DNA from: Alphaproteobacteria bacterium | Lineage (GTDB): Bacteria; Pseudomonadota; Alphaproteobacteria; CACIAM-22H2 | Direction of reading: 5' to 3' | NCBI GenBank assembly: GCA_017308135.1 | Contig: JAFKFM010000006.1 | Span: 65,724 to 129,723, forward strand | Length of the DNA: 64,000 bases | Part shown: positions 1 to 64,000 of the stretch, one piece after another | How the letters are laid out: the number at the start of each line of letters is the position of its first letter | Numbering within the stretch: the first letter of the stretch is position 1 | The notes under the pieces: model-generated | The model's input: the letters and a program-made list of their open reading frames with translations, nothing else | The model's database searches: none | Told to the model about the DNA's origin: nothing | Position numbers and translations under genes: made by a program

Positions 1-1
1 C

Positions 2-934
2 CGCCAGGGCCAGCCTTATCTCGACGGCTTCCGCGCGGTCGTGATGTCGGGCGCTTCGATGCTCAACGCCGTGCAAGGCGGCCAGGTGATGGCGGAGTTC
101 CGCGGCATCAGCCCGGCCGAGAAGGCGCGCGTCGCCAACCCGAAGGTCACGTTCCAGGAAGCGAATTGGCTATCGGGCCTGATCTTGTCGTTCAACGTCG
201 AACAGAAGCCCTTCGACGACGTGCGCGTGCGCCGCGCGTTGTCGATGGCGCTGGATCGCTTCGGCGCGGAAGCCGCCTTGTCGCGCGTCAGCCAAGTGAA
301 GGCGACGGGCACGCTGCTGCGCCCGGGCTACGACTACGCGCCGCCGCGCGGCGAGCTGACGAAGTATCCGGGCATGACGCCGACCGCCGATATCGCGCGC
401 GCGCGCGCCGAAGCGCGGCGCTTGCTGCAGGAAGCGGGCGTGCCCAACCTGAAATTCGAAATCATCTCGATGTCGCTGCCGCCCTTCCCCACCGTGGCGG
501 TGTGGCTGATCGACCAATGGCGCCAGATCGGCGTCACGGTCGAACAGCGCCAGGCCGAACGCGCGACCTATTTCGCCGCGCGCACGTCCGGCGCCTTCCA
601 GGTAATGTTGGATTTCACGACCGAGTTCGCGGACGAGCCGAATTTCCAGCTGCGCCGGTTTATCTCGTTCGATCGCGTGCCCGGTTTCAACGTGTCGCGC
701 CATCTCGACCGCCGCCTGGACGAGATCTTCGACCAGCAGGAACGCGAAACCGACGTCGCCAAGCGCAAGGCGCTGGTCCGCGATTTCGAAATCCATCTGT
801 TCGATATGGGCTACACGGTGCCGCTGTTCTGGTTCACCCGCATTGTGCCCCTCGCTTCCAACGTGCGCGGCTGGGACATCACGCCGTCGCATCTGCTGGG
901 CCAGGATCTGGCGGGCGTGTGGCTCGCCAACTGA
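2..934 (+). CDS. ABC transporter substrate-binding protein, SBP_bac_5 family (5' truncated)
   Basis: C-terminal 310 codons of a periplasmic peptide/nickel/opine-type solute-binding protein; the reading frame is open to the left window edge, so start and signal peptide are missing. The visible start carries the family's QPYLDGFRAV segment. It continues with FNVEQKPFDDVRVRRALSMA, the conserved domain II stretch in which residues after 'kPPFddvrvRqA' contact the ligand cleft. The C-terminal half keeps the usual order, ending in a VPLFW segment. The partner permease and ATPase genes would lie upstream or elsewhere. The substrate cannot be told from this fragment. A strong intrinsic terminator follows directly, so this is the last gene of its unit. 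Confidence 0.9.
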   Translation, partial: RQGQPYLDGFRAVVMSGASMLNAVQGGQVMAEFRGISPAEKARVANPKVTFQEANWLSGLILSFNVEQKPFDDVRVRRALSMALDRFGAEAALSRVSQVKATGTLLRPGYDYAPPRGELTKYPGMTPTADIARARAEARRLLQEAGVPNLKFEIISMSLPPFPTVAVWLIDQWRQIGVTVEQRQAERATYFAARTSGAFQVMLDFTTEFADEPNFQLRRFISFDRVPGFNVSRHLDRRLDEIFDQQERETDVAKRKALVRDFEIHLFDMGYTVPLFWFTRIVPLASNVRGWDITPSHLLGQDLAGVWLAN

Positions 935-960
935 TCCCGCCCGCCGATCGACAAGAGAAA

Positions 961-988
961 CGCCGGGGCGCAAGCCCCGGCGTTTTTT
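961..988 (+). terminator. Rho-independent terminator
   Basis: Perfect hairpin with arms CGCCGGGGC and GCCCCGGCG around a short loop, followed by a run of seven T, 26 bases after the binding-protein stop codon. Confidence 0.92.
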
Positions 989-990
989 TG

Positions 991-1261
991 AGAGTCTGAG
1001 CCAGGGGAATTGTGCCGCCTGCGCCGCCGGGATTTTGTGACGCAGGCAGGAGAAGGGCGCCGCGCGTAGTGGTTCTACGCGCAAGCACTTCGACGAACCT
1101 GCGGCGCAAAAGAACGCGGCCCTACGGGTTGGGTTCCGGCGGGCGCCCGCTTTGTTGCGGCCCTCGCCGATAGGTACCGCTATCGGCTTCGGACCGCGCC
1201 GCGCGGTTCGCACACGCCGGAAGCCCAACGCAGGCGGCACAATTCCCCTGGATCAGACTCT
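991..1261. repeat. MITE-like element with 33-bp terminal inverted repeats
   Basis: The 33 bases at 991-1023 and 1229-1261 are reverse complements with one mismatch (c versus a near the outer end). Between them is about 205 bp with internal hairpins: GCGCGTAG/CTACGCGC at 1062-1082 and GCCGATA/TATCGGC at 1166-1187. No protein of its own is credible. It fills the gap between two convergent genes, and its last base overlaps the stop codon of the next gene. The structure fits a dispersed non-autonomous element or large intergenic repeat. No clear target-site duplication is seen. Confidence 0.75.
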
Positions 1262-2096
1262 AGCGCCAGCCGTTCTCGTGCAGGAACGCGGCGACCGCGT
1301 CGTTGAACGCGTCCGCGATTTCGAAATAGGCCGAGTGCCCGGCCTTGGCGAACAAAACGTCGCGCGCGTTCGGAATTTTGCGCGCCAAGGCGGGGGCGAG
1401 GAACGAGGGGAACACCACATCTTCCTCGCCCATCGCGAGCAGCACGGGGCATGCGATCCCCGCGGCGTCGGCCGGATCGCGCCAACGTTTGAGCTTCGCG
1501 CGCAACGCTTCCTTGTCGAGCCCGCCGGTGCCCGCCAGCGTATCGATCGATTTATAGAGATGATGCAAGGCGGGTTCGGCTTCGGCATAGCGCCGCCCGG
1601 TCGCCGGATGGATCGCGGCTTCACGCATGGCTTCGCGCGCGGCGCTGGCTTGCGCCGACCATGCGTCGAACGCGGCGGGGTCGAGTCGGCGCACATCCAA
1701 CGTTCCCGATGTCGCGGCCAGCACCAAAGCGGCGACGCGGGCGGGCTTCGTCAGCGCCAACTCGACGGCCGCCCAGCCGCCCATCGATTGCGCGACCAGG
1801 GCGGTCTTCGCGATGCCGAGATGGTCAAGGACCGCTTCCACATCGCCCGCGAAATCGGCGGGATCGGGCGGCAGCGTCGCCGCAGTGGAAGGGGCGAAGC
1901 CGCGCGCGGCCAAGGTCACGACCTTGTGCCGCCGGGCGAATTCGGGAACCTGCTGCCACCACGACAGATGATTGCCGCCCAGCCCATGGAGGAACACGAT
2001 CGGCGGGCCATCGCCCGCGACTTCGTAGTAAACGCGCGCACCGGGACGTTCGACATAGCCGGCGGTGATTTTCGGAGCCCAATCGGAATCGCTCAT
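1260..2096 (-). CDS. alpha/beta-fold hydrolase
   Basis: 278-aa single-domain alpha/beta hydrolase, probably cytoplasmic. Seen in order: oxyanion region IVFLHGLGGNHLSWW near residue 35, nucleophile elbow AQSMGGWA with the catalytic Ser near residue 103, acid region GEEDVVFP and terminal KAGHSAYFE with the catalytic His. A cap region of about 90 residues lies between the elbow and the acid strand. The layout resembles esterases, 3-oxoadipate enol-lactonases and haloperoxidase-like enzymes, and the substrate is not deducible. The start MSDSDWAP is preferred because upstream codons look non-coding. The stop touches the inverted-repeat element. Confidence 0.85.
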   Translation of the reverse strand: MSDSDWAPKITAGYVERPGARVYYEVAGDGPPIVFLHGLGGNHLSWWQQVPEFARRHKVVTLAARGFAPSTAATLPPDPADFAGDVEAVLDHLGIAKTALVAQSMGGWAAVELALTKPARVAALVLAATSGTLDVRRLDPAAFDAWSAQASAAREAMREAAIHPATGRRYAEAEPALHHLYKSIDTLAGTGGLDKEALRAKLKRWRDPADAAGIACPVLLAMGEEDVVFPSFLAPALARKIPNARDVLFAKAGHSAYFEIADAFNDAVAAFLHENGWR

Positions 2097-2231
2097 AAGC
2101 GCAGTCTGCCACCATTCGAAATCGAATACAGGGCATGAAACCGAAAACAGCGCGACAAAACGGCCCGGACCGTGCAAGGCTTTGTGCGGTTACGTTGCCG
2201 CCGCGTCCGTTCCCCTGCCGGAGTTGCGCCG

Positions 2232-2957
2232 ATGTCGTCGAAGCGTCTCACCCGTCGTCATGCCCTTGCCACCGGCCTCGCCGCCGCGACGATTTGGCCC
2301 TCGCGCCGTGCCGCCGCGTCGGGCCCCGTCGATCTGCAGCTCGTCCTTGCCGCCGATATCTCCCGCTCGATCGACCCGGAGGAATTCGCGCTGCAACGCC
2401 AGGGCTACGCTTCGGCGATTGCCGATCCGCGCGTCGTGAAGGTGATGACCGGCGGACGTTTCCGCGCCGTCGCCGCCACCTATTACGAATGGTCGGGTAT
2501 TCGCTCGCAACAGACGATCGTCGATTGGACGCGCATCGATTCCGCCGCGGCGGCCGAGGATTTCGGCGCCAAACTTTTGGCCGTGCCCCGCCCCTTCGGC
2601 GCGCAGACGGCTTTGGGCGAAGCGATCGCGTTTTCGCTGCGCGAGTTTCAGCGCTGCCCCTTCCCGGCCGAGCGGCGCACGCTCGACGTGTCGGGCGACG
2701 GCACCAATACGTCGGGCATGATGCCCGATGTCGCGCGCGATCAGGTTCTGGCGACCGGCGTCACGATCAACGCGCTGGTGATTTTGTCGACCGATCCGAT
2801 GCCGTGGAATCCGTACCACACGCATCCGCCGGGCGGGCTGGACGAGTATTTCCGTACCAACGTGATCGGCGGCCAAGGCGCCTTCCTGATGGCGGTCCAA
2901 GGTTTCGAAACCTTCGGATTCGCAATGGTCAATAAATTGAGCCGCGAAACGGCCTGA
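2232..2957 (+). CDS. DUF1194 protein with Tat-type signal (vWA-like)
   Basis: 241 aa. The N-terminus MSSKRLTRRHALATGLAAAT carries a twin-arginine motif and hydrophobic stretch, so export by Tat is likely. The mature part begins VDLQLVLAADISRSIDPEEF, a MIDAS-like DxSxS start typical of von Willebrand A domains. It continues with SGDGTNTSG, which supplies further metal-ligand-type residues. This matches the alphaproteobacterial DUF1194 family, which has no established function. It is followed 23 bp later by the Kelch gene, also Tat-type, suggesting one transcription unit. Confidence 0.88.
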   Translation: MSSKRLTRRHALATGLAAATIWPSRRAAASGPVDLQLVLAADISRSIDPEEFALQRQGYASAIADPRVVKVMTGGRFRAVAATYYEWSGIRSQQTIVDWTRIDSAAAAEDFGAKLLAVPRPFGAQTALGEAIAFSLREFQRCPFPAERRTLDVSGDGTNTSGMMPDVARDQVLATGVTINALVILSTDPMPWNPYHTHPPGGLDEYFRTNVIGGQGAFLMAVQGFETFGFAMVNKLSRETA

Positions 2958-2980
2958 GAAGAAGCGAGAGGAATTCCCCG

Positions 2981-4057
2981 ATGAAATCGATCTCCCGCCG
3001 CACGGCGCTTTCCGTGGCCGGTGCCGCGCTGGCGTCGCCGGCGCTTGCGCAACATCCCCATCACGGCCAGATGTTCGAGCGGATGAACCAGCCCGGCCGC
3101 ATCGATCTGCCGCCGCTGGCGCTGGAACACGCGGTCTATGACAGCCCGGCGCCGAAAGCGGCGCAGCAAGGCCGATGGGAAGCCAAGCCCCCGCTGCCGC
3201 TGCCGCGCACCGAAATGGCGTGGGCGGCGGCGTTGGACGGCAAGCTGCATCTGGTCGGCGGCTATGCCGAACAGCGTTTCGACATGCCCTATCACCATGT
3301 GTTCGATCCCGCGAAGAACGCGTGGAGCGAGGCGGCCAAGCTGCCGCGCGGCGCCAATCACGTGGGCATCACCACGCATGGCGGCAAGCTCTACGCCTTC
3401 GGCGGCTTCATCGAACAGAACCGCTTTCCGCACGAGGACGTGTTCGTGTGGACGCCGGGCGACGATCGCTGGGTGAAATTGCGTCCGCTGCCGACCGCGT
3501 CGGGCGCCATCGGCGCCGTCACCGTCGGCGACAATATCCATCTGGTCGGCGGTGCCGTCGGCAATACCCAAGAGACGCGCAAATCGATCGATTGGCATCT
3601 TGTCTACGACATCAAGGAAGACCGCTACCGCGAGGCGGCGCGATTCCCCACCGCGCGCGACCATGTCGGCATCGTGTTCAACAACGGGCTGATCCATCTG
3701 GTCGGCGGGCGTGTGGATACGTTCCACACGAATTCGAATTTGCACCACACCTACGATCCCAAGGAGGATCGCTGGCGCTTCCGCAACCCGATCCCCACCG
3801 CGCGATCGGGCCACGGCACGGTCGTCTATCGCGGCAAGATGTTCTGCATGGGCGGCGAAGGCACCAACAAGGTGTTCGGCCAGAACGAGGCCTATGATTT
3901 CCAGACCGACAAATGGGAGCAATACGCGCCGATGCTGACCCCGCGCCACGGCGTGGGCACGGCGTTGCTGGGCGACGCGATCCATATGGCCGGCGGCGGG
4001 CCGCAGATGGGCGGCGGCGTCAAATCCGCCGTCCACGAAGCCTTCACCTTGGGCTAG
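2981..4057 (+). CDS. Tat-exported Kelch-repeat beta-propeller protein
   Basis: 358 aa. The signal MKSISRRTALSVAGAALASPALA has a twin-arginine motif and an ALA cleavage site. The mature region is about six Kelch blades, each with a GG doublet: LHLVGGY, LYAFGGF, IHLVGGA, IHLVGGR, MFCMGGE and IHMAGGG, spaced about 45-55 residues. A periplasmic ligand-binding or galactose-oxidase-like propeller is likely, but no catalytic residues can be assigned. A purine-rich GAGAGGAA precedes the ATG. It lies between DUF1194 and a Tat-motif amidohydrolase in the same direction. Confidence 0.9.
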   Translation: MKSISRRTALSVAGAALASPALAQHPHHGQMFERMNQPGRIDLPPLALEHAVYDSPAPKAAQQGRWEAKPPLPLPRTEMAWAAALDGKLHLVGGYAEQRFDMPYHHVFDPAKNAWSEAAKLPRGANHVGITTHGGKLYAFGGFIEQNRFPHEDVFVWTPGDDRWVKLRPLPTASGAIGAVTVGDNIHLVGGAVGNTQETRKSIDWHLVYDIKEDRYREAARFPTARDHVGIVFNNGLIHLVGGRVDTFHTNSNLHHTYDPKEDRWRFRNPIPTARSGHGTVVYRGKMFCMGGEGTNKVFGQNEAYDFQTDKWEQYAPMLTPRHGVGTALLGDAIHMAGGGPQMGGGVKSAVHEAFTLG

Positions 4058-4101
4058 TTACAACCCAGGATTTGACCGCGCCCACAGGCCGGCGCACCCT
4101 T

Positions 4102-4140
4102 CTCCCCGGCGGCCGCACGCTCGAAGGCGGCCGGGGAGGA
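4102..4140 (+). promoter_or_regulatory. Hairpin enclosing the amidohydrolase ribosome-binding site
   Basis: Left arm CTCCCCGG (4102-4109) plus ccgc pairs with gcgg plus CCGGGGAG (4127-4138), with a three-base bulge. The right arm contains most of the Shine-Dalgarno sequence GGGGAGGA (4133-4140), five bases before ATG at 4145. Translation of the amidohydrolase could therefore be masked unless the hairpin melts. Alternatively it may act as a processing or attenuating stem after the Kelch gene. Confidence 0.5.
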
Positions 4141-4144
4141 AATC

Positions 4145-5653
4145 ATGAGCCTGTTGACCGACGCGGAATTGGCGGCGCTGAAACCCGCCGATACGGCCAC
4201 GCCCGCCACGCCGATCCCCACGCAAGTCGTCGCCAGCGACGAATTTTTCCCGATCCCGCAGACCGAACGCCAAGCGAAGGTCGAAGCGCGGATGGGCGAT
4301 CTCGCCGACGAGCTTGGCGCTAAGCACAAGCTCGATCGCCGGGGGTTTTTCAAGACGGCCGCCGGCATGGCCGCCGCCTTCGTGGCGATGAACGATATCT
4401 ACGGGCCGCTTTACGAGGTGTCGCGCGCCGAAGCGGCGTCGATCGACAAGGCGGCGCAGCGCGCCCAGGCGCTGTCGGGCCAATTCGTGATGGACGTGCA
4501 TACGCATTTCCTGCGCGACGATACGCGCCTGGAAGGTTTCGTGCGTGCGCGCGCCGCCGTGGGTCAGGCGGGCTGGAACCCCGGCCTTGCCGGCAAGGAA
4601 CAGACGATCGCGGATTTGAAATATCCGAACTGGTTCAAGGAAATCTATCTCGACAGCGACACGAAGGTCGCTCTCGTCTCGGGCTCCGGCTCCGAAGACC
4701 CGCGCGACTGGTTCCTGACCAACAAAATGAAATTCGACGCGCGCGAACGCGTCAACACCGCGTCGGGTTCGCGCCGGTGTTTGAGCCACGCGATCTTCAT
4801 GCCCGGCGTGCCCGGCTGGATGGATCAGGTGGACGAGGCGATCGCGCTCTACAAACCCGATAGCTGGAAGGGCTACACGGTCGGCGACAACACCAACAAG
4901 CAGTTGGCGCGCCATCCCTGGCGGCTCGACGACGAAAAGCTGCTTTATCCCTTCTACGAGAAAATCCTGAAGGCGGGGCAGAACATCGTCTGCGTGCATA
5001 AGGGCCTGTACCCGCCCTCGACCGAGCAGCAATTCCCGCACCTGGTGCAATACGCGAAGGTCGACGACGTCGGCAAAGCGGCGAAGGATTGGCCGCAAAT
5101 CCGCTTCGTGATCTATCACTCGGCTTATCGTTGGGGTTCGGGCGGCAACGCGGCGGCGGGCATGGCGCAGTTCGAGCGCACGGGGCGCGTGGAATGGGTC
5201 AACGACCTTGCCGAAATTCCCGAGAAATTCGGCGTGTCGAACGTCTATGGCGATCTGGGTCAGATCTTCGCGCAAAGCACGGTGATCGAGCCGCGCCTGT
5301 GCGCCGCCATGATGGGCATTCTGGTGAAGGGCCTCGGCGCCGATCACGTCGTGTGGGGCACGGATGCGATCTGGACCGGCGCGCCGCAATGGCAGATCGA
5401 AGCCTTGCGCCGCCTGGAAATTCCCGAAGACATGCGCCGCCGTTACGGCTTCCCGGAGCTGGGGCCCGCCGATGGCGCGATCAAGCGCATGATCTTCGGA
5501 GAGACCTCGGCCAAGATGTACAATTACGACATCACCAAAGCCGGGCTCGACACCGACGGCGTCGCCGCCGTGAAGGCCGCCTATCTGCGCAACGGCGCCG
5601 ACCCGTCGCATTTACGTTACGGTTATGTCCTAAACGGACAACAGCCCGGCTAA
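4145..5653 (+). CDS. Amidohydrolase (amidohydro_2 family) with internal Tat-like motif
   Basis: 502-aa TIM-barrel metal-dependent hydrolase. Metal ligand motif DVHTH lies at residues 117-121. Later motifs include HKGLYPP, YHSAYRWG and the barrel Asp in WGTDAIW. A twin-arginine-like DRRGFFKTAAGMAAAFVA occurs at about residues 64-81 rather than at the extreme N-terminus. Either export uses a long n-region or the start is further in, but GGGGAGGA five bases upstream of ATG 4145 supports this start. The substrate is unknown; relatives act on carboxylates (decarboxylases) or amides. Its 3' end overlaps the convergent hydrolase by 24 bp. Confidence 0.85.
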   Translation: MSLLTDAELAALKPADTATPATPIPTQVVASDEFFPIPQTERQAKVEARMGDLADELGAKHKLDRRGFFKTAAGMAAAFVAMNDIYGPLYEVSRAEAASIDKAAQRAQALSGQFVMDVHTHFLRDDTRLEGFVRARAAVGQAGWNPGLAGKEQTIADLKYPNWFKEIYLDSDTKVALVSGSGSEDPRDWFLTNKMKFDARERVNTASGSRRCLSHAIFMPGVPGWMDQVDEAIALYKPDSWKGYTVGDNTNKQLARHPWRLDDEKLLYPFYEKILKAGQNIVCVHKGLYPPSTEQQFPHLVQYAKVDDVGKAAKDWPQIRFVIYHSAYRWGSGGNAAAGMAQFERTGRVEWVNDLAEIPEKFGVSNVYGDLGQIFAQSTVIEPRLCAAMMGILVKGLGADHVVWGTDAIWTGAPQWQIEALRRLEIPEDMRRRYGFPELGPADGAIKRMIFGETSAKMYNYDITKAGLDTDGVAAVKAAYLRNGADPSHLRYGYVLNGQQPG

Positions 5654-6466
5654 ACGATTCGTGATGACGCCGTCGGGGGTGGCCACTTCATCGACGATGG
5701 TGAAGTGGTCGCGCCCGGCGATCACGTCGAGCGTGACGGGTGCGCCCGTTTTCGCGCGCGCGTCGGCATAGTCGCGCGATTGGCGGATCAGCTCGGGCAA
5801 TTCATTGCCGCCGACCGCCAAGGCGATGGGTTTGCGCGAAGCACCGGGATCGGTCATCGGCGACAACGCGGCGGCTTCCGCTTCGCTCAAGCCCAGCTTG
5901 TCGTTGATGTAGTTGTGGCGCAGCGGCTCCAATTCGAAAATGCCGCTGATCGCCAGCGCCGATGTCAGTTTCGGATGGTCGAGGGCGCTGACCGCCAGAT
6001 GCCCGCCCGCCGACCAGCCGGCCGCGCAAATCCGCGTGCGGTCGGATCCCGCTTTCGCGAGCAAGCCGTCGAACGTGTCGATCGATTTGCGGATCTGGCC
6101 GACGATGTCGCGCAACGTCGCTTCCGGCGCCAACACATAGCCCGCGAAGCCGACATCGATCCCGCGCGCCAGCGGGCCTTGCGCCAAAGCCGCGAAGGTC
6201 GCGCGGGTATGGACGGGGATCTGCCAATACCCGCCATGGATCAACAGCAAACCGGGCGCGCCCTTCTTGCCGCAAGGGTAGAAATCGACCGCTTGGCGTT
6301 CATGCGGGCCATAGGCGACGTCGAGCACGGCCCCCCGATGCCCGTCGCGGAACGCCGCACTGCGCGCGCGCCACTCGGCCAGCAATTCCTGCGAATTGGG
6401 GACGGCCGCGCCGTTGTTGTAGGCGGCGTCGAGCGCCGCGCGGGTCATTTCGCGCCAATTTTCCAT
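5630..6466 (-). CDS. alpha/beta hydrolase, arylformamidase-like
   Basis: 278 aa. Motifs: HGGYW oxyanion sequence near residue 76, nucleophile elbow GWSAGGH, acid region, and a terminal GRDHFTIVDE segment with the catalytic His. HGGxW together with GxSAGGH is characteristic of the kynurenine formamidase/BD-FAE branch, so N-formyl or ester hydrolysis of a small substrate is likely. No other kynurenine-pathway gene is nearby, so a role in tryptophan breakdown is not shown. The start MENWREM is 10 bp from the neighbouring transporter gene stop in the same direction, a possible operon. Confidence 0.8.
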   Translation of the reverse strand: MENWREMTRAALDAAYNNGAAVPNSQELLAEWRARSAAFRDGHRGAVLDVAYGPHERQAVDFYPCGKKGAPGLLLIHGGYWQIPVHTRATFAALAQGPLARGIDVGFAGYVLAPEATLRDIVGQIRKSIDTFDGLLAKAGSDRTRICAAGWSAGGHLAVSALDHPKLTSALAISGIFELEPLRHNYINDKLGLSEAEAAALSPMTDPGASRKPIALAVGGNELPELIRQSRDYADARAKTGAPVTLDVIAGRDHFTIVDEVATPDGVITNRLAGLLSV

Positions 6467-6476
6467 ACGGCCGAGT

Positions 6477-7514
6477 TTACTGGGGCGCTTTCAATTCCGC
6501 CACCGGGGGCAAATACGTGTCCACATAAAGGTCGCTCGCCGGCGGCGCGCTCGCATACTCGGCCGCTTCCGACAGAAAGGCGTTCAACTTCTCCAAGCGT
6601 TCCTTCGTCACCACGCTGAACCCGTTGGCGCGCACATAGGGCGTCATGATCGACGTGTCGATCATGAATTTGTAGCGCGCGGTTTCGATCTCCGGATTGA
6701 TCGTCGCGTCGCGCCGCGCGACCGAGCGGATCGCCTCGGGAATATCCGTCAGCGAATCGCGCATCCCCGCCAGCGTCGCGCGGATGAATTTGCGGATCGT
6801 TTCGGGATTGCGGCGCGCATATTCCTGCGTGACCAGCAAACCATTGCCCATCAGTTCGAACCCGTGATCGCCCAGCGGGAACAGAACGACGTCCTCCGGC
6901 TTCACGTTCAGCGACAGAAGATTGAAATAGGTCGTCGCGGCGAAGGCCGTGACAGCATCCGCCCCGCCGCGCGCCAGCAGCGAATCGCGCAGATTGGGCT
7001 GCACGGTCAGCCATTCGATCTTCGACGAGTCGATGTTCTGCAACCGCGACAACACGCCCCAAAGCGGGCGGATGAAATCGCCCGGCGGGTGGGCGATTTT
7101 TTTTCCGGCGAGATCGGACATCGTTTTGATACCGGTCGATTTGAGCGTCACCAGCGCGTGCTGCCCCTTGTCCATGTAGAGGAACACGGTCGTCACCTTC
7201 GACGCGGGATTGGTGACGTTCCAGCGGACCAGCATATTCGGGTCGCCTAAACCGATGTCATAGGATCCGGCGGCGAGCTTGGCCATCGCATCGCCCGAGC
7301 CGAAGCCGCGATCGATTTGGACGTTCAAACCTTCGCGCGCGAAATAGCCGCGATCGGCGGCGATGAACCACGGGCTTTGATGGGGCTGCGGCGCCCAATC
7401 GAGGGTAAGGCGTATATTGACCGGCGCTTGCTGCGCCATCGCCGGCAGAAGCATGGCGAGAATCGCGGCGGTCGCGCACAAAGTTCGGGCAAGGAAACGC
7501 CTCAATTTCGGCAT
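6477..7514 (-). CDS. ABC transporter substrate-binding protein, NMT1/SsuA/ThiY-like
   Basis: 345 aa. Signal peptide MPKLRRFLARTLCATAAIL ending near AMAQ. The mature part opens with IRLTLDWAPQPHQSPWFIAA, the signature of thiamine-pyrimidine/sulfonate-type binding proteins. It then has GSGDAMAKLAAGSYDIG, the substrate-cleft strand. The start is fixed by GGAGG five bases upstream of ATG. Divergent to it, 112 bp away, is a cytosine-deaminase-like amidohydrolase, suggesting uptake and processing of a pyrimidine or related heterocycle. No permease or ATPase gene is adjacent. Confidence 0.85.
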   Translation of the reverse strand: MPKLRRFLARTLCATAAILAMLLPAMAQQAPVNIRLTLDWAPQPHQSPWFIAADRGYFAREGLNVQIDRGFGSGDAMAKLAAGSYDIGLGDPNMLVRWNVTNPASKVTTVFLYMDKGQHALVTLKSTGIKTMSDLAGKKIAHPPGDFIRPLWGVLSRLQNIDSSKIEWLTVQPNLRDSLLARGGADAVTAFAATTYFNLLSLNVKPEDVVLFPLGDHGFELMGNGLLVTQEYARRNPETIRKFIRATLAGMRDSLTDIPEAIRSVARRDATINPEIETARYKFMIDTSIMTPYVRANGFSVVTKERLEKLNAFLSEAAEYASAPPASDLYVDTYLPPVAELKAPQ

Positions 7515-7626
7515 CGCTACCTCCATATCGCGGCGGACATCGCCGGCACGCAGATACGACGCAGAATGTATGCCAGCCGCGCGCGGCATAAGCGTTGCTT
7601 CTCTCTTTCGATTAAGGGAGGACCCG

Positions 7627-8967
7627 ATGACCCGGCATAAAGACATACGGATACCCGAAGCCGGCGCCTATGTTCTGCGCCGCGCGCGCGTGCCCGCCGT
7701 GTTCTTCGACGCCACGATGCCGGGCTTGGCGGCGGATTCCGAAGGCTGCGCGCTGGTCGATCTAGCCATCGCCGACGGCAAGATCGCGCGCATCGCCACC
7801 GCCGGTTCGGCGGCGCAAGGCCCCGGCGATATCGACCTCGAGGGAAGGCTGGTCTGGGCGACGCTGATCGACATCCACACCCATCTCGACAAAGGCCAAG
7901 TGATCCCACGCGCGATGCCCGACGGCACGCTAGACGGCGGTGCGATCGGCACGTTCGAAGACCGCAAGCGCTGGACGCACGCGGATATGCGCGCGCGCAT
8001 GTCGTTCGGCCTGCGCTGCGCCTATGCGCATGGCGTGGGCGCCATCCGCACCCATCTCGACAGCCAGGAAGAAAACGCGCCGACGAGCTGGGACGTGTTC
8101 CGGGAACTGCGCGACGAATGGGCCGGACGCGTCGATCTTCAGGCCGTCGGCCTCGTCCCCCTTACCTTCTTCCGTACACCTTGGGGCAAGGAATTGCCCG
8201 GCTTGGTCGCGCGATCGAAAGGCGTCTTGGGCGGCACGACCGACGCGATCGGCTATTACGATGGTGCCCGCAACGACGAGCTGGTGGCGTTGCTCGATTT
8301 GTTTTTCGAGGTCGCGGGCGCGCACGGCCTCGACGTCGACATGCATGTCGATCAATCGGACGATCCCGCCGCCTTCTCCCTGCCGCTGATCGCCGAAGCG
8401 GCGCTGCGCACCGGCTTCAAAGGCAAAGTGCTGGCCGGGCATTGCGTCAACCTCGCCTTGCAGGACGATGCGACGATCAAACGCACGGCCGAACTTTGCG
8501 CCAAGGCGGGCGTCGCGGTCTCGACCATGCCGACGCCGATGGTCTATTTGCAGGATCGCAAACCGGGCCGCACGCCGCGCTGGCGCGGGGTGACGGCGGT
8601 GAACGAATTATTGGCGGCGGGCGTGCCCATCGCGATCGGCGGCGACAATTGCCGCGACGCGTGGTTTCCCTATGGCGATCACGACATGATCGACACGTTC
8701 CAGCAATCGGTGCGCGTGCTGCAACTCGACCATCCGCTGACGCCGGCCATCGCCGGGGTCGGTCCGGTCGCGGCCAAGATCGCGGGCTTCGCCGGCACCG
8801 GACGCATCGTCGCAGGCGGACCCGCCGGCTTGATCCTGTTCGCCGCGCGCACGCTGAACGAATTCATGTGCCGGCCGCAAAGCGACCGTATCGTGATCAA
8901 CGCGGGCGCGCGCGTGCGCGATCCTTTGCCGGATTACGCCGAACTCGACGCGACGCTCGCGGTCTGA
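7627..8967 (+). CDS. Amidohydrolase, cytosine deaminase-like
   Basis: 446 aa. Metal-binding motifs run in the order expected for cytosine deaminases and related cyclic amidine hydrolases: DIHTHLDKGQ, IRTHLDSQEE, DMHVDQSDD, LAGHCVNLA and GGDNCRDAW. The HCxN and GxDN sequences match the CodA family, including the Asp that binds metal and activates water. N- and C-terminal beta-sandwich pieces flank the barrel. A strong GGGAGGA lies just before ATG. The substrate is probably a pyrimidine or triazine-like ring, but exact identity is not deducible. The downstream gene is convergent and starts its stop codon at the next base. Confidence 0.85.
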   Translation: MTRHKDIRIPEAGAYVLRRARVPAVFFDATMPGLAADSEGCALVDLAIADGKIARIATAGSAAQGPGDIDLEGRLVWATLIDIHTHLDKGQVIPRAMPDGTLDGGAIGTFEDRKRWTHADMRARMSFGLRCAYAHGVGAIRTHLDSQEENAPTSWDVFRELRDEWAGRVDLQAVGLVPLTFFRTPWGKELPGLVARSKGVLGGTTDAIGYYDGARNDELVALLDLFFEVAGAHGLDVDMHVDQSDDPAAFSLPLIAEAALRTGFKGKVLAGHCVNLALQDDATIKRTAELCAKAGVAVSTMPTPMVYLQDRKPGRTPRWRGVTAVNELLAAGVPIAIGGDNCRDAWFPYGDHDMIDTFQQSVRVLQLDHPLTPAIAGVGPVAAKIAGFAGTGRIVAGGPAGLILFAARTLNEFMCRPQSDRIVINAGARVRDPLPDYAELDATLAV

Positions 8968-9777
8968 CTATTCCGCCTTCATCGGCAGATCGAGATCGAG
9001 GCGCTCGGCCAGCGCTTCGAAATCCGGCGTATGGCCGGTGGCGGCGGCGAATTGGCGCTTTTCTTCGGCATCGAGGCCGAGCCCGGTTTTGACCCAGGCG
9101 CGCAGTATCGCCAGCGCTTCGCTTTCGGTCGCGAGGTCGATCGTCTGCGCATGATGCGTGTGGACATAGGCGTTGCCCGACAACGCCACATCGCCCGCGC
9201 GCGTATTCAACACCAGCACCATCCGGCCGAGGCGCGATTCGAATTGCCGGAAGGCGGCGGGGAGCGTCACCAGAATGCGCCACCAAATCGCGCGCATGTC
9301 CGGATGCGCGTAGAACTGCTTCCAGGTGACGTCCGGATTGTCGATCTGCATCTGCTTCCAAGTCGCCTGTGCGGCCATCGACAGGGCGAATTCCTGTTCC
9401 TTGCCGATCAGCATGCGGATGAACGCGCGGATCCCGTGGACGAGTTCGCGGCTGACCGAGCCGTCTTCGAACAACGGCGCGATCGGTTTGCACACCAGCC
9501 GCCCGAACGCATCGCGGCGCAGTTTGCGCAACAGCGCCTGGCGGCGCTGATTTTCGAACGCGTTGGCGGCGAGCCCGGCGATTTTGGTGAGGTTCCCGCC
9601 GGTGACGATCTCGCGCGCTTCGCGGCGCAAGCCCAGCGTGTCTTGCCCGTCATGCTTGGCGATCACGCGCTCGACGAAAGACAGCAGAATTTCCGCGCCA
9701 AAGCCTTCGAGTTTGCGCCGTTCGCCATCGGGATCGGCAACATCCGACGGTGTCGGTTCGGGCGGGGGCTGGGTCAT
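8968..9777 (-). CDS. Hypothetical protein
   Basis: 269 aa from the chosen start MTQPPPEPTPSD; a longer in-frame start exists at 9804 (MFRIGVAIA). There is a Pro-rich N-terminus, then a mostly helical protein rich in Trp, Arg and Leu, with WKQMQIDNPDVTWKQF and WWRILVTLPAAFR segments. No signal peptide, membrane span or catalytic motif is recognised. It is divergent from another unrecognised gene at 9911, with 133 bp between. Codon use resembles neighbours, so it is treated as a real core gene of unknown role. Confidence 0.7.
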   Translation of the reverse strand: MTQPPPEPTPSDVADPDGERRKLEGFGAEILLSFVERVIAKHDGQDTLGLRREAREIVTGGNLTKIAGLAANAFENQRRQALLRKLRRDAFGRLVCKPIAPLFEDGSVSRELVHGIRAFIRMLIGKEQEFALSMAAQATWKQMQIDNPDVTWKQFYAHPDMRAIWWRILVTLPAAFRQFESRLGRMVLVLNTRAGDVALSGNAYVHTHHAQTIDLATESEALAILRAWVKTGLGLDAEEKRQFAAATGHTPDFEALAERLDLDLPMKAE

Positions 9778-9910
9778 GGCGATCGCGACTCCAATTCGAA
9801 ACATGATCGCATGAATTCCTGAAGTGAGCCTAAATTGTCCAATGTTGCGCCGCAAAATATCGCGAACAGGACTGGGAAAAACGAAGGATTAACGCTAGTT
9901 TAGCGCCACG

Positions 9911-10936
9911 ATGAGCCAAGACACTTCCGTCCCCCGGGAAGACGCCGCTCCGGCCGGCGCGGCGGAAGCGACGCCGCCGGGCGAAATCGCTGCGCCCAAG
10001 GAAGGCGGCAAGTCGACCCATTTCATCTTCGACCATAAGATCTTCACCTTACCGAATTGCAAATTCGTGCGCGAGCCGGACAAGCTCGAGCAAGGGTTAT
10101 CGATCGAGTTGGGCGAGCACCGCGCGTTCCTGTCGATCACGATTCTGCAGAAGATGTTCCCGGACATGTCCGAGGACGACAAGCGGCTGATCGCACTGGC
10201 CGCGCGCAGCCTCGCTTTCGTCAGCGAGATCGTGCCGGGCGATTCCATCCCCAACGAAATCCTGAACGGCACCGCGTCGTGGAAGGTCGATCCGATCCAT
10301 AAGGACCGCGCGCGCGGGCGCATCGTCGCGGCGTTGCTGGCGCAGGATGGCGGCGATCTCGACCAAGCTTTGGTGCAAGGCGGCTTGAGCCCGCGTTTGA
10401 GCGAGCCCGGCTTCAAGGAGAAGCTCGATTCCGAACATGCGCGGCTTCTCGCCGCACTTGGCGTGTCGGCGGACCAGAAGGAACAATACAAAGCGCGGTT
10501 CGAGCGCGTGTCGCGCGAATTCGCCTATATCGAGGGCCTGCGCGACCGCTATGCGCAGGTCAGCTCGATCGTCGAGAAACTCGCCAAGGCCGCGAAGGCC
10601 TATCGCAACGCGGGCGCCCTGGGCGAGGAGATCTACCGGGTGCGCATCCTGATCCGCAAACCGGTCGAGGAATATCGCGGGCTGTTCTACAACGTCGACG
10701 GTCAAGCGGCGGAGATCAAATCCGTCGCGCGCAAGACCGACCAGATCGTCGATTTCATCCGCCAGACGCGCGACCAGCTGCATGTGCGCTTACTGCTCTG
10801 GGACCCGATCGTCGCCGCGTGGAAGAACGAGCACGGCGATATCCGCAGCCGGTCGCTCGAAGTCCTGCTGAAAAGCACCTATCGCTTCGTCGCGCATTAC
10901 TTCCCGGCCGACGAGGAATGGTCGCTCAGCCGTTGA
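9911..10936 (+). CDS. Hypothetical protein
   Basis: 341 aa, not recognised. The N-terminal 35 residues are Ala/Pro/Glu-rich and likely disordered. Then comes a folded region (THFIFDHKIFTLPNCKFVRE), followed by long charged helices including QKEQYKARFERVSREFAYIE and a coiled-coil-like stretch near residues 190-290. No membrane segment or signal peptide. Its stop overlaps the convergent DUF2238 gene by 11 bp. It probably encodes a cytoplasmic protein. Confidence 0.7.
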   Translation: MSQDTSVPREDAAPAGAAEATPPGEIAAPKEGGKSTHFIFDHKIFTLPNCKFVREPDKLEQGLSIELGEHRAFLSITILQKMFPDMSEDDKRLIALAARSLAFVSEIVPGDSIPNEILNGTASWKVDPIHKDRARGRIVAALLAQDGGDLDQALVQGGLSPRLSEPGFKEKLDSEHARLLAALGVSADQKEQYKARFERVSREFAYIEGLRDRYAQVSSIVEKLAKAAKAYRNAGALGEEIYRVRILIRKPVEEYRGLFYNVDGQAAEIKSVARKTDQIVDFIRQTRDQLHVRLLLWDPIVAAWKNEHGDIRSRSLEVLLKSTYRFVAHYFPADEEWSLSR

Positions 10937-11519
10937 GCTTGGCGATCTGCCGGTCCTGCGCGCGATAGAGCAGCGTCGCGGCCAGCGCCCCCAGCAGCGC
11001 CATCGCCATATCCGATTGGGTGTCCCATTCGTCGCCTTGCGTGCCGAGGAATTCATGCGCGCCCTGACCCAAGGCGATTGCGGCCGCCCATTCGATCAAT
11101 TCGTACGCCGCGCTGATCGCCAAACAGATCGACACGGTCAAAAACAGCACGAGCCTGGGCTGCACGATCCGGAACACGCGGATCAGCAATTCGCGCGCGA
11201 TCAAGGCGGGCACGAAGCCTTGCGCGAAATGGCCGATCTTGTCGTAAGGATTGCGGCCGAGGTCGAAGACATCCTGCAACCAAAACCCGAACGGCACGCG
11301 CGCATAGGTATAGGCACCGCCGAGCATCAGGATCAGGCCGTGCGCCGCGATCAAGGCGAGCGTCAGCTCGGTGAAGCGGAAGCGGTCGCGCGCGGCGTAA
11401 AGGATCGGCCACGCGACGATCGCAGGCAGCACTTCCATCACCCATGTCGCGCGGTCGTAAGGTGCTAAACCGCTCGCGACGAGGCCCACGGCCCATAGCG
11501 CCGTCAGAATCCGGAACAT
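10926..11519 (-). CDS. DUF2238 integral membrane protein (YjdF-like)
   Basis: 197 aa with about six hydrophobic spans. Sequence features DVFDLGRNPYDKIGHFAQGF and ISAAYELIEW match the DUF2238/YjdF family of inner-membrane proteins with conserved acidic and His residues inside the membrane. Function is not established. The start MFRILTAL sits 17 bp after the flagellin stop in the same direction, so it may be cotranscribed with the motility block. Confidence 0.8.
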   Translation of the reverse strand: MFRILTALWAVGLVASGLAPYDRATWVMEVLPAIVAWPILYAARDRFRFTELTLALIAAHGLILMLGGAYTYARVPFGFWLQDVFDLGRNPYDKIGHFAQGFVPALIARELLIRVFRIVQPRLVLFLTVSICLAISAAYELIEWAAAIALGQGAHEFLGTQGDEWDTQSDMAMALLGALAATLLYRAQDRQIAKLNG

Positions 11520-11536
11520 ATCCGAAGTGTAGGACG

Positions 11537-12706
11537 TCAGCGCCGTTCGAGAAAGCCGAGGATCGCGCGCTGGCTTTGATTGGCGATGCCCACGGAATTG
11601 ATCGCGAGCTCCAGCTTCGCGCGCGCGGCCAAGGCCTGCGCTTGCGACTTGCCGATATCCGCGTCGACCAGCGCGCCAAGCCCGGTGATCGTCGCGTCCA
11701 TCGTGGTGCGCGCGCGTTCGGCGACGCTGTCCAGCGTGCGCGTGCGTTCGGCGAAGTAGCCCAGATGCGCCGCGACGCGCTCGCGCGCCGTGCGCACCGC
11801 CAGCAGCGCGGTTTGCGCGGGCGTGATCGACCACGGGTCGAGGCCGATGCCGGTGCTGGTCGCATCGACCGTACGGATCGAGGTTTGACCGCCTTGGATA
11901 TCGGCGATGACCTTGAAACTGCCTTCGGGCTGATCGGTCGGCGCGCTCGTCATCGTCGGCGTGACGAATTCCAGCGTGAAGGTCCAGGCCGTGCCGACCG
12001 AGCCGCCGTTCATTTCGACGTCGATACTGGCCGGCGCGCCGCCGGCGAAGTCGAAGGTCAGCACGCCTTGACCGGAAACGAGGCCGCCGGTCGTCGCCAC
12101 CGTGCCGCCGTTATAGACCAGTGCCGCGCCGTCGGGTGCGCCGTACATGTCGTAGCGCAGCACGACCGTGCCCGGCGTGCCCAGGGGCAGGGCGAAGGTT
12201 TGCGTGCTGATCCCGAAGCCGCCCATCGAGCTTTGCGGCGCGCCGAGGGACACGCTGCTCGTGTTCGGATCGGAGGACGAGCCGATATCGGCCTGGGTTA
12301 GAAGATTGGCGCCGTCGAACGTAGCGCCGTTCGCCATGGCGTCGATCTGGCGCAGGATCGCGTCGGCGTCGTTGGCGTAGATCGCCTGCTGCTGGGGCCC
12401 CGCCCCGGCATGGGCGACGACCACCCCTTCAAGCCGGTTGAGCAGATCCGAGATATTGGTGAGGCCTTCGATCGCCGTGGTCACGGCGCCGCGCGCGCGG
12501 CCCTGGGCGCGCATCACCTCGTCCCAGGCTTTGACGTCGAATCGCGCTTGCTGGGCGACGGCGAAAACGGCCGCGTCGTCCGCCGCGTCGGAAACGCGGT
12601 AGCCGGTCTGCAGGCGTTTTTCGGCGCCGTCGATCTGCGCGCGGGCGGTGTTCATCGCGCCCAGCGCACCGAGGAGCGCCACGTTCGTATTGACCGAGTT
12701 GCCCAT
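11537..12706 (-). CDS. Flagellin
   Basis: 389 aa. The N-terminal D0/D1 part begins MGNSVNTNVALLGALGAMNT and includes KRLQTGYRVSDAADDAA, matching the conserved flagellin nSxxSG-like core. The C-terminal D1/D0 part ends with KLELAINSVGIANQSQRAIL. The variable central region, residues about 140-285, is Gly/Thr/Ser-rich and presumably surface exposed. Secreted by the flagellar type III apparatus without a cleaved signal. It lies directly downstream of an MCP and an Aer-like PAS gene in the same direction, a compact motility and taxis unit. Confidence 0.92.
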   Translation of the reverse strand: MGNSVNTNVALLGALGAMNTARAQIDGAEKRLQTGYRVSDAADDAAVFAVAQQARFDVKAWDEVMRAQGRARGAVTTAIEGLTNISDLLNRLEGVVVAHAGAGPQQQAIYANDADAILRQIDAMANGATFDGANLLTQADIGSSSDPNTSSVSLGAPQSSMGGFGISTQTFALPLGTPGTVVLRYDMYGAPDGAALVYNGGTVATTGGLVSGQGVLTFDFAGGAPASIDVEMNGGSVGTAWTFTLEFVTPTMTSAPTDQPEGSFKVIADIQGGQTSIRTVDATSTGIGLDPWSITPAQTALLAVRTARERVAAHLGYFAERTRTLDSVAERARTTMDATITGLGALVDADIGKSQAQALAARAKLELAINSVGIANQSQRAILGFLERR

Positions 12707-12764
12707 CGATCAACGAGTATATCACCAATTTGTTAACCATAAATTGATGATCGCAAATCGTAAT

Positions 12765-14060
12765 TCACACTACTTTTTCGAGGAATTCGGCGACGGACCG
12801 CCGCAACGCCTCGGCATGGGCGTCGAGCTCGACCGCCTTGTCGAGCACCGATTTGGCCGCCCCGTGGACCGTTTCGGCCGACTGGGAGACCGTACCCATA
12901 TTCTCGCGCACCACGGCCGTACCGGTCGACGCTTCGGCGACCGAGCGCGCGATTTCCTGCGTCGCGGCGTTTTGCTGCTCGACCGCACCCGCGATCGCCG
13001 TGGTGGCGCCGTTGACGCGTTCGACCGTCGCGGCGATGCCCTTTATCGCCGCCACCGCTTCGGCGGTCGCGCGTTGGATTTCGGCGACCTCGCCCGCGAT
13101 CTCGCCCGTCGCGTGCGCGGTTTGGTTGGCGAGGTTCTTCACCTCCGACGCCACCACCGCGAAGCCCTTGCCCGCCTCGCCCGCGCGCGCGGCTTCGATC
13201 GTGGCGTTGAGGGCGAGAAGATTCGTCTGCCCCGCGATGCCGTTGATGAGGCCCGCGACCGCTTCGATCTTCTGCGCCGCCGCCGCCAGCGAGGCGACGG
13301 TCGCATCGACCGCGCGCGCTTGCGCCGCCGCTTCGGCCGCCACGCCGGCCGCTTCGCCCACGCGGGTCGAAATTTCGCGGATCGAGGCCGAAAGCTCCTC
13401 GGCCGCCGACGCGACGGTCTGCACGTTGCCCGACGCTTGTTCGGCCGCGGCGCTGACCGCCACCGCGCGGCTTTGCGTATCCTGCGCGGCGCCGACCATC
13501 CGGTCCGCGCCGTCGCGCAAATCGCGCGCCGCACCGCCGACCGTGTCGACGATGCCGCCGGTCGCGGCGCGGAACTGGGTCGCGATCTCGCGCGTGTTTT
13601 CAAGGCGCAGGCGCATCGCCGCATTGGCGGCATTGATCGTTTCCGCCCCGCGCGCGAAACCGCCCTTCATGCCGCGCACGATCACGCGGCGATAGAACTT
13701 GCCCTGACGCGCGTGATCCATCGCCGCCCCCGCTTCGCGCACGAAGGCGTCGGTCGAATCGAGCAACGCGTTCAACGAATGCGCGATATGGCCCAGCGAA
13801 CCTTTTTCGTCGATCCGCACCAAGCGCGGTTCGAGATTGCCATCGGCGCCGGCGGTGGCGATCGCCGCCAGCCGATCGACGAAGCGCCAGCCTTTGGCGG
13901 CGAAGTGGATGCCGATCAAAGCGGTGACCGTCGCCACGCCGGTCAGGCCTGCGATCACGTTTTCGCCGTCCCAAAACGCGACGCCGGTCGCGGCGGCGCA
14001 CAGCACCGCCGACACGCCCGAGGCGAGGCCCGCCTTAGACAGAGAAGATGAATTCGTCAT
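12765..14060 (-). CDS. Methyl-accepting chemotaxis protein without periplasmic sensor
   Basis: 431 aa. Two closely spaced N-terminal membrane helices (residues about 10-52) leave almost no periplasmic loop. A HAMP-like linker and the long signalling coiled coil follow. The hairpin tip for CheA/CheW binding is clear: [20 protein letters not shown] followed by [12 protein letters not shown]. Input must come from the cytoplasm. The PAS gene just upstream overlaps this one by 26 bp, so the two probably form a split Aer-type energy/redox receptor. Confidence 0.93.
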
Positions 14061-14559
14061 AGCTCAGCCCCGCACCCTTCAAGATTTCGCCCAGACGCGC
14101 GGCCGCCTTGGCCATGCCGTCCTTGCTGCCGCCATTCGCCGCTTCGATCGCGAGCAATTCCTTGTAGATCGGCTCGACCTTCGCGACTTGTTCGGGATCC
14201 GGGCAGCGCCGATTGGAATGGTAGGACACGATTTTATTCGACGCGTCGTAGGTCGGCGTGACATGCGCGAAGACCCAATAATGGTCGCCGCCCTTCGCCA
14301 TGTTCTTCACATAGGCGAAGACTTCGTCGCCCGCCGCGATGCGATCCCATAACAGCTTGAATACGCAGCGCGGCATGTCGGGATGGCGCAAAATCGAATG
14401 CGGCGCGCCGAGATATTCGGCCTCGCTATAGCCCGCCATCCGTTCGAAGACGTCGTTGCCGTAAGTGATCTTTCCCTTGGGATCGGTCTTGGAGACGATC
14501 ACCTCGTCCTTGCCGAAATGCCGTTCCCGGCCGGTCGGCGTATAGGCGTATTTGGTCAC
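14035..14559 (-). CDS. Aer-like PAS sensor protein
   Basis: 174 aa, almost entirely one PAS domain. Characteristic Aer features: [28 protein letters not shown] and [13 protein letters not shown], which in Aer surround the FAD site. A helical tail of about 40 residues follows. Its 3' end overlaps the MCP start region by 26 bp, implying coupled translation and a joint receptor in which this soluble PAS protein senses redox state for the transmembrane signaller. Confidence 0.9.
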
Positions 14560-14631
14560 CCGTCGGACTCCTTAAGGTGGAACACCGTTCGTTTGTAACC
14601 AGTAAACTAAGTGCAATTTACGAGACGATAA

Positions 14632-14661
14632 TTGACATGCATCAATTCAACCTCGTTAAAT
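14632..14661 (+). promoter_or_regulatory. Predicted sigma-70-type promoter for the HD-GYP gene
   Basis: TTGACA at 14632-14637 matches the consensus -35 box, followed after 18 bases by TTAAAT (14656-14661). Transcription would start near 14668, about 42 bases before the ATG. Confidence 0.5.
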
Positions 14662-14709
14662 TCTGGGCATAAGACACCTTCATTTCGATTAACGGGATCG
14701 AACCCCGGC

Positions 14710-15996
14710 ATGCCTTCCGCCTTGCTCGATCGATCGCGCGTCCGACCCGATCACGCCACCATTCCAGGACTGGTGGTGGCGTTGTCGGCCGCGATGGATC
14801 TGATCGATCCGGGCCTCGCTTATCATCACAAGCGTGTCGGCATGATGGCGGGCAATCTGGCCGCCGCAATGGGATTGCCGCCGGCGGAAATCGCCCGCGC
14901 CACGCTGGCGGGAATGCTGCACGATATCGGTTATCTGGGCCGCGACGAGGGCGCTTGGACGCCGGAGGAGCGGCCGACCGACCGTTCCGCGCGGATTGGC
15001 GGGCGCATTCTGTCGATCGCCGGATTCACGCGCGATCTCGCGATTCCGGTGGCGCACCATCATTTGCCGTGGGATCGGGTGAAGGCGGTCGGGGGCCTGA
15101 CCTGCGACGACGCGATCCTCGCCCAGATCCTCCACCTCGCCGATTTGACCGACCGGATGCTCGATCGCGTCAACCCGTTGCATCCGCAGGCGCGGGCGGC
15201 GCGCGCGCGGATCGACGCGCTCGACGCGAATGCGCTCGCACCGTCGGTGAAGGCCGCCTTCACCCGCGCCAGTGCTGCCGACGCGTTCTGGCTTGAAGCC
15301 GCGGCGATCGATCTCGATCGGCGCTTGGAGCGTTTGGCGGCACCCGCCGCGAGCGAAGCGTTGGTCGCCGACGATCTGACCGAATTCGGCCGGCTTTATT
15401 CGATCGTCGTCGATGCGCGTTCGGTCTTCACCGCTACGCATTCCTGGGGTGTGGCGGCCGTGTCCGAGGCGATGGGAAGGCAAGCGGGATTTTCGTCCGA
15501 CACGGTGGTGGCGCTGGAACTCGCCGGGCAGTTGCACGATGTCGGCAAGCTCGCCATCGACGTCGCCATTCTGGAAAAGCCGGGGCCGTTGACGCCGGAC
15601 GAATTCGCGGCGATGCGCGCGCACGCCTATTACAGCGAAGTGCTGCTGCGCCGTGTGCCCGGTTTCGACGATCTGGCGAAATGGGCGGGCGACCATCACG
15701 AACAGCTCGACGGCAACGGCTATCCCCATCGCCATACGCAAGACGCGCTGCCGCCCGAAGGAAGGCTGCTGACCGTCGCCGATCGCTATGTCGCGATGAC
15801 CGAGGACCGTCCCTATCGCAGCGCCTTCACGCCGGCGCAGGCGATCGAGCGGATCGAAGCCGATGCGACGAAAGGCTTGATCGATCTGCGTTTCACGGCC
15901 TTGCTGCACGACCATCTCGACGAAATCGACGGCATAAGGCGCGAAGCCCAGCTCGAAGAGCGGCGTTTCGTCGCCGAGATCCTGGCCGACGAATAG
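14710..15996 (+). CDS. Tandem HD / HD-GYP domain protein, likely c-di-GMP phosphodiesterase
   Basis: 428 aa with two HD modules. The N-terminal one (residues about 20-165) has [17 protein letters not shown] and HHHLPWD. The C-terminal one (about 230-400) has [18 protein letters not shown] and [11 protein letters not shown], the complete HD-GYP signature that hydrolyses cyclic-di-GMP. No membrane span or receiver domain, so the N-terminal HD may sense or regulate. Its position beside the taxis genes suggests control of motility, by inference. The start MPSALLD is chosen; an earlier start at 14632 overlaps the promoter. Confidence 0.87.
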
Positions 15997-16040
15997 GCAC
16001 GGCAATTGCTGCGTTCCGCCCGCCTATCCGGAGGAACGCC

Positions 16041-16718
16041 ATGCCCACCCTGCAAGCCGATCCCTATCCCTGGCCGTTCGACGGCGCGTGGACGCCCAAG
16101 AACACCGCGCTGATCGTCATCGACATGCAGACCGATTTCTGCGGCAAGGGCGGCTATGTCGATGCGATGGGCTACGACCTGTCGCTGACCCGCGCCCCCA
16201 TCGAGCCGATCAAGCGCGTGCTGGCCGCGATGCGCGCCAAAGGCTACTGGATCATCCATACCCGCGAAGGGCACCGGCCCGATCTATCCGATCTGCCCGT
16301 CAATAAACGCTGGCGCTCGCAACGCATCGGGGCGGGGATCGGCGATCCGGGCCCGTGCGGGAAGATTTTGGTGCGCGGCGAGAAGGGCTGGGAAATCATC
16401 GACGAGTTGGCGCCGCTGGCGGGCGAAACGATCATCGACAAGCCGGGCAAGGGATCGTTTTGCGCGACCGACCTCGAACTCATCCTGCACCAACGCGGCA
16501 TCCGCAACATCGTACTGTCGGGCATCACGACGGATGTGTGCGTCCACACCACGATGCGCGAAGCCAATGATCGCGGCTTCGAATGCCTGTTGCTGGAGGA
16601 TTGCTGCGGCGCCACCGATCGCGGCAATCACGACGCCGCGATCAAGATGGTGAAGATGCAAGGCGGCGTGTTCGGCGCGGTTTCGAATTCGAAGGATTTC
16701 GTTTCCGCCTTGCCGTGA
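16041..16718 (+). CDS. Cysteine hydrolase, biuret/ureidoacrylate amidohydrolase-like
   Basis: 225 aa, isochorismatase-like fold. The catalytic triad is visible: Asp in VIDMQTDF, Lys in [14 protein letters not shown], and Cys in [12 protein letters not shown] followed by the cis-peptide region. The [20 protein letters not shown] start and length resemble biuret amidohydrolases and RutB-like ureidoacrylate hydrolases more than isochorismatases proper. Likely role: cleaving an amide or ureide for nitrogen. GGAGGA lies just upstream of ATG. The next gene follows in the same direction after 45 bp. Confidence 0.82.
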
Positions 16719-16763
16719 CGGGGATCACTTGCGCGGGGAAAATCGGCGCGTAATCTCCTGCGC

Positions 16764-17552
16764 ATGATTCGCCGTCGCACGTTCCTCGCCGCAGCACTCG
16801 CCGCCCTTGCCGCACCCGCCGCCGCGCAAAACGCCAAGCCCGGCGTCCTGCTGATGCACGGCAAAGGCAGCGGGCCGCAATTTCCGGCGCTGCGCAAACT
16901 CGCCGACGCGCTCGGTGCGGCGGGCTTCGCGGTCGAAACGCCCGCGATGGCCTGGTCGCGCGATCGCTACTTGCAAGGCAATGTCGAGGCGACGTTGGAC
17001 GAGATCGGCGGCCATCTCGACAAGCTGGCGCGCGGCGGCGCGACGAAGCTGTTCCTCGCCGGGCATTCGCTGGGCGCCACCGCCGCGATGGCCTTCGCCG
17101 CCAAGCGCGGCCGCGTCGCCGGCGTGGCGATGATCGCGACCGGCCATGTGCCGCGCGGCTATTTCCTGGGCCAGGGGGCGAGCGCCCCGGTGCGCGAGTC
17201 GATTCTGGCCGCGCGCGCGATGGCGGCCGCCGGCAAGGGGGCGGAGATCGCGAGCTTCGCCGACAACAACCAAGGCCGAACGATGACTGCGCGGATGACG
17301 GCCGACGATTATCTTTCGTGGTTCGATCCCGATCTGGGCTTCGACCCGCGCGACACGATGGCCCAAGCCCCCTGCCCGGTTCTGTTCGCCATCGGGCGCG
17401 ACGACATTCTATTTCCTATCGCGCGCGCGCAATTCTTCGACAAGCTGCCGCCCGATCCGCGCCATATGTTCCTGGAAATGGCGGGCGGACATATCGACGG
17501 CCCAGCGACGGCTTCCGACGCTACAGCCGGCTTTTTGCGGAGCTTGCTATGA
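16764..17552 (+). CDS. Exported alpha/beta hydrolase
   Basis: 262 aa. MIRRRTFLAAALAALAAPAAA is a signal peptide with an Arg-rich n-region, possibly Tat. The fold follows: VLLMHGKGSGP, nucleophile AGHSLGATAA, acid region GRDDILFP and His in GGHIDGPA. Substrate unknown. Translationally coupled to the VOC gene by an ATGA overlap, suggesting a shared small-molecule pathway. Confidence 0.8.
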   Translation: MIRRRTFLAAALAALAAPAAAQNAKPGVLLMHGKGSGPQFPALRKLADALGAAGFAVETPAMAWSRDRYLQGNVEATLDEIGGHLDKLARGGATKLFLAGHSLGATAAMAFAAKRGRVAGVAMIATGHVPRGYFLGQGASAPVRESILAARAMAAAGKGAEIASFADNNQGRTMTARMTADDYLSWFDPDLGFDPRDTMAQAPCPVLFAIGRDDILFPIARAQFFDKLPPDPRHMFLEMAGGHIDGPATASDATAGFLRSLL

Positions 17553-17980
17553 GGCCGCATATCACCGTTCTGACGCTGGCCGTCGGCGATCTCGAGCGCG
17601 CTTTCGCCTTCTATCGCGACGGGCTGGGTCTGCCGAGCGAGGGCATCGTCGGGCGCGAATTCGAACACGGCGCCGTCGCGTTCTTCAAGCTCGCGGGCGG
17701 CGTTTCGCTCGCCCTGTGGGCGCAGAAGGATCTCGCGCACGATACCGGCCTGCCGGTCGCGCCGCTCTGCCCGACCGGCTTCTCGATCGGCCACAACGTG
17801 ACGACGCGCGGCGAAGTCGACGCAACGATGGCGCAAGCCGAACGCGCGGGCGCGTCGATCGTCAAACGCCCGCAAGACACATTCTATGGCGGCTATGCGG
17901 GTTACTTCCGCGATCCCGACGGGCATCTCTGGGAGATCGTGTGGAACCCGGCGCTGATGCCGCCGGACGACGAAGCCTAG
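17549..17980 (+). CDS. VOC-superfamily (glyoxalase/bleomycin-resistance-like) protein
   Basis: 143 aa with two beta-alpha-beta-beta-beta units typical of vicinal oxygen chelate proteins. [20 protein letters not shown] opens it, and [16 protein letters not shown] closes it with the metal-ligand Glu. Function in glyoxalase, dioxygenase or antibiotic binding is not distinguishable. The start is set by the ATGA overlap with the preceding hydrolase. Its stop overlaps the convergent panC stop (CTAG). Confidence 0.85.
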
Positions 17981-18819
17981 ACCTCGATATTGTCGATCAG
18001 CCGCACGTCGCCCAGCCACGCGGCGACGAGCAGGCGCGCGGACACATCGGCGCGCACGAGCGGCTTCAGATCGGCTTCCGCGCGCAGTTCGAGATATTCG
18101 ACCCGCGCGAAGCCCGCCGCCTCGATCGCCTTCGTCGCATCGCGCAACACCGGCTCCGCCGCTTCGCCCGCGCGCAGGCGCGTCGCCGCCGCGCGCAAGG
18201 CTTGCACGAGTTTCGGCGCGGTCGCGCGATCCGCCGACGAAAGCCGGACATTGCGCGACGACATGGCAAGCCCGTCCGTTTCGCGCACGGTGGCGCAAGG
18301 CACGATGGCGATGGGAATATCGAGATCTTTCGCCATGCGCTTCACGACATGGACTTGCTGGAAATCTTTCTCGCCGAAGAAGGCGAGATCGGCCTGGGTT
18401 TGCAGGAACAATTTCGCGACGACGGTGGCGACGCCATCGAAATGGCCGGGGCGGAACGCACCGCACAGACCTTCACTCACGCCGCTCACCGACACATTGG
18501 TCGCGAAACCGTCGGGATAGATCTCCTCGGCATTCGGCGCGTAGAGCATATGCGCGCCCAGCGGCGAGAGTTTCGCCGCGTCGGATTCCTCCGTGCGCGG
18601 ATAGGCGGCGAGATCGGCGGCCGAATTGAACTGCTTGGGATTCACGAAAAGCGTGACGATCACGCGATCGGCCTGCGCCAATGCCGCGCGCACGAGGCTG
18701 AGATGCCCTTCATGCAGCGCGCCCATGGTCGGTACGACGGCGATCTTCGCGCCCTGCTTGCGCCACGCCGCGACGGTCGCGCGCAATTCGGCCAGCGTGC
18801 GGATGATCGGCACGCTCAT
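17977..18819 (-). CDS. panC: Pantothenate synthetase
   Basis: 280 aa, the usual length. Joins pantoate and beta-alanine with ATP to make pantothenate in the cytoplasm. Motifs: [18 protein letters not shown] (ATP-binding HIGH-like), [16 protein letters not shown] (the Lys-Asp-Phe-Gln stretch) and [10 protein letters not shown] (KMSKS-like). Start ATG overlaps the panB stop in an ATGA arrangement, so panB-panC is one coupled unit. Confidence 0.97.
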
Positions 18820-19649
18820 GCCGCGTTCCCTTTCGGCGCGTCGCCGAACACATGTTCGGCGGCCGGGAATTTGCGCGCGCGCACGTCGGCGGCATAAGCG
18901 GCGATCGCTTGATCCGCCGTCTCGCCCAGCGCCGCATAGCGTTTGACGAATTTCGGGCGGAAATCCGCGAACGCGCCGAGCATATCGTCGACGACCAGGA
19001 TCTGGCCGTCGCACGCGGCCGAGGCGCCGATCCCGATGGTCGGGATCGAAATCTCCTTCGTGATGCGCGCGGCGAGACTGTCGGGGATTTTTTCGAGCAC
19101 GACGGAGAATGCGCCCGCGTCGGTGACGGCATGCGCGTCGCGCAAGATGCGCTCGCCATCGGCCCCGCGCCCTTGCACGCCGTAGCCGCCGAACGCGTTG
19201 ACCGATTGCGGCGTCAGGCCGATATGCGCCATCACCGGAATGCCGCGCGCCACCAGGAAGGCGATCGTTTCGGCCATCGCGACACCGCCTTCGAGCTTCA
19301 CGGCCGCACAGCCCGTTTCCGCCATCACGCGCGCGGCGTTGCGGAAGGCTTGATCGGGGCCTTCCTCGTAGCTGGCGAAAGGCATGTCGACGACCAGCAA
19401 CGCGCGCGACACGCCGCGGCGCACCGCCTTGCCGTGCAGGATCATCATGTCGAGCGTGACGCCCAGCGTGGATTGCAGACCGTGCAGCACCATGCCCACG
19501 CTGTCGCCGACGAGCACGACATCGCAATGCGCATCGACCAGCTTGGCGACCGGCGTGGTGTAGGCGGTGAGACACACGATCGGCGTGCCGCCTTTGGCTT
19601 TGGCGATCGCGGGGGGCGTGAGGGCCGTGCTCTTCGTGGAAGCGCTCAC
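18816..19649 (-). CDS. panB: 3-methyl-2-oxobutanoate hydroxymethyltransferase
   Basis: 277 aa. Transfers a hydroxymethyl group from 5,10-methylene-THF to alpha-ketoisovalerate, the first step to pantothenate. Motifs: [14 protein letters not shown], the metal Asp in [31 protein letters not shown] and VLEKIP with the catalytic Glu. The start is taken as GTG at 19649 because AGGAG lies seven bases upstream and no ATG fits; longer readings run into non-coding sequence. Confidence 0.96.
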
Positions 19650-19881
19650 GTGCGTACTCCTGTCGTCAGTCCTCGGCGCTATGTGCCATAAATTTGTGCG
19701 CCTGCGAAGAAAACAGGCGCGAACGCACGACAGCGCTGCGTGCGGCGCACGGGTTCGCGGAAAAATTGTTTCGAAACGCGGCCTTGGCGGCTTGAAGAAT
19801 GGCGGGCGCGACGTCATTTCCTGGGGCAATTCTTCGAAACGGCCGCGTAGACTGCGCCGGAATTCGCCAACGGAGACGCGC

Positions 19882-20745
19882 ATGACCGAATACACGCCCC
19901 CGAAAGTGTGGACCTGGAACAAGAAGCCCGGCGCCAATGTCGCCGCCCTCAACCGGCCGATCGCGGGCGCGACGCACGACAAGGAATTGCCGGTCGGCAA
20001 GCATCCGCTCCAGCTTTATTCGCTGGGCACGCCCAATGGCGTGAAGGTCACGATCATGCTGGAGGAATTGCTCGCCGCCGGCCACAAGGGGGCCGAATAC
20101 GACGCGTGGCTGATCAAGATCGGCGAGGGCGATCAATTCGGCAGCGGATTCGTGGGCGTGAATCCGAATTCGAAGATCCCGGCTTTGCTCGACCGCAGCG
20201 GGCGCAAGCCGATCCGCGTGTTCGAATCGGGTTCGATCCTTTTCTATCTCGCCGAAAAGTTCGGCGCGTTTCTGCCCAAGGATGGCGCGGGCCGGACCGA
20301 GGCGATGAACTGGCTGTTCTGGCAGATGGGGAGTGCCCCGTATCTCGGCGGCGGGTTCGGCCATTTCTATATGTACGCGCCGACGAAGATCGAATACGCG
20401 ATCGATCGCTTCTCGATGGAAACCAAGCGCCAGCTCGACGTGCTCGACCGGCGCTTGGCGGAGACGCCCTATCTGGCGGGCGACGAATACACGATCGCCG
20501 ATATCGCGACCTTCCCGTGGTATGGCGGCCTCGCCAAGGGTTGGCAGTACGGCGACGCGGCGACGTTCCTGTCGACGCACGAATACAAGAACGTGCTGCG
20601 CTGGGCCGAGGCGATCTGGGCGCGCCCGCCGGTGAAACGCGGGCGCATGGTCAACCGCATGAGCGGCGACCCGGCCGAACAGCTGCGCGAACGCCACGAC
20701 GCGAGCGACTTCGACACGAAGACGCAGGACAAGATCGGGACGTGA
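19882..20745 (+). CDS. yghU: Glutathione S-transferase, YghU-type disulfide-bond oxidoreductase
   Basis: 287 aa. It has the YghU/nu-class extended N-terminus ([20 protein letters not shown]), then a thioredoxin-like GSH domain ([46 protein letters not shown]) and an all-helical C-terminal domain with [14 protein letters not shown]. Probable GSH-dependent disulfide reductase. Its last 21 codons reappear, diverged, at 21805-21867, which marks an insertion or rearrangement at its 3' end. Confidence 0.93.
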
Positions 20746-20808
20746 CGGATTTGGCGGCGGGGCGGGTGTGACGCCCTACACTCAGCGGAATAACGGTGGT
20801 GCTAGTCT

Positions 20809-20841
20809 CTCCGAGGGCAACAAAAATCGTTCCCCTCGGAG
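20809..20841. other. Hairpin in the yghU-islet gap
   Basis: Arms CTCCGAGGG and CCCTCGGAG with a 15-base loop, in the 170-bp gap after yghU. There is no T-run, so it is not a standard terminator. No gene is supported in 20746-20915. Confidence 0.4.
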
Positions 20842-20915
20842 TCCGCACTCGAAGGTATGAGCTCGTTCGGATATTCGTGGCGACAGGGGGTATGGGGACG
20901 CTGATTGAGTGGGCG

Positions 20916-21542
20916 TTACTGGCCAAACGATTTTTTGATGGCATCATTTATCTGATCGAGCATGTTTTGTGGAAACTCCGCCGAGTTCGCAAGGTCCAAC
21001 AGGGTCTTCTTGACGTTGCCCTCTACAACGAGAATCTCCCCAGCAAAAGCAGCCGCGAATCCGTTGGGAAGTGGATCGCTCTTAGAAAGAATATTTTCTA
21101 TTTTCTCCCTTTTATGTGCCAGCCCTTTGTAGCATTGCACGACCTGCCAAGCGTCGAATGGCCGTAAAAGTCCAACCTCCGAACGATTCGCATCGTAAAT
21201 CTCTGTTGGCAGAGACATTAACGGCAATAGGTTCGTTGAACGCGCGTTGGTGGAGTTGAGATCCCGCGCCATACAAAGTATTCGAACACGGCAATCATTC
21301 AACTCAGCCCAAATCGCCGCGGCGACGGCGCGACGTCGATTGGCGTAATCCAATTGGGAGACATCGACGGTCGCCTTTGCTTGTTCCCTAGCGGCATCAG
21401 CCTGCGCCATCGCACCATTGAAAGCTATCCGAGCTGCGATGATTGCGATGGTCGCCGCCAGCAGCGTGAAAAAACCTTGCCCCCAAGTCGCTAGCCCCTG
21501 ATGACTGTCGAGCCATTTCATCGCGGCGAGAACAGATTCCAT
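20916..21542 (-). CDS. Membrane-anchored protein of unknown function (accessory)
   Basis: 208 aa from MESVLAAMKW; the start is supported by GGTGGAG about eight bases upstream. One N-terminal transmembrane helix (GFFTLLAATIAIIAARIAFN) is followed by a charged coiled-coil-like segment (AQADAAREQAKATVD). A cytoplasmic helical domain comes next. This layout is common among small proteins of prophages and defence islands, but no family is recognised. Codon use is less GC-biased than the core neighbours, consistent with acquired DNA. Confidence 0.6.
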   Translation of the reverse strand: MESVLAAMKWLDSHQGLATWGQGFFTLLAATIAIIAARIAFNGAMAQADAAREQAKATVDVSQLDYANRRRAVAAAIWAELNDCRVRILCMARDLNSTNARSTNLLPLMSLPTEIYDANRSEVGLLRPFDAWQVVQCYKGLAHKREKIENILSKSDPLPNGFAAAFAGEILVVEGNVKKTLLDLANSAEFPQNMLDQINDAIKKSFGQ

Positions 21543-21561
21543 GGCGATAGCTCCACCTCGT

Positions 21562-21819
21562 TCAACCACTGGATGATGCCGCCGGGGTCGATGTTCCGCA
21601 AGGGCTCGCAGCTATAGCACGCGCGCTATCGATCTGATCGTCGACGACATACCGGTTAATCACCACATGTCGGCTCCAATAGCCAATTACATGTTGGGAT
21701 ACGAGGCGCTTATGGCTCTCTGGATATAGAAGAATAACAACTTGAAGAGTATCTGCTTGCACGCCGTTCGGAACCGACACTATACGTGCCAGGTAGTAGT
21801 CACACTGCGCGAACGCCAT
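21562..21819 (-). CDS. Possible small protein, low confidence
   Basis: 85 codons starting MAFAQCDYYLARIVSVPN and ending 20 bp before the membrane-protein start. No Shine-Dalgarno is visible. Its first codons are the antisense of the displaced yghU tail, so the start arose in a rearranged junction. It may be a real gene upstream of the membrane protein or an accidental frame. Confidence 0.3.
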   Translation of the reverse strand: MAFAQCDYYLARIVSVPNGVQADTLQVVILLYPESHKRLVSQHVIGYWSRHVVINRYVVDDQIDSARAIAASPCGTSTPAASSSG

Positions 21820-21867
21820 GATGCCGGCGACTTCGACACGAAGGCACAGGATAAGATTGGGAAGTAG
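21805..21867 (+). pseudogene. Displaced 3' tail of a yghU-like gene
   Basis: 21 in-frame codons reading LRERHDAGDFDTKAQDKIGK then stop, aligning without gaps to the last 21 codons of intact yghU (20683-20745). 52 of 63 bases match, and several of the differences are at third codon positions. The rest of the gene is absent. An intrinsic hairpin follows as after a real gene end, so this looks like the original or a paralogous yghU 3' end separated by about 1.06 kb of inserted DNA. Confidence 0.8.
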
Positions 21868-21872
21868 AAAAT

Positions 21873-21902
21873 TCGGGGGCACAAGATGCCCCCGAGGCTT
21901 TA
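21873..21902 (+). terminator. Intrinsic terminator after the yghU-like tail
   Basis: Arms TCGGGGGC (21873-21880) and GCCCCCGA (21888-21895), loop of seven, then a short T stretch. It lies six bases after the displaced yghU stop codon. Confidence 0.65.
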
Positions 21903-22006
21903 AATGGGCAAGAAAATCAAGCTATCCGGCGCCACTGCGCAGCGAAATACCGCATTTATTGATTTTAGTATGACATAGTAACCTTTATTAAGAGTTGCTG
22001 AGGGTG

Positions 22007-22387
22007 ATGTGGATGTTTGAAACGGTAACGTCGTGGCAGATCGGGTACATCGTCTTTGCCGGAGTCTTCGCGCTCATTCTTTTGCGCGCCGCCCTCGACC
22101 TTTTGGTGAAGATACTTGAGGTCTCGTTTATACTTATATTTGTGTGCGTCGTTGTTGGCGCCGTAACCGGTATTTACGATCGCATCTACGGTCCAATTCC
22201 GGCACTCGAGGGCATCGGGACCAAATGGATGGCCTTCATGATCGCGGCCATCATCTTGGTGACTTGCGTCATTACAATTCCGGCCGACGAGAATACGGCC
22301 AAGCGCGCCGCCGCCGCAAAAGAGCCGTTGCGTGACGTAAGTGCCAACACCAAAGCAGGCGATCCGCCGAAGACGGAATTTAAATAA
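22007..22387 (+). CDS. Small integral membrane protein (accessory)
   Basis: 126 aa beginning MWMFETVTSWQIG; an in-frame ATG two codons later is equally possible, and GAGGGTG lies just upstream. About three hydrophobic helices (IVFAGVFALILLRAALDLLV, SFILIFVCVVVGAVTGIY, AFMIAAIILVTCVITI) are followed by a charged tail rich in Lys and Ala. Not recognised. It sits alone between the displaced yghU tail and the convergent large HTH protein. Confidence 0.55.
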   Translation: MWMFETVTSWQIGYIVFAGVFALILLRAALDLLVKILEVSFILIFVCVVVGAVTGIYDRIYGPIPALEGIGTKWMAFMIAAIILVTCVITIPADENTAKRAAAAKEPLRDVSANTKAGDPPKTEFK

Positions 22388-22755
22388 ATGAGCGCCACGC
22401 GCGAAAGCGCATGGCGTGCCGGAGATGAAGAAAATGAGAACTCTTGGCGGATCGTGGCCCCGGTTCACAGTGCGTGTAAATGCAAATAACCTTATTGAAA
22501 CATCTGTATTTAGCCGTGACGCCATGCTTCTGGCGTAAGTTGCGACGCCTCACGTATGTGGGAAAGCGCTAATGGGAAATTTGATCTTCAATCTTTCTCT
22601 CACACATGCGCCTAGCAACGAGGCTGACGGGGAAATCCAATACGCCCCCACAATAATGTTTCGTGACTCCAGAAACTAAGCGACTTTAGCGATGAACATG
22701 GAAAATTGTTTCTAATTCACATGCTCCCGCTTTGGAGCCTCAGCATCCAGGTTGG
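22388..22755. other. 368-bp stretch without a gene
   Basis: AT-richer than the core genome. A hairpin with arms CGCCACGCGC and GCGCATGGCG around GAAA (one mismatch, 22392-22415) lies just after the small membrane-protein stop and could end transcription, though no T-run follows. Nothing else is recognised. Confidence 0.4.
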
Positions 22756-25700
22756 CTACCGTCGCAGCCGTCGCCGAATGCCGGCGTCAGCATCTTCCCG
22801 TTCCGCTTCCTTTTCATAGGTTTTTGCGATGGCCATAAGAAGAGACGACGACAAGTGCGGATGGGTATAACGCAGAGCCTCTCCCCATCCGCGATACTTC
22901 GCAGCAAGTTCGCGTTCTTGTGCACCTCCCTCGCCGCGCACAACTACCCCCCGCAAATTGTAGATACCGGTATGCGCGCCGTCGAAGACCTCGCGTGAGT
23001 TTAGCTCCTCCATTTCGTCACGAACTGTCTCGCATGGCCAAACGCCATCTGCGCCAACGGGTGCATGCGCGAAAAGTCCGCCGAGATTTATATCGCAAAT
23101 TTCAAGTCGATCGATTTCGGCACTGGCCGTTCGAACAGCTTGTACCCACGCAGCTAGACTCGCTTTCGCTTTAGCGCCTTCTTCGCGGAGCCCAGGAATG
23201 CGCCGCATGCCCTCCAGCAGCCGATAGCCACGTTCCGCCAAATCTGACCGGCCGTCCGGAGTTCGGAATGATGGCGGATCCTCACCACCGCTCTTGCGTT
23301 TGTACGCCCATGCCAGGGCTTCAACCCATAGCAAAGGGTTCATCTCGATATAACGCTCGAGATTTCCGATGTGGCTCTCGTTGTTCCCCAGAACGTCCGC
23401 GAGCACGTCGATATAAGCGAACTCTAGCTTGGCCTTGTCCTCCAGGCTTACGCCGGGATCGTTACTCAGCCGCTCGAATACTTCTTTGACATCATGCGAG
23501 TCCAGCCTGACATCTTGATCGTTATCGTCGCCGACTTGTGCGAGCTCGTTGAGTAGATCGACGATCAAATCATGACGCAGGTTCTTGATCGCGAGCCGCA
23601 CAGTCGTGAAGGCGGCTTTCGGGCGCTTTGCCTTCAGAAATCGCTCTACGGTCTCATCAACCAATTCCCGGGGTTCGATCACGTAGCTTGGTTGGACGTC
23701 CATCCAGTACAATTTTTGCGATTCCGGCTTCAAACGATCAACCATTCGCCAGGTCGATTGATCGAAAGGCGCGAGCAGTAAGAGGCGCGCTTTCTCCGAA
23801 TCGTCGAGTGCCGCAAGCGGGCCGTCAAGCAAAGCCTCACGATCTTCCAGCTTCAACGCGACCAGCGCCCCCCTCAGGATAGCCGTGCGTTCCGGCGAGA
23901 TGTGGCTCGAACCCAGTCGCATTGCTTCAATAATGAAGGAGGCGATATCGCCGTTGGCGAGTACATCGCGAACCATATGCCATCCAATCTGGCCCTGGGC
24001 GTTTCCCTGGCTCGCCAGATTGAAGACGCCCGTAAAACCTTGCGTGCGATAGACTTCGCTGAGGGCATCCGCTCGCATGCGATCTATGCGTTTTTGCCGT
24101 TCCTGATAGTCTGTCGCTTCGCCCCAAATTTCGTCTGCTGACTCTTCGATCCATGACGCCTTGAAGAGCCATGCATGCTTCTGGACAAGGTCGGCGGGCT
24201 CAAGCTCCGCGTAGACCTTGCGGGCTGAGTCGGTGAGTGTCGCTCGATGAATCCCTGGATTCTGACGTTCTGCTCGTCGCGAGAGTACGGTGACGCGTAT
24301 CTTCTCGCGTACTTGCGCGACATCAGCATCCGATTTGCCGCTCTTACGCCATGTGTCGATGAGATTCCATACGCGCTGCTGAAGTTCGTTGTCCAACGCA
24401 TGCAACCGCTCAACAAGATCGCAAACCATGTCGACAGAATAGGTGGCCCGCGAAAGTGCCAACTCCACCATCGCGACCTGAAACTTCAAACTAGGGCCCC
24501 TCAACTTAAAGGGCTCCCCGTATCCATAACCATCGGGGCGCCATTTGGGCTTGTGCGTGTAGTGCCCAACACTATGACCGCCACCATCGAACTGATCGAC
24601 ACAGATTGTCCAAGCGACGGCCGGGTGCTTCTCGAATAGCTTCTTGATTGCCAAGACCCTTCTGTCGTGTTCGACGGCGGTTTGTGGCATCCACGAGCGG
24701 AAGATCGACTTCAGGGACGAGATGGGTTTGTTGGCAAGATTGTCGTTGAGCTCGATTTCCGCAAGGCGTGCAAGGATCAGGACCGAGCGGAGAAAGGTCT
24801 GAGGGCTCCATGCAAGCCCTTCGAGCGCCCAGAGCAGGCCGGGCCGTGACGAGTTAGCGCCAAAGAATGTCGTGTCGGCCGGACGAATGAGCCCGAGAAC
24901 GGCAGGCGTGTCGCCACGAAGATCGTCCTCGAGAATCTGAAGGAAGGTTTCAGGTGCCGCTTCGGCGTAAGTGCGTAGATCGTGGCTATTGGCTTCGAGT
25001 TTGTGCGTGGTGAGCGGCAGCAGCAGTTCCTTGACAAGTCGTGAGACCTCCATTTCTCCATCGAAGCCGATTCTGCGGAAAAGTTCTTTTCCATGAATCG
25101 CCAGAAGAACCAGCGTTTCTGCGACGCCATTTCGAACCGCGGTTGAGAAGGCACGTCGTTTTCCCCTCATGCCGGCCAACCATCGTTCCTTTTCGGGCAG
25201 TTCGAGCGACGGATCATCTTCGCCGAGGATCGTCCGCGCGAACCCGAGAAACCGCCGAAGGTCGGGAAGTGTGACGGCTTGAGCGATGGCAAACAGCGAA
25301 TCGAGTTTGGAAACTACGCCTCTGTAGTCACCGATTGACCACAAAGGCGCATCTTCTAGTTGTACTAATTTTCCGATCCGAATCTCCATCTCGTCGTACG
25401 CTATTTCGTCACCCGCGATTCCGGTTACCGCCGTCTTATCGGCTTCGTTCTCCGCATTCCACGCGCCGAGCAAAACGAATGGGACAAGCCATCGAGCTTT
25501 GTCGGAATCCGCAGCCCAATTAGGCGTGCGAATGGTGGGCACGTTCGAGAGTCGGCGACGGAGTACAGTCAAGGAATGCCCCGATTCCTCGCCAAGGCGT
25601 TCAATCTGGTCACGGTCGAGGCTCATAGCTTCGAGACCTTTTCGAAAGGCCTCGTGGGTCAAGGTTTCAAGTGTGACGTCGGGGGCGTCGTTCAGCGCAT

Positions 25701-26856
25701 TCTTCGGATAGACCACGATCGCTCGGAGCTTCGAAGCGAACGGCCCGAGTTCTCGCTCGACCTCGCGCGTATGCACAATCGCGATGAAATCTTGGTTGCC
25801 GTGCGCAAGTTTTGTCAGACTGCCCGGCCTGTCGAAGACGAGTACGCGATCCCGCTTGCCCACCAAGTCCGGCTCGGAGAATGTTTGGGCGATCGCCGCA
25901 AGAGCTTCGTCTTTCGAGTCCGCAGATACAATGAGCGGCTTCTCAGCGGGTACCGCCAGCATGCTCACGATCTTCGGTTTGACGACGCTCTTGGCCGTGT
26001 CGAACAGCTCTGCTGCGAGATGGGGGTTTGCGGCATTAGTCCAATCGGACCAACAGCGATCGAGCGACCGAACCCCTTCCGAGGGGCGCTGTGTTTCGCC
26101 GGCGAACCAAGCCTGCGCGGCCGGCGATTGTTCGAGCCATTGTTCCAGATCGCTTGCGTCATAGGCTCGGACGTCCCTCCATTGTTTGGTCGCTCGCATC
26201 GCCACTACCCAGTCGATCTTTCCCGCCCATCGCCGTGGGGTCACGAAGATGAAGGTGGTCTCGGCACGCTCGGCGACGTTCGGAGTTCCTTTGACGCTTT
26301 TCCCGAAGTCATCGTCGGCTTTCTTTTTGATCTTCTCTGTGACGCCAAACTCCCAGCCGGTCTTGCCTTCCGGAATCCAAGGTGTCCCGGCTGACGTCTC
26401 TGTGAAGCCGTCCCAGCCGGGCCGCTCGGCGTCGTCGTTGCCGGGAAAATCAACGCGTTTGAGTGCCAAGCCCGTCGAATTCACCAGTGTTCGCAAAAAG
26501 ACCGAGAGACGAATGCGTGCGGAGATGTTATCTGCGGCCCAATCCTGGATTTCATTCGCTTTAATATCCAGGAAGGGTGGGACATAGGCCTTCGTTTCCG
26601 CGGAAGCCTTGGTGGGCGAACTCGAGGCCGCGTCATACTCGGCTTGCATTCGCAACAGTCCAGCAGCCGGATAGCCAAACACAAGCTCGATCCGCGTGGC
26701 GATGTTTTCTGTCGCGGATACGCGGCCATTCAAGAAGTTAGAGACGCCAGGACGGCTGATACCTAATAGCTCTGCCGCCTTCTTGACCGAGATGCGTTGC
26801 GGTCGGAGATAGGTTTCACGGACATATTGGCCAGGATGCTTCGGTTTTTTCGGCAT
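22756..26856 (-). CDS. HigA-like HTH fused to nuclease-like region and long helical body (candidate defence protein)
   Basis: 1366 aa. Residues 1-75 resemble a HigA/VapI XRE domain (KHPGQYVRETYLRPQRISVK; ISRPGVSNFLNGR as recognition helix). Residues about 100-255 show GWDG (D149), then WEFG (E169) with a Lys cluster at 176-179. TTFIFVTPRRW and YDASDLEQWLE follow; this suggests a PD-(D/E)XK-like nuclease, though the canonical final Lys is displaced. Residues about 270-400 alternate beta and alpha like a STAND/AAA core but lack a Walker A. The remaining ~950 residues are helical, repeat-like. The ATG at 26856 is 24 bases from the predicted transcription start. It is divergent from fic with shared operators. 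Function is inferred, not shown. Confidence 0.75.
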   Translation of the reverse strand: MPKKPKHPGQYVRETYLRPQRISVKKAAELLGISRPGVSNFLNGRVSATENIATRIELVFGYPAAGLLRMQAEYDAASSSPTKASAETKAYVPPFLDIKANEIQDWAADNISARIRLSVFLRTLVNSTGLALKRVDFPGNDDAERPGWDGFTETSAGTPWIPEGKTGWEFGVTEKIKKKADDDFGKSVKGTPNVAERAETTFIFVTPRRWAGKIDWVVAMRATKQWRDVRAYDASDLEQWLEQSPAAQAWFAGETQRPSEGVRSLDRCWSDWTNAANPHLAAELFDTAKSVVKPKIVSMLAVPAEKPLIVSADSKDEALAAIAQTFSEPDLVGKRDRVLVFDRPGSLTKLAHGNQDFIAIVHTREVERELGPFASKLRAIVVYPKNALNDAPDVTLETLTHEAFRKGLEAMSLDRDQIERLGEESGHSLTVLRRRLSNVPTIRTPNWAADSDKARWLVPFVLLGAWNAENEADKTAVTGIAGDEIAYDEMEIRIGKLVQLEDAPLWSIGDYRGVVSKLDSLFAIAQAVTLPDLRRFLGFARTILGEDDPSLELPEKERWLAGMRGKRRAFSTAVRNGVAETLVLLAIHGKELFRRIGFDGEMEVSRLVKELLLPLTTHKLEANSHDLRTYAEAAPETFLQILEDDLRGDTPAVLGLIRPADTTFFGANSSRPGLLWALEGLAWSPQTFLRSVLILARLAEIELNDNLANKPISSLKSIFRSWMPQTAVEHDRRVLAIKKLFEKHPAVAWTICVDQFDGGGHSVGHYTHKPKWRPDGYGYGEPFKLRGPSLKFQVAMVELALSRATYSVDMVCDLVERLHALDNELQQRVWNLIDTWRKSGKSDADVAQVREKIRVTVLSRRAERQNPGIHRATLTDSARKVYAELEPADLVQKHAWLFKASWIEESADEIWGEATDYQERQKRIDRMRADALSEVYRTQGFTGVFNLASQGNAQGQIGWHMVRDVLANGDIASFIIEAMRLGSSHISPERTAILRGALVALKLEDREALLDGPLAALDDSEKARLLLLAPFDQSTWRMVDRLKPESQKLYWMDVQPSYVIEPRELVDETVERFLKAKRPKAAFTTVRLAIKNLRHDLIVDLLNELAQVGDDNDQDVRLDSHDVKEVFERLSNDPGVSLEDKAKLEFAYIDVLADVLGNNESHIGNLERYIEMNPLLWVEALAWAYKRKSGGEDPPSFRTPDGRSDLAERGYRLLEGMRRIPGLREEGAKAKASLAAWVQAVRTASAEIDRLEICDINLGGLFAHAPVGADGVWPCETVRDEMEELNSREVFDGAHTGIYNLRGVVVRGEGGAQERELAAKYRGWGEALRYTHPHLSSSLLMAIAKTYEKEAEREDADAGIRRRLRR

Positions 26857-26886
26857 ATTCAGCGATCTTTGTTGTTGCAAGGTAAA

Positions 26887-26915
26887 ATTATAGTGTGTTA
26901 GGCTACGCCTTACAA
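26887..26915 (-). promoter_or_regulatory. Promoter of the HTH megaprotein with embedded operator
   Basis: On the minus strand, TTGTAA (26910-26915) is followed after exactly 17 bases by TATAAT (26887-26892). Transcription would start near 26880. An inverted repeat with arms TGTTAGGC and GCCTTACA (26896-26914, spacer 3, one mismatch) covers the -35 box and most of the spacer, so a bound dimer would block RNA polymerase. The encoded HTH domain is the obvious candidate repressor. Confidence 0.65.
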
Positions 26916-26941
26916 TATGAGTTTGCGGTGAATGCGGCGCC

Positions 26942-26968
26942 TAATCAACGCAATTTCTGCGTCGATTA
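26942..26968. promoter_or_regulatory. Operator 1 upstream of the fic promoter
   Basis: 27-bp inverted repeat: arms TAATCAACGC and GCGTCGATTA, 7-base spacer, one mismatch. It ends three bases before the predicted -35 box of fic. Same arm sequence and spacer length as operator 2, with centres 55 bp apart. Confidence 0.65.
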
Positions 26969-26971
26969 CTA

Positions 26972-27000
26972 TTGAGCTATGCGTAGAATGTCGCAATTAT
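26972..27000 (+). promoter_or_regulatory. Predicted fic promoter
   Basis: TTGAGC (26972-26977), 17-base spacer, AATTAT (26995-27000). Transcription would start near 27007, giving a very short leader before the ATG at 27023. It is bracketed by the two operators. Confidence 0.5.
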
Positions 27001-27023
27001 CGACGCGAAAGGTGCGTCGATTA
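26997..27023. promoter_or_regulatory. Operator 2 overlapping the fic -10 box, start site and start codon
   Basis: 27-bp inverted repeat: arms TTATCGACGC and GCGTCGATTA, 7-base spacer, one mismatch. The final A is the first base of the fic ATG. Occupancy would block transcription start. Confidence 0.65.
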
Positions 27024-28126
27024 TGCCTTACATCCATGAACTCCAAGAGTGGCCCCACTTCCGCTGGGATGTGGCAGGCATTGCTGCGCGTCTGGGCGAC
27101 GTTCGTCATGCGCAGGGGAAATTGTCGGGGCGCATGGAGAATCTCGGCTTCACACTGCGCGACGAGGCCGTACTCCGAACCCTGACCGACGACGTGGTGA
27201 AGTCGAGCGAGATTGAAGGGGAGAAGCTCGACACGGATCAAGTTCGTTCGTCCATCGCGCATCGTCTTGGCATGGACATCGGCGGTCTTCCTGCAGCCGA
27301 TCGAGATATCGAAGGTGTCGTCGAGATGATGCTCGACGCAACGCAGAACTACGGGGCGCCCCTGACCACCGAGCGGCTCTTCGATTGGCATGCGGCATTG
27401 TTCCCGACCGGCCGGAGCGGGATGAGAAAGATCATTGTCGGCGCTTGGCGCAACGACAAAGAAGGGCCGATGCAAGTGGTCTCGGGCCCGATTGGCCGCG
27501 AGCGTATCCATTTCGAGGGGCCTCCCGCGGAGACGCTGCGTTCCGCAATGGATGTGTTTCTCGCTTGGTTCAATGCGCCACCCGACGTCGATCCGGTCGT
27601 TAAGGCCGGCCTCGCTCATCTGTGGTTCGTGACGATCCATCCCTTCGAGGATGGGAATGGTCGTATCGCGCGTGCGATCGCCGACATGGCGTTGGCGCGC
27701 TCCGAGAACAGCCCTCGACGCTTCTACAGTATGTCTAGCCGGATCAGAATTGAACGAACGGCCTACTACGATATCCTCGAGCAGACGCAAAAAGGCGACC
27801 TTGATTGTACCGAGTGGCTGACATGGTTCTTAACTTGCCTGGACCATGCGATCGCCGGTGCGGAGGGAACGCTCGCGGGCATCTTCGAACGACACGCGTT
27901 TTGGGAGCGGCACAAAACTTCGAGCTTGAACGAGCGCCAACGCATTCTGGTGGATCGTTTGCTACAGGGGTACGAAGGCAAACTCACGACAAAAAAGGCC
28001 GCGATCCATACGAAGACATCACACGATACGGCACTCCGTGACATCGACGATCTGGTCAAGCGCGGAATCTTGCAAAAAAATCCAGGCGGCGGCCGCAGCG
28101 TTAGTTACTCGCTAGTTAGTACGTAA
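27023..28126 (+). CDS. Fic-family AMP transferase with N-terminal DUF4172 domain
   Basis: 367 aa. The N-terminal DUF4172 region starts MPYIHELQEWPHFRWD. An inhibitory helix carries SSEIEG at residues 61-66, the (S/T)xxxE(G/N) motif of N-terminally autoinhibited Fic proteins. The Fic core has the full catalytic motif HPFEDGNGRIAR from residue 206, so AMPylation (or similar nucleotidyl transfer) should be intact. A winged-helix-like C-terminus (KAAIHTKTSHDTALRDIDDL) follows, probably DNA- or target-binding. Divergent from the HTH megaprotein with shared operators; probably part of the same accessory module. Confidence 0.9.
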   Translation: MPYIHELQEWPHFRWDVAGIAARLGDVRHAQGKLSGRMENLGFTLRDEAVLRTLTDDVVKSSEIEGEKLDTDQVRSSIAHRLGMDIGGLPAADRDIEGVVEMMLDATQNYGAPLTTERLFDWHAALFPTGRSGMRKIIVGAWRNDKEGPMQVVSGPIGRERIHFEGPPAETLRSAMDVFLAWFNAPPDVDPVVKAGLAHLWFVTIHPFEDGNGRIARAIADMALARSENSPRRFYSMSSRIRIERTAYYDILEQTQKGDLDCTEWLTWFLTCLDHAIAGAEGTLAGIFERHAFWERHKTSSLNERQRILVDRLLQGYEGKLTTKKAAIHTKTSHDTALRDIDDLVKRGILQKNPGGGRSVSYSLVST

Positions 28127-28516
28127 CTCCAAAAATTTTAAGTGAAAGCAGACGCGGCTAAATTGCGCCCCATAATCCGAATGAGGCCAGTCTCAGTGGA
28201 TATGAAATCAGGAATAGTTTAGTGATAATTATTAATGGCCTTTGATTGCTGAGACTTAAAATTGAATCCGAGGATGACTGCTTGATGCTCAAACTCGCGC
28301 TCGAACAAGTTCAAGCCGCGTTACTTCCCCACGATTTGTAACACGGGGGGCTCAAAATACACGAACGCCAGATGCCAGTTCCAGCCACAACCCGCAAAGG
28401 CCAAGTCACGGTGCGGGGCCTTCGGCCCACACCTAGCCGCGGAGCGCATGGCGAGCCCTTCGGTCTTGAGCCGAGGCGGGGTCAAGGCTGGCGAAGCCAC
28501 CGCGCGAAGCGCGGCT

Positions 28517-28545
28517 CGGTCTTGACGCCGACTCGGCCAAGACCG
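28517..28545. other. Nested perfect hairpin, candidate oriT/dso
   Basis: Outer arms CGGTCTTG and CAAGACCG enclose an inner GCCGA-C-TCGGC stem, giving an almost fully paired 29-base cruciform about 190 bp upstream of the Rep gene. Extrudable hairpins of this kind are typical nicking or initiator-binding sites of rolling-circle systems. Confidence 0.4.
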
Positions 28546-28671
28546 CCCTTCGAGCCATGCCGCTTCGCGGCGATATCGGAAAAATAGGTCAGTAAGCGCG
28601 TCTATTTATCTCGTTGAGATTCAAAGATTCCCGAAAAAATCTACATGTCGCGAATTTTCCTGGAATCGCCA

Positions 28672-28685
28672 ACGTAACGTTACGT
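28672..28685. promoter_or_regulatory. Palindromic operator site A
   Basis: Perfect 14-bp palindrome ACGTAACGTTACGT, 52 bp before the Rep start. The same core recurs twice between Rep and the recombinase (30040-30095). Confidence 0.6.
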
Positions 28686-28737
28686 ATACGCACCGCGCCG
28701 GTTTTCGAGTCCGGGCTATGCCGTCTCAGCGATTCGC

Positions 28738-29838
28738 ATGGATCGCGGAAAGGAACGGCTCGGCATGGAAATTCCCCGGCTTTTGGCCCAAGGCCTCGAT
28801 AGCCTGTACGTCTCGTTTTGGCTCGACGTGGCTTGCGGCGATCTCGACTTCGACGATCTCGCTTTCCGCAAGGAACAGCTCCGGCAATCACGGAATGTCG
28901 GTTTCGCGGAAGTACGGCTCGGGCGGGAACACTTCGCGCTCAAGCCTTTCGGCCGTCACCCCTATCCGTTCGTTCTCGCGAACGATGCTTTCGAATTGCG
29001 GCTTGGCGAACATCTGCGCCCAGCCTGCTATGTGCAGTTCGCCAGCAAGGGGCTTTGGCTTTCAGGTCTCGAGGGGACGATATCCCGGTTTCGTGAGTGG
29101 GCCGCATCGTGCCGTCTGCTTGAAACCCGACCCGAGCAAGTCTCGCGCGCCGATTGGGCGTTCGACTATCATTTGCCTGTGGCGGACTTTACGGCTGGGA
29201 ATTTCGTCACACGTGCGACCAAGAGCGCCGTTTGGGCCGAACACGGCGCCAATCAGTCTTTCCAAATCGGCAAAGGCGACACGGTTATCCGCGTTTACGA
29301 TAAAATCGCGGAGATCGAGCAACAAAGTGCAAAGGCATGGCTCTTCGAAATCTGGGGACGGCAAACCGAAGTTTGGCGCGTCGAATTCCAGGTACGCCGG
29401 GAGCGCTTAGCCCTTGGAGGGATCGGTACGCTGGCTTCGCTGCATGACGAGGGCGGAGACCTGCTGCGGGAGCTCGCAACCAAGCACACTTCCCTACGAC
29501 AGCCTTCAACGGATGCCAATCGATCCCGCTGGCCCCTCCACCCGCTTTGGCTAGCCGTACTACGGGACATCGATCGGCTGCCCCAGACCGGCTTGATCCG
29601 CGCGATCGATCCGGGGGGATCGATCGAGTGGCGGCTCTTCCAGCAGGCGAAGTCGCTCTACGGCTCGCTGAAGGGCCTCGGGGCGCTTTTGAGCATCCGG
29701 GGCGGGAAACCCGCTCCAAAGAGTCTGGCGGGCATCCTAGGCGATTTGCCGGGCATTTTAGCGCGGCACCATAGTGAGCCCGAATGGCACGCCGACCTTG
29801 AGCGGCGCATGACCGGATACCGGCTCGGCCAATGGTGA
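28738..29838 (+). CDS. Rep_trans-type replication initiator / relaxase
   Basis: 366 aa. RADWAFDYHLP, DTVIRVYDKIAEIEQQ and EVWRVEFQVRRERL in order match the replication-initiation-factor (Rep_trans) family, whose plasmid and ICE members nick DNA with an active-site Tyr. VIRVYDK is a good candidate for the conserved RIYDK-like strand. Likely role: rolling-circle replication or mobilisation of this island. An in-frame ATG at 28765 is an alternative start. A GC-rich hairpin region and palindrome A precede it, and a small gene overlaps its stop. Confidence 0.72.
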   Translation: MDRGKERLGMEIPRLLAQGLDSLYVSFWLDVACGDLDFDDLAFRKEQLRQSRNVGFAEVRLGREHFALKPFGRHPYPFVLANDAFELRLGEHLRPACYVQFASKGLWLSGLEGTISRFREWAASCRLLETRPEQVSRADWAFDYHLPVADFTAGNFVTRATKSAVWAEHGANQSFQIGKGDTVIRVYDKIAEIEQQSAKAWLFEIWGRQTEVWRVEFQVRRERLALGGIGTLASLHDEGGDLLRELATKHTSLRQPSTDANRSRWPLHPLWLAVLRDIDRLPQTGLIRAIDPGGSIEWRLFQQAKSLYGSLKGLGALLSIRGGKPAPKSLAGILGDLPGILARHHSEPEWHADLERRMTGYRLGQW

Positions 29839-30017
29839 ACCGTCATGTCATCGAGTTGGTGAATCTCCGGCTCACGCGATTGTTGACGGTCGCGGAAGCC
29901 GCGATGGCTCCCGAACAATTCCGCGCTTTCCGGAAGATCGCGCTAGATGAATTCGGATGGGCGGGATTGCGCAAGGACCTGGACGATGCGGGAAGGGCTG
30001 GATCGGGACGAAATTGA
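29832..30017 (+). CDS. Small protein coupled to the Rep gene
   Basis: 61 aa (MVNRHVIELVNLRLTRLLTV). Helical, with Leu, Arg and Ala rich N-terminus and a Gly/Arg tail. The start overlaps the Rep stop by seven bases (ATGGTGA), implying coupled translation. Not recognised; possibly an accessory factor for Rep. Confidence 0.5.
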   Translation: MVNRHVIELVNLRLTRLLTVAEAAMAPEQFRAFRKIALDEFGWAGLRKDLDDAGRAGSGRN

Positions 30018-30039
30018 GCGCTCGAACGCGAGGCCGCAC

Positions 30040-30095
30040 ACGTAACGTTAACGTTACGTAGGCCAAGGCGCTCGCCAACGTAACGTTACGTTGGC
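30040..30095. promoter_or_regulatory. Palindromic operator sites B and C
   Basis: Site B is the perfect 20-bp palindrome ACGTAACGTTAACGTTACGT (30040-30059). Site C (30074-30095) is a perfect 22-bp palindrome with arms GCCAACGTAAC and GTTACGTTGGC. Both share half-sites with site A upstream of Rep. They precede the small ORF and recombinase, suggesting common control of the replication and integration modules. Confidence 0.65.
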
Positions 30096-30166
30096 TGACG
30101 GTTCGGGGCGCGACACGGAAAGGCAAGGGCCGGAAAACTTCGGCAAAGAAAGGAGGTTCATATGCT

Positions 30167-30385
30167 TTGCGATCAAATCGATCCAGCGGCACGGCCGTGC
30201 CCAAGGGAATTTCCCAGCCTGCCAAGCCGTTTGCTTCACGCGGAAAACGGGCTGCCGTTCCGACGCTGAAGATACTGGATGACCTACCGGCATTTCTGCC
30301 AATCTGCGATGCCGAGGCCGCGCTCTTGGAAGCGAATTGCCATGACCTGCTTGCCGCGATACTCGACGCGTCGGACAGCCGATAG
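30167..30385 (+). CDS. Possible small protein upstream of the recombinase
   Basis: 72 codons from a TTG at 30167, ten bases after a strong AAGGAGG. The C-terminal part (TLKILDDLPAFLPICDAEAA, then LLEANCHDLLAAILD) looks like a genuine amphipathic helical protein. A competing ATG at 30162 in another frame gives only 36 codons. It ends 9 bp before the recombinase start, so it is probably cotranscribed. Not recognised. Confidence 0.4.
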   Translation: MRSNRSSGTAVPKGISQPAKPFASRGKRAAVPTLKILDDLPAFLPICDAEAALLEANCHDLLAAILDASDSR

Positions 30386-30394
30386 GCGGGGCCA

Positions 30395-32023
30395 ATGACA
30401 CTACGTGCCGCGCTCTATCTTCGCGTTTCGACAGCCCGACAGGCCGAGCAAGATTTATCAATACCGGATCAGCGGCGGCAGGCAGAAGCGTTCTGCAGCC
30501 GCCAAGGCTGGTCCGTCGCGGCGGAGTACGAAGAACCAGGCGCCAGTGCCACGGACGACAAGCGGCCAGAGTTTCAGCGCATGATCGAGGACGCGAAGAA
30601 GTCGCCGCGCCCGTTCGATGTCGTGGTTGTGCATAGTTTCTCGCGGTTCTTTCGAGATGCGTTCCAGTCGGAACTCTACATCCGGACGCTTCGCAAATTC
30701 GGCGTAACGCTTCGGTCAATCACTCAGGAAATCGGTGACGATCCCTCGGGCAACATGGTGCGCCAGGTCGTAGCCATGTTTGACGAACACTCGAGCCGGG
30801 AGAATGCGAAGCACACGCTGCGAGGCATGCAAGAGAACGCGCGCCAAGGATTTTGGAATGGCTCGATGCCGCCTTTCGGCTATCGCACCTACGAAGCCGA
30901 GCGGCGCGGCGAAAAGATCAAAAAACGGCTGGAAATAGAACCGCGCGAGGCTGAGCTAGTCCGGCGGATATTCGCCCTGTATCTCGACGGCGAAGCGGGA
31001 AGCCCGCACGGGATCATCGCAATCGCGCATCGGCTTAATCGGTCGGGCGTTCGCTATCGCCAAGGCCGCGCGTTTTCGGCGGGGCTCATTCACAAAATCC
31101 TGACCCGAACGGCTTACAAGGGTGATCACTACTTCAACCGGACCGACTCCAAGACATTCGAACGCAAGCCCGAGTCGGCTTGGATACATTTTCCCGTTCC
31201 TGCGATCTTGGATGCGGCGCGCTTCGAAGCAGCACAGCACAAGCTAAGAGAAAGCAATCCGCGCGTTACGCCGCCGCGCGTGGTGAACGGCCCTACGCTG
31301 CTGACCGGCATTTTGCATTGCGCGGCGTGCGGCGGCGGAATGACCATGCGCACCGGGAAATCCGGCCAGTATCGTTACTACGCTTGTTCGGCAGCGATGC
31401 GTATGGGCAAAACCAAATGCGCCGGGCGCTCGGTGCCAATGGAACGTCTGGATAAGCTTGTCATCGATCACTTGTCGGAAAAGCTCTTTGCGCCGGATCG
31501 TTTGAATGCATTGCTTTCGGATCAGATCGCACGCGCCAAACGGAGCCGAACGACAAGCGAAGACAGAACGAAAGCACTACGCGCGGAAATAAGAGAAATC
31601 GAACGCGCGCAGTCTCGCCTCTACGAAGCTATTGAACGCGGGATCACATCGCTTGATGACGAAGCGCTCCGGAAGCGGCTCGGTGAGTTGAAAGCACGGC
31701 GCGAAGAGTGCCTACGGTTGGTCGCCGTAGCGTCGCATCGGGCAGGAGCGCCTGCGGCCGTGCTTTCGTCGGCCAGCATCGAAGCCTTCGGCCGCGCAAT
31801 CCGCGAGCGCCTCGCGAGCCCAAATGCGGCTTTTCGGAAAGCCTATATCCGGCTCTTTGTCGCTCGGATCGAACTCGACGAAACCGAAGTTCGGATGTTC
31901 GGCCCGAAAGACCGCTTACTCGAGGGGATCGAAAACCCGCCGAGCGACGAAAAACCGGCGGTGCCCGGCTTTATACGCGCGTGGCGTCCCCGAGAGGAAT
32001 CGAACCTCCGACCTACAGTTTAG
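30395..32023 (+). CDS. Large serine recombinase (site-specific integrase)
   Basis: 542 aa. Resolvase-type catalytic domain with nucleophile Ser12 in YLRVSTARQ, then VVVVHSFSRFFRD and the long E helix. A recombinase domain (residues about 160-260, GMPPFGY-like start) follows. The zinc-ribbon HCAACGGGMTMR with YYACSAAMRMGKTKCAG comes next, and a coiled coil near 385-440. The last 14 codons (RPREESNLRPTV end) are antisense to tRNA-Arg, so the gene's 3' end was made at the integration junction. It probably inserted and excises this island. Confidence 0.93.
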   Translation: MTLRAALYLRVSTARQAEQDLSIPDQRRQAEAFCSRQGWSVAAEYEEPGASATDDKRPEFQRMIEDAKKSPRPFDVVVVHSFSRFFRDAFQSELYIRTLRKFGVTLRSITQEIGDDPSGNMVRQVVAMFDEHSSRENAKHTLRGMQENARQGFWNGSMPPFGYRTYEAERRGEKIKKRLEIEPREAELVRRIFALYLDGEAGSPHGIIAIAHRLNRSGVRYRQGRAFSAGLIHKILTRTAYKGDHYFNRTDSKTFERKPESAWIHFPVPAILDAARFEAAQHKLRESNPRVTPPRVVNGPTLLTGILHCAACGGGMTMRTGKSGQYRYYACSAAMRMGKTKCAGRSVPMERLDKLVIDHLSEKLFAPDRLNALLSDQIARAKRSRTTSEDRTKALRAEIREIERAQSRLYEAIERGITSLDDEALRKRLGELKARREECLRLVAVASHRAGAPAAVLSSASIEAFGRAIRERLASPNAAFRKAYIRLFVARIELDETEVRMFGPKDRLLEGIENPPSDEKPAVPGFIRAWRPREESNLRPTV

Positions 32024-32058
32024 GAAACTGCCGCTCTATCCTGCTGAGCTACGGGGAC
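31982..32058 (-). tRNA. tRNA-Arg (anticodon CCU)
   Basis: On the minus strand: acceptor GTCCCCG pairs with CGGGGAC, D-arm GCTC...GAGC, anticodon loop TTCCTAA giving CCU, T-arm with GGTTCGATTCC, discriminator G and an encoded CCA. The 3' end faces the island, and 42 bases overlap the recombinase reading frame. Confidence 0.95.
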
Positions 32059-32104
32059 CAAGGCCACGCGGATGAGGCTTATAGCATAGGCCCCAAAACG
32101 CCGC

Positions 32105-33556
32105 CTAGTTGGCGGCGGGAACCGCCGCTTCGCGGGCGGCGCGATTGGCCGCCGCCTGCTGCATCGCCAAGCGATAAGCCACGTAATATTTATAGATATT
32201 GCCGACGTAATGGACCGTTTCGGCGCCCACGATGCGCGCCGCCGCGACCTCGACATTGTCGAACCAGACATTGGGATCGAGGCCCATTTGCGCCGCGCGA
32301 CGGCGGAATTTGCGCAGATTCCCCGGCCCCGCGTTATAGGCGGCGAAGGTCAGCAGCGTGCGGTCGACGTCGTCGAGTTCGGGATCGTTGACGTAGCGCT
32401 TGCGCAACAGCGCCATCACCTCCGCCCCCGCCTTGATGTTGAGATCGGCGTCGTGCGCCACGCCCTTGATGGCGATGGGCGGGGCTTCGGCCGTGCTGGG
32501 CAGCAATTGCATGATGCCGACGGCGCCGCGCGGGCTGACTTGCGTCTGATCGAGGCGCGATTCCTGATAGCCCTGGGCGGCCAGCAGCAGGAAATCGATA
32601 TTGGCGGCACCGGCATGGCGGCGGAAGCTTTCGACCATCGCTTCAAAACGCGCGGCATCGGCCGCGGCGGCGGCGTTGCGCACCGTCGCGCGCCCGCCGT
32701 AATAGCGGCGCAGGATCGTCGCGCCGAAAGCGGTCTTTTCCTTGCGCGCGGCGAAGAATTCGTCGAGCTCGGCCTTCAGCAACGGCGAATCGGGGCGGAT
32801 CGCCCAGGCGATTTCTCCGCCGCTGTTGAACACGATATCGGGCCGCTGGGTCAGCTTCTTGTCCGCGCGCGCCCAAAACCCGGCGACATGCGAATCCGCG
32901 ATCGCCCAGGGCAGCAAGCCGGCGGCGACCATCTGCAACACGTCTTCGGTCTGCAAGCGCGGCGAAAGCTTCACGATCTCGATCGGCGCCAGACCGCGCT
33001 TGGCGAAATCGGCGTTGATCGCGCCGATATGCTCGATATAGCTCGTACCCTCGCGCACCGGCATTTCGCGGCCCGCGAGATCGTCGAGCCCGGCGGGCTT
33101 GATGGGCGAAGCCGGGCCGGTCACGAGAATCTCGTCCACGCCGGTCAACCACGGCCGCGCGAAATCGACGATTTCCTCGCGCTTCGCGGTGATCGTGAGA
33201 TTGGCGGCGACCGCATCGCCCCGCCCGTTCAGCAACGCCGCGAACATCTTGTCGCGCGGCGTGGGCACGAACACGACGCGGATCGGCAGGCCCTTTTTGG
33301 CGCGGCGCTTGTTGAGCCAGGTTTCGAATTCGCGGCCGAACTCGGCCGCCACGCCCATCTCGCGGCCCTTGTCGATGAAGAAATGGGTCTTGCTATAGGG
33401 CACGATCAGCCGGAACGCGCGCTCCGTCAGAATCGTGTCGAGATCGCCGGTGCGCACGCTGACCGTGGGAAGTGCAACCGGTTTGGCTTGAGCCGCGACC
33501 GGTGCCGGTGCGGCAAGCGCCGACAGCAACAGAATCGCGGCGGCGAGGCGCTTCAT
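32105..33556 (-). CDS. mltF: MltF-type membrane-bound lytic transglycosylase
   Basis: 483 aa. Signal peptide MKRLAAAILLLSALAAPAPV. Residues about 45-285 form a solute-binding-protein-like regulatory domain. Residues about 320-450 form the SLT domain with catalytic Glu in QGYQESRLDQTQVSPRGAVG, then IMQLLPST and TFAAYNAGPGNL. It cleaves peptidoglycan glycan strands with anhydro-muramyl product formation in the periplasm. Start ATG overlaps the upstream MFS stop (ATGA), so translation is coupled. Confidence 0.9.
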   Translation of the reverse strand: MKRLAAAILLLSALAAPAPVAAQAKPVALPTVSVRTGDLDTILTERAFRLIVPYSKTHFFIDKGREMGVAAEFGREFETWLNKRRAKKGLPIRVVFVPTPRDKMFAALLNGRGDAVAANLTITAKREEIVDFARPWLTGVDEILVTGPASPIKPAGLDDLAGREMPVREGTSYIEHIGAINADFAKRGLAPIEIVKLSPRLQTEDVLQMVAAGLLPWAIADSHVAGFWARADKKLTQRPDIVFNSGGEIAWAIRPDSPLLKAELDEFFAARKEKTAFGATILRRYYGGRATVRNAAAAADAARFEAMVESFRRHAGAANIDFLLLAAQGYQESRLDQTQVSPRGAVGIMQLLPSTAEAPPIAIKGVAHDADLNIKAGAEVMALLRKRYVNDPELDDVDRTLLTFAAYNAGPGNLRKFRRRAAQMGLDPNVWFDNVEVAAARIVGAETVHYVGNIYKYYVAYRLAMQQAAANRAAREAAVPAAN

Positions 33557-34809
33557 TGCGCCGCCGCGCCCGCTTTCGCCGCTTGATTGGCGCGGCCGAA
33601 CCCGTCCACCGCGCGGATCACCGCCAGCGTCAGCACATAGATCAGCGCCACCATCACCGGCACCAGATCGACGCGGCCCATATCGATCAACACGCCCGCG
33701 ACGAAGGGCCCGATCAGGAAACCGATGTCGAAGCCCGAATAGACCAGGCCGAAAGTGCGGCCCGTGGCGCCGGGCGGCGACACCTTCTTCACCAGCAAAT
33801 CGCGCGACGCGGACGTGACGCCAATCGCGAAACCGGCCAGCACGAAGCAAAGCTCGGCGAAGCCGTAGCCTTGGCCGGGCAGCAGAATGGCGGCGATCGC
33901 GGCACCCGCGACCAGCAGCCCCACGCCCGCGACGAGCTCGTGGCGCTGGGTCGCGTCGGCCATGAAGCCGCCGATCAGAATGCCCACCGCCTGCGCCGCC
34001 AGGAAGAACGTCACCGCCAGCGTCGCGGTCTGGTAGTCGACCGAATGGATCAGCGACAGCGTGGCCGCCCCGAAGGATTGCACGGCGCCGCCCGCCATCG
34101 ACGTCAGCGCCAGATAGGCGAAGGCGGTCAGCAAGGCCGGCATCGCCATCAGCTTGGCGAAGCCGCGCGCGATCTCGCGCGGGCTTTCCTTGCGGATCGC
34201 CGAGCCCGGGGCGGGCCCCGCCCCCAGCAGATCCTTCGCCTGCCAGACGATCAGCGCCTGGGAGAGACCATAGGCCAAAGCGAGGATCAACGCCGTGCGC
34301 CAGCCGAAGGTGAACGCCAGCGCCGAAAGCAGAACGGGCGCCGCCGCGTAGCCGATCGTGCCGCCGAAGGCGTGGATCGCGAAAGCGCGGCCGATCAAAT
34401 GCGGCGACACGCGGCTCGACAGGATCGAAAAATCGGCCGGATGGAACACCGAATTGCCCGCGCCCGCCAGGAAGGCGAGCGGGAACAGCATCCAGAACTC
34501 GGTCGCGAAAGCCATGCCGCCCATGCCGATCGACAAGGCGGTCGTGCCCCAGGCCAGCGTCTGCCGTCCGCCATGGCGATCGACGATGATGCCCACGAAA
34601 GCCTGACCGAAACCGGACGCCGCGTAGAAGGTCGAGATCACCAGCGCCAACGCCGCGTAGCTCACGCCGAACTCCGCCTGCAACAGCGGGAACATCGGCG
34701 GCAGCGCGAATTGGAACAAATGGCTGGTCGAGTGGACGAGGCCCACGGTGCCGATCACCGCGACGTCGCGGGTGGGGATGGGCGAAGGGGCGGCTGCGGT
34801 CGCGGTCAT
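33553..34809 (-). CDS. Major facilitator superfamily transporter
   Basis: 418 aa with about 12 transmembrane segments. Family loop motif GIIVDRHGGRQ lies between TM2 and TM3, and GFMADATQRH in the second half. Single-domain MFS, likely a drug or metabolite exporter (the fosmidomycin-resistance-like HPADFSIL stretch in TM4-5 is notable). Coupled at both ends: its start overlaps the stop of the small gene upstream, and its stop overlaps the mltF start. Confidence 0.88.
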   Translation of the reverse strand: MTATAAAPSPIPTRDVAVIGTVGLVHSTSHLFQFALPPMFPLLQAEFGVSYAALALVISTFYAASGFGQAFVGIIVDRHGGRQTLAWGTTALSIGMGGMAFATEFWMLFPLAFLAGAGNSVFHPADFSILSSRVSPHLIGRAFAIHAFGGTIGYAAAPVLLSALAFTFGWRTALILALAYGLSQALIVWQAKDLLGAGPAPGSAIRKESPREIARGFAKLMAMPALLTAFAYLALTSMAGGAVQSFGAATLSLIHSVDYQTATLAVTFFLAAQAVGILIGGFMADATQRHELVAGVGLLVAGAAIAAILLPGQGYGFAELCFVLAGFAIGVTSASRDLLVKKVSPPGATGRTFGLVYSGFDIGFLIGPFVAGVLIDMGRVDLVPVMVALIYVLTLAVIRAVDGFGRANQAAKAGAAAQ

Positions 34810-34997
34810 ATGGGGGTTACTCTGTCGGGATCGCGGCCGAAATTACGCCGCACATAATCGATACCGTCGGTTTCGGCGATATCGAGCGAAGCATGGGGCC
34901 GCGAAAGGGCGGAACGCTTGCCGTCCTCCCACACGCTCCACAGGTAATGGGGTTTGACGCCGGGCACGCGCCACGTCTCGATCATCAATTCGATCAT
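34806..34997 (-). CDS. Small conserved-looking protein, 63 aa
   Basis: Starts MIELMIETWRVPGVKPHYLW and ends DYVRRNFGRDPDRVTPI. No signal peptide or membrane span. ATGA overlap with the MFS start downstream and an 11-bp gap from the aminopeptidase gene upstream place it inside a tight four-gene unit. Not recognised; the spacing argues it is real. Confidence 0.65.
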   Translation of the reverse strand: MIELMIETWRVPGVKPHYLWSVWEDGKRSALSRPHASLDIAETDGIDYVRRNFGRDPDRVTPI

Positions 34998-35008
34998 CGC
35001 GGGCCCGC

Positions 35009-35974
35009 TCACAAGCGCTTGGCCCGTTCCATCGCGGCGACGAGCTGGGCGCGAATGCCCGGCTCCATCGCCGAATGGCCGGCATCGGCGACGACGTGAT
35101 AGCGCGCTTCGGGCCAGGCCTTGGCCAGCAGATCGGCGCTGACGATCGGGCACACCATGTCGTAGCGGCCTTGCACGATCGTACCGGGGATGTGGCGCAT
35201 GCGCGGCACATTGTCGATCAACGCGTTCTCCGCCATGAACAACCCGTTGCGGAAATAATGCGCCTCGATCCGCGCGAGCCCCAGCGCCATGCGATCTTCG
35301 GAGAAAGCCTGCACGGTTTCGGGGCTGGGCAGCAGCGTCGAGCACGAACCTTCGTAAGCGCTCCACGCCCGCGCGGCGGCGAGATGGATGGCGGGATCGG
35401 GGTCGATCAAGCGGCGCCAGTAATTGCCGAGCAGATCGGAACGCTCGTTTTCCGGCAGATGTTCGGCGAAGGCGCGCCACGCCTCGGGGAAGACGTTGCC
35501 GATGCCGTAGAGGAACCATTCGAGTTCCAACTTCCGGCCCAGGAAAATGCCGCGCAACGTCAGCGAGCGCACGCGTTCGGGATGGGTTTGCGCATAAGCC
35601 AGCGCCAGCGTCGAACCCCACGATCCGCCGAACACGTGCCAGCGATCGATGCCCAGATGCAGGCGCAAGCGCTCCATATCCGCAACCAAAAGCGGCGTCG
35701 TGTTGTCGTCGATCGCGCCATGCGGCGTGGATCGCCCCGCCCCGCGCTGGTCGAACACCACGATGCGATAGTGGTAGGGATCGAAGAACCGGCGATGCGC
35801 GGGTGTCGCACCCGCCCCCGGCCCGCCATGCAGGAAAATCACCGGCACGCCGCGGGGATTTCCGCTTTGCTCCCAATACATCGAATGCCGGTCGTCCAGG
35901 CGCAAAAAGCCCGTGCCGTAGGGATCGATGGGCGGAAAAAGATCGGTGCGCGAAGTCGCGTCGGGGGCGGGCAT
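35009..35974 (-). CDS. pip: Proline iminopeptidase
   Basis: 321 aa, typical length for the alpha/beta hydrolase S33 family. It releases N-terminal proline from peptides. Motifs: DDRHSMYWEQSGNPRGVPVI, HGGPGAG, DQRGAGRSTPH, nucleophile GGSWGSTLAL, acid GRYDMVCP and terminal His in AGHSAMEPG. Cytoplasmic. First gene of the pip-small protein-MFS-mltF unit. Confidence 0.95.
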   Translation of the reverse strand: MPAPDATSRTDLFPPIDPYGTGFLRLDDRHSMYWEQSGNPRGVPVIFLHGGPGAGATPAHRRFFDPYHYRIVVFDQRGAGRSTPHGAIDDNTTPLLVADMERLRLHLGIDRWHVFGGSWGSTLALAYAQTHPERVRSLTLRGIFLGRKLELEWFLYGIGNVFPEAWRAFAEHLPENERSDLLGNYWRRLIDPDPAIHLAAARAWSAYEGSCSTLLPSPETVQAFSEDRMALGLARIEAHYFRNGLFMAENALIDNVPRMRHIPGTIVQGRYDMVCPIVSADLLAKAWPEARYHVVADAGHSAMEPGIRAQLVAAMERAKRL

Positions 35975-36066
35975 GACGGGGCACTTTGCGCCCGCGTTCC
36001 GGGCGGGGTCAAGCAGCAGGCAAGGCGTTGACGCGCATGCCTGGAACGCCGCAGAGTCGGGGCCGC

Positions 36067-37587
36067 ATGAACCGCATGAACCGCTTTTACCGCCTTCGCG
36101 GCGCGCTGGTCGCGTCCGCCCTTGCCCTTTCGGCTTTGACGCTGGGCGCTTGCGCGCAAAACCAAGCGACCGGCCGCTCGCAATTCGTCACCATGTCGGC
36201 GGCCGACGAAGCCAAGATCGGCGCCGACGAGCATCCCAAGGTGCTCGAAGCGTTCGGCGGCGCCTATAACAATCCGCGCCTCGCCGCCTATGTGCAGCGC
36301 GTGGGCGAGCAGCTGGCGCGCCGCTCGGAGCTGCCCGATCTCAAATTCACCTTCACGGTGTTGAATTCGGACATCTACAACGCTTTCGCGCTGCCGGGCG
36401 GCTATGTCTACATCACACGCGGCTTGCTGGCGCTGATGGGCAGCGAGGCGGAACTCGCCTCCGTCCTCGGTCACGAGATCGGCCACGTCACCGCGCGCCA
36501 CACGGCCGAGCGCATGGCGCAGACGACCGCCGCGAATATCGGCGCCACGATCTTCTCGATCGGCGTGGCGATCCTCACCGGCTCTGGCGACGCGGGCAAT
36601 CTCGCGGGCCAAGCCTCGGGCGCCATTGCGGGCACGGTGCTCGCCTCCTATTCGCGCGAGCAGGAATTCGAGGCCGACAAGCTCGGCGTGCGCTACATGT
36701 CGGTCGTCGGCTACAACCCCGAGGAAGCGGCCGATATGCTCGCCAAGCTCGGCGAAGGCGCGCGCCTGGAAATGCAGATCGCCGGGCGCTCGCCCGATGA
36801 AGCCGATCAATTCTCGATCATGCAAACCCATCCGCGCACCGCCGATCGCGTGCGCGAAGCTTTGGCCGCCGCGCGCGCGCAAGGTTTGGTCGTGAACGCC
36901 AATCCGCGCGAGAACGTCGAGGAATATTACGCCGCGATCGACGGCATGGCGGTGGGCGGCGATGCCGATGCGGGCTTCGTGAAAGGCCGCATTTTCACCC
37001 ATCCCAAGCTGCGCTTCCGCTTCGAAGCGCCCGAGAAATACCGGCTGAGCGACAGCCAGGACGCGGTGCGCGCCACCGGGCCCGACGGCGCGCAGATCAC
37101 CTTCGACATGCGCCGCGGCCGCGCCACCGATCCCGCGACGTTCCTGACCGGCGAATGGGCGCGCGGCGCGCAGCTTTCGGGCGTGGAGCGCATCACGGTC
37201 AACGGCATGCAAGCCGCGACCGCCGCGACGCGGCTGCAAGGACAGAACGGGGCCGTCGATGCGCGGCTGGTCGCGATCCGCATGCCGGACGGCACGTATT
37301 TCCGCATCCTGTTCCTCGCCCCGCCGCAGGTGATGGCGCGCGAACAAGAAGGGTTCCGGCGCACGACCTATTCGGTGCGTTCGCTGACCGCGCAGGAAGC
37401 GCAAGCGGCCGAGCCATTGCGCATCCGCCTGGTGCGCGCCGCCGCCGGCGATAATTTCGACTCGCTCGCGCGCCGCATGACGGCGAATGACGGATTCGAG
37501 CGCGAGCGTTTCCGCATCATCAACGGGATGCGCGAAGGCGAAGCGCCGGTCGCCGGGCGGCTCTACAAAATCGTCGCGGAGCGCTGA
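36067..37587 (+). CDS. M48-family metalloprotease lipoprotein
   Basis: 506 aa. Lipoprotein signal with lipobox LGAC and lipidated Cys29. Zinc motif HEIGH at residues 136-140, and the third ligand in EQEFEADKLG. BepA/LoiP-like protease domain to about residue 300. The C-terminal region ends in AAGDNFDSLARRMTA, similar to a LysM-like module. Likely periplasmic envelope quality control. Start MNRMNRF is preferred, since upstream codons overlap the divergent pip promoter area. Confidence 0.88.
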   Translation: MNRMNRFYRLRGALVASALALSALTLGACAQNQATGRSQFVTMSAADEAKIGADEHPKVLEAFGGAYNNPRLAAYVQRVGEQLARRSELPDLKFTFTVLNSDIYNAFALPGGYVYITRGLLALMGSEAELASVLGHEIGHVTARHTAERMAQTTAANIGATIFSIGVAILTGSGDAGNLAGQASGAIAGTVLASYSREQEFEADKLGVRYMSVVGYNPEEAADMLAKLGEGARLEMQIAGRSPDEADQFSIMQTHPRTADRVREALAAARAQGLVVNANPRENVEEYYAAIDGMAVGGDADAGFVKGRIFTHPKLRFRFEAPEKYRLSDSQDAVRATGPDGAQITFDMRRGRATDPATFLTGEWARGAQLSGVERITVNGMQAATAATRLQGQNGAVDARLVAIRMPDGTYFRILFLAPPQVMAREQEGFRRTTYSVRSLTAQEAQAAEPLRIRLVRAAAGDNFDSLARRMTANDGFERERFRIINGMREGEAPVAGRLYKIVAER

Positions 37588-37606
37588 GCCCCGTTCGGCC
37601 GCCAAT

Positions 37607-37653
37607 CGTCGAACACCTCATGGTGAGCTTGTCGAACCATAAGGCGTTCGACG
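37607..37653. repeat. REP-like extragenic palindrome
   Basis: Two-part stem: CGTCGAAC/GTTCGACG outside, CCTCATGGT/ACCATAAGG inside (one mismatch), with an 11-base loop GAGCTTGTCGA. It lies in the 256-bp gap after the M48 gene. The CTCATGGTGAGCTTGTCGAA type of sequence is familiar as a dispersed repeat in alphaproteobacteria (from memory, not checked). No gene is otherwise supported between 37588 and 37843. Confidence 0.75.
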
Positions 37654-37843
37654 CCTCTGGTTGTTTTTCTCTGAATTTCATCGTTGACTTTACGTTCTCC
37701 GTGGACTAGTTTTGTACTCATGCGATCTGCCCGGCCTATTCGGGGGCATTTCGCCACGTGGTTTCATCCTGCTGGGTCTCTCATGTCGTCGTAAACCTTG
37801 TGCCGGCGCATCCGCGTTGGCCGCAATCGCGGAGTTTTGCCCG

Positions 37844-39544
37844 ATGTCTGCCCTGCCCCGCCCGTTCGAAATGTCCGACGACGATTACGGCGTCCCGTTC
37901 CAGATGCCGGGGAATTCGTCGTCGTTCTTCGATTTGGATAGCGATGTCGGGTTGGGCTTTCCCACCCGCCGCGCCGACAACATCAAGGTCCAGACGATTC
38001 TCGGCAATGCCGGGGATCTCGACCTCGCCAAGACCGACGGCCCCACCGGCTGGGGGCTCTATACGCTCGACGACGCGATCCGCGGTTATCAGAAGCGCAA
38101 CGATCTGAAGGTCGATGGCTGGCTGCGGCCGAGCGGGCCGACGATTTCCAAAATGCGCGACCAGTTTGGTACGACATTGGGCAAGTATCCGGCCCCCAGC
38201 CCGCGCGAGGTCGACGCGCATCACGACCGCCTCGCCCAAGGCGAGCCCGGCTTGCTGAACGGGACTTACGGCGAATTGAAACTCGCGCCGATCCCCGGCC
38301 TGCCGGCGCCGGACGCGGACATGACCGGGTCGAACCGCTCGATGGCCGACTATCTCCAGCGCCATCGCAGCGGTTTGGCAGACGCGCCCGAGACGCTCGC
38401 GGCTTATGTCCGCAATCAGGGCCTACCCGGCATCGTCCAGGCGCGCGACTTCGTGAACCAATGGGACCAGACCAAGCCCGGCCAGGGCGGCGACGCGATC
38501 CGCGCGATCCTGTCGGCGCTGGGCGACGCGCCCGACCTGCAACGCCAATTCTTTGGCGGCCCGATCGCCAATAACCAACCGATCGGGATTCGCATTGGCG
38601 ATATGCGCGGCGAAATCAGCGATCTGGTGCATCGCCCCGGCGAAGATAAAGGCGTCGCAACACCGCTACCCCATCGCCCCGGCGAAGAAGGCCCGGCAGT
38701 CCGCCAGCCTTACGCGCCCTTGCCGCCGCTGTCGCGCGACGGGCTGCTCGATCCCGAGTACATCAAGGCGTTCAGCGAGCGCTTGGACGCCAAGCGCGCG
38801 TTCGAGGAACAAGAGCGCGCCAACGCCGTCTACGACGACGGCTTGCTCGACGCCAACAACTGGCCATCGCATTTGCGCGCCCGCTTGCTCGGCGATGCGC
38901 CGGTCAACGACGATACGAACCGGAACTTCAGTGGGAACGACCGGCTGCAGCTCGCCGATGCGCCGGAAGCGACAGACGAGAACGACGCCACGCCGGTTCA
39001 GATCGCGCAGGCACCGGATACCGAGGATGGACAACTCGCTCAAGCAAGCGATGCCCCGCCGGAGAGGAATCGCGCGGCGGCCGTCCCCGATCTCGACGAT
39101 CTCGTGCGACAGGCGCAATCGTCAAAACGCTGGTTTGGCGAAAGCAAGGAATGCGTCGGCTTGGTGAAGAAGGCGGCGAATCTTGGCCATACATCGACCT
39201 GGCGCGCGGGCGACGCGATCAAGGCGACCGACGATCCCCCGCTGAAACCCGGCACCGCGATCGCTACGTTCCGCCCCGATAAGAACGGCGACATCCGCTA
39301 TCCGCAGGATCGCGACAAGCCCGGAGAACCGCGCACCCGCCGTCACGCGGGGGTCTTCATGGGGTATGGCGAGCAAGGCGATCGGAAAGGTATTTTTGTT
39401 CTCGATCAGTTTAACGGAAGCGCCAGAGATCCGGCGCGAGATCAAGGACAAGCCCGGGTTCGCTTCTATCCCTTCGAGCGTCGGCAAGGCGAAGGTGGTT
39501 ATAGCGCAGGTGAATTTTCGGCAATCCGCGCTAAACACCCATAG
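37844..39544 (+). CDS. BPSL0067-like amidase with long N-terminal region (candidate effector)
   Basis: 566 aa. The N-terminal part (residues about 45-110) resembles a peptidoglycan-binding module (YTLDDAIRGYQKRNDLKVDG). A long Pro/Ala/Asp-rich linker follows. The C-terminal 140 residues have KECVGLVKKAANLG (catalytic-type Cys), RRHAGVFMGY (His) and IFVLDQF, matching the BPSL0067/NlpC-P60-like amidase family often linked to type VI effectors. No signal peptide, consistent with a cytoplasmic start for secretion-system export. Two small exported proteins follow, the first STY0300-like and possibly an immunity protein. Confidence 0.7.
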   Translation: MSALPRPFEMSDDDYGVPFQMPGNSSSFFDLDSDVGLGFPTRRADNIKVQTILGNAGDLDLAKTDGPTGWGLYTLDDAIRGYQKRNDLKVDGWLRPSGPTISKMRDQFGTTLGKYPAPSPREVDAHHDRLAQGEPGLLNGTYGELKLAPIPGLPAPDADMTGSNRSMADYLQRHRSGLADAPETLAAYVRNQGLPGIVQARDFVNQWDQTKPGQGGDAIRAILSALGDAPDLQRQFFGGPIANNQPIGIRIGDMRGEISDLVHRPGEDKGVATPLPHRPGEEGPAVRQPYAPLPPLSRDGLLDPEYIKAFSERLDAKRAFEEQERANAVYDDGLLDANNWPSHLRARLLGDAPVNDDTNRNFSGNDRLQLADAPEATDENDATPVQIAQAPDTEDGQLAQASDAPPERNRAAAVPDLDDLVRQAQSSKRWFGESKECVGLVKKAANLGHTSTWRAGDAIKATDDPPLKPGTAIATFRPDKNGDIRYPQDRDKPGEPRTRRHAGVFMGYGEQGDRKGIFVLDQFNGSARDPARDQGQARVRFYPFERRQGEGGYSAGEFSAIRAKHP

Positions 39545-39555
39545 AGGACGATACG

Positions 39556-39978
39556 ATGTTTAAATTAGCGACGATCGTTCTAGGTGGCTTATTGGCGGCA
39601 ACTTTACAGCCATCGATTTGCGAGGCGGCTGAAGTCGTGACGCGTTGCCCACCAGCTTCACCGATAGATGGAAAATCGCCGTTGCACGACGTCACCTTGC
39701 TGCACTTTGGCGACGTGCCGCTCGGTGGTGGTATCGAGACAGCGTTGGCGATCGAGGATTCGCGCCACAGTTACGATCTTGTCGAAATGGAAGCATCTGA
39801 TTTCCGTCATGCAGCTCTGGAGTGCACGTATGGCGAGATCGAAGCGGAAATAACACAAATCGTTAAAGTGCCGATCCCTGGCCTTCTGCTTCGCTGCGAA
39901 AGTATCAGTCGGCGTGTCTCGGCACATGACCGGGAATGGGATTTGGAGCGCTACTGGTGCACATCGCGGGTCGAATGA
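39556..39978 (+). CDS. Exported Cys-containing protein, STY0300-like (possible immunity)
   Basis: 140 aa. Signal peptide MFKLATIVLGGLLAATLQPS with cleavage after CEAA-like. The mature part starts VVTRCPPASPIDGKSPL and has several Cys residues (RCPP, ALECTY, LLRCES, YWCTS), likely in disulfides. The pattern resembles STY0300-family proteins. Starts 11 bp after the amidase stop. A periplasmic immunity protein for the amidase is inferred from position, not shown. Confidence 0.6.
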   Translation: MFKLATIVLGGLLAATLQPSICEAAEVVTRCPPASPIDGKSPLHDVTLLHFGDVPLGGGIETALAIEDSRHSYDLVEMEASDFRHAALECTYGEIEAEITQIVKVPIPGLLLRCESISRRVSAHDREWDLERYWCTSRVE

Positions 39979-40019
39979 TGCGTGGCGAGCGATCGAGACG
40001 CGACTGAGGGAGTTCGGCA

Positions 40020-40685
40020 ATGTCCGCTATCGCTAGAATCTTGTTCTGCGCCATCACGCTCGTTCTTGCCGGCGCGGCGATGGCGGAGGAGAAGATCGAG
40101 CCCCCGCCGTATCCGAGAGAGAAGCCGGATATCCTCGATCCTCTTATCCCGCAACCCGACATTGATGAGTTGCGTCTTCGCCCGGCCGGCAATACGCCCG
40201 ACGGGAAGATCGTGCGGACGTATCTTGTGACCGCAGAGGGCAAGCGGTTTTGGCAAGGCTCGGTGATCGGTGATCTCGGATTGAAGGGCATTTCGATTCT
40301 CATCGGTCGCCACCGCATCACCGGCGCCAAGCAGCCCGATCTCGTGTTCATGCTCGTGCCAACGAACGAGCCGGAGTATGGGGTCTACGGGCCGCTCGGT
40401 TGGGACGCAGCCGCGCTAGTAAAGCGCGACGGTAAATGGCGCATAGCCGTTTCAATGAGCGGCTATGGCGACAGGAAATCGGGGGTGATTTTGGTCCCGA
40501 CCGAACCGATCTGGGGCACGTTCCCGGACCCGGATGATAAGGTGACCGGATTCGGACCGATCTTCCAAGTGCCGCCGTCGCGCGACGGGCGTCCGACAAT
40601 GATCAATAACGAGAACGGCGTTTTTTGGGATGGCCAGGAATGGCAGTTTTTCTGTTGGCGCCATTGCACCGAGGGGACGGGATAA
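40020..40685 (+). CDS. Exported hypothetical protein
   Basis: 221 aa. Signal peptide MSAIARILFCAITLVLAGAA, then EEKIEPPPYPREKPDILDPL. A beta-rich single domain with Trp and Gly follows, ending in WQFFCWRHCTEGTG. Not recognised. Third gene after the amidase, in the same direction, 41 bp downstream; may be part of the effector-associated unit. Confidence 0.7.
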   Translation: MSAIARILFCAITLVLAGAAMAEEKIEPPPYPREKPDILDPLIPQPDIDELRLRPAGNTPDGKIVRTYLVTAEGKRFWQGSVIGDLGLKGISILIGRHRITGAKQPDLVFMLVPTNEPEYGVYGPLGWDAAALVKRDGKWRIAVSMSGYGDRKSGVILVPTEPIWGTFPDPDDKVTGFGPIFQVPPSRDGRPTMINNENGVFWDGQEWQFFCWRHCTEGTG

Positions 40686-40691
40686 CCGGCC

Positions 40692-42107
40692 CTAATACGC
40701 GTTTTCCTTGCCGAGCACGGCGATCGGCGTCAGCGCCAGGATCTTCAGATCGAAGATCAGCGACCAATTATCGATGTAGTAAAGGTCGAACTGCACGCGC
40801 CGGCGCATCTTCTCGGGCGTGTCGGTTTCGCCGCGCAAGCCGTTGACCTGCGCCCAGCCGGTGATGCCCGGCTTCACGCGGTGACGAGCGAGATAATCGT
40901 CGATGATCTTGGCGTATTGCTCGTTGTGTGCCACCGCGTGCGGGCGCGGGCCGACCAGCGACATGTCGCCCTTCAGCACGTTCAAAAGCTGCGGCAATTC
41001 GTCGAGCGAGGTCTTGCGCAGGAAACGGCCCACGCGCGTCACGCGCGGATCGTCGCGCGTCGCCTGAGGCACGTGCGGCGCCTCGACGCGGCCGTGATAC
41101 ATCGAGCGGAATTTGTAGACAACGATCGGGTTGTTCGCGAAGCCGTAGCGCGGCTGGCGGAACAGGATCGGCCCCGGGCTGTTGAGCTTGATGGCGAGCG
41201 CCACCAGCGCGAGCACCGGCGACAGCAGCACGAGAAGGATGGCGCCCAGCACGCGATCTTCGAGCGCCTTCAGCACCAGGCTCCAGCCCGAGAGCGGGCG
41301 CTCGAGCACCGACAACATCGGAATGCCGGCGATGGCGTGGAAACCGCGCGCGGGCAGATAGGTGCCGATGTAATCGGGGCAGAGCTTCACGTCGACCGGC
41401 ACGGTCTTAAGCTTCTTGATGAGTTCCTGCAGATCCGACGACGCCTGCCACGGCATCGCGACGATGATCGCGTCGACCGCCCCGGTCTTCGAATGCGCGA
41501 TCAGATCGTCGACCGTGCCCGCGACCTTGTGGCCTTCGAGTTCCGGCGGCAGCCGGTCCTTGCGATCGTCGAACACGCCGATGATCCGGTATTCATGCGT
41601 ATCGACATCGGCGAGATGTTTGAGGAACGCGCGGCCCATCTCGCCCGCGCCGATCACCGCGACGTTCTGCGCAAGGCGCCCGTCGACGCGCCATTTGTCG
41701 AGCTGGAGCAGCAGCAGCAGGCGCACCAGGATCAGCGCGCCGAAGCCGAGCGCGAACCAGCCGATCATGAAGGCGCGACTGAAAGCGACCGAGGTCTGGG
41801 TGAAATAGGCGAGCGCGATCAGGCTCGCCATCACCGCCGTCCACGCCATCGCGATTTTGCCGAACTGGCTGGCGAGGCGCGACAGATTGGCGAAGACGTA
41901 AAGCCGCGCGAGCTGGAAAAAATTCGCGGCCAGAATCACCGCCGCCAGCACGGCGATCAGATAGAGATCGGGCAGCGACCAGGAATCGTGACGCGCCCAA
42001 TACGCGACGATTGCGGCCAAAGCGACCGCACCCAGATCGGCCGCCCGCAACGCCCCCAGCACGAGGGTTTGCAGATCGGCCGCAACGACGGCGTTTTTAC
42101 GTTTCAT
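40692..42107 (-). CDS. Undecaprenyl-phosphate glycosylphosphotransferase (WcaJ/PssZ type)
   Basis: 471 aa. Four or so N-terminal membrane helices, a CoA_binding_3-like nucleotide fold ([18 protein letters not shown]), another membrane helix near residue 285 ([20 protein letters not shown]) and the catalytic bacterial transferase domain. That domain has [36 protein letters not shown] and [16 protein letters not shown]. Starts polysaccharide repeat synthesis by transferring a sugar-1-phosphate to undecaprenyl phosphate. Start MKRKNA is chosen over longer frames. A nearby UXS gene supports exopolysaccharide context. Confidence 0.93.
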
Positions 42108-42228
42108 ACCAATGTGTTGCCCGAGTATCGGGGAGTGCGAAGCGGGCGCGAGCATAGGGCAAATCTCCGTGCCACGAAAGCGTCGTCTCGGGACAGAACG
42201 GTTGAGAGGGGTGTAGGCTTCCACGGCG

Positions 42229-42837
42229 ATGTTTCCGGAAGGCGATGATCCGCTCCTGCTTTGGGGGCTCTTGATCGTGCTGGGCTTGGCCGTGGGCCAG
42301 GCGCTGCGCTTGCGGTTGATGGCGCGCGCCGAGGCCAAGGCCGCCGCCGAAAGCGAAACCGAGGAAATCCGCATCGTTCGCCGCCAGCCGCTGCGTCCCG
42401 CCGTCGCCGGGCCCCGGACGACCGGATCGGTGCCCTTCGCCGCCAACGCCTCGGGGGCCGCCCCCGATCCCGAGGAAACCGTCCGGCGCCTCGCCCGCAC
42501 GCTGATGAACTTGGCCGCCAAGCGCGATCCGCGCTCGGCCGCGATGGCGCGCCGCGCCTCGGCCCGCGTCACGGCTTTGGCCGCCGCCCACGGGATCGGC
42601 GGGCCGGATGTCGAACGCGCGGCGATGGCCGCGATGCTGGTGAAGCTCGGCCCCGCCGCGTTGCCGCCGTCCTTGCAGGTCGACGGGCCCGTCGGCGCCT
42701 TTCCGAGCGAGATCATGGATCACGCGCGCCTGGACGGGCCGATCCCCGAACTGGTACGTGCCGTGCGCGACGGCGCTTCGGTGCCGCCGCATTTGGAAAA
42801 ACATGTCGCCCTTATCCGCGCGGCGATCGAGAACTGA
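42229..42837 (+). CDS. Membrane-anchored hypothetical protein
   Basis: 202 aa. One N-terminal membrane helix (LLLWGLLIVLGLAVGQAL), a charged linker, then a helical Ala-rich cytoplasmic domain (residues about 80-200). No family recognised. Stop is one base before the phosphatase start codon, so the two are cotranscribed. Confidence 0.65.
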   Translation: MFPEGDDPLLLWGLLIVLGLAVGQALRLRLMARAEAKAAAESETEEIRIVRRQPLRPAVAGPRTTGSVPFAANASGAAPDPEETVRRLARTLMNLAAKRDPRSAAMARRASARVTALAAAHGIGGPDVERAAMAAMLVKLGPAALPPSLQVDGPVGAFPSEIMDHARLDGPIPELVRAVRDGASVPPHLEKHVALIRAAIEN

Positions 42838-42838
42838 G

Positions 42839-43555
42839 ATGCTCCCCGACGATACCGTCATCTACGCCGTCGGCGACGTGCATGGCTATGCCGATATCCT
42901 CGACACGCTGCATGATCGCATCCGCGAGGATGCGGCCAAACGCGATGCCACGCGCCGCGTGCTGATCCATCTGGGCGACTATGTCGATCGCGGCCCGGAC
43001 TCGAAGGGCGTGCTGGAACGCTTGACGCGCGATTGGCCGGGCTTCGAGCGCGCCGATCTGATGGGCAATCACGAAGCCCTGATGCTCGATTTCATCGACG
43101 ACACGCGCGAGCCCGATTTGTGGTTCCGCAACGGCGGGCTGGAGACGATGGAAAGCTACGGCGTCGCCCGGAACCTTTCCCCGGCCGAGCAGCGCGCCGG
43201 CCTGACCGCCGCCTTGGGCGAAGCGGGCCTTGCCCAGCTGCGCGCCCTCAAAAGCCATCACCGGGTCGGCGGCTATTTCTTCGCCCATGCCGGGGTGCGC
43301 CCCGGCGTGCCGCTGGACGCCCAATCGCCGCTGGACCTGATGTGGATCCGCGAGGCCTTTTGGGGCGAAGAATTCGACCCCGGGGCGGTGGTCGTCCACG
43401 GCCACACGATTCGTCCGGAACCCCAGGATTTCCGGCATCGGATCGGCATCGATCTGGGCGTTTACCGCAACTTCCGGCTAGGGGCGGCCGTACTGCACGG
43501 CAGCCGCCGGGAATTCCTGATCGTCGAAGACGTTGTACGTCAAGCCCGGTCCTGA
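42839..43555 (+). CDS. Calcineurin-like metallophosphoesterase (PPP-type)
   Basis: 238 aa. Complete PPP signature: [34 protein letters not shown], then [11 protein letters not shown] and VVHGHTIRP. Two-metal active site in the cytoplasm, acting on phosphoproteins or small phosphate esters. Resembles serine/threonine phosphatases of the bacterial PrpA/PrpB type. Precedes the UXS gene by 38 bp in the same direction. Confidence 0.92.
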
Positions 43556-43593
43556 TATCCGGGCACGGCATTAAACCCGAAGGGTTTCCGAAC

Positions 43594-44574
<981 letters not shown>

Positions 44575-44575
44575 T

Positions 44576-45310
44576 CTAGAATTCGACGACCTTGCCGTCG
44601 TCGGCGGTTTCGCAAGCGGTCTCGCCCAAGCGCGCGAGCAACTCCGCGCTCATATGCGTGAGGATCGTGCGCTTGGCGCCGATCTCGGCCAGACGCGCTT
44701 CCAGCGTGCGCCAGTCGAGATGGTATTTGACCTTCTTGTCGAAGAAATACGCCTCGCACACGAATAGATCGGCGTTCTTCGCCGCCGGGATCAGCGTATC
44801 GACCCATTCGGTATCGCCCGAATAGCAGAACACCTTGCCGTCGGCTTCGATGCGATAGGCGTAAGGCGGCCCGCCCGACCAATGCACCACCTCGAACGGC
44901 GTCGCCGTGAACCCCGCCACGTCGTGCGGCGTTTCGGGCGACAGCTCGGCGATCGAGAGTTCGTAAGGGCGCTTGGCTTGGGTCGAGCCCGGAAAGAAAT
45001 TCTCGCACGCCTCCAGCAGGCGCTTCTCGAATCCCGGCGGACCGTAGAGCTTCAACGGCCGCGCGCGCTTGGTGACGAGCTGCGCGTCGAGCAGGAAGAA
45101 CGGCAAGCCGCCGAAATGATCGCCGTGCAGATGCGTGACGAGCACGGCGTCGATCGTCGCCGGATCGATTCCGAATTTTCGGATCGCGATCATCGACGAT
45201 GCACCACAATCGACCAGGATGCGTTTGGCGCCGCTTTCCAGCAGGATACAGGTGTTGAACCGGCCGCCGGAGCCGAACGCGTCACCCGATCCCAGAAACG
45301 TCAGCTTCAT
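44576..45310 (-). CDS. MBL-fold metallohydrolase, RNase Z-like
   Basis: 244 aa. MKLTFLGSGDAFGSGGRFNT start and zinc motif VTHLHGDHFGGLPF, then YSGDTEW and LTHMSAE. Resembles the RNase Z/phosphoribosyl-phosphodiesterase group but is shorter than tRNase Z and lacks its flexible arm, so tRNA processing is unlikely. Start overlaps the upstream membrane-protein stop (ATGA). Confidence 0.88.
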   Translation of the reverse strand: MKLTFLGSGDAFGSGGRFNTCILLESGAKRILVDCGASSMIAIRKFGIDPATIDAVLVTHLHGDHFGGLPFFLLDAQLVTKRARPLKLYGPPGFEKRLLEACENFFPGSTQAKRPYELSIAELSPETPHDVAGFTATPFEVVHWSGGPPYAYRIEADGKVFCYSGDTEWVDTLIPAAKNADLFVCEAYFFDKKVKYHLDWRTLEARLAEIGAKRTILTHMSAELLARLGETACETADDGKVVEF

Positions 45311-46776
45311 TCCTTGACCCGCTGATAGAGCCGGAAATCCCCGCGCGAGGCGACCAGATGCCAGCCGACCTTCTCGGGCTCGGGCCCGAGATAGGTTTCG
45401 ACATACCAGGTCGAATCCGCGAACCATTCGATGCCGAGCTTGTCGAGATAGTCCCACATGTTGCGTCGCCAGGCGAGCGCGTCCGGGTTCACCTTGCCGT
45501 CGATATTGACGACCTGATCGCGCAGGAAGCCGAGCGTGCCCGATTGGCCGCCCGCGACCAATTCGCCAGGTGCCACGAATTCCTCGACCAGTTCGACTTG
45601 GGTGTGATGTGCCGACGCGCCGAACGGCGTCCAATTCTTCCACGCGAGCAGCAGCAGCACCGCCATGACCGCCGCCGCGCTCCCGCCCAGCACGGGCACG
45701 GCTTTGGGCGCCGTGCGCATCAGGATCACCGGTACGAAGACGAAGGCGAGTAGCGACAAGGGTGCGAAGTAGCGGATGTAGAACCAATCCGCGAAGAAGG
45801 TGAGCCAGTAATAGAAGACGAGCGCCGCATAGGAAGCGAGCAACACGCCGGGAAAGCCGAGATCGCCCGCGGGGCGCCATTTCTTGCGCCAGATCAGCAG
45901 GCCGAGCGCCGCCAAGGCCACGACGCGCGCGATTTCCGCCCAGCGATCCTCGTAGGCGCCGGCGAAGATCCACGGCATCGCCACGCTGGCAAGCGCCCAG
46001 AAGGCGCTGAGCGTCCGGTCGAGCGAGACCAGCGTTTCCTGCTGCGCGAAGCCCGATGTCGGCATCGGATGGCCGAAGACCAACGCGTTGTAGAGCCACC
46101 AGGGCAAGGACACGATCACCGCCGTCCCGCCGACCACGAAGCAGCGGCGGATCGCATCGGGTAGGCCGGTGCGCAAACCCCGGCGCAGCTCGTCCGCACA
46201 CAGAACGGCGACGAACACCGCCGCATCGATCCGTGTCAGCACGACCAAGCCGAGTGCGAGGCCCAGCAGCGCTTCGCGCGGCCAATGCCCACGCCAGTCG
46301 CGCCGGTGCAAGGCCCAGATTGCGGCGTAAAGCGTGAGCTGCAATCCGGTTTCGAGCCCGGTGTAGAAATCGTTATAGGCCTTGATCGCCGCGAGATAGC
46401 CGAGTGCGGCGAGCGGGCCGGCGATGCGATCGTCCTTGCCCGCATAGCTTTTTGCCAGATGCGCCACCAGCAACGCGCCCGCGACATGCACCAAGGTCGC
46501 CAGCGCGAAGAACACGCGCAAGCCGCCGATCGTATCGCCGCCCGCGAGCGCAAACCCCGCCGCTTCGATAAAGGTGAACAGCGGCTGGAAGCCGTTCGTC
46601 CAGGTCAGGCCGTCGATCGTAATTCCACGGTGCGTCGCCACGTTGCGCGCGACGGTCAGCGCGTACCAGCCATCCTCCGCGATCGGCGTGCCGATCAGGG
46701 CGGCTTCGGGGCGCATGGCCAGCGCCATATACAAAACCGCGAGCGTCAGCGCGGCGAAGGTCGCAAAACGGGACAT
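45307..46776 (-). CDS. Polytopic membrane protein, GT-C-like glycosyltransferase
   Basis: 489 aa with roughly ten transmembrane helices. After TM1 is a long periplasmic loop with IAEDGWYALTVARNV, whose Asp fits the first-loop acidic motif of GT-C enzymes such as ArnT/PMT. A soluble C-terminal domain (about residues 395-489) ends YLGPEPEKVGWHLVASRGDF. Likely transfers a sugar from a polyprenyl donor, but the acceptor is unknown. Confidence 0.72.
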   Translation of the reverse strand: MSRFATFAALTLAVLYMALAMRPEAALIGTPIAEDGWYALTVARNVATHRGITIDGLTWTNGFQPLFTFIEAAGFALAGGDTIGGLRVFFALATLVHVAGALLVAHLAKSYAGKDDRIAGPLAALGYLAAIKAYNDFYTGLETGLQLTLYAAIWALHRRDWRGHWPREALLGLALGLVVLTRIDAAVFVAVLCADELRRGLRTGLPDAIRRCFVVGGTAVIVSLPWWLYNALVFGHPMPTSGFAQQETLVSLDRTLSAFWALASVAMPWIFAGAYEDRWAEIARVVALAALGLLIWRKKWRPAGDLGFPGVLLASYAALVFYYWLTFFADWFYIRYFAPLSLLAFVFVPVILMRTAPKAVPVLGGSAAAVMAVLLLLAWKNWTPFGASAHHTQVELVEEFVAPGELVAGGQSGTLGFLRDQVVNIDGKVNPDALAWRRNMWDYLDKLGIEWFADSTWYVETYLGPEPEKVGWHLVASRGDFRLYQRVKE

Positions 46777-46795
46777 GGCGGAGATTTGGCGCGCG

Positions 46796-47416
46796 TCAAG
46801 CCCGGGACAAGGCGACGCTGCCGATTCCCGCCCCGATCAGCGCGCATGCACCCGTGCGGTTGACGATCGTCATCGTGCGGGGACCTGCGAAGGCCTTCCG
46901 CGCGCGCGACGCGGCCAGCGCGTAGCCCAGCACATTGGCGAAGGCCATCACGATGAAGGTCGCGCAGAAAATGGAAAGCTGCAGCGTCACGTCGCCCATT
47001 GGATCGAGGAATTGCGGCAAGAAAGCGACGAAAAAAGTTATGCCTTTCGGGTTGAGCGCCGTGACGAGCCAAGCGTGGCCGAGCATCTTTGCGGCCGAGG
47101 CCGTGTCTTGCGCAGGCGCGGCCGCCAGCGTGCCGCCCGCCCGCCACAGCTTGACGCCGAGATAGACGAGATAGATTGCCCCGGCCCATTTGAGGATCGC
47201 GAACGCCGTGGCCGATGCGGCGAGCAACGCGCCCACGCCGATCATCGACAACGTCATCGCGGTGAAGTCGCCCAGCGCCACGCCGATCGCCATGGGCAGT
47301 GCCGCGCGCCAGCCTTGGCCCAGCGCGTAGGACACGACCAACAGAATCGTCGGTCCGGGGATGAGGAGCAGCACGGCCGAAGCCGCGACGAAAGCCAGCC
47401 AGATTTCGATCGCCAT
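46796..47416 (-). CDS. LysE/RhtB-family amino acid exporter
   Basis: 206 aa, about six membrane helices. Family start LLLIPGPTILLVVSYALGQG, then GVALGDF and the loop VTALNPKGITFFVAFLPQF, which are characteristic of LysE/RhtB. Exports amino acids or homoserine-lactone-like compounds. It is 20 bp from the downstream GT-C gene and 54 bp downstream of regA. Confidence 0.92.
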   Translation of the reverse strand: MAIEIWLAFVAASAVLLLIPGPTILLVVSYALGQGWRAALPMAIGVALGDFTAMTLSMIGVGALLAASATAFAILKWAGAIYLVYLGVKLWRAGGTLAAAPAQDTASAAKMLGHAWLVTALNPKGITFFVAFLPQFLDPMGDVTLQLSIFCATFIVMAFANVLGYALAASRARKAFAGPRTMTIVNRTGACALIGAGIGSVALSRA

Positions 47417-47470
47417 GGCGGCGATCTAACGCAGGGTTCCCGTTCCCAGGCAAGAAGCCGTTATTCGCCG

Positions 47471-48037
47471 TTACGCGGTTTCGCGCGGGGCGTGCTTGGC
47501 CAGGATGCGCTGGAGCGTGCGGCGATGCATGTTCAAGCGCCGCGCGGTTTCCGACACGTTGCGCTCGCATTGCTCGAACACGCGCTGGATATGCTCCCAG
47601 CGCACGCGATCGGCCGACATCGGATGTTCGGGCGGCTGGGGCAGTGCACGGTCGCCCGCGTTCAACGCCGCGTCGATCACATCGGCATCGGCGGGTTTGG
47701 GAATGTAATCGACGGCCCCGGCTTTGATCGCGGCGACGGAAGTCGCGATGTTGCCGTAGCCGGTGAGGATCACGACGCGCGAATCGGGGGCGGCGGCGCG
47801 GATACGCGGCACGAGATCGAGGCCCGAGCCGTCGCCCAATTTCAAATCGACGACCGCGCATTCGGGCGAATAACCGCCCGCCAAGGCGGCATCGGCCGCC
47901 GCGATCGATTCGGCCATCGTGACCGCATAGCCGCGCCGTTCCATCGCGCGCGCCAGGCGCAGGCGGAAGGCCTCGTCGTCCTCGACGATCAGCAATTTGC
48001 GGGTGGCGACAATGGCCGCCGGGGCTTGCATATCCAT
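47471..48037 (-). CDS. regA: Redox response regulator RegA/PrrA/ActR
   Basis: 188 aa. Receiver domain with acidic pair in LLIVEDDEAF, phospho-acceptor Asp in CAVVDLKLGDGSG, the Thr in VILTGYG and the Lys in YIPKPAD. A Fis-type HTH of the RegA kind (ERNVSETARRLNMHRRTLQR) ends it. Global transcription regulator of respiration, carbon and nitrogen fixation and redox genes. Directly downstream of regB, 10 bp gap. Confidence 0.95.
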   Translation of the reverse strand: MDMQAPAAIVATRKLLIVEDDEAFRLRLARAMERRGYAVTMAESIAAADAALAGGYSPECAVVDLKLGDGSGLDLVPRIRAAAPDSRVVILTGYGNIATSVAAIKAGAVDYIPKPADADVIDAALNAGDRALPQPPEHPMSADRVRWEHIQRVFEQCERNVSETARRLNMHRRTLQRILAKHAPRETA

Positions 48038-48046
48038 GGTGCTTCC

Positions 48047-49336
48047 TTACGCGAAACGCGCCTTCGGCCAGCGCACCGAAACGCGCGCCCCGCCTTCCTC
48101 GCGATTGCCCCAGGATACAGTACCCCCCGTGCGCGATAGCAAGGTGCTTGCGATGAACACGCCCAGCCCCATGTGCTCGCCGTCGCCCACGCGGGTGGAG
48201 ACGTAAGGCTCGCCCAGCCGCGCCAAAATCTCCGGCGGGAAACCCGGCCCGTCGTCCTCGATCTCCACGCCGACGAATTCCTCGTCCGACCAGGCGAAAA
48301 TCTCGACCTTCTCGTGGGCAAACGTAGCGGCATTTTCCACAAGCGTTCCCAGCGCTTGCACGATTTCCGGCGTGCGCGCGATCGGCGGTTCGTTGCCGTC
48401 CTCGAAATCCTGATCGAGTTCGACCGGCACGCCGCGCGCGTAGCGATCCGCGATCTCGCGCAACAACACGGGTAGCGGAGGGCGCGGAAACGGGTTGCCT
48501 TCCGGCCCGCCGCCTTCGGGTTTGGCGGCCAGGCGCGCCAATATGTCGCGGCAGCGCATCGTCTCGCGCAGCAGCAAATCGGCGTCGGATTTAAGATCGC
48601 CCTCGGGCAAGTCGCGCGCGATTTCCTTAGCGACCACCGCGATGGTGGCGAGCGGCGTGCCAAGTTCATGCGCGGCGGCGGCGGCCAATCCGCCAACCGC
48701 ACTCATCCGCTGTTCGCGCGCAAGGGCGGCTTGCGCCGCCCCAAACGCGTCGGACATTTGCCGCGCTTCGCCGGCGAGCCGCGCCACATAAGCGGCGACG
48801 AACACGATCGTCGTCGCCATCGCGAACCACACGCCGATGCGCAATTCCAACGGCAGCGCCAAGCCTTCGGGCCGCCACGGCAAAGGCTGGTGCCAAATGG
48901 CGAGCAACGTCGCGAGCCCCATCGCCAGCACGCCCAGCACCACCGTGACCACACGCGACAGCGACGCCGCCGCGACCGCGACGGGGGCGACCATCAGCAC
49001 CGCGAACGGGTTCTGCAAGCCGCCGGTGAAATAGAGCAGCGTGGCGAGCTGCATCACGTCGTAGGCGAGAACCGCACCCGCCGCGCGGTCGTCCAACCGC
49101 CCGGCTTGCGGCCGGTCGAAGGTCAGCACGGCGTTGAGCAGCGCCGAGATCGCGATGGCGCCCAAAGTCGGGAACAGCGCGAAATGGAATCCGAGACCGT
49201 AATAGGTGCCGAGCACGGCGGCGGTCTGGCCCGCGATGGCGATCCAGCGCACGACCACGAGCGTGCGCAGACGCACGCGGCCCAACGGCGGCGGCGGGGC
49301 GATGTTTTGCGGCGGTGGCTTCGAAACGGCGGTCAC
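48047..49336 (-). CDS. regB: Redox sensor histidine kinase RegB/PrrB/ActS
   Basis: 429 aa. Six membrane helices with the RegB ubiquinone-binding signature GGLQNPF in the periplasmic loop. H-box AAAHELGTPLATIA with the phospho-His, and MRCRDIL with the conserved redox-active Cys. ATPase part has N (LVENAA), DDGPGFPP and GLGVFIASTLL. Senses quinone/redox state and phosphorylates RegA. Divergent from the ABC exporter at 49394. Confidence 0.95.
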   Translation of the reverse strand: MTAVSKPPPQNIAPPPPLGRVRLRTLVVVRWIAIAGQTAAVLGTYYGLGFHFALFPTLGAIAISALLNAVLTFDRPQAGRLDDRAAGAVLAYDVMQLATLLYFTGGLQNPFAVLMVAPVAVAAASLSRVVTVVLGVLAMGLATLLAIWHQPLPWRPEGLALPLELRIGVWFAMATTIVFVAAYVARLAGEARQMSDAFGAAQAALAREQRMSAVGGLAAAAAHELGTPLATIAVVAKEIARDLPEGDLKSDADLLLRETMRCRDILARLAAKPEGGGPEGNPFPRPPLPVLLREIADRYARGVPVELDQDFEDGNEPPIARTPEIVQALGTLVENAATFAHEKVEIFAWSDEEFVGVEIEDDGPGFPPEILARLGEPYVSTRVGDGEHMGLGVFIASTLLSRTGGTVSWGNREEGGARVSVRWPKARFA

Positions 49337-49393
49337 GCGTGCTTTCTCGTTGTCCCTTTGCCTTTGGCGGCAAGGCGGGCCATATACATTGCC

Positions 49394-50146
49394 ATGACCA
49401 TCGCCGCGATCAATGTCCGCGACCTGACCAAGCGTTTCCGCGACGATACGCCGCCGGCCGTCGACGGAATTTCGTTCACCGTACCACGCGGCCAGGTCGT
49501 CGGCCTGCTCGGCGGCAACGGCGCGGGCAAGACGACGACGATCTCGATGCTGCTGGGAATTTTGATCCCCACCGCCGGCACGATCGAAATCCTCGGCGTC
49601 GATATGCGCCGCGACCGCTATTCCGCTTTACCGCGGCTCAATTTCTCCTCGCCCTATGTCGACCTGCCCTCGCGCCTGACGGTGCGCGAGAATCTCGACG
49701 TGTTCGGCGGACTCTACGGCGTGCGCGACCTTAAAGCGCGGATCGGCGAGCTCGCCGAATTGCTTGACCTCACGGCGTTTCTCGACCGCAAGACCGGCTC
49801 GCTATCCAGCGGCCAGAAGACGCGCGCGGCGCTGGCCAAGGCGCTCATCAACCGGCCCGAGTTGCTGCTGCTCGACGAGCCGACCGCGAGCCTCGATCCC
49901 GACACCGCCGATCGCGTGCGCGGCCATCTCGAAACCTACGCGCGCACCCAAGGCGCTGCGATCCTGCTCGCCTCGCACAACATGGCCGAGGTCGAGCGTC
50001 TCTGCGCCGACGTGCTGATGATGAAATCGGGGCGGATCGTCGATCGCGGCTCGCCCGCCGACCTCATCGCGCGCTACGGGCGCGACGATATGGAACAGGT
50101 CTTCTTGGATGTGGCGCGCGGCACGGCGCAGGTAGCAGCACAATGA
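49394..50146 (+). CDS. ABC exporter ATP-binding protein
   Basis: 250 aa. Walker A GGNGAGKTTT, Q-loop region, signature LSSGQKTRAALAKAL, Walker B LLLLDEPTASLD and His switch ASHNMAEVE. Resembles NodI/CcmA-type ABC-2 ATPases. Coupled by ATGA to the permease. Confidence 0.95.
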   Translation: MTIAAINVRDLTKRFRDDTPPAVDGISFTVPRGQVVGLLGGNGAGKTTTISMLLGILIPTAGTIEILGVDMRRDRYSALPRLNFSSPYVDLPSRLTVRENLDVFGGLYGVRDLKARIGELAELLDLTAFLDRKTGSLSSGQKTRAALAKALINRPELLLLDEPTASLDPDTADRVRGHLETYARTQGAAILLASHNMAEVERLCADVLMMKSGRIVDRGSPADLIARYGRDDMEQVFLDVARGTAQVAAQ

Positions 50147-50940
50147 GCGGATCTTTCGGCCGTATCGGCGCGATGACGCGCCGGCATCTTTATCTCTTCC
50201 GCTCGTCCTGGACGCGGGTCTTCGACCTCGTCTACTGGCCCGTGCTGCAGATGACGATTTGGGGCTTCGTCACCGTGTTCTTGAACCAGCATTCCAACTG
50301 GTTCGCGAACGCGGCGGGCGTGCTGATCGGCGCCGTGCTGCTGTGGGACGTGCTCGTGCGCTCGCAATTCGGACTGACACTATCGCTGCTCGAGGAAATG
50401 TGGTCGCGCAACCTCGCCAATCTTTTCGTGTCGCCCTTGCGGCCGTGGGAATTCGCGGCGTCGCTGATGCTGCTCTCCGTCACGCGCTCGATGATCGGCG
50501 TGCTGCCGGCGGCCCTGCTGGCGATCCCGCTGTTCGCCTATTCGGTCTTCGATCTCGGCCTGCCGCTGCTCGCCTTCTGGATGATGCTGGTCATGCTGGG
50601 CTGGTCGATCGGGTTGCTGATCGGCGCGCTGCTATTCCGCTTCGGCCTCGCCGCCGAAAGCTATGCTTGGGCCTCGATCTTCATCATCCAGCCGATTTCG
50701 GGCGTCTGGTATCCGGTGTCGGTGCTGCCCGAATGGCTGAAGCCGCTCGCGTGGTCCCTGCCCTCGACCTATGTGTTCGAGGGCATGCGCGCGGTCATGA
50801 TCGACAAGGTGTTCCGCTGGGATCTGTTGGCGCAAGCCTTCGCGCTGAACCTGGTCATCATGGCGCTGGCTTTCGGCGCGTTCCTGTTCGCCTTTACCCG
50901 CGCGCGCCAACGCGGGCAGCTGCTGCAATCCAGCGAATAA
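50143..50940 (+). CDS. ABC-2 type permease
   Basis: 265 aa, six membrane helices. ABC-2 family stretches RVFDLVYWPVLQMTIWGF, and PISGVWYPVSVLPEWLKPLA in the last third, as in NodJ/DrrB-like exporters. Pairs with the ATPase just upstream. Substrate (polysaccharide, lipid or drug) unknown. Confidence 0.92.
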   Translation: MSGSFGRIGAMTRRHLYLFRSSWTRVFDLVYWPVLQMTIWGFVTVFLNQHSNWFANAAGVLIGAVLLWDVLVRSQFGLTLSLLEEMWSRNLANLFVSPLRPWEFAASLMLLSVTRSMIGVLPAALLAIPLFAYSVFDLGLPLLAFWMMLVMLGWSIGLLIGALLFRFGLAAESYAWASIFIIQPISGVWYPVSVLPEWLKPLAWSLPSTYVFEGMRAVMIDKVFRWDLLAQAFALNLVIMALAFGAFLFAFTRARQRGQLLQSSE

Positions 50941-50944
50941 GGCG

Positions 50945-51841
50945 TCAGCGTCCGATCAGCGATTTCGCGTGGCGCTTGCAGAGTGCCGCGATCGCGTCGG
51001 CCGCGCGGCGCACGGCCGCGACGCGCCGCAGATCGCGATGCACGACGAGATACATATCCTCGTCGAGATCGGCGAGGCGCGGGCCGATGCGCTGCAAGGT
51101 CGGCTCCGCATCGCCCAGATGGCAGGGCAGCAACGTGGCGCCCAACCCGTCCAGGACCGCTTGGTGGCGTAGAACGGTCTCCGACACGCGGCACACGACG
51201 CGCACGCGCTTGGCGATATCGGCCGAATAGCGCGCTTGCGCGGAAATCTCCGACCCCGTTTCGCGCGCGATAAAGTCGATCCCGTCCATGCCGTCCGCCG
51301 GCTTGCGGCCCGTGCGCGCGAGATAGGCTTTGGACACGTAGATCGCGTTGCCCACGCGGCCGATTTTGCGCCCGGTCAGATCATGCGCGTCGGGCAGCGA
51401 TTGCATGCGCAAGGCGATATCCGCTTCGCGGCGCGCAAGATCGACCGAACGGCGCGTGGGCTTCAGCACCAAGGGCGTGCCGGCGAGCTTGGCCTGCAAT
51501 TCGCCGAAATGGCGGACCATGAACCACGCGATCGAATTGACCGAGGTGACGACGACCGGCCGCAATTCGGGTTCGGCGGCGAGTTTGGCGCGGCGCAGGA
51601 TCGTGGCCGCGTCGTCGTCCATCGCGTTGGCGCCGTCGAGCGTCTCGCGGCCCAGCGCCGTCAACCGCAGCGCGTTGGGCAAACGGTCGAACAGCGGCGC
51701 GCCGAGCGTGGCTTCCAACGCGCGCAGATGACGGCCAAGCGTGGCTTGACTCAATCGCGTCGCCTTGGCCGCTTTGGCGAGGCTGCCTTCGCGGGCGATG
51801 GCGAGGAAGGCGCGGATATCGTTCCAGTCGGGGTCGGTCAT
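50945..51841 (-). CDS. LysR-family transcriptional regulator
   Basis: 298 aa. Winged HTH (DWNDIRAFLAIAREGSLAKA, SQATLGRHLRALEATLG) then a linker helix and the LysR effector domain. Start MTDPDW has GGAGG unusually close (two bases); the ATG three codons earlier (51850) is possible. Convergent with the ABC exporter. Target unknown. Confidence 0.9.
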   Translation of the reverse strand: MTDPDWNDIRAFLAIAREGSLAKAAKATRLSQATLGRHLRALEATLGAPLFDRLPNALRLTALGRETLDGANAMDDDAATILRRAKLAAEPELRPVVVTSVNSIAWFMVRHFGELQAKLAGTPLVLKPTRRSVDLARREADIALRMQSLPDAHDLTGRKIGRVGNAIYVSKAYLARTGRKPADGMDGIDFIARETGSEISAQARYSADIAKRVRVVCRVSETVLRHQAVLDGLGATLLPCHLGDAEPTLQRIGPRLADLDEDMYLVVHRDLRRVAAVRRAADAIAALCKRHAKSLIGR

Positions 51842-51978
51842 TTCCTCCATCGTCGCGCGATCCGCGCGAAGAGGGAAGGCGCAACGGGCAACCGCACAGG
51901 CACGGCTTCGCCGATACGCGGCGGGCGCTGATAACCATGGGCGGCAAGGCAAAGATCGATGAAGGGTGCGAATTTCAT
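51838..51978 (-). CDS. Possible small protein ahead of LysR
   Basis: 46 codons (MKFAPFIDLCLAAHGYQRPP to the Arg-rich end) whose stop overlaps the LysR start as ATGA. No Shine-Dalgarno is seen. It may be a leader peptide or small gene, or chance. Confidence 0.35.
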   Translation of the reverse strand: MKFAPFIDLCLAAHGYQRPPRIGEAVPVRLPVAPSLFARIARRWRK

Positions 51979-52054
51979 GGGGCGCAGATTGCCCCAAACC
52001 GCACGCTGGCATGGCCCCATAACTTCGCGCCCTACCCGCGCAGAATCGAGGGGC

Positions 52055-53083
52055 TTACGCTTTGCCGTCGACGCCCGCGTCGGCGAATGTCGCCATGCCG
52101 GTATGGCAAGCGATCGCCGCCTTGACCACGCCGAGGGCGAGTGCCGCGCCCGAGCCTTCGCCCAAGCGCATGCCAAGATCGAACAGCGGCTGTTTTCCGA
52201 TGCGGTCGAGCAAGCGCCGATGCCCGGGCTCGGCCGACATGTGGGCCACCATGCAATGGTCGAGCGCGTGTTCGTCGAGCGCGTAAAGCACCGACGCGGC
52301 GGCCGTGCAGGCGAAGCCGTCGAGCAGCACGGGCGTGCGCGCCAAGCGTGCGGCCATCACCGCCCCCGCGATCGCCGCGAGTTCGAGCCCGCCGACGCGC
52401 GCCAGCACGTCCAACGGATCGCGCTTCTCGGCGAAATGCAGCTTCAGCGCGCCGTCGATCACGGCTTTCTTATGCGCGAGGGCATCGCCCGCCACCCCAG
52501 TCCCCGGCCCGACCCAATCTTGCGCGTCGCCGCCGAACAGCCCCGCGCAAATCGCCGAGGCCGAGGCCGTGTTCGCGATACCCATCTCGCCCAGGCACAG
52601 AATGTCGAGATTGGGCTCCACCGCCATCATGCCGTAGGCCATGGCGCGCGCGGCATCCTCCTCGCTCATCGCCGGGCCTTTGGAGAAATCGGCCGTCGGT
52701 TTCTCGAGCGCCATTTCGTAGACGCGCAGATCCGCGTCGAACAGCGTGCTCAGCTGATTGACCGCCGCCCCGCCGGAGACGAAGTTCCGCACCATCTGCG
52801 CGGTCACGGATGGCGGAAACGCCGATACGCCCTGCGCGGCGATCCCGTGATTGGCGGCGAAGACCGCGACGCGCGGATGATCGGCTTTCGGGCGCGCTTT
52901 GCCCTGCCAAGTCGCCATCCAGGCGGAAATCTCCTCCAGCCGGCCCAGCGCCCCCGGCGGTTTGGTGAGCTGGCCTTCGCGCGCGGCGGCTTGGGCGGCG
53001 GCTTCGCGATCTGGGCCGGGAAAGGACGCAAGCACCGCGCGGATTTCGGCGAAGTTCGCGACGGGTCCTTTGGGCTGGGTCAT
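52055..53083 (-). CDS. cobT: Nicotinate-nucleotide:dimethylbenzimidazole phosphoribosyltransferase
   Basis: 342 aa. Makes alpha-ribazole phosphate for the lower ligand of cobalamin. Features: TKPPGALGRLEEIS, VFAANHGIAAQGVSAFP, LGEMGIANTASASA, VGPGTGV, HMSAEPGHRRLL and EGSGAALAL with the catalytic Glu. Divergent from cobS with 78 bp between. Confidence 0.96.
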   Translation of the reverse strand: MTQPKGPVANFAEIRAVLASFPGPDREAAAQAAAREGQLTKPPGALGRLEEISAWMATWQGKARPKADHPRVAVFAANHGIAAQGVSAFPPSVTAQMVRNFVSGGAAVNQLSTLFDADLRVYEMALEKPTADFSKGPAMSEEDAARAMAYGMMAVEPNLDILCLGEMGIANTASASAICAGLFGGDAQDWVGPGTGVAGDALAHKKAVIDGALKLHFAEKRDPLDVLARVGGLELAAIAGAVMAARLARTPVLLDGFACTAAASVLYALDEHALDHCMVAHMSAEPGHRRLLDRIGKQPLFDLGMRLGEGSGAALALGVVKAAIACHTGMATFADAGVDGKA

Positions 53084-53161
53084 GGCGGCGCTTTCGGCTG
53101 GAATTGCCCGGGTGGCCGTCCTATCTTCCCGCGCCTTTTCAAGCAAGGCTTCAACATCGAA

Positions 53162-53938
53162 ATGTCCGACTTCGTCGACCACCGCCCCGGCCTGGGCAAC
53201 GAGCTTCGCCTGGCGCTGGCGTTTTTGACGCGTCTGCCGGTCCGCCTGCCCCAGCATGTCGCCGAGGCGCCGTTGGCGGCCGCCGTGCGCGCATTTCCGA
53301 TCGCGGGCGTGCCGGTCGCCTTGGCCGGTGGGGCGGCTTTCGCCCTGCCCTGGGCCTTGGGCTTGCCGACTTTGTTCGCGGCGTTGCTGGCGGTCGCGGC
53401 GATGACGGCGATGACCGGCGCGCTGCACGAAGACGGGCTTGCCGATTTCGCCGACTCGACCGGTGCCCGCGACCCTGCGCGGCGTTTGGCCATCATGCGC
53501 GACAGCCGGATCGGCACGTTCGGCGTGCTGGCTTTAATTTTCGCCATCTTCATGCGTGTGGTGCTGATCGCCGACAGCCTGGACCCGTGGGACGCGCTGT
53601 GCGTGATGCTCGCCGCGTCGTGCTTCAGCCGCGCTTGCGTCGTCCATGCGATGCACGTCTTGCCGATGGTGCGCGAGGACGGGCTGGCGCATGGCGCCGG
53701 GCGCCCCGCGCAAGGGCGGATGCTCGACACGATCGCCATCGGGGCGGCGTTCCTGTTTTTCGCGGGACCGTTGGGCGCTGCGTTGGGATTCGTCGCCGGT
53801 GCGGCGGCGACCTTCGCGGTCGAGCGGTTCGCGCGCAAACATATCGGCGGGCAAACCGGCGACGTGCTAGGTGCGGTTCAGCAGATCTCCGAAATCGCGA
53901 TACTGAGCGCGGCGCTGGCCGCGACCCTTTGGTGGTGA
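53162..53938 (+). CDS. cobS: Adenosylcobinamide-GDP ribazoletransferase
   Basis: 258 aa membrane enzyme joining adenosylcobinamide-GDP and alpha-ribazole. Family residues: AFLTRLPV, TGALHEDGLADFADSTGARD (with the metal-binding DGLADxxD), RLAIMRDSRIGTFGVLAL. Five to seven hydrophobic helices. Followed after five bases by cobC. Confidence 0.95.
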   Translation: MSDFVDHRPGLGNELRLALAFLTRLPVRLPQHVAEAPLAAAVRAFPIAGVPVALAGGAAFALPWALGLPTLFAALLAVAAMTAMTGALHEDGLADFADSTGARDPARRLAIMRDSRIGTFGVLALIFAIFMRVVLIADSLDPWDALCVMLAASCFSRACVVHAMHVLPMVREDGLAHGAGRPAQGRMLDTIAIGAAFLFFAGPLGAALGFVAGAAATFAVERFARKHIGGQTGDVLGAVQQISEIAILSAALAATLWW

Positions 53939-53943
53939 CAAAT

Positions 53944-54588
53944 ATGGACAATATGATCGAAACGCCGGTTTTCCTGGTGCGCCACGCGCCCGTCGTGGGC
54001 CAGGCCGGGCGCTGCTACGGCATTACGGACGTGGAATGCGACACGACCGACGCGCGCGCCTTCGAAGGCCTCGCACGCATCCTGCCGGGGGCCGACGCGC
54101 TGTGGACGGTGACACCCTTGTCGCGCACCGTGCGCACCGCCAATGCGGTGTGGGCGGCGCGTCAAGTTTCGGCGCCCGATTACCGGATCGTGCCAGGCTT
54201 GATCGAGCAAAGCTTCGGCGATTGGCAAGGCAAGACCTACGCCGAGCTTGGCGCCTATGGTCAGGGCGACGCGCGCAACACGCATCGCCATTGGCTGACG
54301 ATGGCGGAGATCAAGCCCGAGAACGGCGAAAGCTTCCTCGAAGTTTGCGCGCGCGTCGCCGCCGCGCTGGACGAAACGGTCGCCAGCGCCAAGGGACGCC
54401 CCATCGCGATGGTCTGCCATGGCGGCGTGGTGCGCGCGGCCCTATCGCATGTGCTGGGGATCGCGCCCGAAGCGGCGTTGTCGATCGTCGTCGACACGCT
54501 GTCGGTCACGCGCGTCGACCGATTCGACGGTCCGGGCCGCGGCCACGCGTGGCGCGTGGCCTATGTAAACCGAGACCCGCGCGGCTGA
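53944..54588 (+). CDS. cobC: Histidine phosphatase, alpha-ribazole phosphatase-type
   Basis: 214 aa. Catalytic RHA in FLVRHAPV, SRTVRTANAV, EQSFGDWQGKTYAEL and second His in VCHGGVVRAAL. Likely removes phosphate from alpha-ribazole phosphate or adenosylcobalamin phosphate, supported by position after cobS. Confidence 0.9.
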   Translation: MDNMIETPVFLVRHAPVVGQAGRCYGITDVECDTTDARAFEGLARILPGADALWTVTPLSRTVRTANAVWAARQVSAPDYRIVPGLIEQSFGDWQGKTYAELGAYGQGDARNTHRHWLTMAEIKPENGESFLEVCARVAAALDETVASAKGRPIAMVCHGGVVRAALSHVLGIAPEAALSIVVDTLSVTRVDRFDGPGRGHAWRVAYVNRDPRG

Positions 54589-54589
54589 G

Positions 54590-55153
54590 TTAGGCGAACA
54601 GCAAAACCGCGCCGATTGCCGCGATGGCGGCCCCGGCATAGCGCAGCATCGTGTTCGCGAACGTCGCAACCGCGAAACCGGCTGCGTGCAGCAGGCCCGT
54701 CGCGGTCAGGAAGCCGATCGCGTAAGGCAGGAAGCTCGCGCCCTCCGCGATTTCGCCGCCATGCGCGGCGCCGTGGAACAGCGCGAACACGCCCGCCAGC
54801 ACGCCGCCCGCGACGGCGGGCACGCGATCGGCGAAGACGATGGCGAGACCGAAAAGCGCGACCGAGAACGCGATCCCGGTTTCGACCATCGGGAATTCGA
54901 CGCCCGAAATCGCCAGCACGCCGCCGAACGCCATCGCGATCATGAACGACGCCGGGACCGCGAAGCGCCACACGCTGCCCTTCTGCGCCGCGAAGATGCC
55001 GACGGCCAGCATCGCCAGAACATGGTCGAGGCCGAACAGCGGATGCGCGAAGCCCGCCACCATGCCCTCGGTCGCATGACCGGGATGGGCGAAAGCGGGC
55101 GTCGCGGCCAAGGTCACGACGGCGGCGGCGATTCGGGCGATCGAGCGGTTCAT
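54590..55153 (-). CDS. HupE/UreJ-family metal permease
   Basis: 187 aa. Signal-like N-terminus then HPGHATEG. The family metal motif is HPLFGLDHVLAMLAVG in the first helix, and FALFHGAAHGGEI in a later helix. Nickel or cobalt uptake; the cobalamin context favours cobalt. Six or so helices. Confidence 0.85.
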   Translation of the reverse strand: MNRSIARIAAAVVTLAATPAFAHPGHATEGMVAGFAHPLFGLDHVLAMLAVGIFAAQKGSVWRFAVPASFMIAMAFGGVLAISGVEFPMVETGIAFSVALFGLAIVFADRVPAVAGGVLAGVFALFHGAAHGGEIAEGASFLPYAIGFLTATGLLHAAGFAVATFANTMLRYAGAAIAAIGAVLLFA

Positions 55154-55228
55154 GCGGGGCGGCTCCGGGTCCGGACGAGAGAAGAAAGAATTGCCGTCAG
55201 GCTAGCCCAGGATTTTGCGCAAGGAAAG

Positions 55229-56050
55229 TCAGCGCAAGACGGCGAGATACTTATCGAGCACCTGATCGAGCTTCGCTCGGTCGGTCATCAGCGACGCGCG
55301 CGTGCCCCGGTCGATCTGGATCGACAACTCGTTCTTGCCGCCGAAACGGCGCACGACATCCGAGGCGCCCTTCAGCACAGGGCAGCCCGCACGGTCGGGA
55401 TCGGCGTCGCGCGTGCCGCACACGAAGGCCCAGCGCGTATCGTCGAATGGGCCCAGGCCGAACTGGCCTTCGCCGATACGCTTGTTGGCGGCGAGGTCGG
55501 CCGCCATCGCGCCCGAATTGGGGACGTTCAGCGCGAAGAACTTGCTGCCCGAATTGCGGTCGTAAGCGGCGAGCGCGTAGACATACTCCGCGCCGCGCCC
55601 GGTGCCGTAGAGCATCAGCGACCCGGGCCGCATATTCATCGTGCGCAGCACGGCTTCCAGCTCGCGATAGACGATATCGGCTGGCGCTTCGCTGGCGGGG
55701 CCCGTCCCCGTGCCGTACCACCATTGCATGGCGACGATGCCCAAGCCCCGGCGGATCAACGTCGCGTGCCAATCCTGCACCTCGGCCGGCGCCCAGCCGT
55801 TGCGATCGTGCAGCACCACGACCCAGCCGCGCGGGTTTGGGACCGGCGACCACGTCATCGCGAACAAGCGCCCGTCGCGCGACAGGCGCACTTGCGCGCC
55901 GATCTGCTGCGAGAATTTGACCTTGTCCGGCACTTTTTCGGTGGCGATTTGCAGGATCGTATTGGGCATTTGCGCATGCGCGGGCCCCGCCAGCGTCACC
56001 GCCAGCGCCAAAATCGCCGCCCCGACAAAGCCTAATCCCCGATACCGCAA
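55229..56050 (-). CDS. Exported hypothetical protein, alpha/beta-hydrolase-like
   Basis: 273 aa from a TTG start at 56050 with GGGGAAAG about five bases upstream; no ATG fits. Signal peptide ends AGPAHA. The core has WVVVLHDRNGWAP and LMLYGTGRGAEYVYALAAYD, a nucleophile-elbow-like GTGRG lacking Ser, so it may not be an active esterase. Head-to-head with the B12 riboswitch and upstream of hupE in the same direction (75 bp gap). Confidence 0.6.
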   Translation of the reverse strand: MRYRGLGFVGAAILALAVTLAGPAHAQMPNTILQIATEKVPDKVKFSQQIGAQVRLSRDGRLFAMTWSPVPNPRGWVVVLHDRNGWAPAEVQDWHATLIRRGLGIVAMQWWYGTGTGPASEAPADIVYRELEAVLRTMNMRPGSLMLYGTGRGAEYVYALAAYDRNSGSKFFALNVPNSGAMAADLAANKRIGEGQFGLGPFDDTRWAFVCGTRDADPDRAGCPVLKGASDVVRRFGGKNELSIQIDRGTRASLMTDRAKLDQVLDKYLAVLR

Positions 56051-56084
56051 CGATCTTTCCCCGCCCCGGACGCCATGATAGTAA

Positions 56085-56285
56085 CGGAGCCGCGTCCGAA
56101 CAGGGAAGAGCGGTGACGCGAAAACCTTAGATTTTGTCGAAGGTTTCCGCCAAACCGACGCTGCCCCCGCAACTGTGAGCGGCGAGATCGCGCCCACCCC
56201 CAGCCACTGGGCCGGAAATGTTCCGGTCTGGGAAGGCGGTGCGCGATCGATGACCCCGAGCCAGGAAACCTGCCGGATGCCGATG
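56085..56285 (+). ncRNA. Cobalamin (AdoCbl) riboswitch
   Basis: In order: CAGGGAA and GGTGAC, GCTGCCCCCGCAACTGT, GCCACTGGGCC, CTGGGAAGGCGG, then GACCCCGAGCCAGGAAACC and TGCCGG, the B12 box. All canonical elements of the cobalamin riboswitch are present in order. A GCGCC/GGCGC stem follows before GGGAGGAAAGGG and the cobU GTG, so regulation is probably translational. Exact ends are approximate. Confidence 0.93.
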
Positions 56286-56339
56286 CGCCGCTGTTGGCGC
56301 GTCGCAACGACCGTCCTCGGCGGGAGGAAAGGGTGACAC

Positions 56340-56903
56340 GTGGCACGGACCAAACCGGCCCCCAAGCGGGCTAAACCCAAAATCGTGCTCGTGCTGGGCG
56401 GCGCGCGCTCGGGCAAGAGCGAATATGCCGAGGCGCGCACACGCGCGTTGCGGGCCCCGCGCGCCAAGGCGCTGTATCTCGCGACCGGCCAAGCGCACGA
56501 CAAGGAAATGGCCGCGCGCATCGCCACGCATAAAGCGCGGCGCGGCGCCGGCTGGGCGACGATCGAAGCGCCGCTCGATATCGCGCGCGTCATCGCCACC
56601 CACGCCAAGCCGGGCGCGCCGATCCTCGTCGACTGCCTCACGCTGTGGCTGTCGAACCTGATGCACGCCAAAGCCGACATCGCCACCGAAATCGCGAAGC
56701 TCTGCGCAGCGCTGAAAGCGGCAAAAGGCCCGGTCGTGCTCGTCTCCAACGAGATTGGCCTCGGCATCGTGCCCGACAACAAACTCGCCCGCGCATTCCG
56801 CGACCATGCGGGCCGCATCCACCAAGACGTCGCCCGCGTGGCGAGCGACGCGATTTTCGTCGCGGCCGGTCTGCCGCTCGCCTTGAAAGGAAAAACAGTA
56901 TGA
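56340..56903 (+). CDS. cobU: Adenosylcobinamide kinase/guanylyltransferase
   Basis: 187 aa (CobP in aerobic nomenclature). GTG start with GGGAGG about ten bases upstream. P-loop LVLGGARSGKSEYAE, VDCLTLWLSN and SNEIGLGIVPDNKLARAF. Phosphorylates adenosylcobinamide then transfers GMP. First gene after the riboswitch; ATGA overlap with cobW. Confidence 0.96.
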   Translation: MARTKPAPKRAKPKIVLVLGGARSGKSEYAEARTRALRAPRAKALYLATGQAHDKEMAARIATHKARRGAGWATIEAPLDIARVIATHAKPGAPILVDCLTLWLSNLMHAKADIATEIAKLCAALKAAKGPVVLVSNEIGLGIVPDNKLARAFRDHAGRIHQDVARVASDAIFVAAGLPLALKGKTV

Positions 56904-57922
56904 ACCGCATCCCCGCGACGATCGTCACCGGCTTTCTGGGGGCGGGCAAGACGACGCTGCTGCGCAAGCTCGCCGCCAACGCCAAGGGCAAGCGCATCGC
57001 CTTCGTCATCAACGAATTCGGCGAACTCGGAATGGACCGCGAGCTGTTGCTGGGCTGCGCGGAAGAAGGCTGCGCGCCCGGCGACGTGATCGAGCTCGCC
57101 AATGGCTGTATTTGCTGCACCGTCGCCGACGATTTCCTGCCGGCGATCGAAAAGCTGCTCGACCTGCCCGAGCCGCCCGATCACATCGTGATCGAAACCT
57201 CGGGCTTGGCGCTGCCCAAGCCGCTGGTCCAAGCGTTCAACTGGCCGGGCATCAAAACGCGCACGACGGTCGACGGCGTGGTCACGCTGATCGACGGGCC
57301 CGCGATGGCGGCGGGCCAATTCGCGGAGGATGAAGCGGCCCTCGAAGCACAGCGCCGGGCCGATCCCAATCTCGATCACGACAATCCGATCGAGGAAGTG
57401 TTTACCGACCAGCTCGCCTGCGCCGATCTGGTCGTGCTGACCAAGACCGACGCGCTCGACATGGTCGATCGCGCGCGGCTGGAAGCGGAACTCACCGCCA
57501 AATTGCGCGCGGGCGCGAAGCTCGTCGGCGCGGCGCATGGCGAGATCCCGCCCGAAGTGTTGATCGGGCTGGACGCGCACGCCGAAGACGATCTCGCCAC
57601 GCGCCCCAGCCATGCCGATGCGGAAGGCGAGCACGATCACGACGATTTCGATTCGCGCGCGTTGAAGCTGGGCGAGATCGCCGATCCCACCGAATTCGTC
57701 GCGAAGCTCGAAGCCGCGATCGCCAAGCACGACGTGCTGCGCGCCAAGGGCTTTCTGTCGGTGCCCGGCAAGAAGATGCGCTTGGCGGTGCAGGCCGTGG
57801 GCCCGCGCATCGAACGCTATTTCGACCGGCCGTGGACGGCGGACGAGCCCCGCGCCTCGCGCCTCGTGGTGATCGGCCGCAAAGGTCTCGATTTCGACGC
57901 GATCCAGGCGGCGCTTGCCTGA
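56900..57922 (+). CDS. cobW: CobW-type GTPase metallochaperone
   Basis: 340 aa. P-loop GFLGAGKTTLLRKLA, metal motif NGCICCTV, ETSGLALP, a His/Asp loop EGEHDHDDFD and the C-terminal CobW_C domain. Likely delivers Co2+ to the CobN chelatase. Stop and cobN start overlap by one base. Confidence 0.95.
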   Translation: MNRIPATIVTGFLGAGKTTLLRKLAANAKGKRIAFVINEFGELGMDRELLLGCAEEGCAPGDVIELANGCICCTVADDFLPAIEKLLDLPEPPDHIVIETSGLALPKPLVQAFNWPGIKTRTTVDGVVTLIDGPAMAAGQFAEDEAALEAQRRADPNLDHDNPIEEVFTDQLACADLVVLTKTDALDMVDRARLEAELTAKLRAGAKLVGAAHGEIPPEVLIGLDAHAEDDLATRPSHADAEGEHDHDDFDSRALKLGEIADPTEFVAKLEAAIAKHDVLRAKGFLSVPGKKMRLAVQAVGPRIERYFDRPWTADEPRASRLVVIGRKGLDFDAIQAALA

Positions 57923-60900
57923 TGCATCTTCTCGCGGCCCAGCAAGGTGCGATCCTCGACGCCGATGTTCCGGTCGATCTGGAACAATCGGCGGCGGAGA
58001 TCGCCTTGCTGACGACCGCGGATTCGGAAATCGCGTGCCTTGCCCGCGCGCGCCAAGCCGCCGGCGGGTTCAACGGCTTACGCCTTGCCAATCTTCTGGC
58101 GCTGAAACATCCCTACGCCGTCGATCTTTATGTCGAGCGCACGCTGCAAAGCGCCAAGCTGATCGTGGTGCGCTTGCTCGGCGGGCGCGGCTATTGGCCC
58201 TATGGCATCGACCGGCTGGTGGAGATCGCGCGCAAGACCGGCGCCAAACTCGCCTTGTTGCAAGGCGAGGAAAAAATCGACACCGACCTCGCCGCGTTCT
58301 CGACGGTCGATGCGCAATCGTGTGCGCGGCTCAGCGAGTATTTCGTCCAAGGCGGCCCGGCGAATTACGCCAACCTGCTCGCCTTTCTCGGCGATCTCGC
58401 TCATGGCACGAACAACGCCGCTGAACCGGTCGCGATCCCGCGCGCCGGATTGCACGCGCATAAACATGCGCGGCCCGGTGCCCCGGTCGCCGCGATCGTT
58501 TTCTATCGCGCACATTATCAAGCCGGTGATATCGCCCCCATCGACGTGCTGATCGAAAAACTCGCCGCGCGCGGATTGGATGCGCGGGCGATCCATGTCG
58601 CGAGCTTGAAGGACAAAGCCGCCGCCGCGTTCCTCGCGGCCGAATTCGCGGCCCACAAGCCGGCGGTCGCGATCAACTTAACCGGCTTCGCGGTCGGCGA
58701 CGGCGATCCGTTGGCGGCGCTGGACGTGCCCGTGTTGCAAGCCGTGCTCGCCGCCGAAACGCGCGAAAGCTGGGCGCAGAGTACGCGCGGTCTCGGGCCC
58801 CGCGACGTGGCGATGAACGTGGCGCTGCCCGAACTCGACGGGCGGATTTTCAGCCGCGCGATCGGTTTTAAAGGTCCGCTGGGCCGCGACGCCGCGACGC
58901 AAGTCGAACTCGTCGGTTTCGCGGCCGATGAAGGGCGCTGCGCGTTCGTCGCCGATCTCGCCGCCGCCTGGGCAAAGCTGGGCCGCACCAAACCGGCCGA
59001 CCGGCGCATCGGCCTGATCCTTGCCAATTATCCTGGTAAGGACGGGCGTCTCGCCAACGGTGTCGGTCTCGACACGCCCGCCTCGACCGTCGCGATTTTG
59101 CAGGCGCTGAAAGACGCGGGCTATGCGGTCGCGAACGCGCCCGACGATTCCGCGGCATTGATGGCGAAGCTGATCGCCGGGCCGACGAATGCGAAGAAGC
59201 TGGCGCATGGCGGTGTGCGCCTGCCCCTCGCCCGCTATCGCGACTTCTTCGGCACGTTGCCGCAAGCGGTGCAGAACGCCGTGATCGCGCGCTGGGGTGC
59301 GATCGAACACGACCAGCGCGTCGACGGCGATGATTTCGTGCTGCCGATCCACGAATTCGGCACTATCGCGGTCGCGATCCAACCGGCGCGCGGCTACGAG
59401 ATCGATCCCAAAACGAGCTATCACGATCCCGCTTTGGTGCCGCCGCATGGCTATCTCGCCTTCCATGCCTGGATGCGCGACCGGCATGCGCTCGTTTTCG
59501 TCGGCAAGCACGGCAATCTCGAATGGCTGCCGGGCAAGGGCTTGTCGCTATCGGAAAACTGTTTTCCGGAAGCGGCCCTTGGCCCCATGCCCGCGATCTA
59601 TCCCTTCATCGTCAACGACCCCGGCGAAGGCACCCAAGCCAAGCGGCGTATTTCGGCGGTCGTGATCGACCATCTGACGCCGCCTTTGACGCGCGCGGGC
59701 GCTTACGGCGCGCAAGCGGCCCTCGAACGCCTGATCGACGAGTACGACGAGGCGCGGCGCCTCGACCCGCGCCGGATGAAACCCATCGCGGCGGAGATCC
59801 TGGATCTCGCCACGCGCAGCGGTGTCGCCGACGAATGCGGCATTACGCCCGACGCCGCCCTCGACGACGCGCTCGCCAAGCTCGATGCGGGGCTTTGCGA
59901 TCTCAAAGATCTGCAAATCCGCGACGGCTTGCACATCTTCGGCACGACGCCGGATGGCAAGCAGCGCGACGACACGCTGGCGGCGATCGCGTCGGGCAGC
60001 AAAGCCGATCCCGAAAAACTCGCCGCCGATTTCGACATCAGCGGTTCGCGCGAAATGGCGGCGTTGCTCGCGGCCCTCGACGCGCGGCGCATCGCACCCG
60101 GCCCATCGGGGGCGCCCACACGCGGCCGGGCGGACGTGCTGCCCACGGGCCGCAATTTCTATTCGGTCGATACGCGCGCCGTGCCCACGCCCTCAGCCTG
60201 GGCGCTGGGCTGGAAATCGGCCGGCATGCTGCTCGACCGCCATGTGCAGGAACATGGCGATTGGCCGCGTGCCGTCGCGCTGTCCGCCTGGGGAACCGCC
60301 AATATGCGCACCGGCGGCGACGATATCGCGCAAGGCCTGGCGCTGATGGGCGCCAAGCCCGTGTGGGACCCGACCAGTTTGCGCGTCACGGGGTTCGAGA
60401 TCATGAGCCTCGATCTGCTCGACCGGCCGCGCGTGGACGTGACCTTGCGCGTGTCCGGATTTTTCCGCGACGCGTTCGCCTCGCTGATCGATCTGTTCGA
60501 TTCGGCCGTGCGCGCCGTGGCGGCGCTGGACGAGCCCGCGCATTTGAACCCGCTGGCCGCGCGTGCGCGCGAAGAAGGCGACGCGACGCGCGTGTTCGGC
60601 TCGCAACCCGGCGCCTATGGGGCGGGCTTGCAAAGCCTGCTCGACGACGGCGGCTGGTCGTCGCGCGACGATCTGGCCGAGGCCTATCGGCGCTGGAGCG
60701 GCTTCGCCTATCGCAGCGGCGCCGAAGGCGTGGACGCGCACGCCGCATTTGCGAAACGCCTCGGCCAGATCGAAGCTGTGCTGCACAACCAGGATAATCG
60801 CGAGCACGATTTGCTGGATTCCAGCGAGTATCATCAATTCGAAGGCGGGCTTGCCGCCGCCGTGGCGCAAGCGCGCGGAGCGGCGCCGACGATCTATCAC

Positions 60901-61278
60901 AACGATCACTCGCGGCCCGAATCGCCCAAGATCGGCACGCTGGGCGAGGAGATCGCGCGCATCGTGCGCGCGCGCGCCGCCAATCCCAGATGGATCGAAG
61001 GCTGCAAGCGCCACGGCTACAAGGGCGCCTTCGAAATGGCGGCGACGGTCGACTATCTGTTCGCCTTCGCCGCGACCACCGACGCCGTCAAGGACCGCCA
61101 TTTCGACGCGCTGTTCGACGCGTATTTGCGCGACGACGCGACAAGGGCGTTCATCGCCGATTCCAACGCGCCCGCTTTGCGCGAAATGACCGAACGCTTC
61201 ATCGAAGCGCGCGCGCGCGGACTGTGGCGCCCGGGTGCGAACGACACGCCCGCCATTCTCGAAAGTCTGATCGCATGA
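57922..61278 (+). CDS. cobN: Cobaltochelatase large subunit CobN
   Basis: 1118 aa, somewhat shorter than the usual 1200-1280. CobN/BchH signatures: HKHARPGAPVAAIVFYRAHY, GKHGNLEWLPGKGLSLS, YPFIVNDPGEGTQAKRR, HLTPPLTRAGAYG and SDFR-less C-terminal FRDAFASLIDLFDSAVR. ATP-dependent cobalt insertion into hydrogenobyrinate diamide; the CobS/CobT AAA subunits are not in this window. Confidence 0.96.
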   Translation: MHLLAAQQGAILDADVPVDLEQSAAEIALLTTADSEIACLARARQAAGGFNGLRLANLLALKHPYAVDLYVERTLQSAKLIVVRLLGGRGYWPYGIDRLVEIARKTGAKLALLQGEEKIDTDLAAFSTVDAQSCARLSEYFVQGGPANYANLLAFLGDLAHGTNNAAEPVAIPRAGLHAHKHARPGAPVAAIVFYRAHYQAGDIAPIDVLIEKLAARGLDARAIHVASLKDKAAAAFLAAEFAAHKPAVAINLTGFAVGDGDPLAALDVPVLQAVLAAETRESWAQSTRGLGPRDVAMNVALPELDGRIFSRAIGFKGPLGRDAATQVELVGFAADEGRCAFVADLAAAWAKLGRTKPADRRIGLILANYPGKDGRLANGVGLDTPASTVAILQALKDAGYAVANAPDDSAALMAKLIAGPTNAKKLAHGGVRLPLARYRDFFGTLPQAVQNAVIARWGAIEHDQRVDGDDFVLPIHEFGTIAVAIQPARGYEIDPKTSYHDPALVPPHGYLAFHAWMRDRHALVFVGKHGNLEWLPGKGLSLSENCFPEAALGPMPAIYPFIVNDPGEGTQAKRRISAVVIDHLTPPLTRAGAYGAQAALERLIDEYDEARRLDPRRMKPIAAEILDLATRSGVADECGITPDAALDDALAKLDAGLCDLKDLQIRDGLHIFGTTPDGKQRDDTLAAIASGSKADPEKLAADFDISGSREMAALLAALDARRIAPGPSGAPTRGRADVLPTGRNFYSVDTRAVPTPSAWALGWKSAGMLLDRHVQEHGDWPRAVALSAWGTANMRTGGDDIAQGLALMGAKPVWDPTSLRVTGFEIMSLDLLDRPRVDVTLRVSGFFRDAFASLIDLFDSAVRAVAALDEPAHLNPLAARAREEGDATRVFGSQPGAYGAGLQSLLDDGGWSSRDDLAEAYRRWSGFAYRSGAEGVDAHAAFAKRLGQIEAVLHNQDNREHDLLDSSEYHQFEGGLAAAVAQARGAAPTIYHNDHSRPESPKIGTLGEEIARIVRARAANPRWIEGCKRHGYKGAFEMAATVDYLFAFAATTDAVKDRHFDALFDAYLRDDATRAFIADSNAPALREMTERFIEARARGLWRPGANDTPAILESLIA

Positions 61279-61871
61279 CCGATACCGAACACGCCGAGAA
61301 AATGCGCCGCATCAAAGCCGCGCGCGACAAGATGATGGCGGGCAAGAGCGGCGAAAAAGGCCTGCTGCTCGTGCATACCGGCAAGGGCAAAGGCAAGTCG
61401 TCGTCGGCCTTCGGCATGGCGCTGCGCTGCCTGGGCCACGGCATGAAGGTCGGCATCGTCCAATACGTGAAGGGCGCTTGGGATACCGGCGAAGCGCGAT
61501 TCCTGGCGCGGTTTCCCGAGCTTTGCGAGATCAAGACGCTGGGCGAAGGCTTCACCTGGGAGACACAGGACAAGGCGCGCGACATCGCCGCCGCCGAACG
61601 GGCCTGGGCCGAATCCGCGCGCATGCTTGCCGATCCTTCCTATGCGATGGTGATCTTGGACGAGATCAACATCGCCTTGCGCTACGACCTGATCCCGTTG
61701 GCGCAAGTGCTGGAAGCGATCGCCGCCCGGCCGCCCTTGCAGCACGTTGTTGCCACGGGGCGCAACGCGCCCGACGCGCTGATCGAGATCGCCGATCTCG
61801 TCACCGAGATGACGCTGGTGAAGCACCCGTTCCGCGACGGCATCAAGGCGCAGAAGGGCGTCGAGTTCTAA
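61275..61871 (+). CDS. cobO: Cob(I)yrinic acid a,c-diamide adenosyltransferase
   Basis: 198 aa. P-loop VHTGKGKGKSSSAFGMALR, VGIVQYVKGAW and LDEINIALRYDL. Adds the 5'-deoxyadenosyl group. ATGA overlap with cobN and three bases before cobQ. Confidence 0.96.
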   Translation: MTDTEHAEKMRRIKAARDKMMAGKSGEKGLLLVHTGKGKGKSSSAFGMALRCLGHGMKVGIVQYVKGAWDTGEARFLARFPELCEIKTLGEGFTWETQDKARDIAAAERAWAESARMLADPSYAMVILDEINIALRYDLIPLAQVLEAIAARPPLQHVVATGRNAPDALIEIADLVTEMTLVKHPFRDGIKAQKGVEF

Positions 61872-61874
61872 GCG

Positions 61875-63326
61875 ATGGCCGCGAAGGCGATCATGTTCAT
61901 GGGCACGGGCTCCGACGTCGGCAAGTCGCTGATCGTCGCGGGCCTCGCTCGCGCCTTCGCGAATCGGGGCCTACGCGTTGCCCCCTTCAAGCCGCAGAAC
62001 ATGTCCAACAACGCGGCCGTCACCGAAGACGGCGGCGAGATCGGCCGCGCCCAAGCCTTGCAAGCGCGGGCCGCGCGCATTCCCGCCAGCGTCCATATGA
62101 ACCCGGTGCTGCTGAAGCCCGAAAGCGACACCGGCAGCCAGATCGTCGTGCACGGCCAGGTCACGGGCCGTGCCACCGCGTGCGACTATCATGCGCTGAA
62201 GCCGAAGCTGCTCGGCGCCGTGCGCGACAGCTTCGCGCGGCTGAAAGCGCAAGCCGATCTGGTGCTGGTCGAAGGGGCCGGTTCGCCCGCCGAGATCAAT
62301 CTGCGCAGCGGCGACATCGCGAATATGGGCTTCGCGATTTCCGAGCGCGTGCCCGTCGTGCTGATCGCCGATATCGAGCGCGGCGGGGCCATCGCGTCAA
62401 TCGTCGGCACGCTTGCCGTATTGGAGCAAGACGAACGCGCGGCGATCGTCGGGTGCCTGATCAACAAATTCCGCGGCGACGCGACGCTGTTCGATTCCGG
62501 CGTCGCCGAAATCGAACGACGTGCGGTTCCCTGCTTGGGCGTGATCCCCTATTTCGCGCGCGCACGCGATTTGCCGCCCGAAGATTCGGTCGGGCTGGAA
62601 CAACGCCATGCGGGCCGCGCCGGCGCGATCAAGATCCGCGTGCCGCGTTTGCCGCGCATCGCCAATACCGACGATCTCGACCCGTTGGCGGCCGAGCCGG
62701 ATGTCGATCTGGCGTTGCTCGAACAAGGCGACGCGTTGCCGGGCGATTGCGACGTGGTGCTGTTGCCCGGCTCGAAGGCCACACTCGGCGATCTCGCTGC
62801 CTTGCGCGAGAATGGCTGGGATATCGACATCGCAGCACACCGGCGGCGCGGCGGCTGGATCGTCGGGCTCTGCGGCGGCTATCAAATGCTCGGCATCAAG
62901 ATCGCCGATCCCGCCGGTCTCGAAGGCCCCGCCCAAGAAGCGGTAGGACTTGGCCTGCTCGACGCGACCTCCGTGTTGGCGCGCGAGAAGATTTTGCGCC
63001 GCGTGGAATCGCGCGACGCGATTACCGAGTTGCCGATCGCGGGCTACGAAATCCATCTCGGCGAAACCTGGTCGAACGAAGCGCCCTTGCTGTCGCTCGA
63101 CGGCGTGCCGGAAGGGGCGCGCAGCGCGGATGGCCGCGTGATCGGGTCCTATATCCATGGACTGTTCGCGTCGGACCACTACCGCGCGTCGTTCCTGGCC
63201 CAAGTGCGCGCACGCCCGGATTCGGGGCTCGCCTTCGAAGCGCGCATCGACGCGACACTGGACGCGCTGGCCGATCACATCGCCAAAGCGGTCGATCTCG
63301 ACCGATTGCTGGAATTGGCGCGATGA
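61875..63326 (+). CDS. cobQ: Cobyric acid synthase
   Basis: 483 aa. N-terminal dethiobiotin-synthetase-like ATPase ([31 protein letters not shown]) and C-terminal triad glutaminase with Cys in [10 protein letters not shown] and His in GYEIHLGET and SYIHGLF. Amidates four side chains. Last gene of the riboswitch operon. Confidence 0.97.
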
Positions 63327-63328
63327 AA

Positions 63329-64000
63329 CTAGAGCGCCATTCGGCCGAGGCCAATCGCGGCGAAGAGCAGCGCGTTGACCAGACACGCGGCGACGAACAG
63401 CCACAAGGCGCGGCGCATGTCTTCGAGCGTGGCGCGCGCCCGGCCCTGGCCGATCCATGGATCGTTGACGATCTCGCTGCCGTAGCGGCGTGGGCCCGCC
63501 AAAGCGAGATTCAAAGCGCCGGCGAACGCGCCTTCGGGCCAGCCCGCATTGACGGATTTATGCTTGCGCGCGTCGGCGATCGCCGTCTTGACCGCCGCGA
63601 AGGGCTTGGCGCCGGGCGCGACCAAGGCCGCCACCGCCACGATCAACGTGGACAGGCGCGCGGGGATGAAATTCATCGCCGTGTCGAGGCGCGCGGCAAA
63701 ACGGCCGAAATCCAGATAACGCTCGCTGCGATGCGCGATCATCGAATCGAGCGTGTTGACGGCCTTGTAGAAGAACAAGCCCGGCAGGCCGAACACCGCG
63801 TACCAGAAGCACGGTGCGACGACCGCGTCGGAAAAATTCTCTGCCAAGGATTCGATTCCTGCGCGCGCGACGCCATGCGCATCGAGACTTTCGGGATCGC
63901 GGCCGACGATATGCGACACCGCTTCGCGCCCGCCCGCGAGCCCGCCCTTGTCGAGCCCGTCGGCGACCGCGCGCACGTGATCGTAGAGCGAGCGCTGCGC
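63329..64000 (-). CDS. cbiB: Adenosylcobinamide-phosphate synthase (5' truncated)
   Basis: At least 224 codons; open to the right edge. Membrane enzyme (CobD in aerobic nomenclature) that attaches aminopropanol. VSHIVGRDPESLDAHGVARA, SLAENFSDAVVAPCFWY, KAVNTLDSMIAHRSERY and NAGWPEGAFAGAL are diagnostic. Convergent with cobQ, stops two bases apart. Confidence 0.95.
   Translation of the reverse strand, partial: AQRSLYDHVRAVADGLDKGGLAGGREAVSHIVGRDPESLDAHGVARAGIESLAENFSDAVVAPCFWYAVFGLPGLFFYKAVNTLDSMIAHRSERYLDFGRFAARLDTAMNFIPARLSTLIVAVAALVAPGAKPFAAVKTAIADARKHKSVNAGWPEGAFAGALNLALAGPRRYGSEIVNDPWIGQGRARATLEDMRRALWLFVAACLVNALLFAAIGLGRMAL

Follow-up and report, generated by a model that had tools for sequence, protein, structure and literature searches.

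Candidate operator palindromes before the Rep and recombinase genes of a tRNA-integrated island in an alphaproteobacterium

The island, its genes and related modules

The window, that is, the whole 64,000-nucleotide stretch of DNA analysed here, contains a probable integrated island in which Rep, two small open reading frames (ORF1 and ORF2) and a large serine recombinase all lie on one strand and end at a tRNA-Arg gene. The features that matter for what follows are these:

20778–31981: integrated island, probable extent; left edge set by loss of synteny, right edge by the 3' end of tRNA-Arg
28327–28362, plus strand: GC-rich hairpin CCCCACGATTTGTAACACGGGGGGCTCAAAATACAC, predicted oriT/dso nick site
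28436–28571, plus strand: long hairpin of 136 nt between the nic hairpin and Rep, candidate single-strand origin
28672–28685: palindrome 1, ACGTAACGTTACGT, 14 bp, perfect, centre 86 bp 5' of the Rep start codon; proposed operator or Rep binding site
28765–29838, plus strand: Rep, predicted Rep_trans-fold rolling-circle initiator/MOBT-like relaxase
29832–30017, plus strand: ORF1, 61 aa, overlapping the end of Rep
30040–30059: palindrome 2, ACGTAACGTTAACGTTACGT, 20 bp, perfect, two overlapping half-site pairs, centre at −117 from ORF2
30074–30095: palindrome 3, GCCAACGTAACGTTACGTTGGC, 22 bp, perfect, centre at −82 from ORF2
30114–30164, plus strand: leader ACGGAAAGGCAAGGGCCGGAA...AAAGGAGGTTCATATG with a strong Shine–Dalgarno sequence, preceding ORF2
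30167–30385, plus strand: ORF2, small protein with a TTG start, directly 5' of the recombinase
30395–32023, plus strand: large serine recombinase (Pfam Resolvase, Recombinase and Zn_ribbon_recom)
31982–32058, minus strand: tRNA-Arg(CCT), the integration target, into which the recombinase gene runs

The extent of about 11 kb is deduced from a genus member, G009 (locus L106), whose synteny with the window breaks off after 20777 and resumes at the tRNA at 31982, and from a drop in G+C from ~66% to 52–60% between these positions. Since G009 has 2.5 kb of other genes between the synteny ends, it cannot serve as a clean empty site. The search for a flanking direct repeat, or for a left attachment site of the tRNA end, gave no convincing candidate, and a 23-nt partial match to that end at 22406, with 4 mismatches, is only suggestive as a left attachment site. 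An integrase, a relaxase-like gene and an oriT-like site, which, along with a lack of mating-pair genes, characterize integrative mobilizable elements (IMEs), are present, mobility being a prediction from sequence; no T4SS domain was detected in the larger island ORFs that were scanned. Near the left edge, a GST-like gene has its 3' end doubled (intact at 20682–20743, with a fragment inside the island at 21804–21865, similar over 62 bp), and it looks as if an insertion of ~1.1 kb had displaced the original end. A 1374-aa protein encoded at 22756–26880 on the minus strand carries an XRE-type HTH at its N-terminus and matches PD-Lambda-4_A weakly.

With Rep and its alignment as queries, a search of 1366 genomes (some counted repeatedly) and of viral contigs yielded 12 additional modules in which the genes follow each other as Rep, (ORF1), ORF2 and serine recombinase, in Pseudomonadota and in viral-contig collections (L118 and L119); no close Rep was found in the plasmid and phage collections. 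Identity to the window Rep is 72% in L010, 50% in L074, 49% in L118 and 44% in L075, and the recombinases of the other modules show 42–71% identity. The recombinase gene ends in a tRNA gene in the window and L011 (Arg), L053 and L073 (Glu) and L079 (Asn). In the window, the antisense strand of tRNA-Arg (31982–32023) encodes the recombinase C-terminus REESNLRPTV, so that the end of the protein depends on the integration site. A decayed module, with a truncated Rep and a recombinase bearing a large internal deletion, lies at a tRNA-Arg(TCT) in L116:6600–8100.

ORF1 is 63% identical in L010, occurs also in L073, L076–L079 and, by inspection, L119, and is missing from L011, L074 and L075; in modules without ORF1, Rep and the recombinase look like one operon. 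A Pfam search of the small ORFs of the island, ORF1 included, gave no match. A small ORF stands at the place of ORF2 in 13/13 aligned modules, with an identity to the window copy of only 11–49%, and the AlphaFold2 (AF2) model of ORF2 consists of a single confident C-terminal helix, its fold uninformative and no DNA-binding fold visible. The leader before ORF2 is kept in 8 modules whatever the reading frame, with GGGC(C/A)GGAA invariant and a strong Shine–Dalgarno sequence in several members. Stop-codon read-through from ORF1 into ORF2, which are in frame in L077–L079, was discarded, since L076 does not preserve the frame.

Rep and the conserved nick-like hairpin

Rep most likely starts at 28765 and not at 28738, judging from an AAAGGA Shine–Dalgarno sequence and a start kept in L010. 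Its AF2 model (pLDDT 85) has the Rep_trans catalytic fold: the best Foldseek matches are the rolling-circle initiators 4cij, 4cwe and 4cwc, and VIA-align gave Z scores of 12.6 (4cij, 209 residues), 12.1 (4cwe) and 11.4 (4cwc), with unrelated entries at ~7. The Pfam profile Rep_trans (PF02486) scored 20.3 bits against Rep (E 4.6e-4), short of its gathering cut-off of 29.6, and a profile search among PDB sequences returned 4cij only, as a weak match. The tyrosine within RxY[DN]K is invariant across 11 Reps and is a candidate counterpart of RepD Y191. The model lacks an N-terminal HTH, its first sheet strand beginning at residue 5, and the C-terminal 100 residues are helical and vary more than the core.

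The conserved origin-like site of the modules is the hairpin, and not the palindromes. The sequence (CCCC..)GTAACACGGGGGG..(A)ATACA is present 0.3–1.2 kb before Rep in 11/11 modules with enough upstream sequence, and GTAACACGGGGGG is invariant in all of them although Rep identity drops to 35%; the site contains 13 consecutive invariant bases, and its C-rich arm is degenerate in some of the modules. In ICEBs1, a conserved GC-rich hairpin carries the published MOBT nick site, with CT'AA, in its loop (PMC9371924), and plasmids of the pT181 type are nicked at a conserved stem-loop (PMC4797284). Because of its likeness to both, 28327–28362 is predicted to be an oriT/dso, and we infer by analogy that the nick falls within this hairpin. 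The loop reads GTAACA, with GTAA in all 11 close members, so that the CT'AA nick core is not matched, and a pattern search of viral contigs with the nic motif returned no match. The palindrome finding of the first-pass annotation had left out this hairpin, in which the replication/transfer DNA of the module is at its most conserved. In distant alphaproteobacterial relatives of Rep (L056:4380 and L057:7388), a CCCCC..CTAACAGGGGG hairpin with a CTAA core (CTAACA) stands next to Rep.

The 136-nt hairpin between the nic hairpin and Rep is strongly structured as single-stranded DNA (z = −6.45, no shuffle equally stable) and is common to the window and L010, with ~87% identity over the aligned stretch and one compensatory G-C/T-A change seen by eye; an Rfam search with it gave no match. 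A 52-bp part is 80% identical to non-coding DNA of pYQ39, a 2.3-kb plasmid with a gene annotated 'protein rep', and 85–87% identical to Bradyrhizobium plasmids. These plasmid matches lend weak support to the single-strand-origin candidate.

Sequence, rarity and recurrence of the palindromes

The first-pass annotation had described three perfect palindromes of a single motif family, the second extended by overlapping half-sites. A sequence check confirmed all three, the family is borne out by a common core AACGTTACGT and by the half-sites ACGTAAC/GTTACGT, and the extension is visible as the two overlapping half-site pairs at 30040–30059. No other perfect palindrome of the window reaches the length of palindrome 3 (22-mer) or palindrome 2 (20-mer), and ACGTAACGTTACGT with up to 2 mismatches has 2 matches there, both exact, versus 0.04 expected. 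Against dinucleotide shuffles of the two intergenic stretches, the half-sites are in excess: the 149 bp that follow ORF1 contain 4 (shuffle mean 0.08, reached by 0/5000), and the 638 bp that precede Rep contain 2 (reached by 3/5000). Lone half-sites at 28121–28127, at the end of the Fic gene, and at 2189–2195 are probably due to chance.

The 10-bp core has 6 matches in the 5.2-Mb genome, which are both strands of the three palindromes and no others, where ~3 would be expected from base composition (our own estimate) and a reversed control pattern gave 4; the clustering of all copies within 1.4 kb is more telling than their absence elsewhere. The random scatter over the chromosome that the first-pass annotation had counted against its own proposal was thus not found. 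This distribution also bears on the possibility that the palindromes are operators of a host regulator, which their operator-like form would suit, as would the fact that the motif-bearing modules with a known host are all from Alphaproteobacteria. With the core confined to the island, only two further sites in its own genome at up to 2 mismatches, and near matches not enriched over the reversed control in 11 genomes of the genus, element-less members included, we regard a host regulator as highly improbable. An exact 16-mer, AACGTAACGTTACGTT, occurs in 20 IMG/VR contigs, which is about chance level by a rough size estimate.

Across the modules, the arrangement recurs in part. L010 keeps it, with TAACGTTACGTATA before Rep and an inverted repeat plus CGTAACGTTACG before ORF2; the inverted repeat, at the place of palindrome 2, is a perfect 16-bp stem with a 4-nt loop and the same half-sites. 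The shorter ACGTAACGT precedes Rep in L074 and L075, and L118 has two copies of it in the stretch from Rep to the recombinase. Found in 5/13 modules, it is one of the 9-mers that the control regions share most widely, and 14/15 of its copies lie within the 200 bp before Rep or in the Rep–recombinase interval. The proposal that related islands carry the motif thus stood for these modules and failed for L053, L073, L076–L079 and L119, from which it is absent. L011 has a different palindrome, TTCCCTACGTAGGGAA, at the same −86 position before Rep, and L053 has, by eye, four CCTATATAGG-like sites between Rep and the recombinase.

Modules without the motif tend to carry an extra gene between the hairpin and Rep. 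The extra genes of L053 and L073 are 34% identical, with an N-terminus that is MerR-like by eye, and those of L076–L079 are common to these modules and RHH-like by eye; those tested had no match in Pfam or NCBIfam. This pattern, noticed post hoc in few lineages, suggests that the palindrome and the extra genes may fulfil one and the same function. In this family the palindromes form a second layer, specific to certain lineages, that the module as such does not need.

A purely structural role, as cruciforms, attenuators or insulators between units, would accord with the perfect stem of L010 and with the folding of 30030–30100 in the window, which is better than that of shuffles (z −3.9). The site before Rep folds no better than shuffles (z 0), however, the modules share sequence and not symmetry alone, and no terminator-like site was recognised at the palindromes; we therefore consider action as DNA or RNA structure, instead of as protein sites, very improbable. 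Sigma-70 promoter and terminator scans at both palindrome places remained at chance level, with no recognisable promoter.

Proposed shared control of Rep and recombinase

The positions of the sites relative to the genes are the main argument for an operator function. Measured to putative start codons supported by Shine–Dalgarno sequences, and in few independent cases, the palindrome centre lies at −86 from Rep in the window, L010 (core TAACGTTA) and L011, at −78 in L075 (a related palindrome) and at −133 in L074, and the nearest centre to ORF2 lies at −82 in the window and −89 in L010 (CGTAACGTTACG). The placement before Rep and before the small gene–recombinase unit, as initially annotated, therefore holds at −82 to −89 bp from both. 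A shared operator would be expected to stand at nearly equal distances from two different start codons, as seen here.

We put at about even the chance that the palindromes are paired operators bound by an island-encoded protein, most likely Rep, and controlling both units. An island-encoded DNA-binding protein would occupy all three palindromes of this tRNA-integrated mobilizable island, palindrome 1 controlling the Rep(–ORF1) unit and palindromes 2 and 3 the ORF2–recombinase unit, and initiation of replication or transfer would be switched together with excision. If the binder is Rep itself, its action at its own promoter would amount to autoregulation, and its action at the recombinase promoter would tie excision to the level of Rep. 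Common control of Rep and recombinase is plausible from the sequence comparisons, its support having grown through island specificity, recurrence and spacing; binding, the identity of the binder and the direction of regulation are predictions.

The candidates for the binder are limited because the window and L010 have only Rep, ORF1, ORF2 and the recombinase in common, and ORF1 drops out because it is missing from L011, L074 and L075; the binder may thus be Rep, ORF2, the serine recombinase or a host protein. Rep is favoured by precedent: in Rep_trans initiators, a conserved hairpin for nicking goes together with a palindrome specific to the element, and the island has both a conserved hairpin and a lineage-specific palindrome. 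In pT181 plasmids these are the nick stem-loop ICRII and the plasmid-specific palindrome ICRIII, the latter recognised by Rep through its helical C-terminal domain (PMC4797284); the window Rep likewise ends in helices, in a part more variable than the core. For the MOBT relaxase RelSt3, the inverted repeat that it binds is at some distance from the nic site (PMC9371924). By this analogy, a Rep or relaxase binding site as in pT181 or ICESt3 fits the palindromes as well as the site of a separate regulator.

The same precedent of element-specific palindromes read by Rep_trans proteins, together with the nick-like hairpin and the Rep fold, could mean that the palindromes are counterparts of pT181 ICRIII or ICESt3 IR2 and serve recognition by Rep for origin function only, with no role in transcription. 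Palindromes 2 and 3 are found beyond the end of Rep, at a distance of 1.7 kb from the hairpin, and the spacing to start codons is near constant whereas the hairpin-to-site distance varies, which makes an origin-only function rather unlikely. Against the shared operator stand the failure of the scans to recognise a promoter at either place, the modules that lack the motif, the position at −133 in L074, the distance of ~330 bp between palindrome and nic hairpin, compared with 23 bp in pT181 and 68 bp in ICESt3, and the ORF1-less modules, in which a second site is unnecessary because Rep and the recombinase look like one operon.

That ORF2 always precedes the recombinase, with two of the three sites just before the pair, would also suit sites for excision accessory proteins, bound by ORF2 as a recombination directionality factor or by the recombinase. 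The site before Rep, however, is separated from the recombinase by 1.7 kb and stands apart from the tRNA junction, a site likewise precedes Rep in five modules that bear the motif or a counterpart, and the ORF2 model lacks a DNA-binding fold, so that we find an excision role quite improbable.

Compared with known systems, the island resembles the MOBT oriT regions of ICESt3, Tn916 and ICEBs1 in its Rep_trans-family protein, a GC-rich nick hairpin upstream of the gene and a separate inverted-repeat site (PMC9371924), and differs in its GTAACA loop in place of CT'AA in 11 close members, in a Rep model without the N-terminal HTH present in most ICE members, in its Pseudomonadota host and in the remoteness of its candidate binding site from the hairpin. 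It shares with pT181/pC221 Rep the fold (4cwc, 4cwe and 4cij), a conserved nick stem-loop with a palindrome of element-specific sequence and a helical C-terminal region, whereas it is an integrated island and not a plasmid, and its palindrome lies far from the hairpin (~330 bp, against ~23 bp from the nick in a pT181-type dso) and is repeated before the recombinase unit. Streptococcal IMEs with Rep_trans likewise combine an integrase, a Rep_trans protein, an oriT-like hairpin and cargo, and some target a tRNA 3' end; the island differs from them in its tRNA-targeting serine recombinase, Gram-negative hosts and defence-like cargo. The tRNA-targeting IMEs listed in a review table have tyrosine integrases (PMC5704250).

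We tentatively propose, as a possible though doubtful generalization, that these modules represent widespread, apparently undescribed Pseudomonadota islands with a tRNA-targeting serine recombinase, a MOBT-like initiator and a near-invariant nick hairpin, in which a lineage-specific palindrome, placed at a near-fixed distance, lets the initiator regulate itself and couple replication to excision. In other lineages, the palindrome would be replaced by a dedicated DNA-binding gene (by eye, MerR-like or RHH-like) located between the nick site and Rep. If true, a defence-carrying Gram-negative island would coordinate excision with rolling-circle initiation by simple wiring, the 13-nt invariant nick-like motif could be used for finding such islands, and MOBT-like mobilization, studied mostly in Firmicutes, would extend to tRNA islands of Pseudomonadota.

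Such tRNA islands carry Fic, CRISPR-Cas9 and other candidate defence genes. Cargo adjacent to Rep resembles known or candidate defence genes in three modules, namely SoFic (window), PDC-M60 (L010) and Cas9 (L011). The Fic protein of the window (27023–28126) matches PADLOC SoFic (E 2.8e-46) and is defence-like cargo directly before the origin region. The Cas9-like gene of L011 (1537–4875) lies upstream of the module origin and has a partial relative in L075, and a repeated ~28-bp sequence beside the nic hairpin of L011 resembles a CRISPR array.
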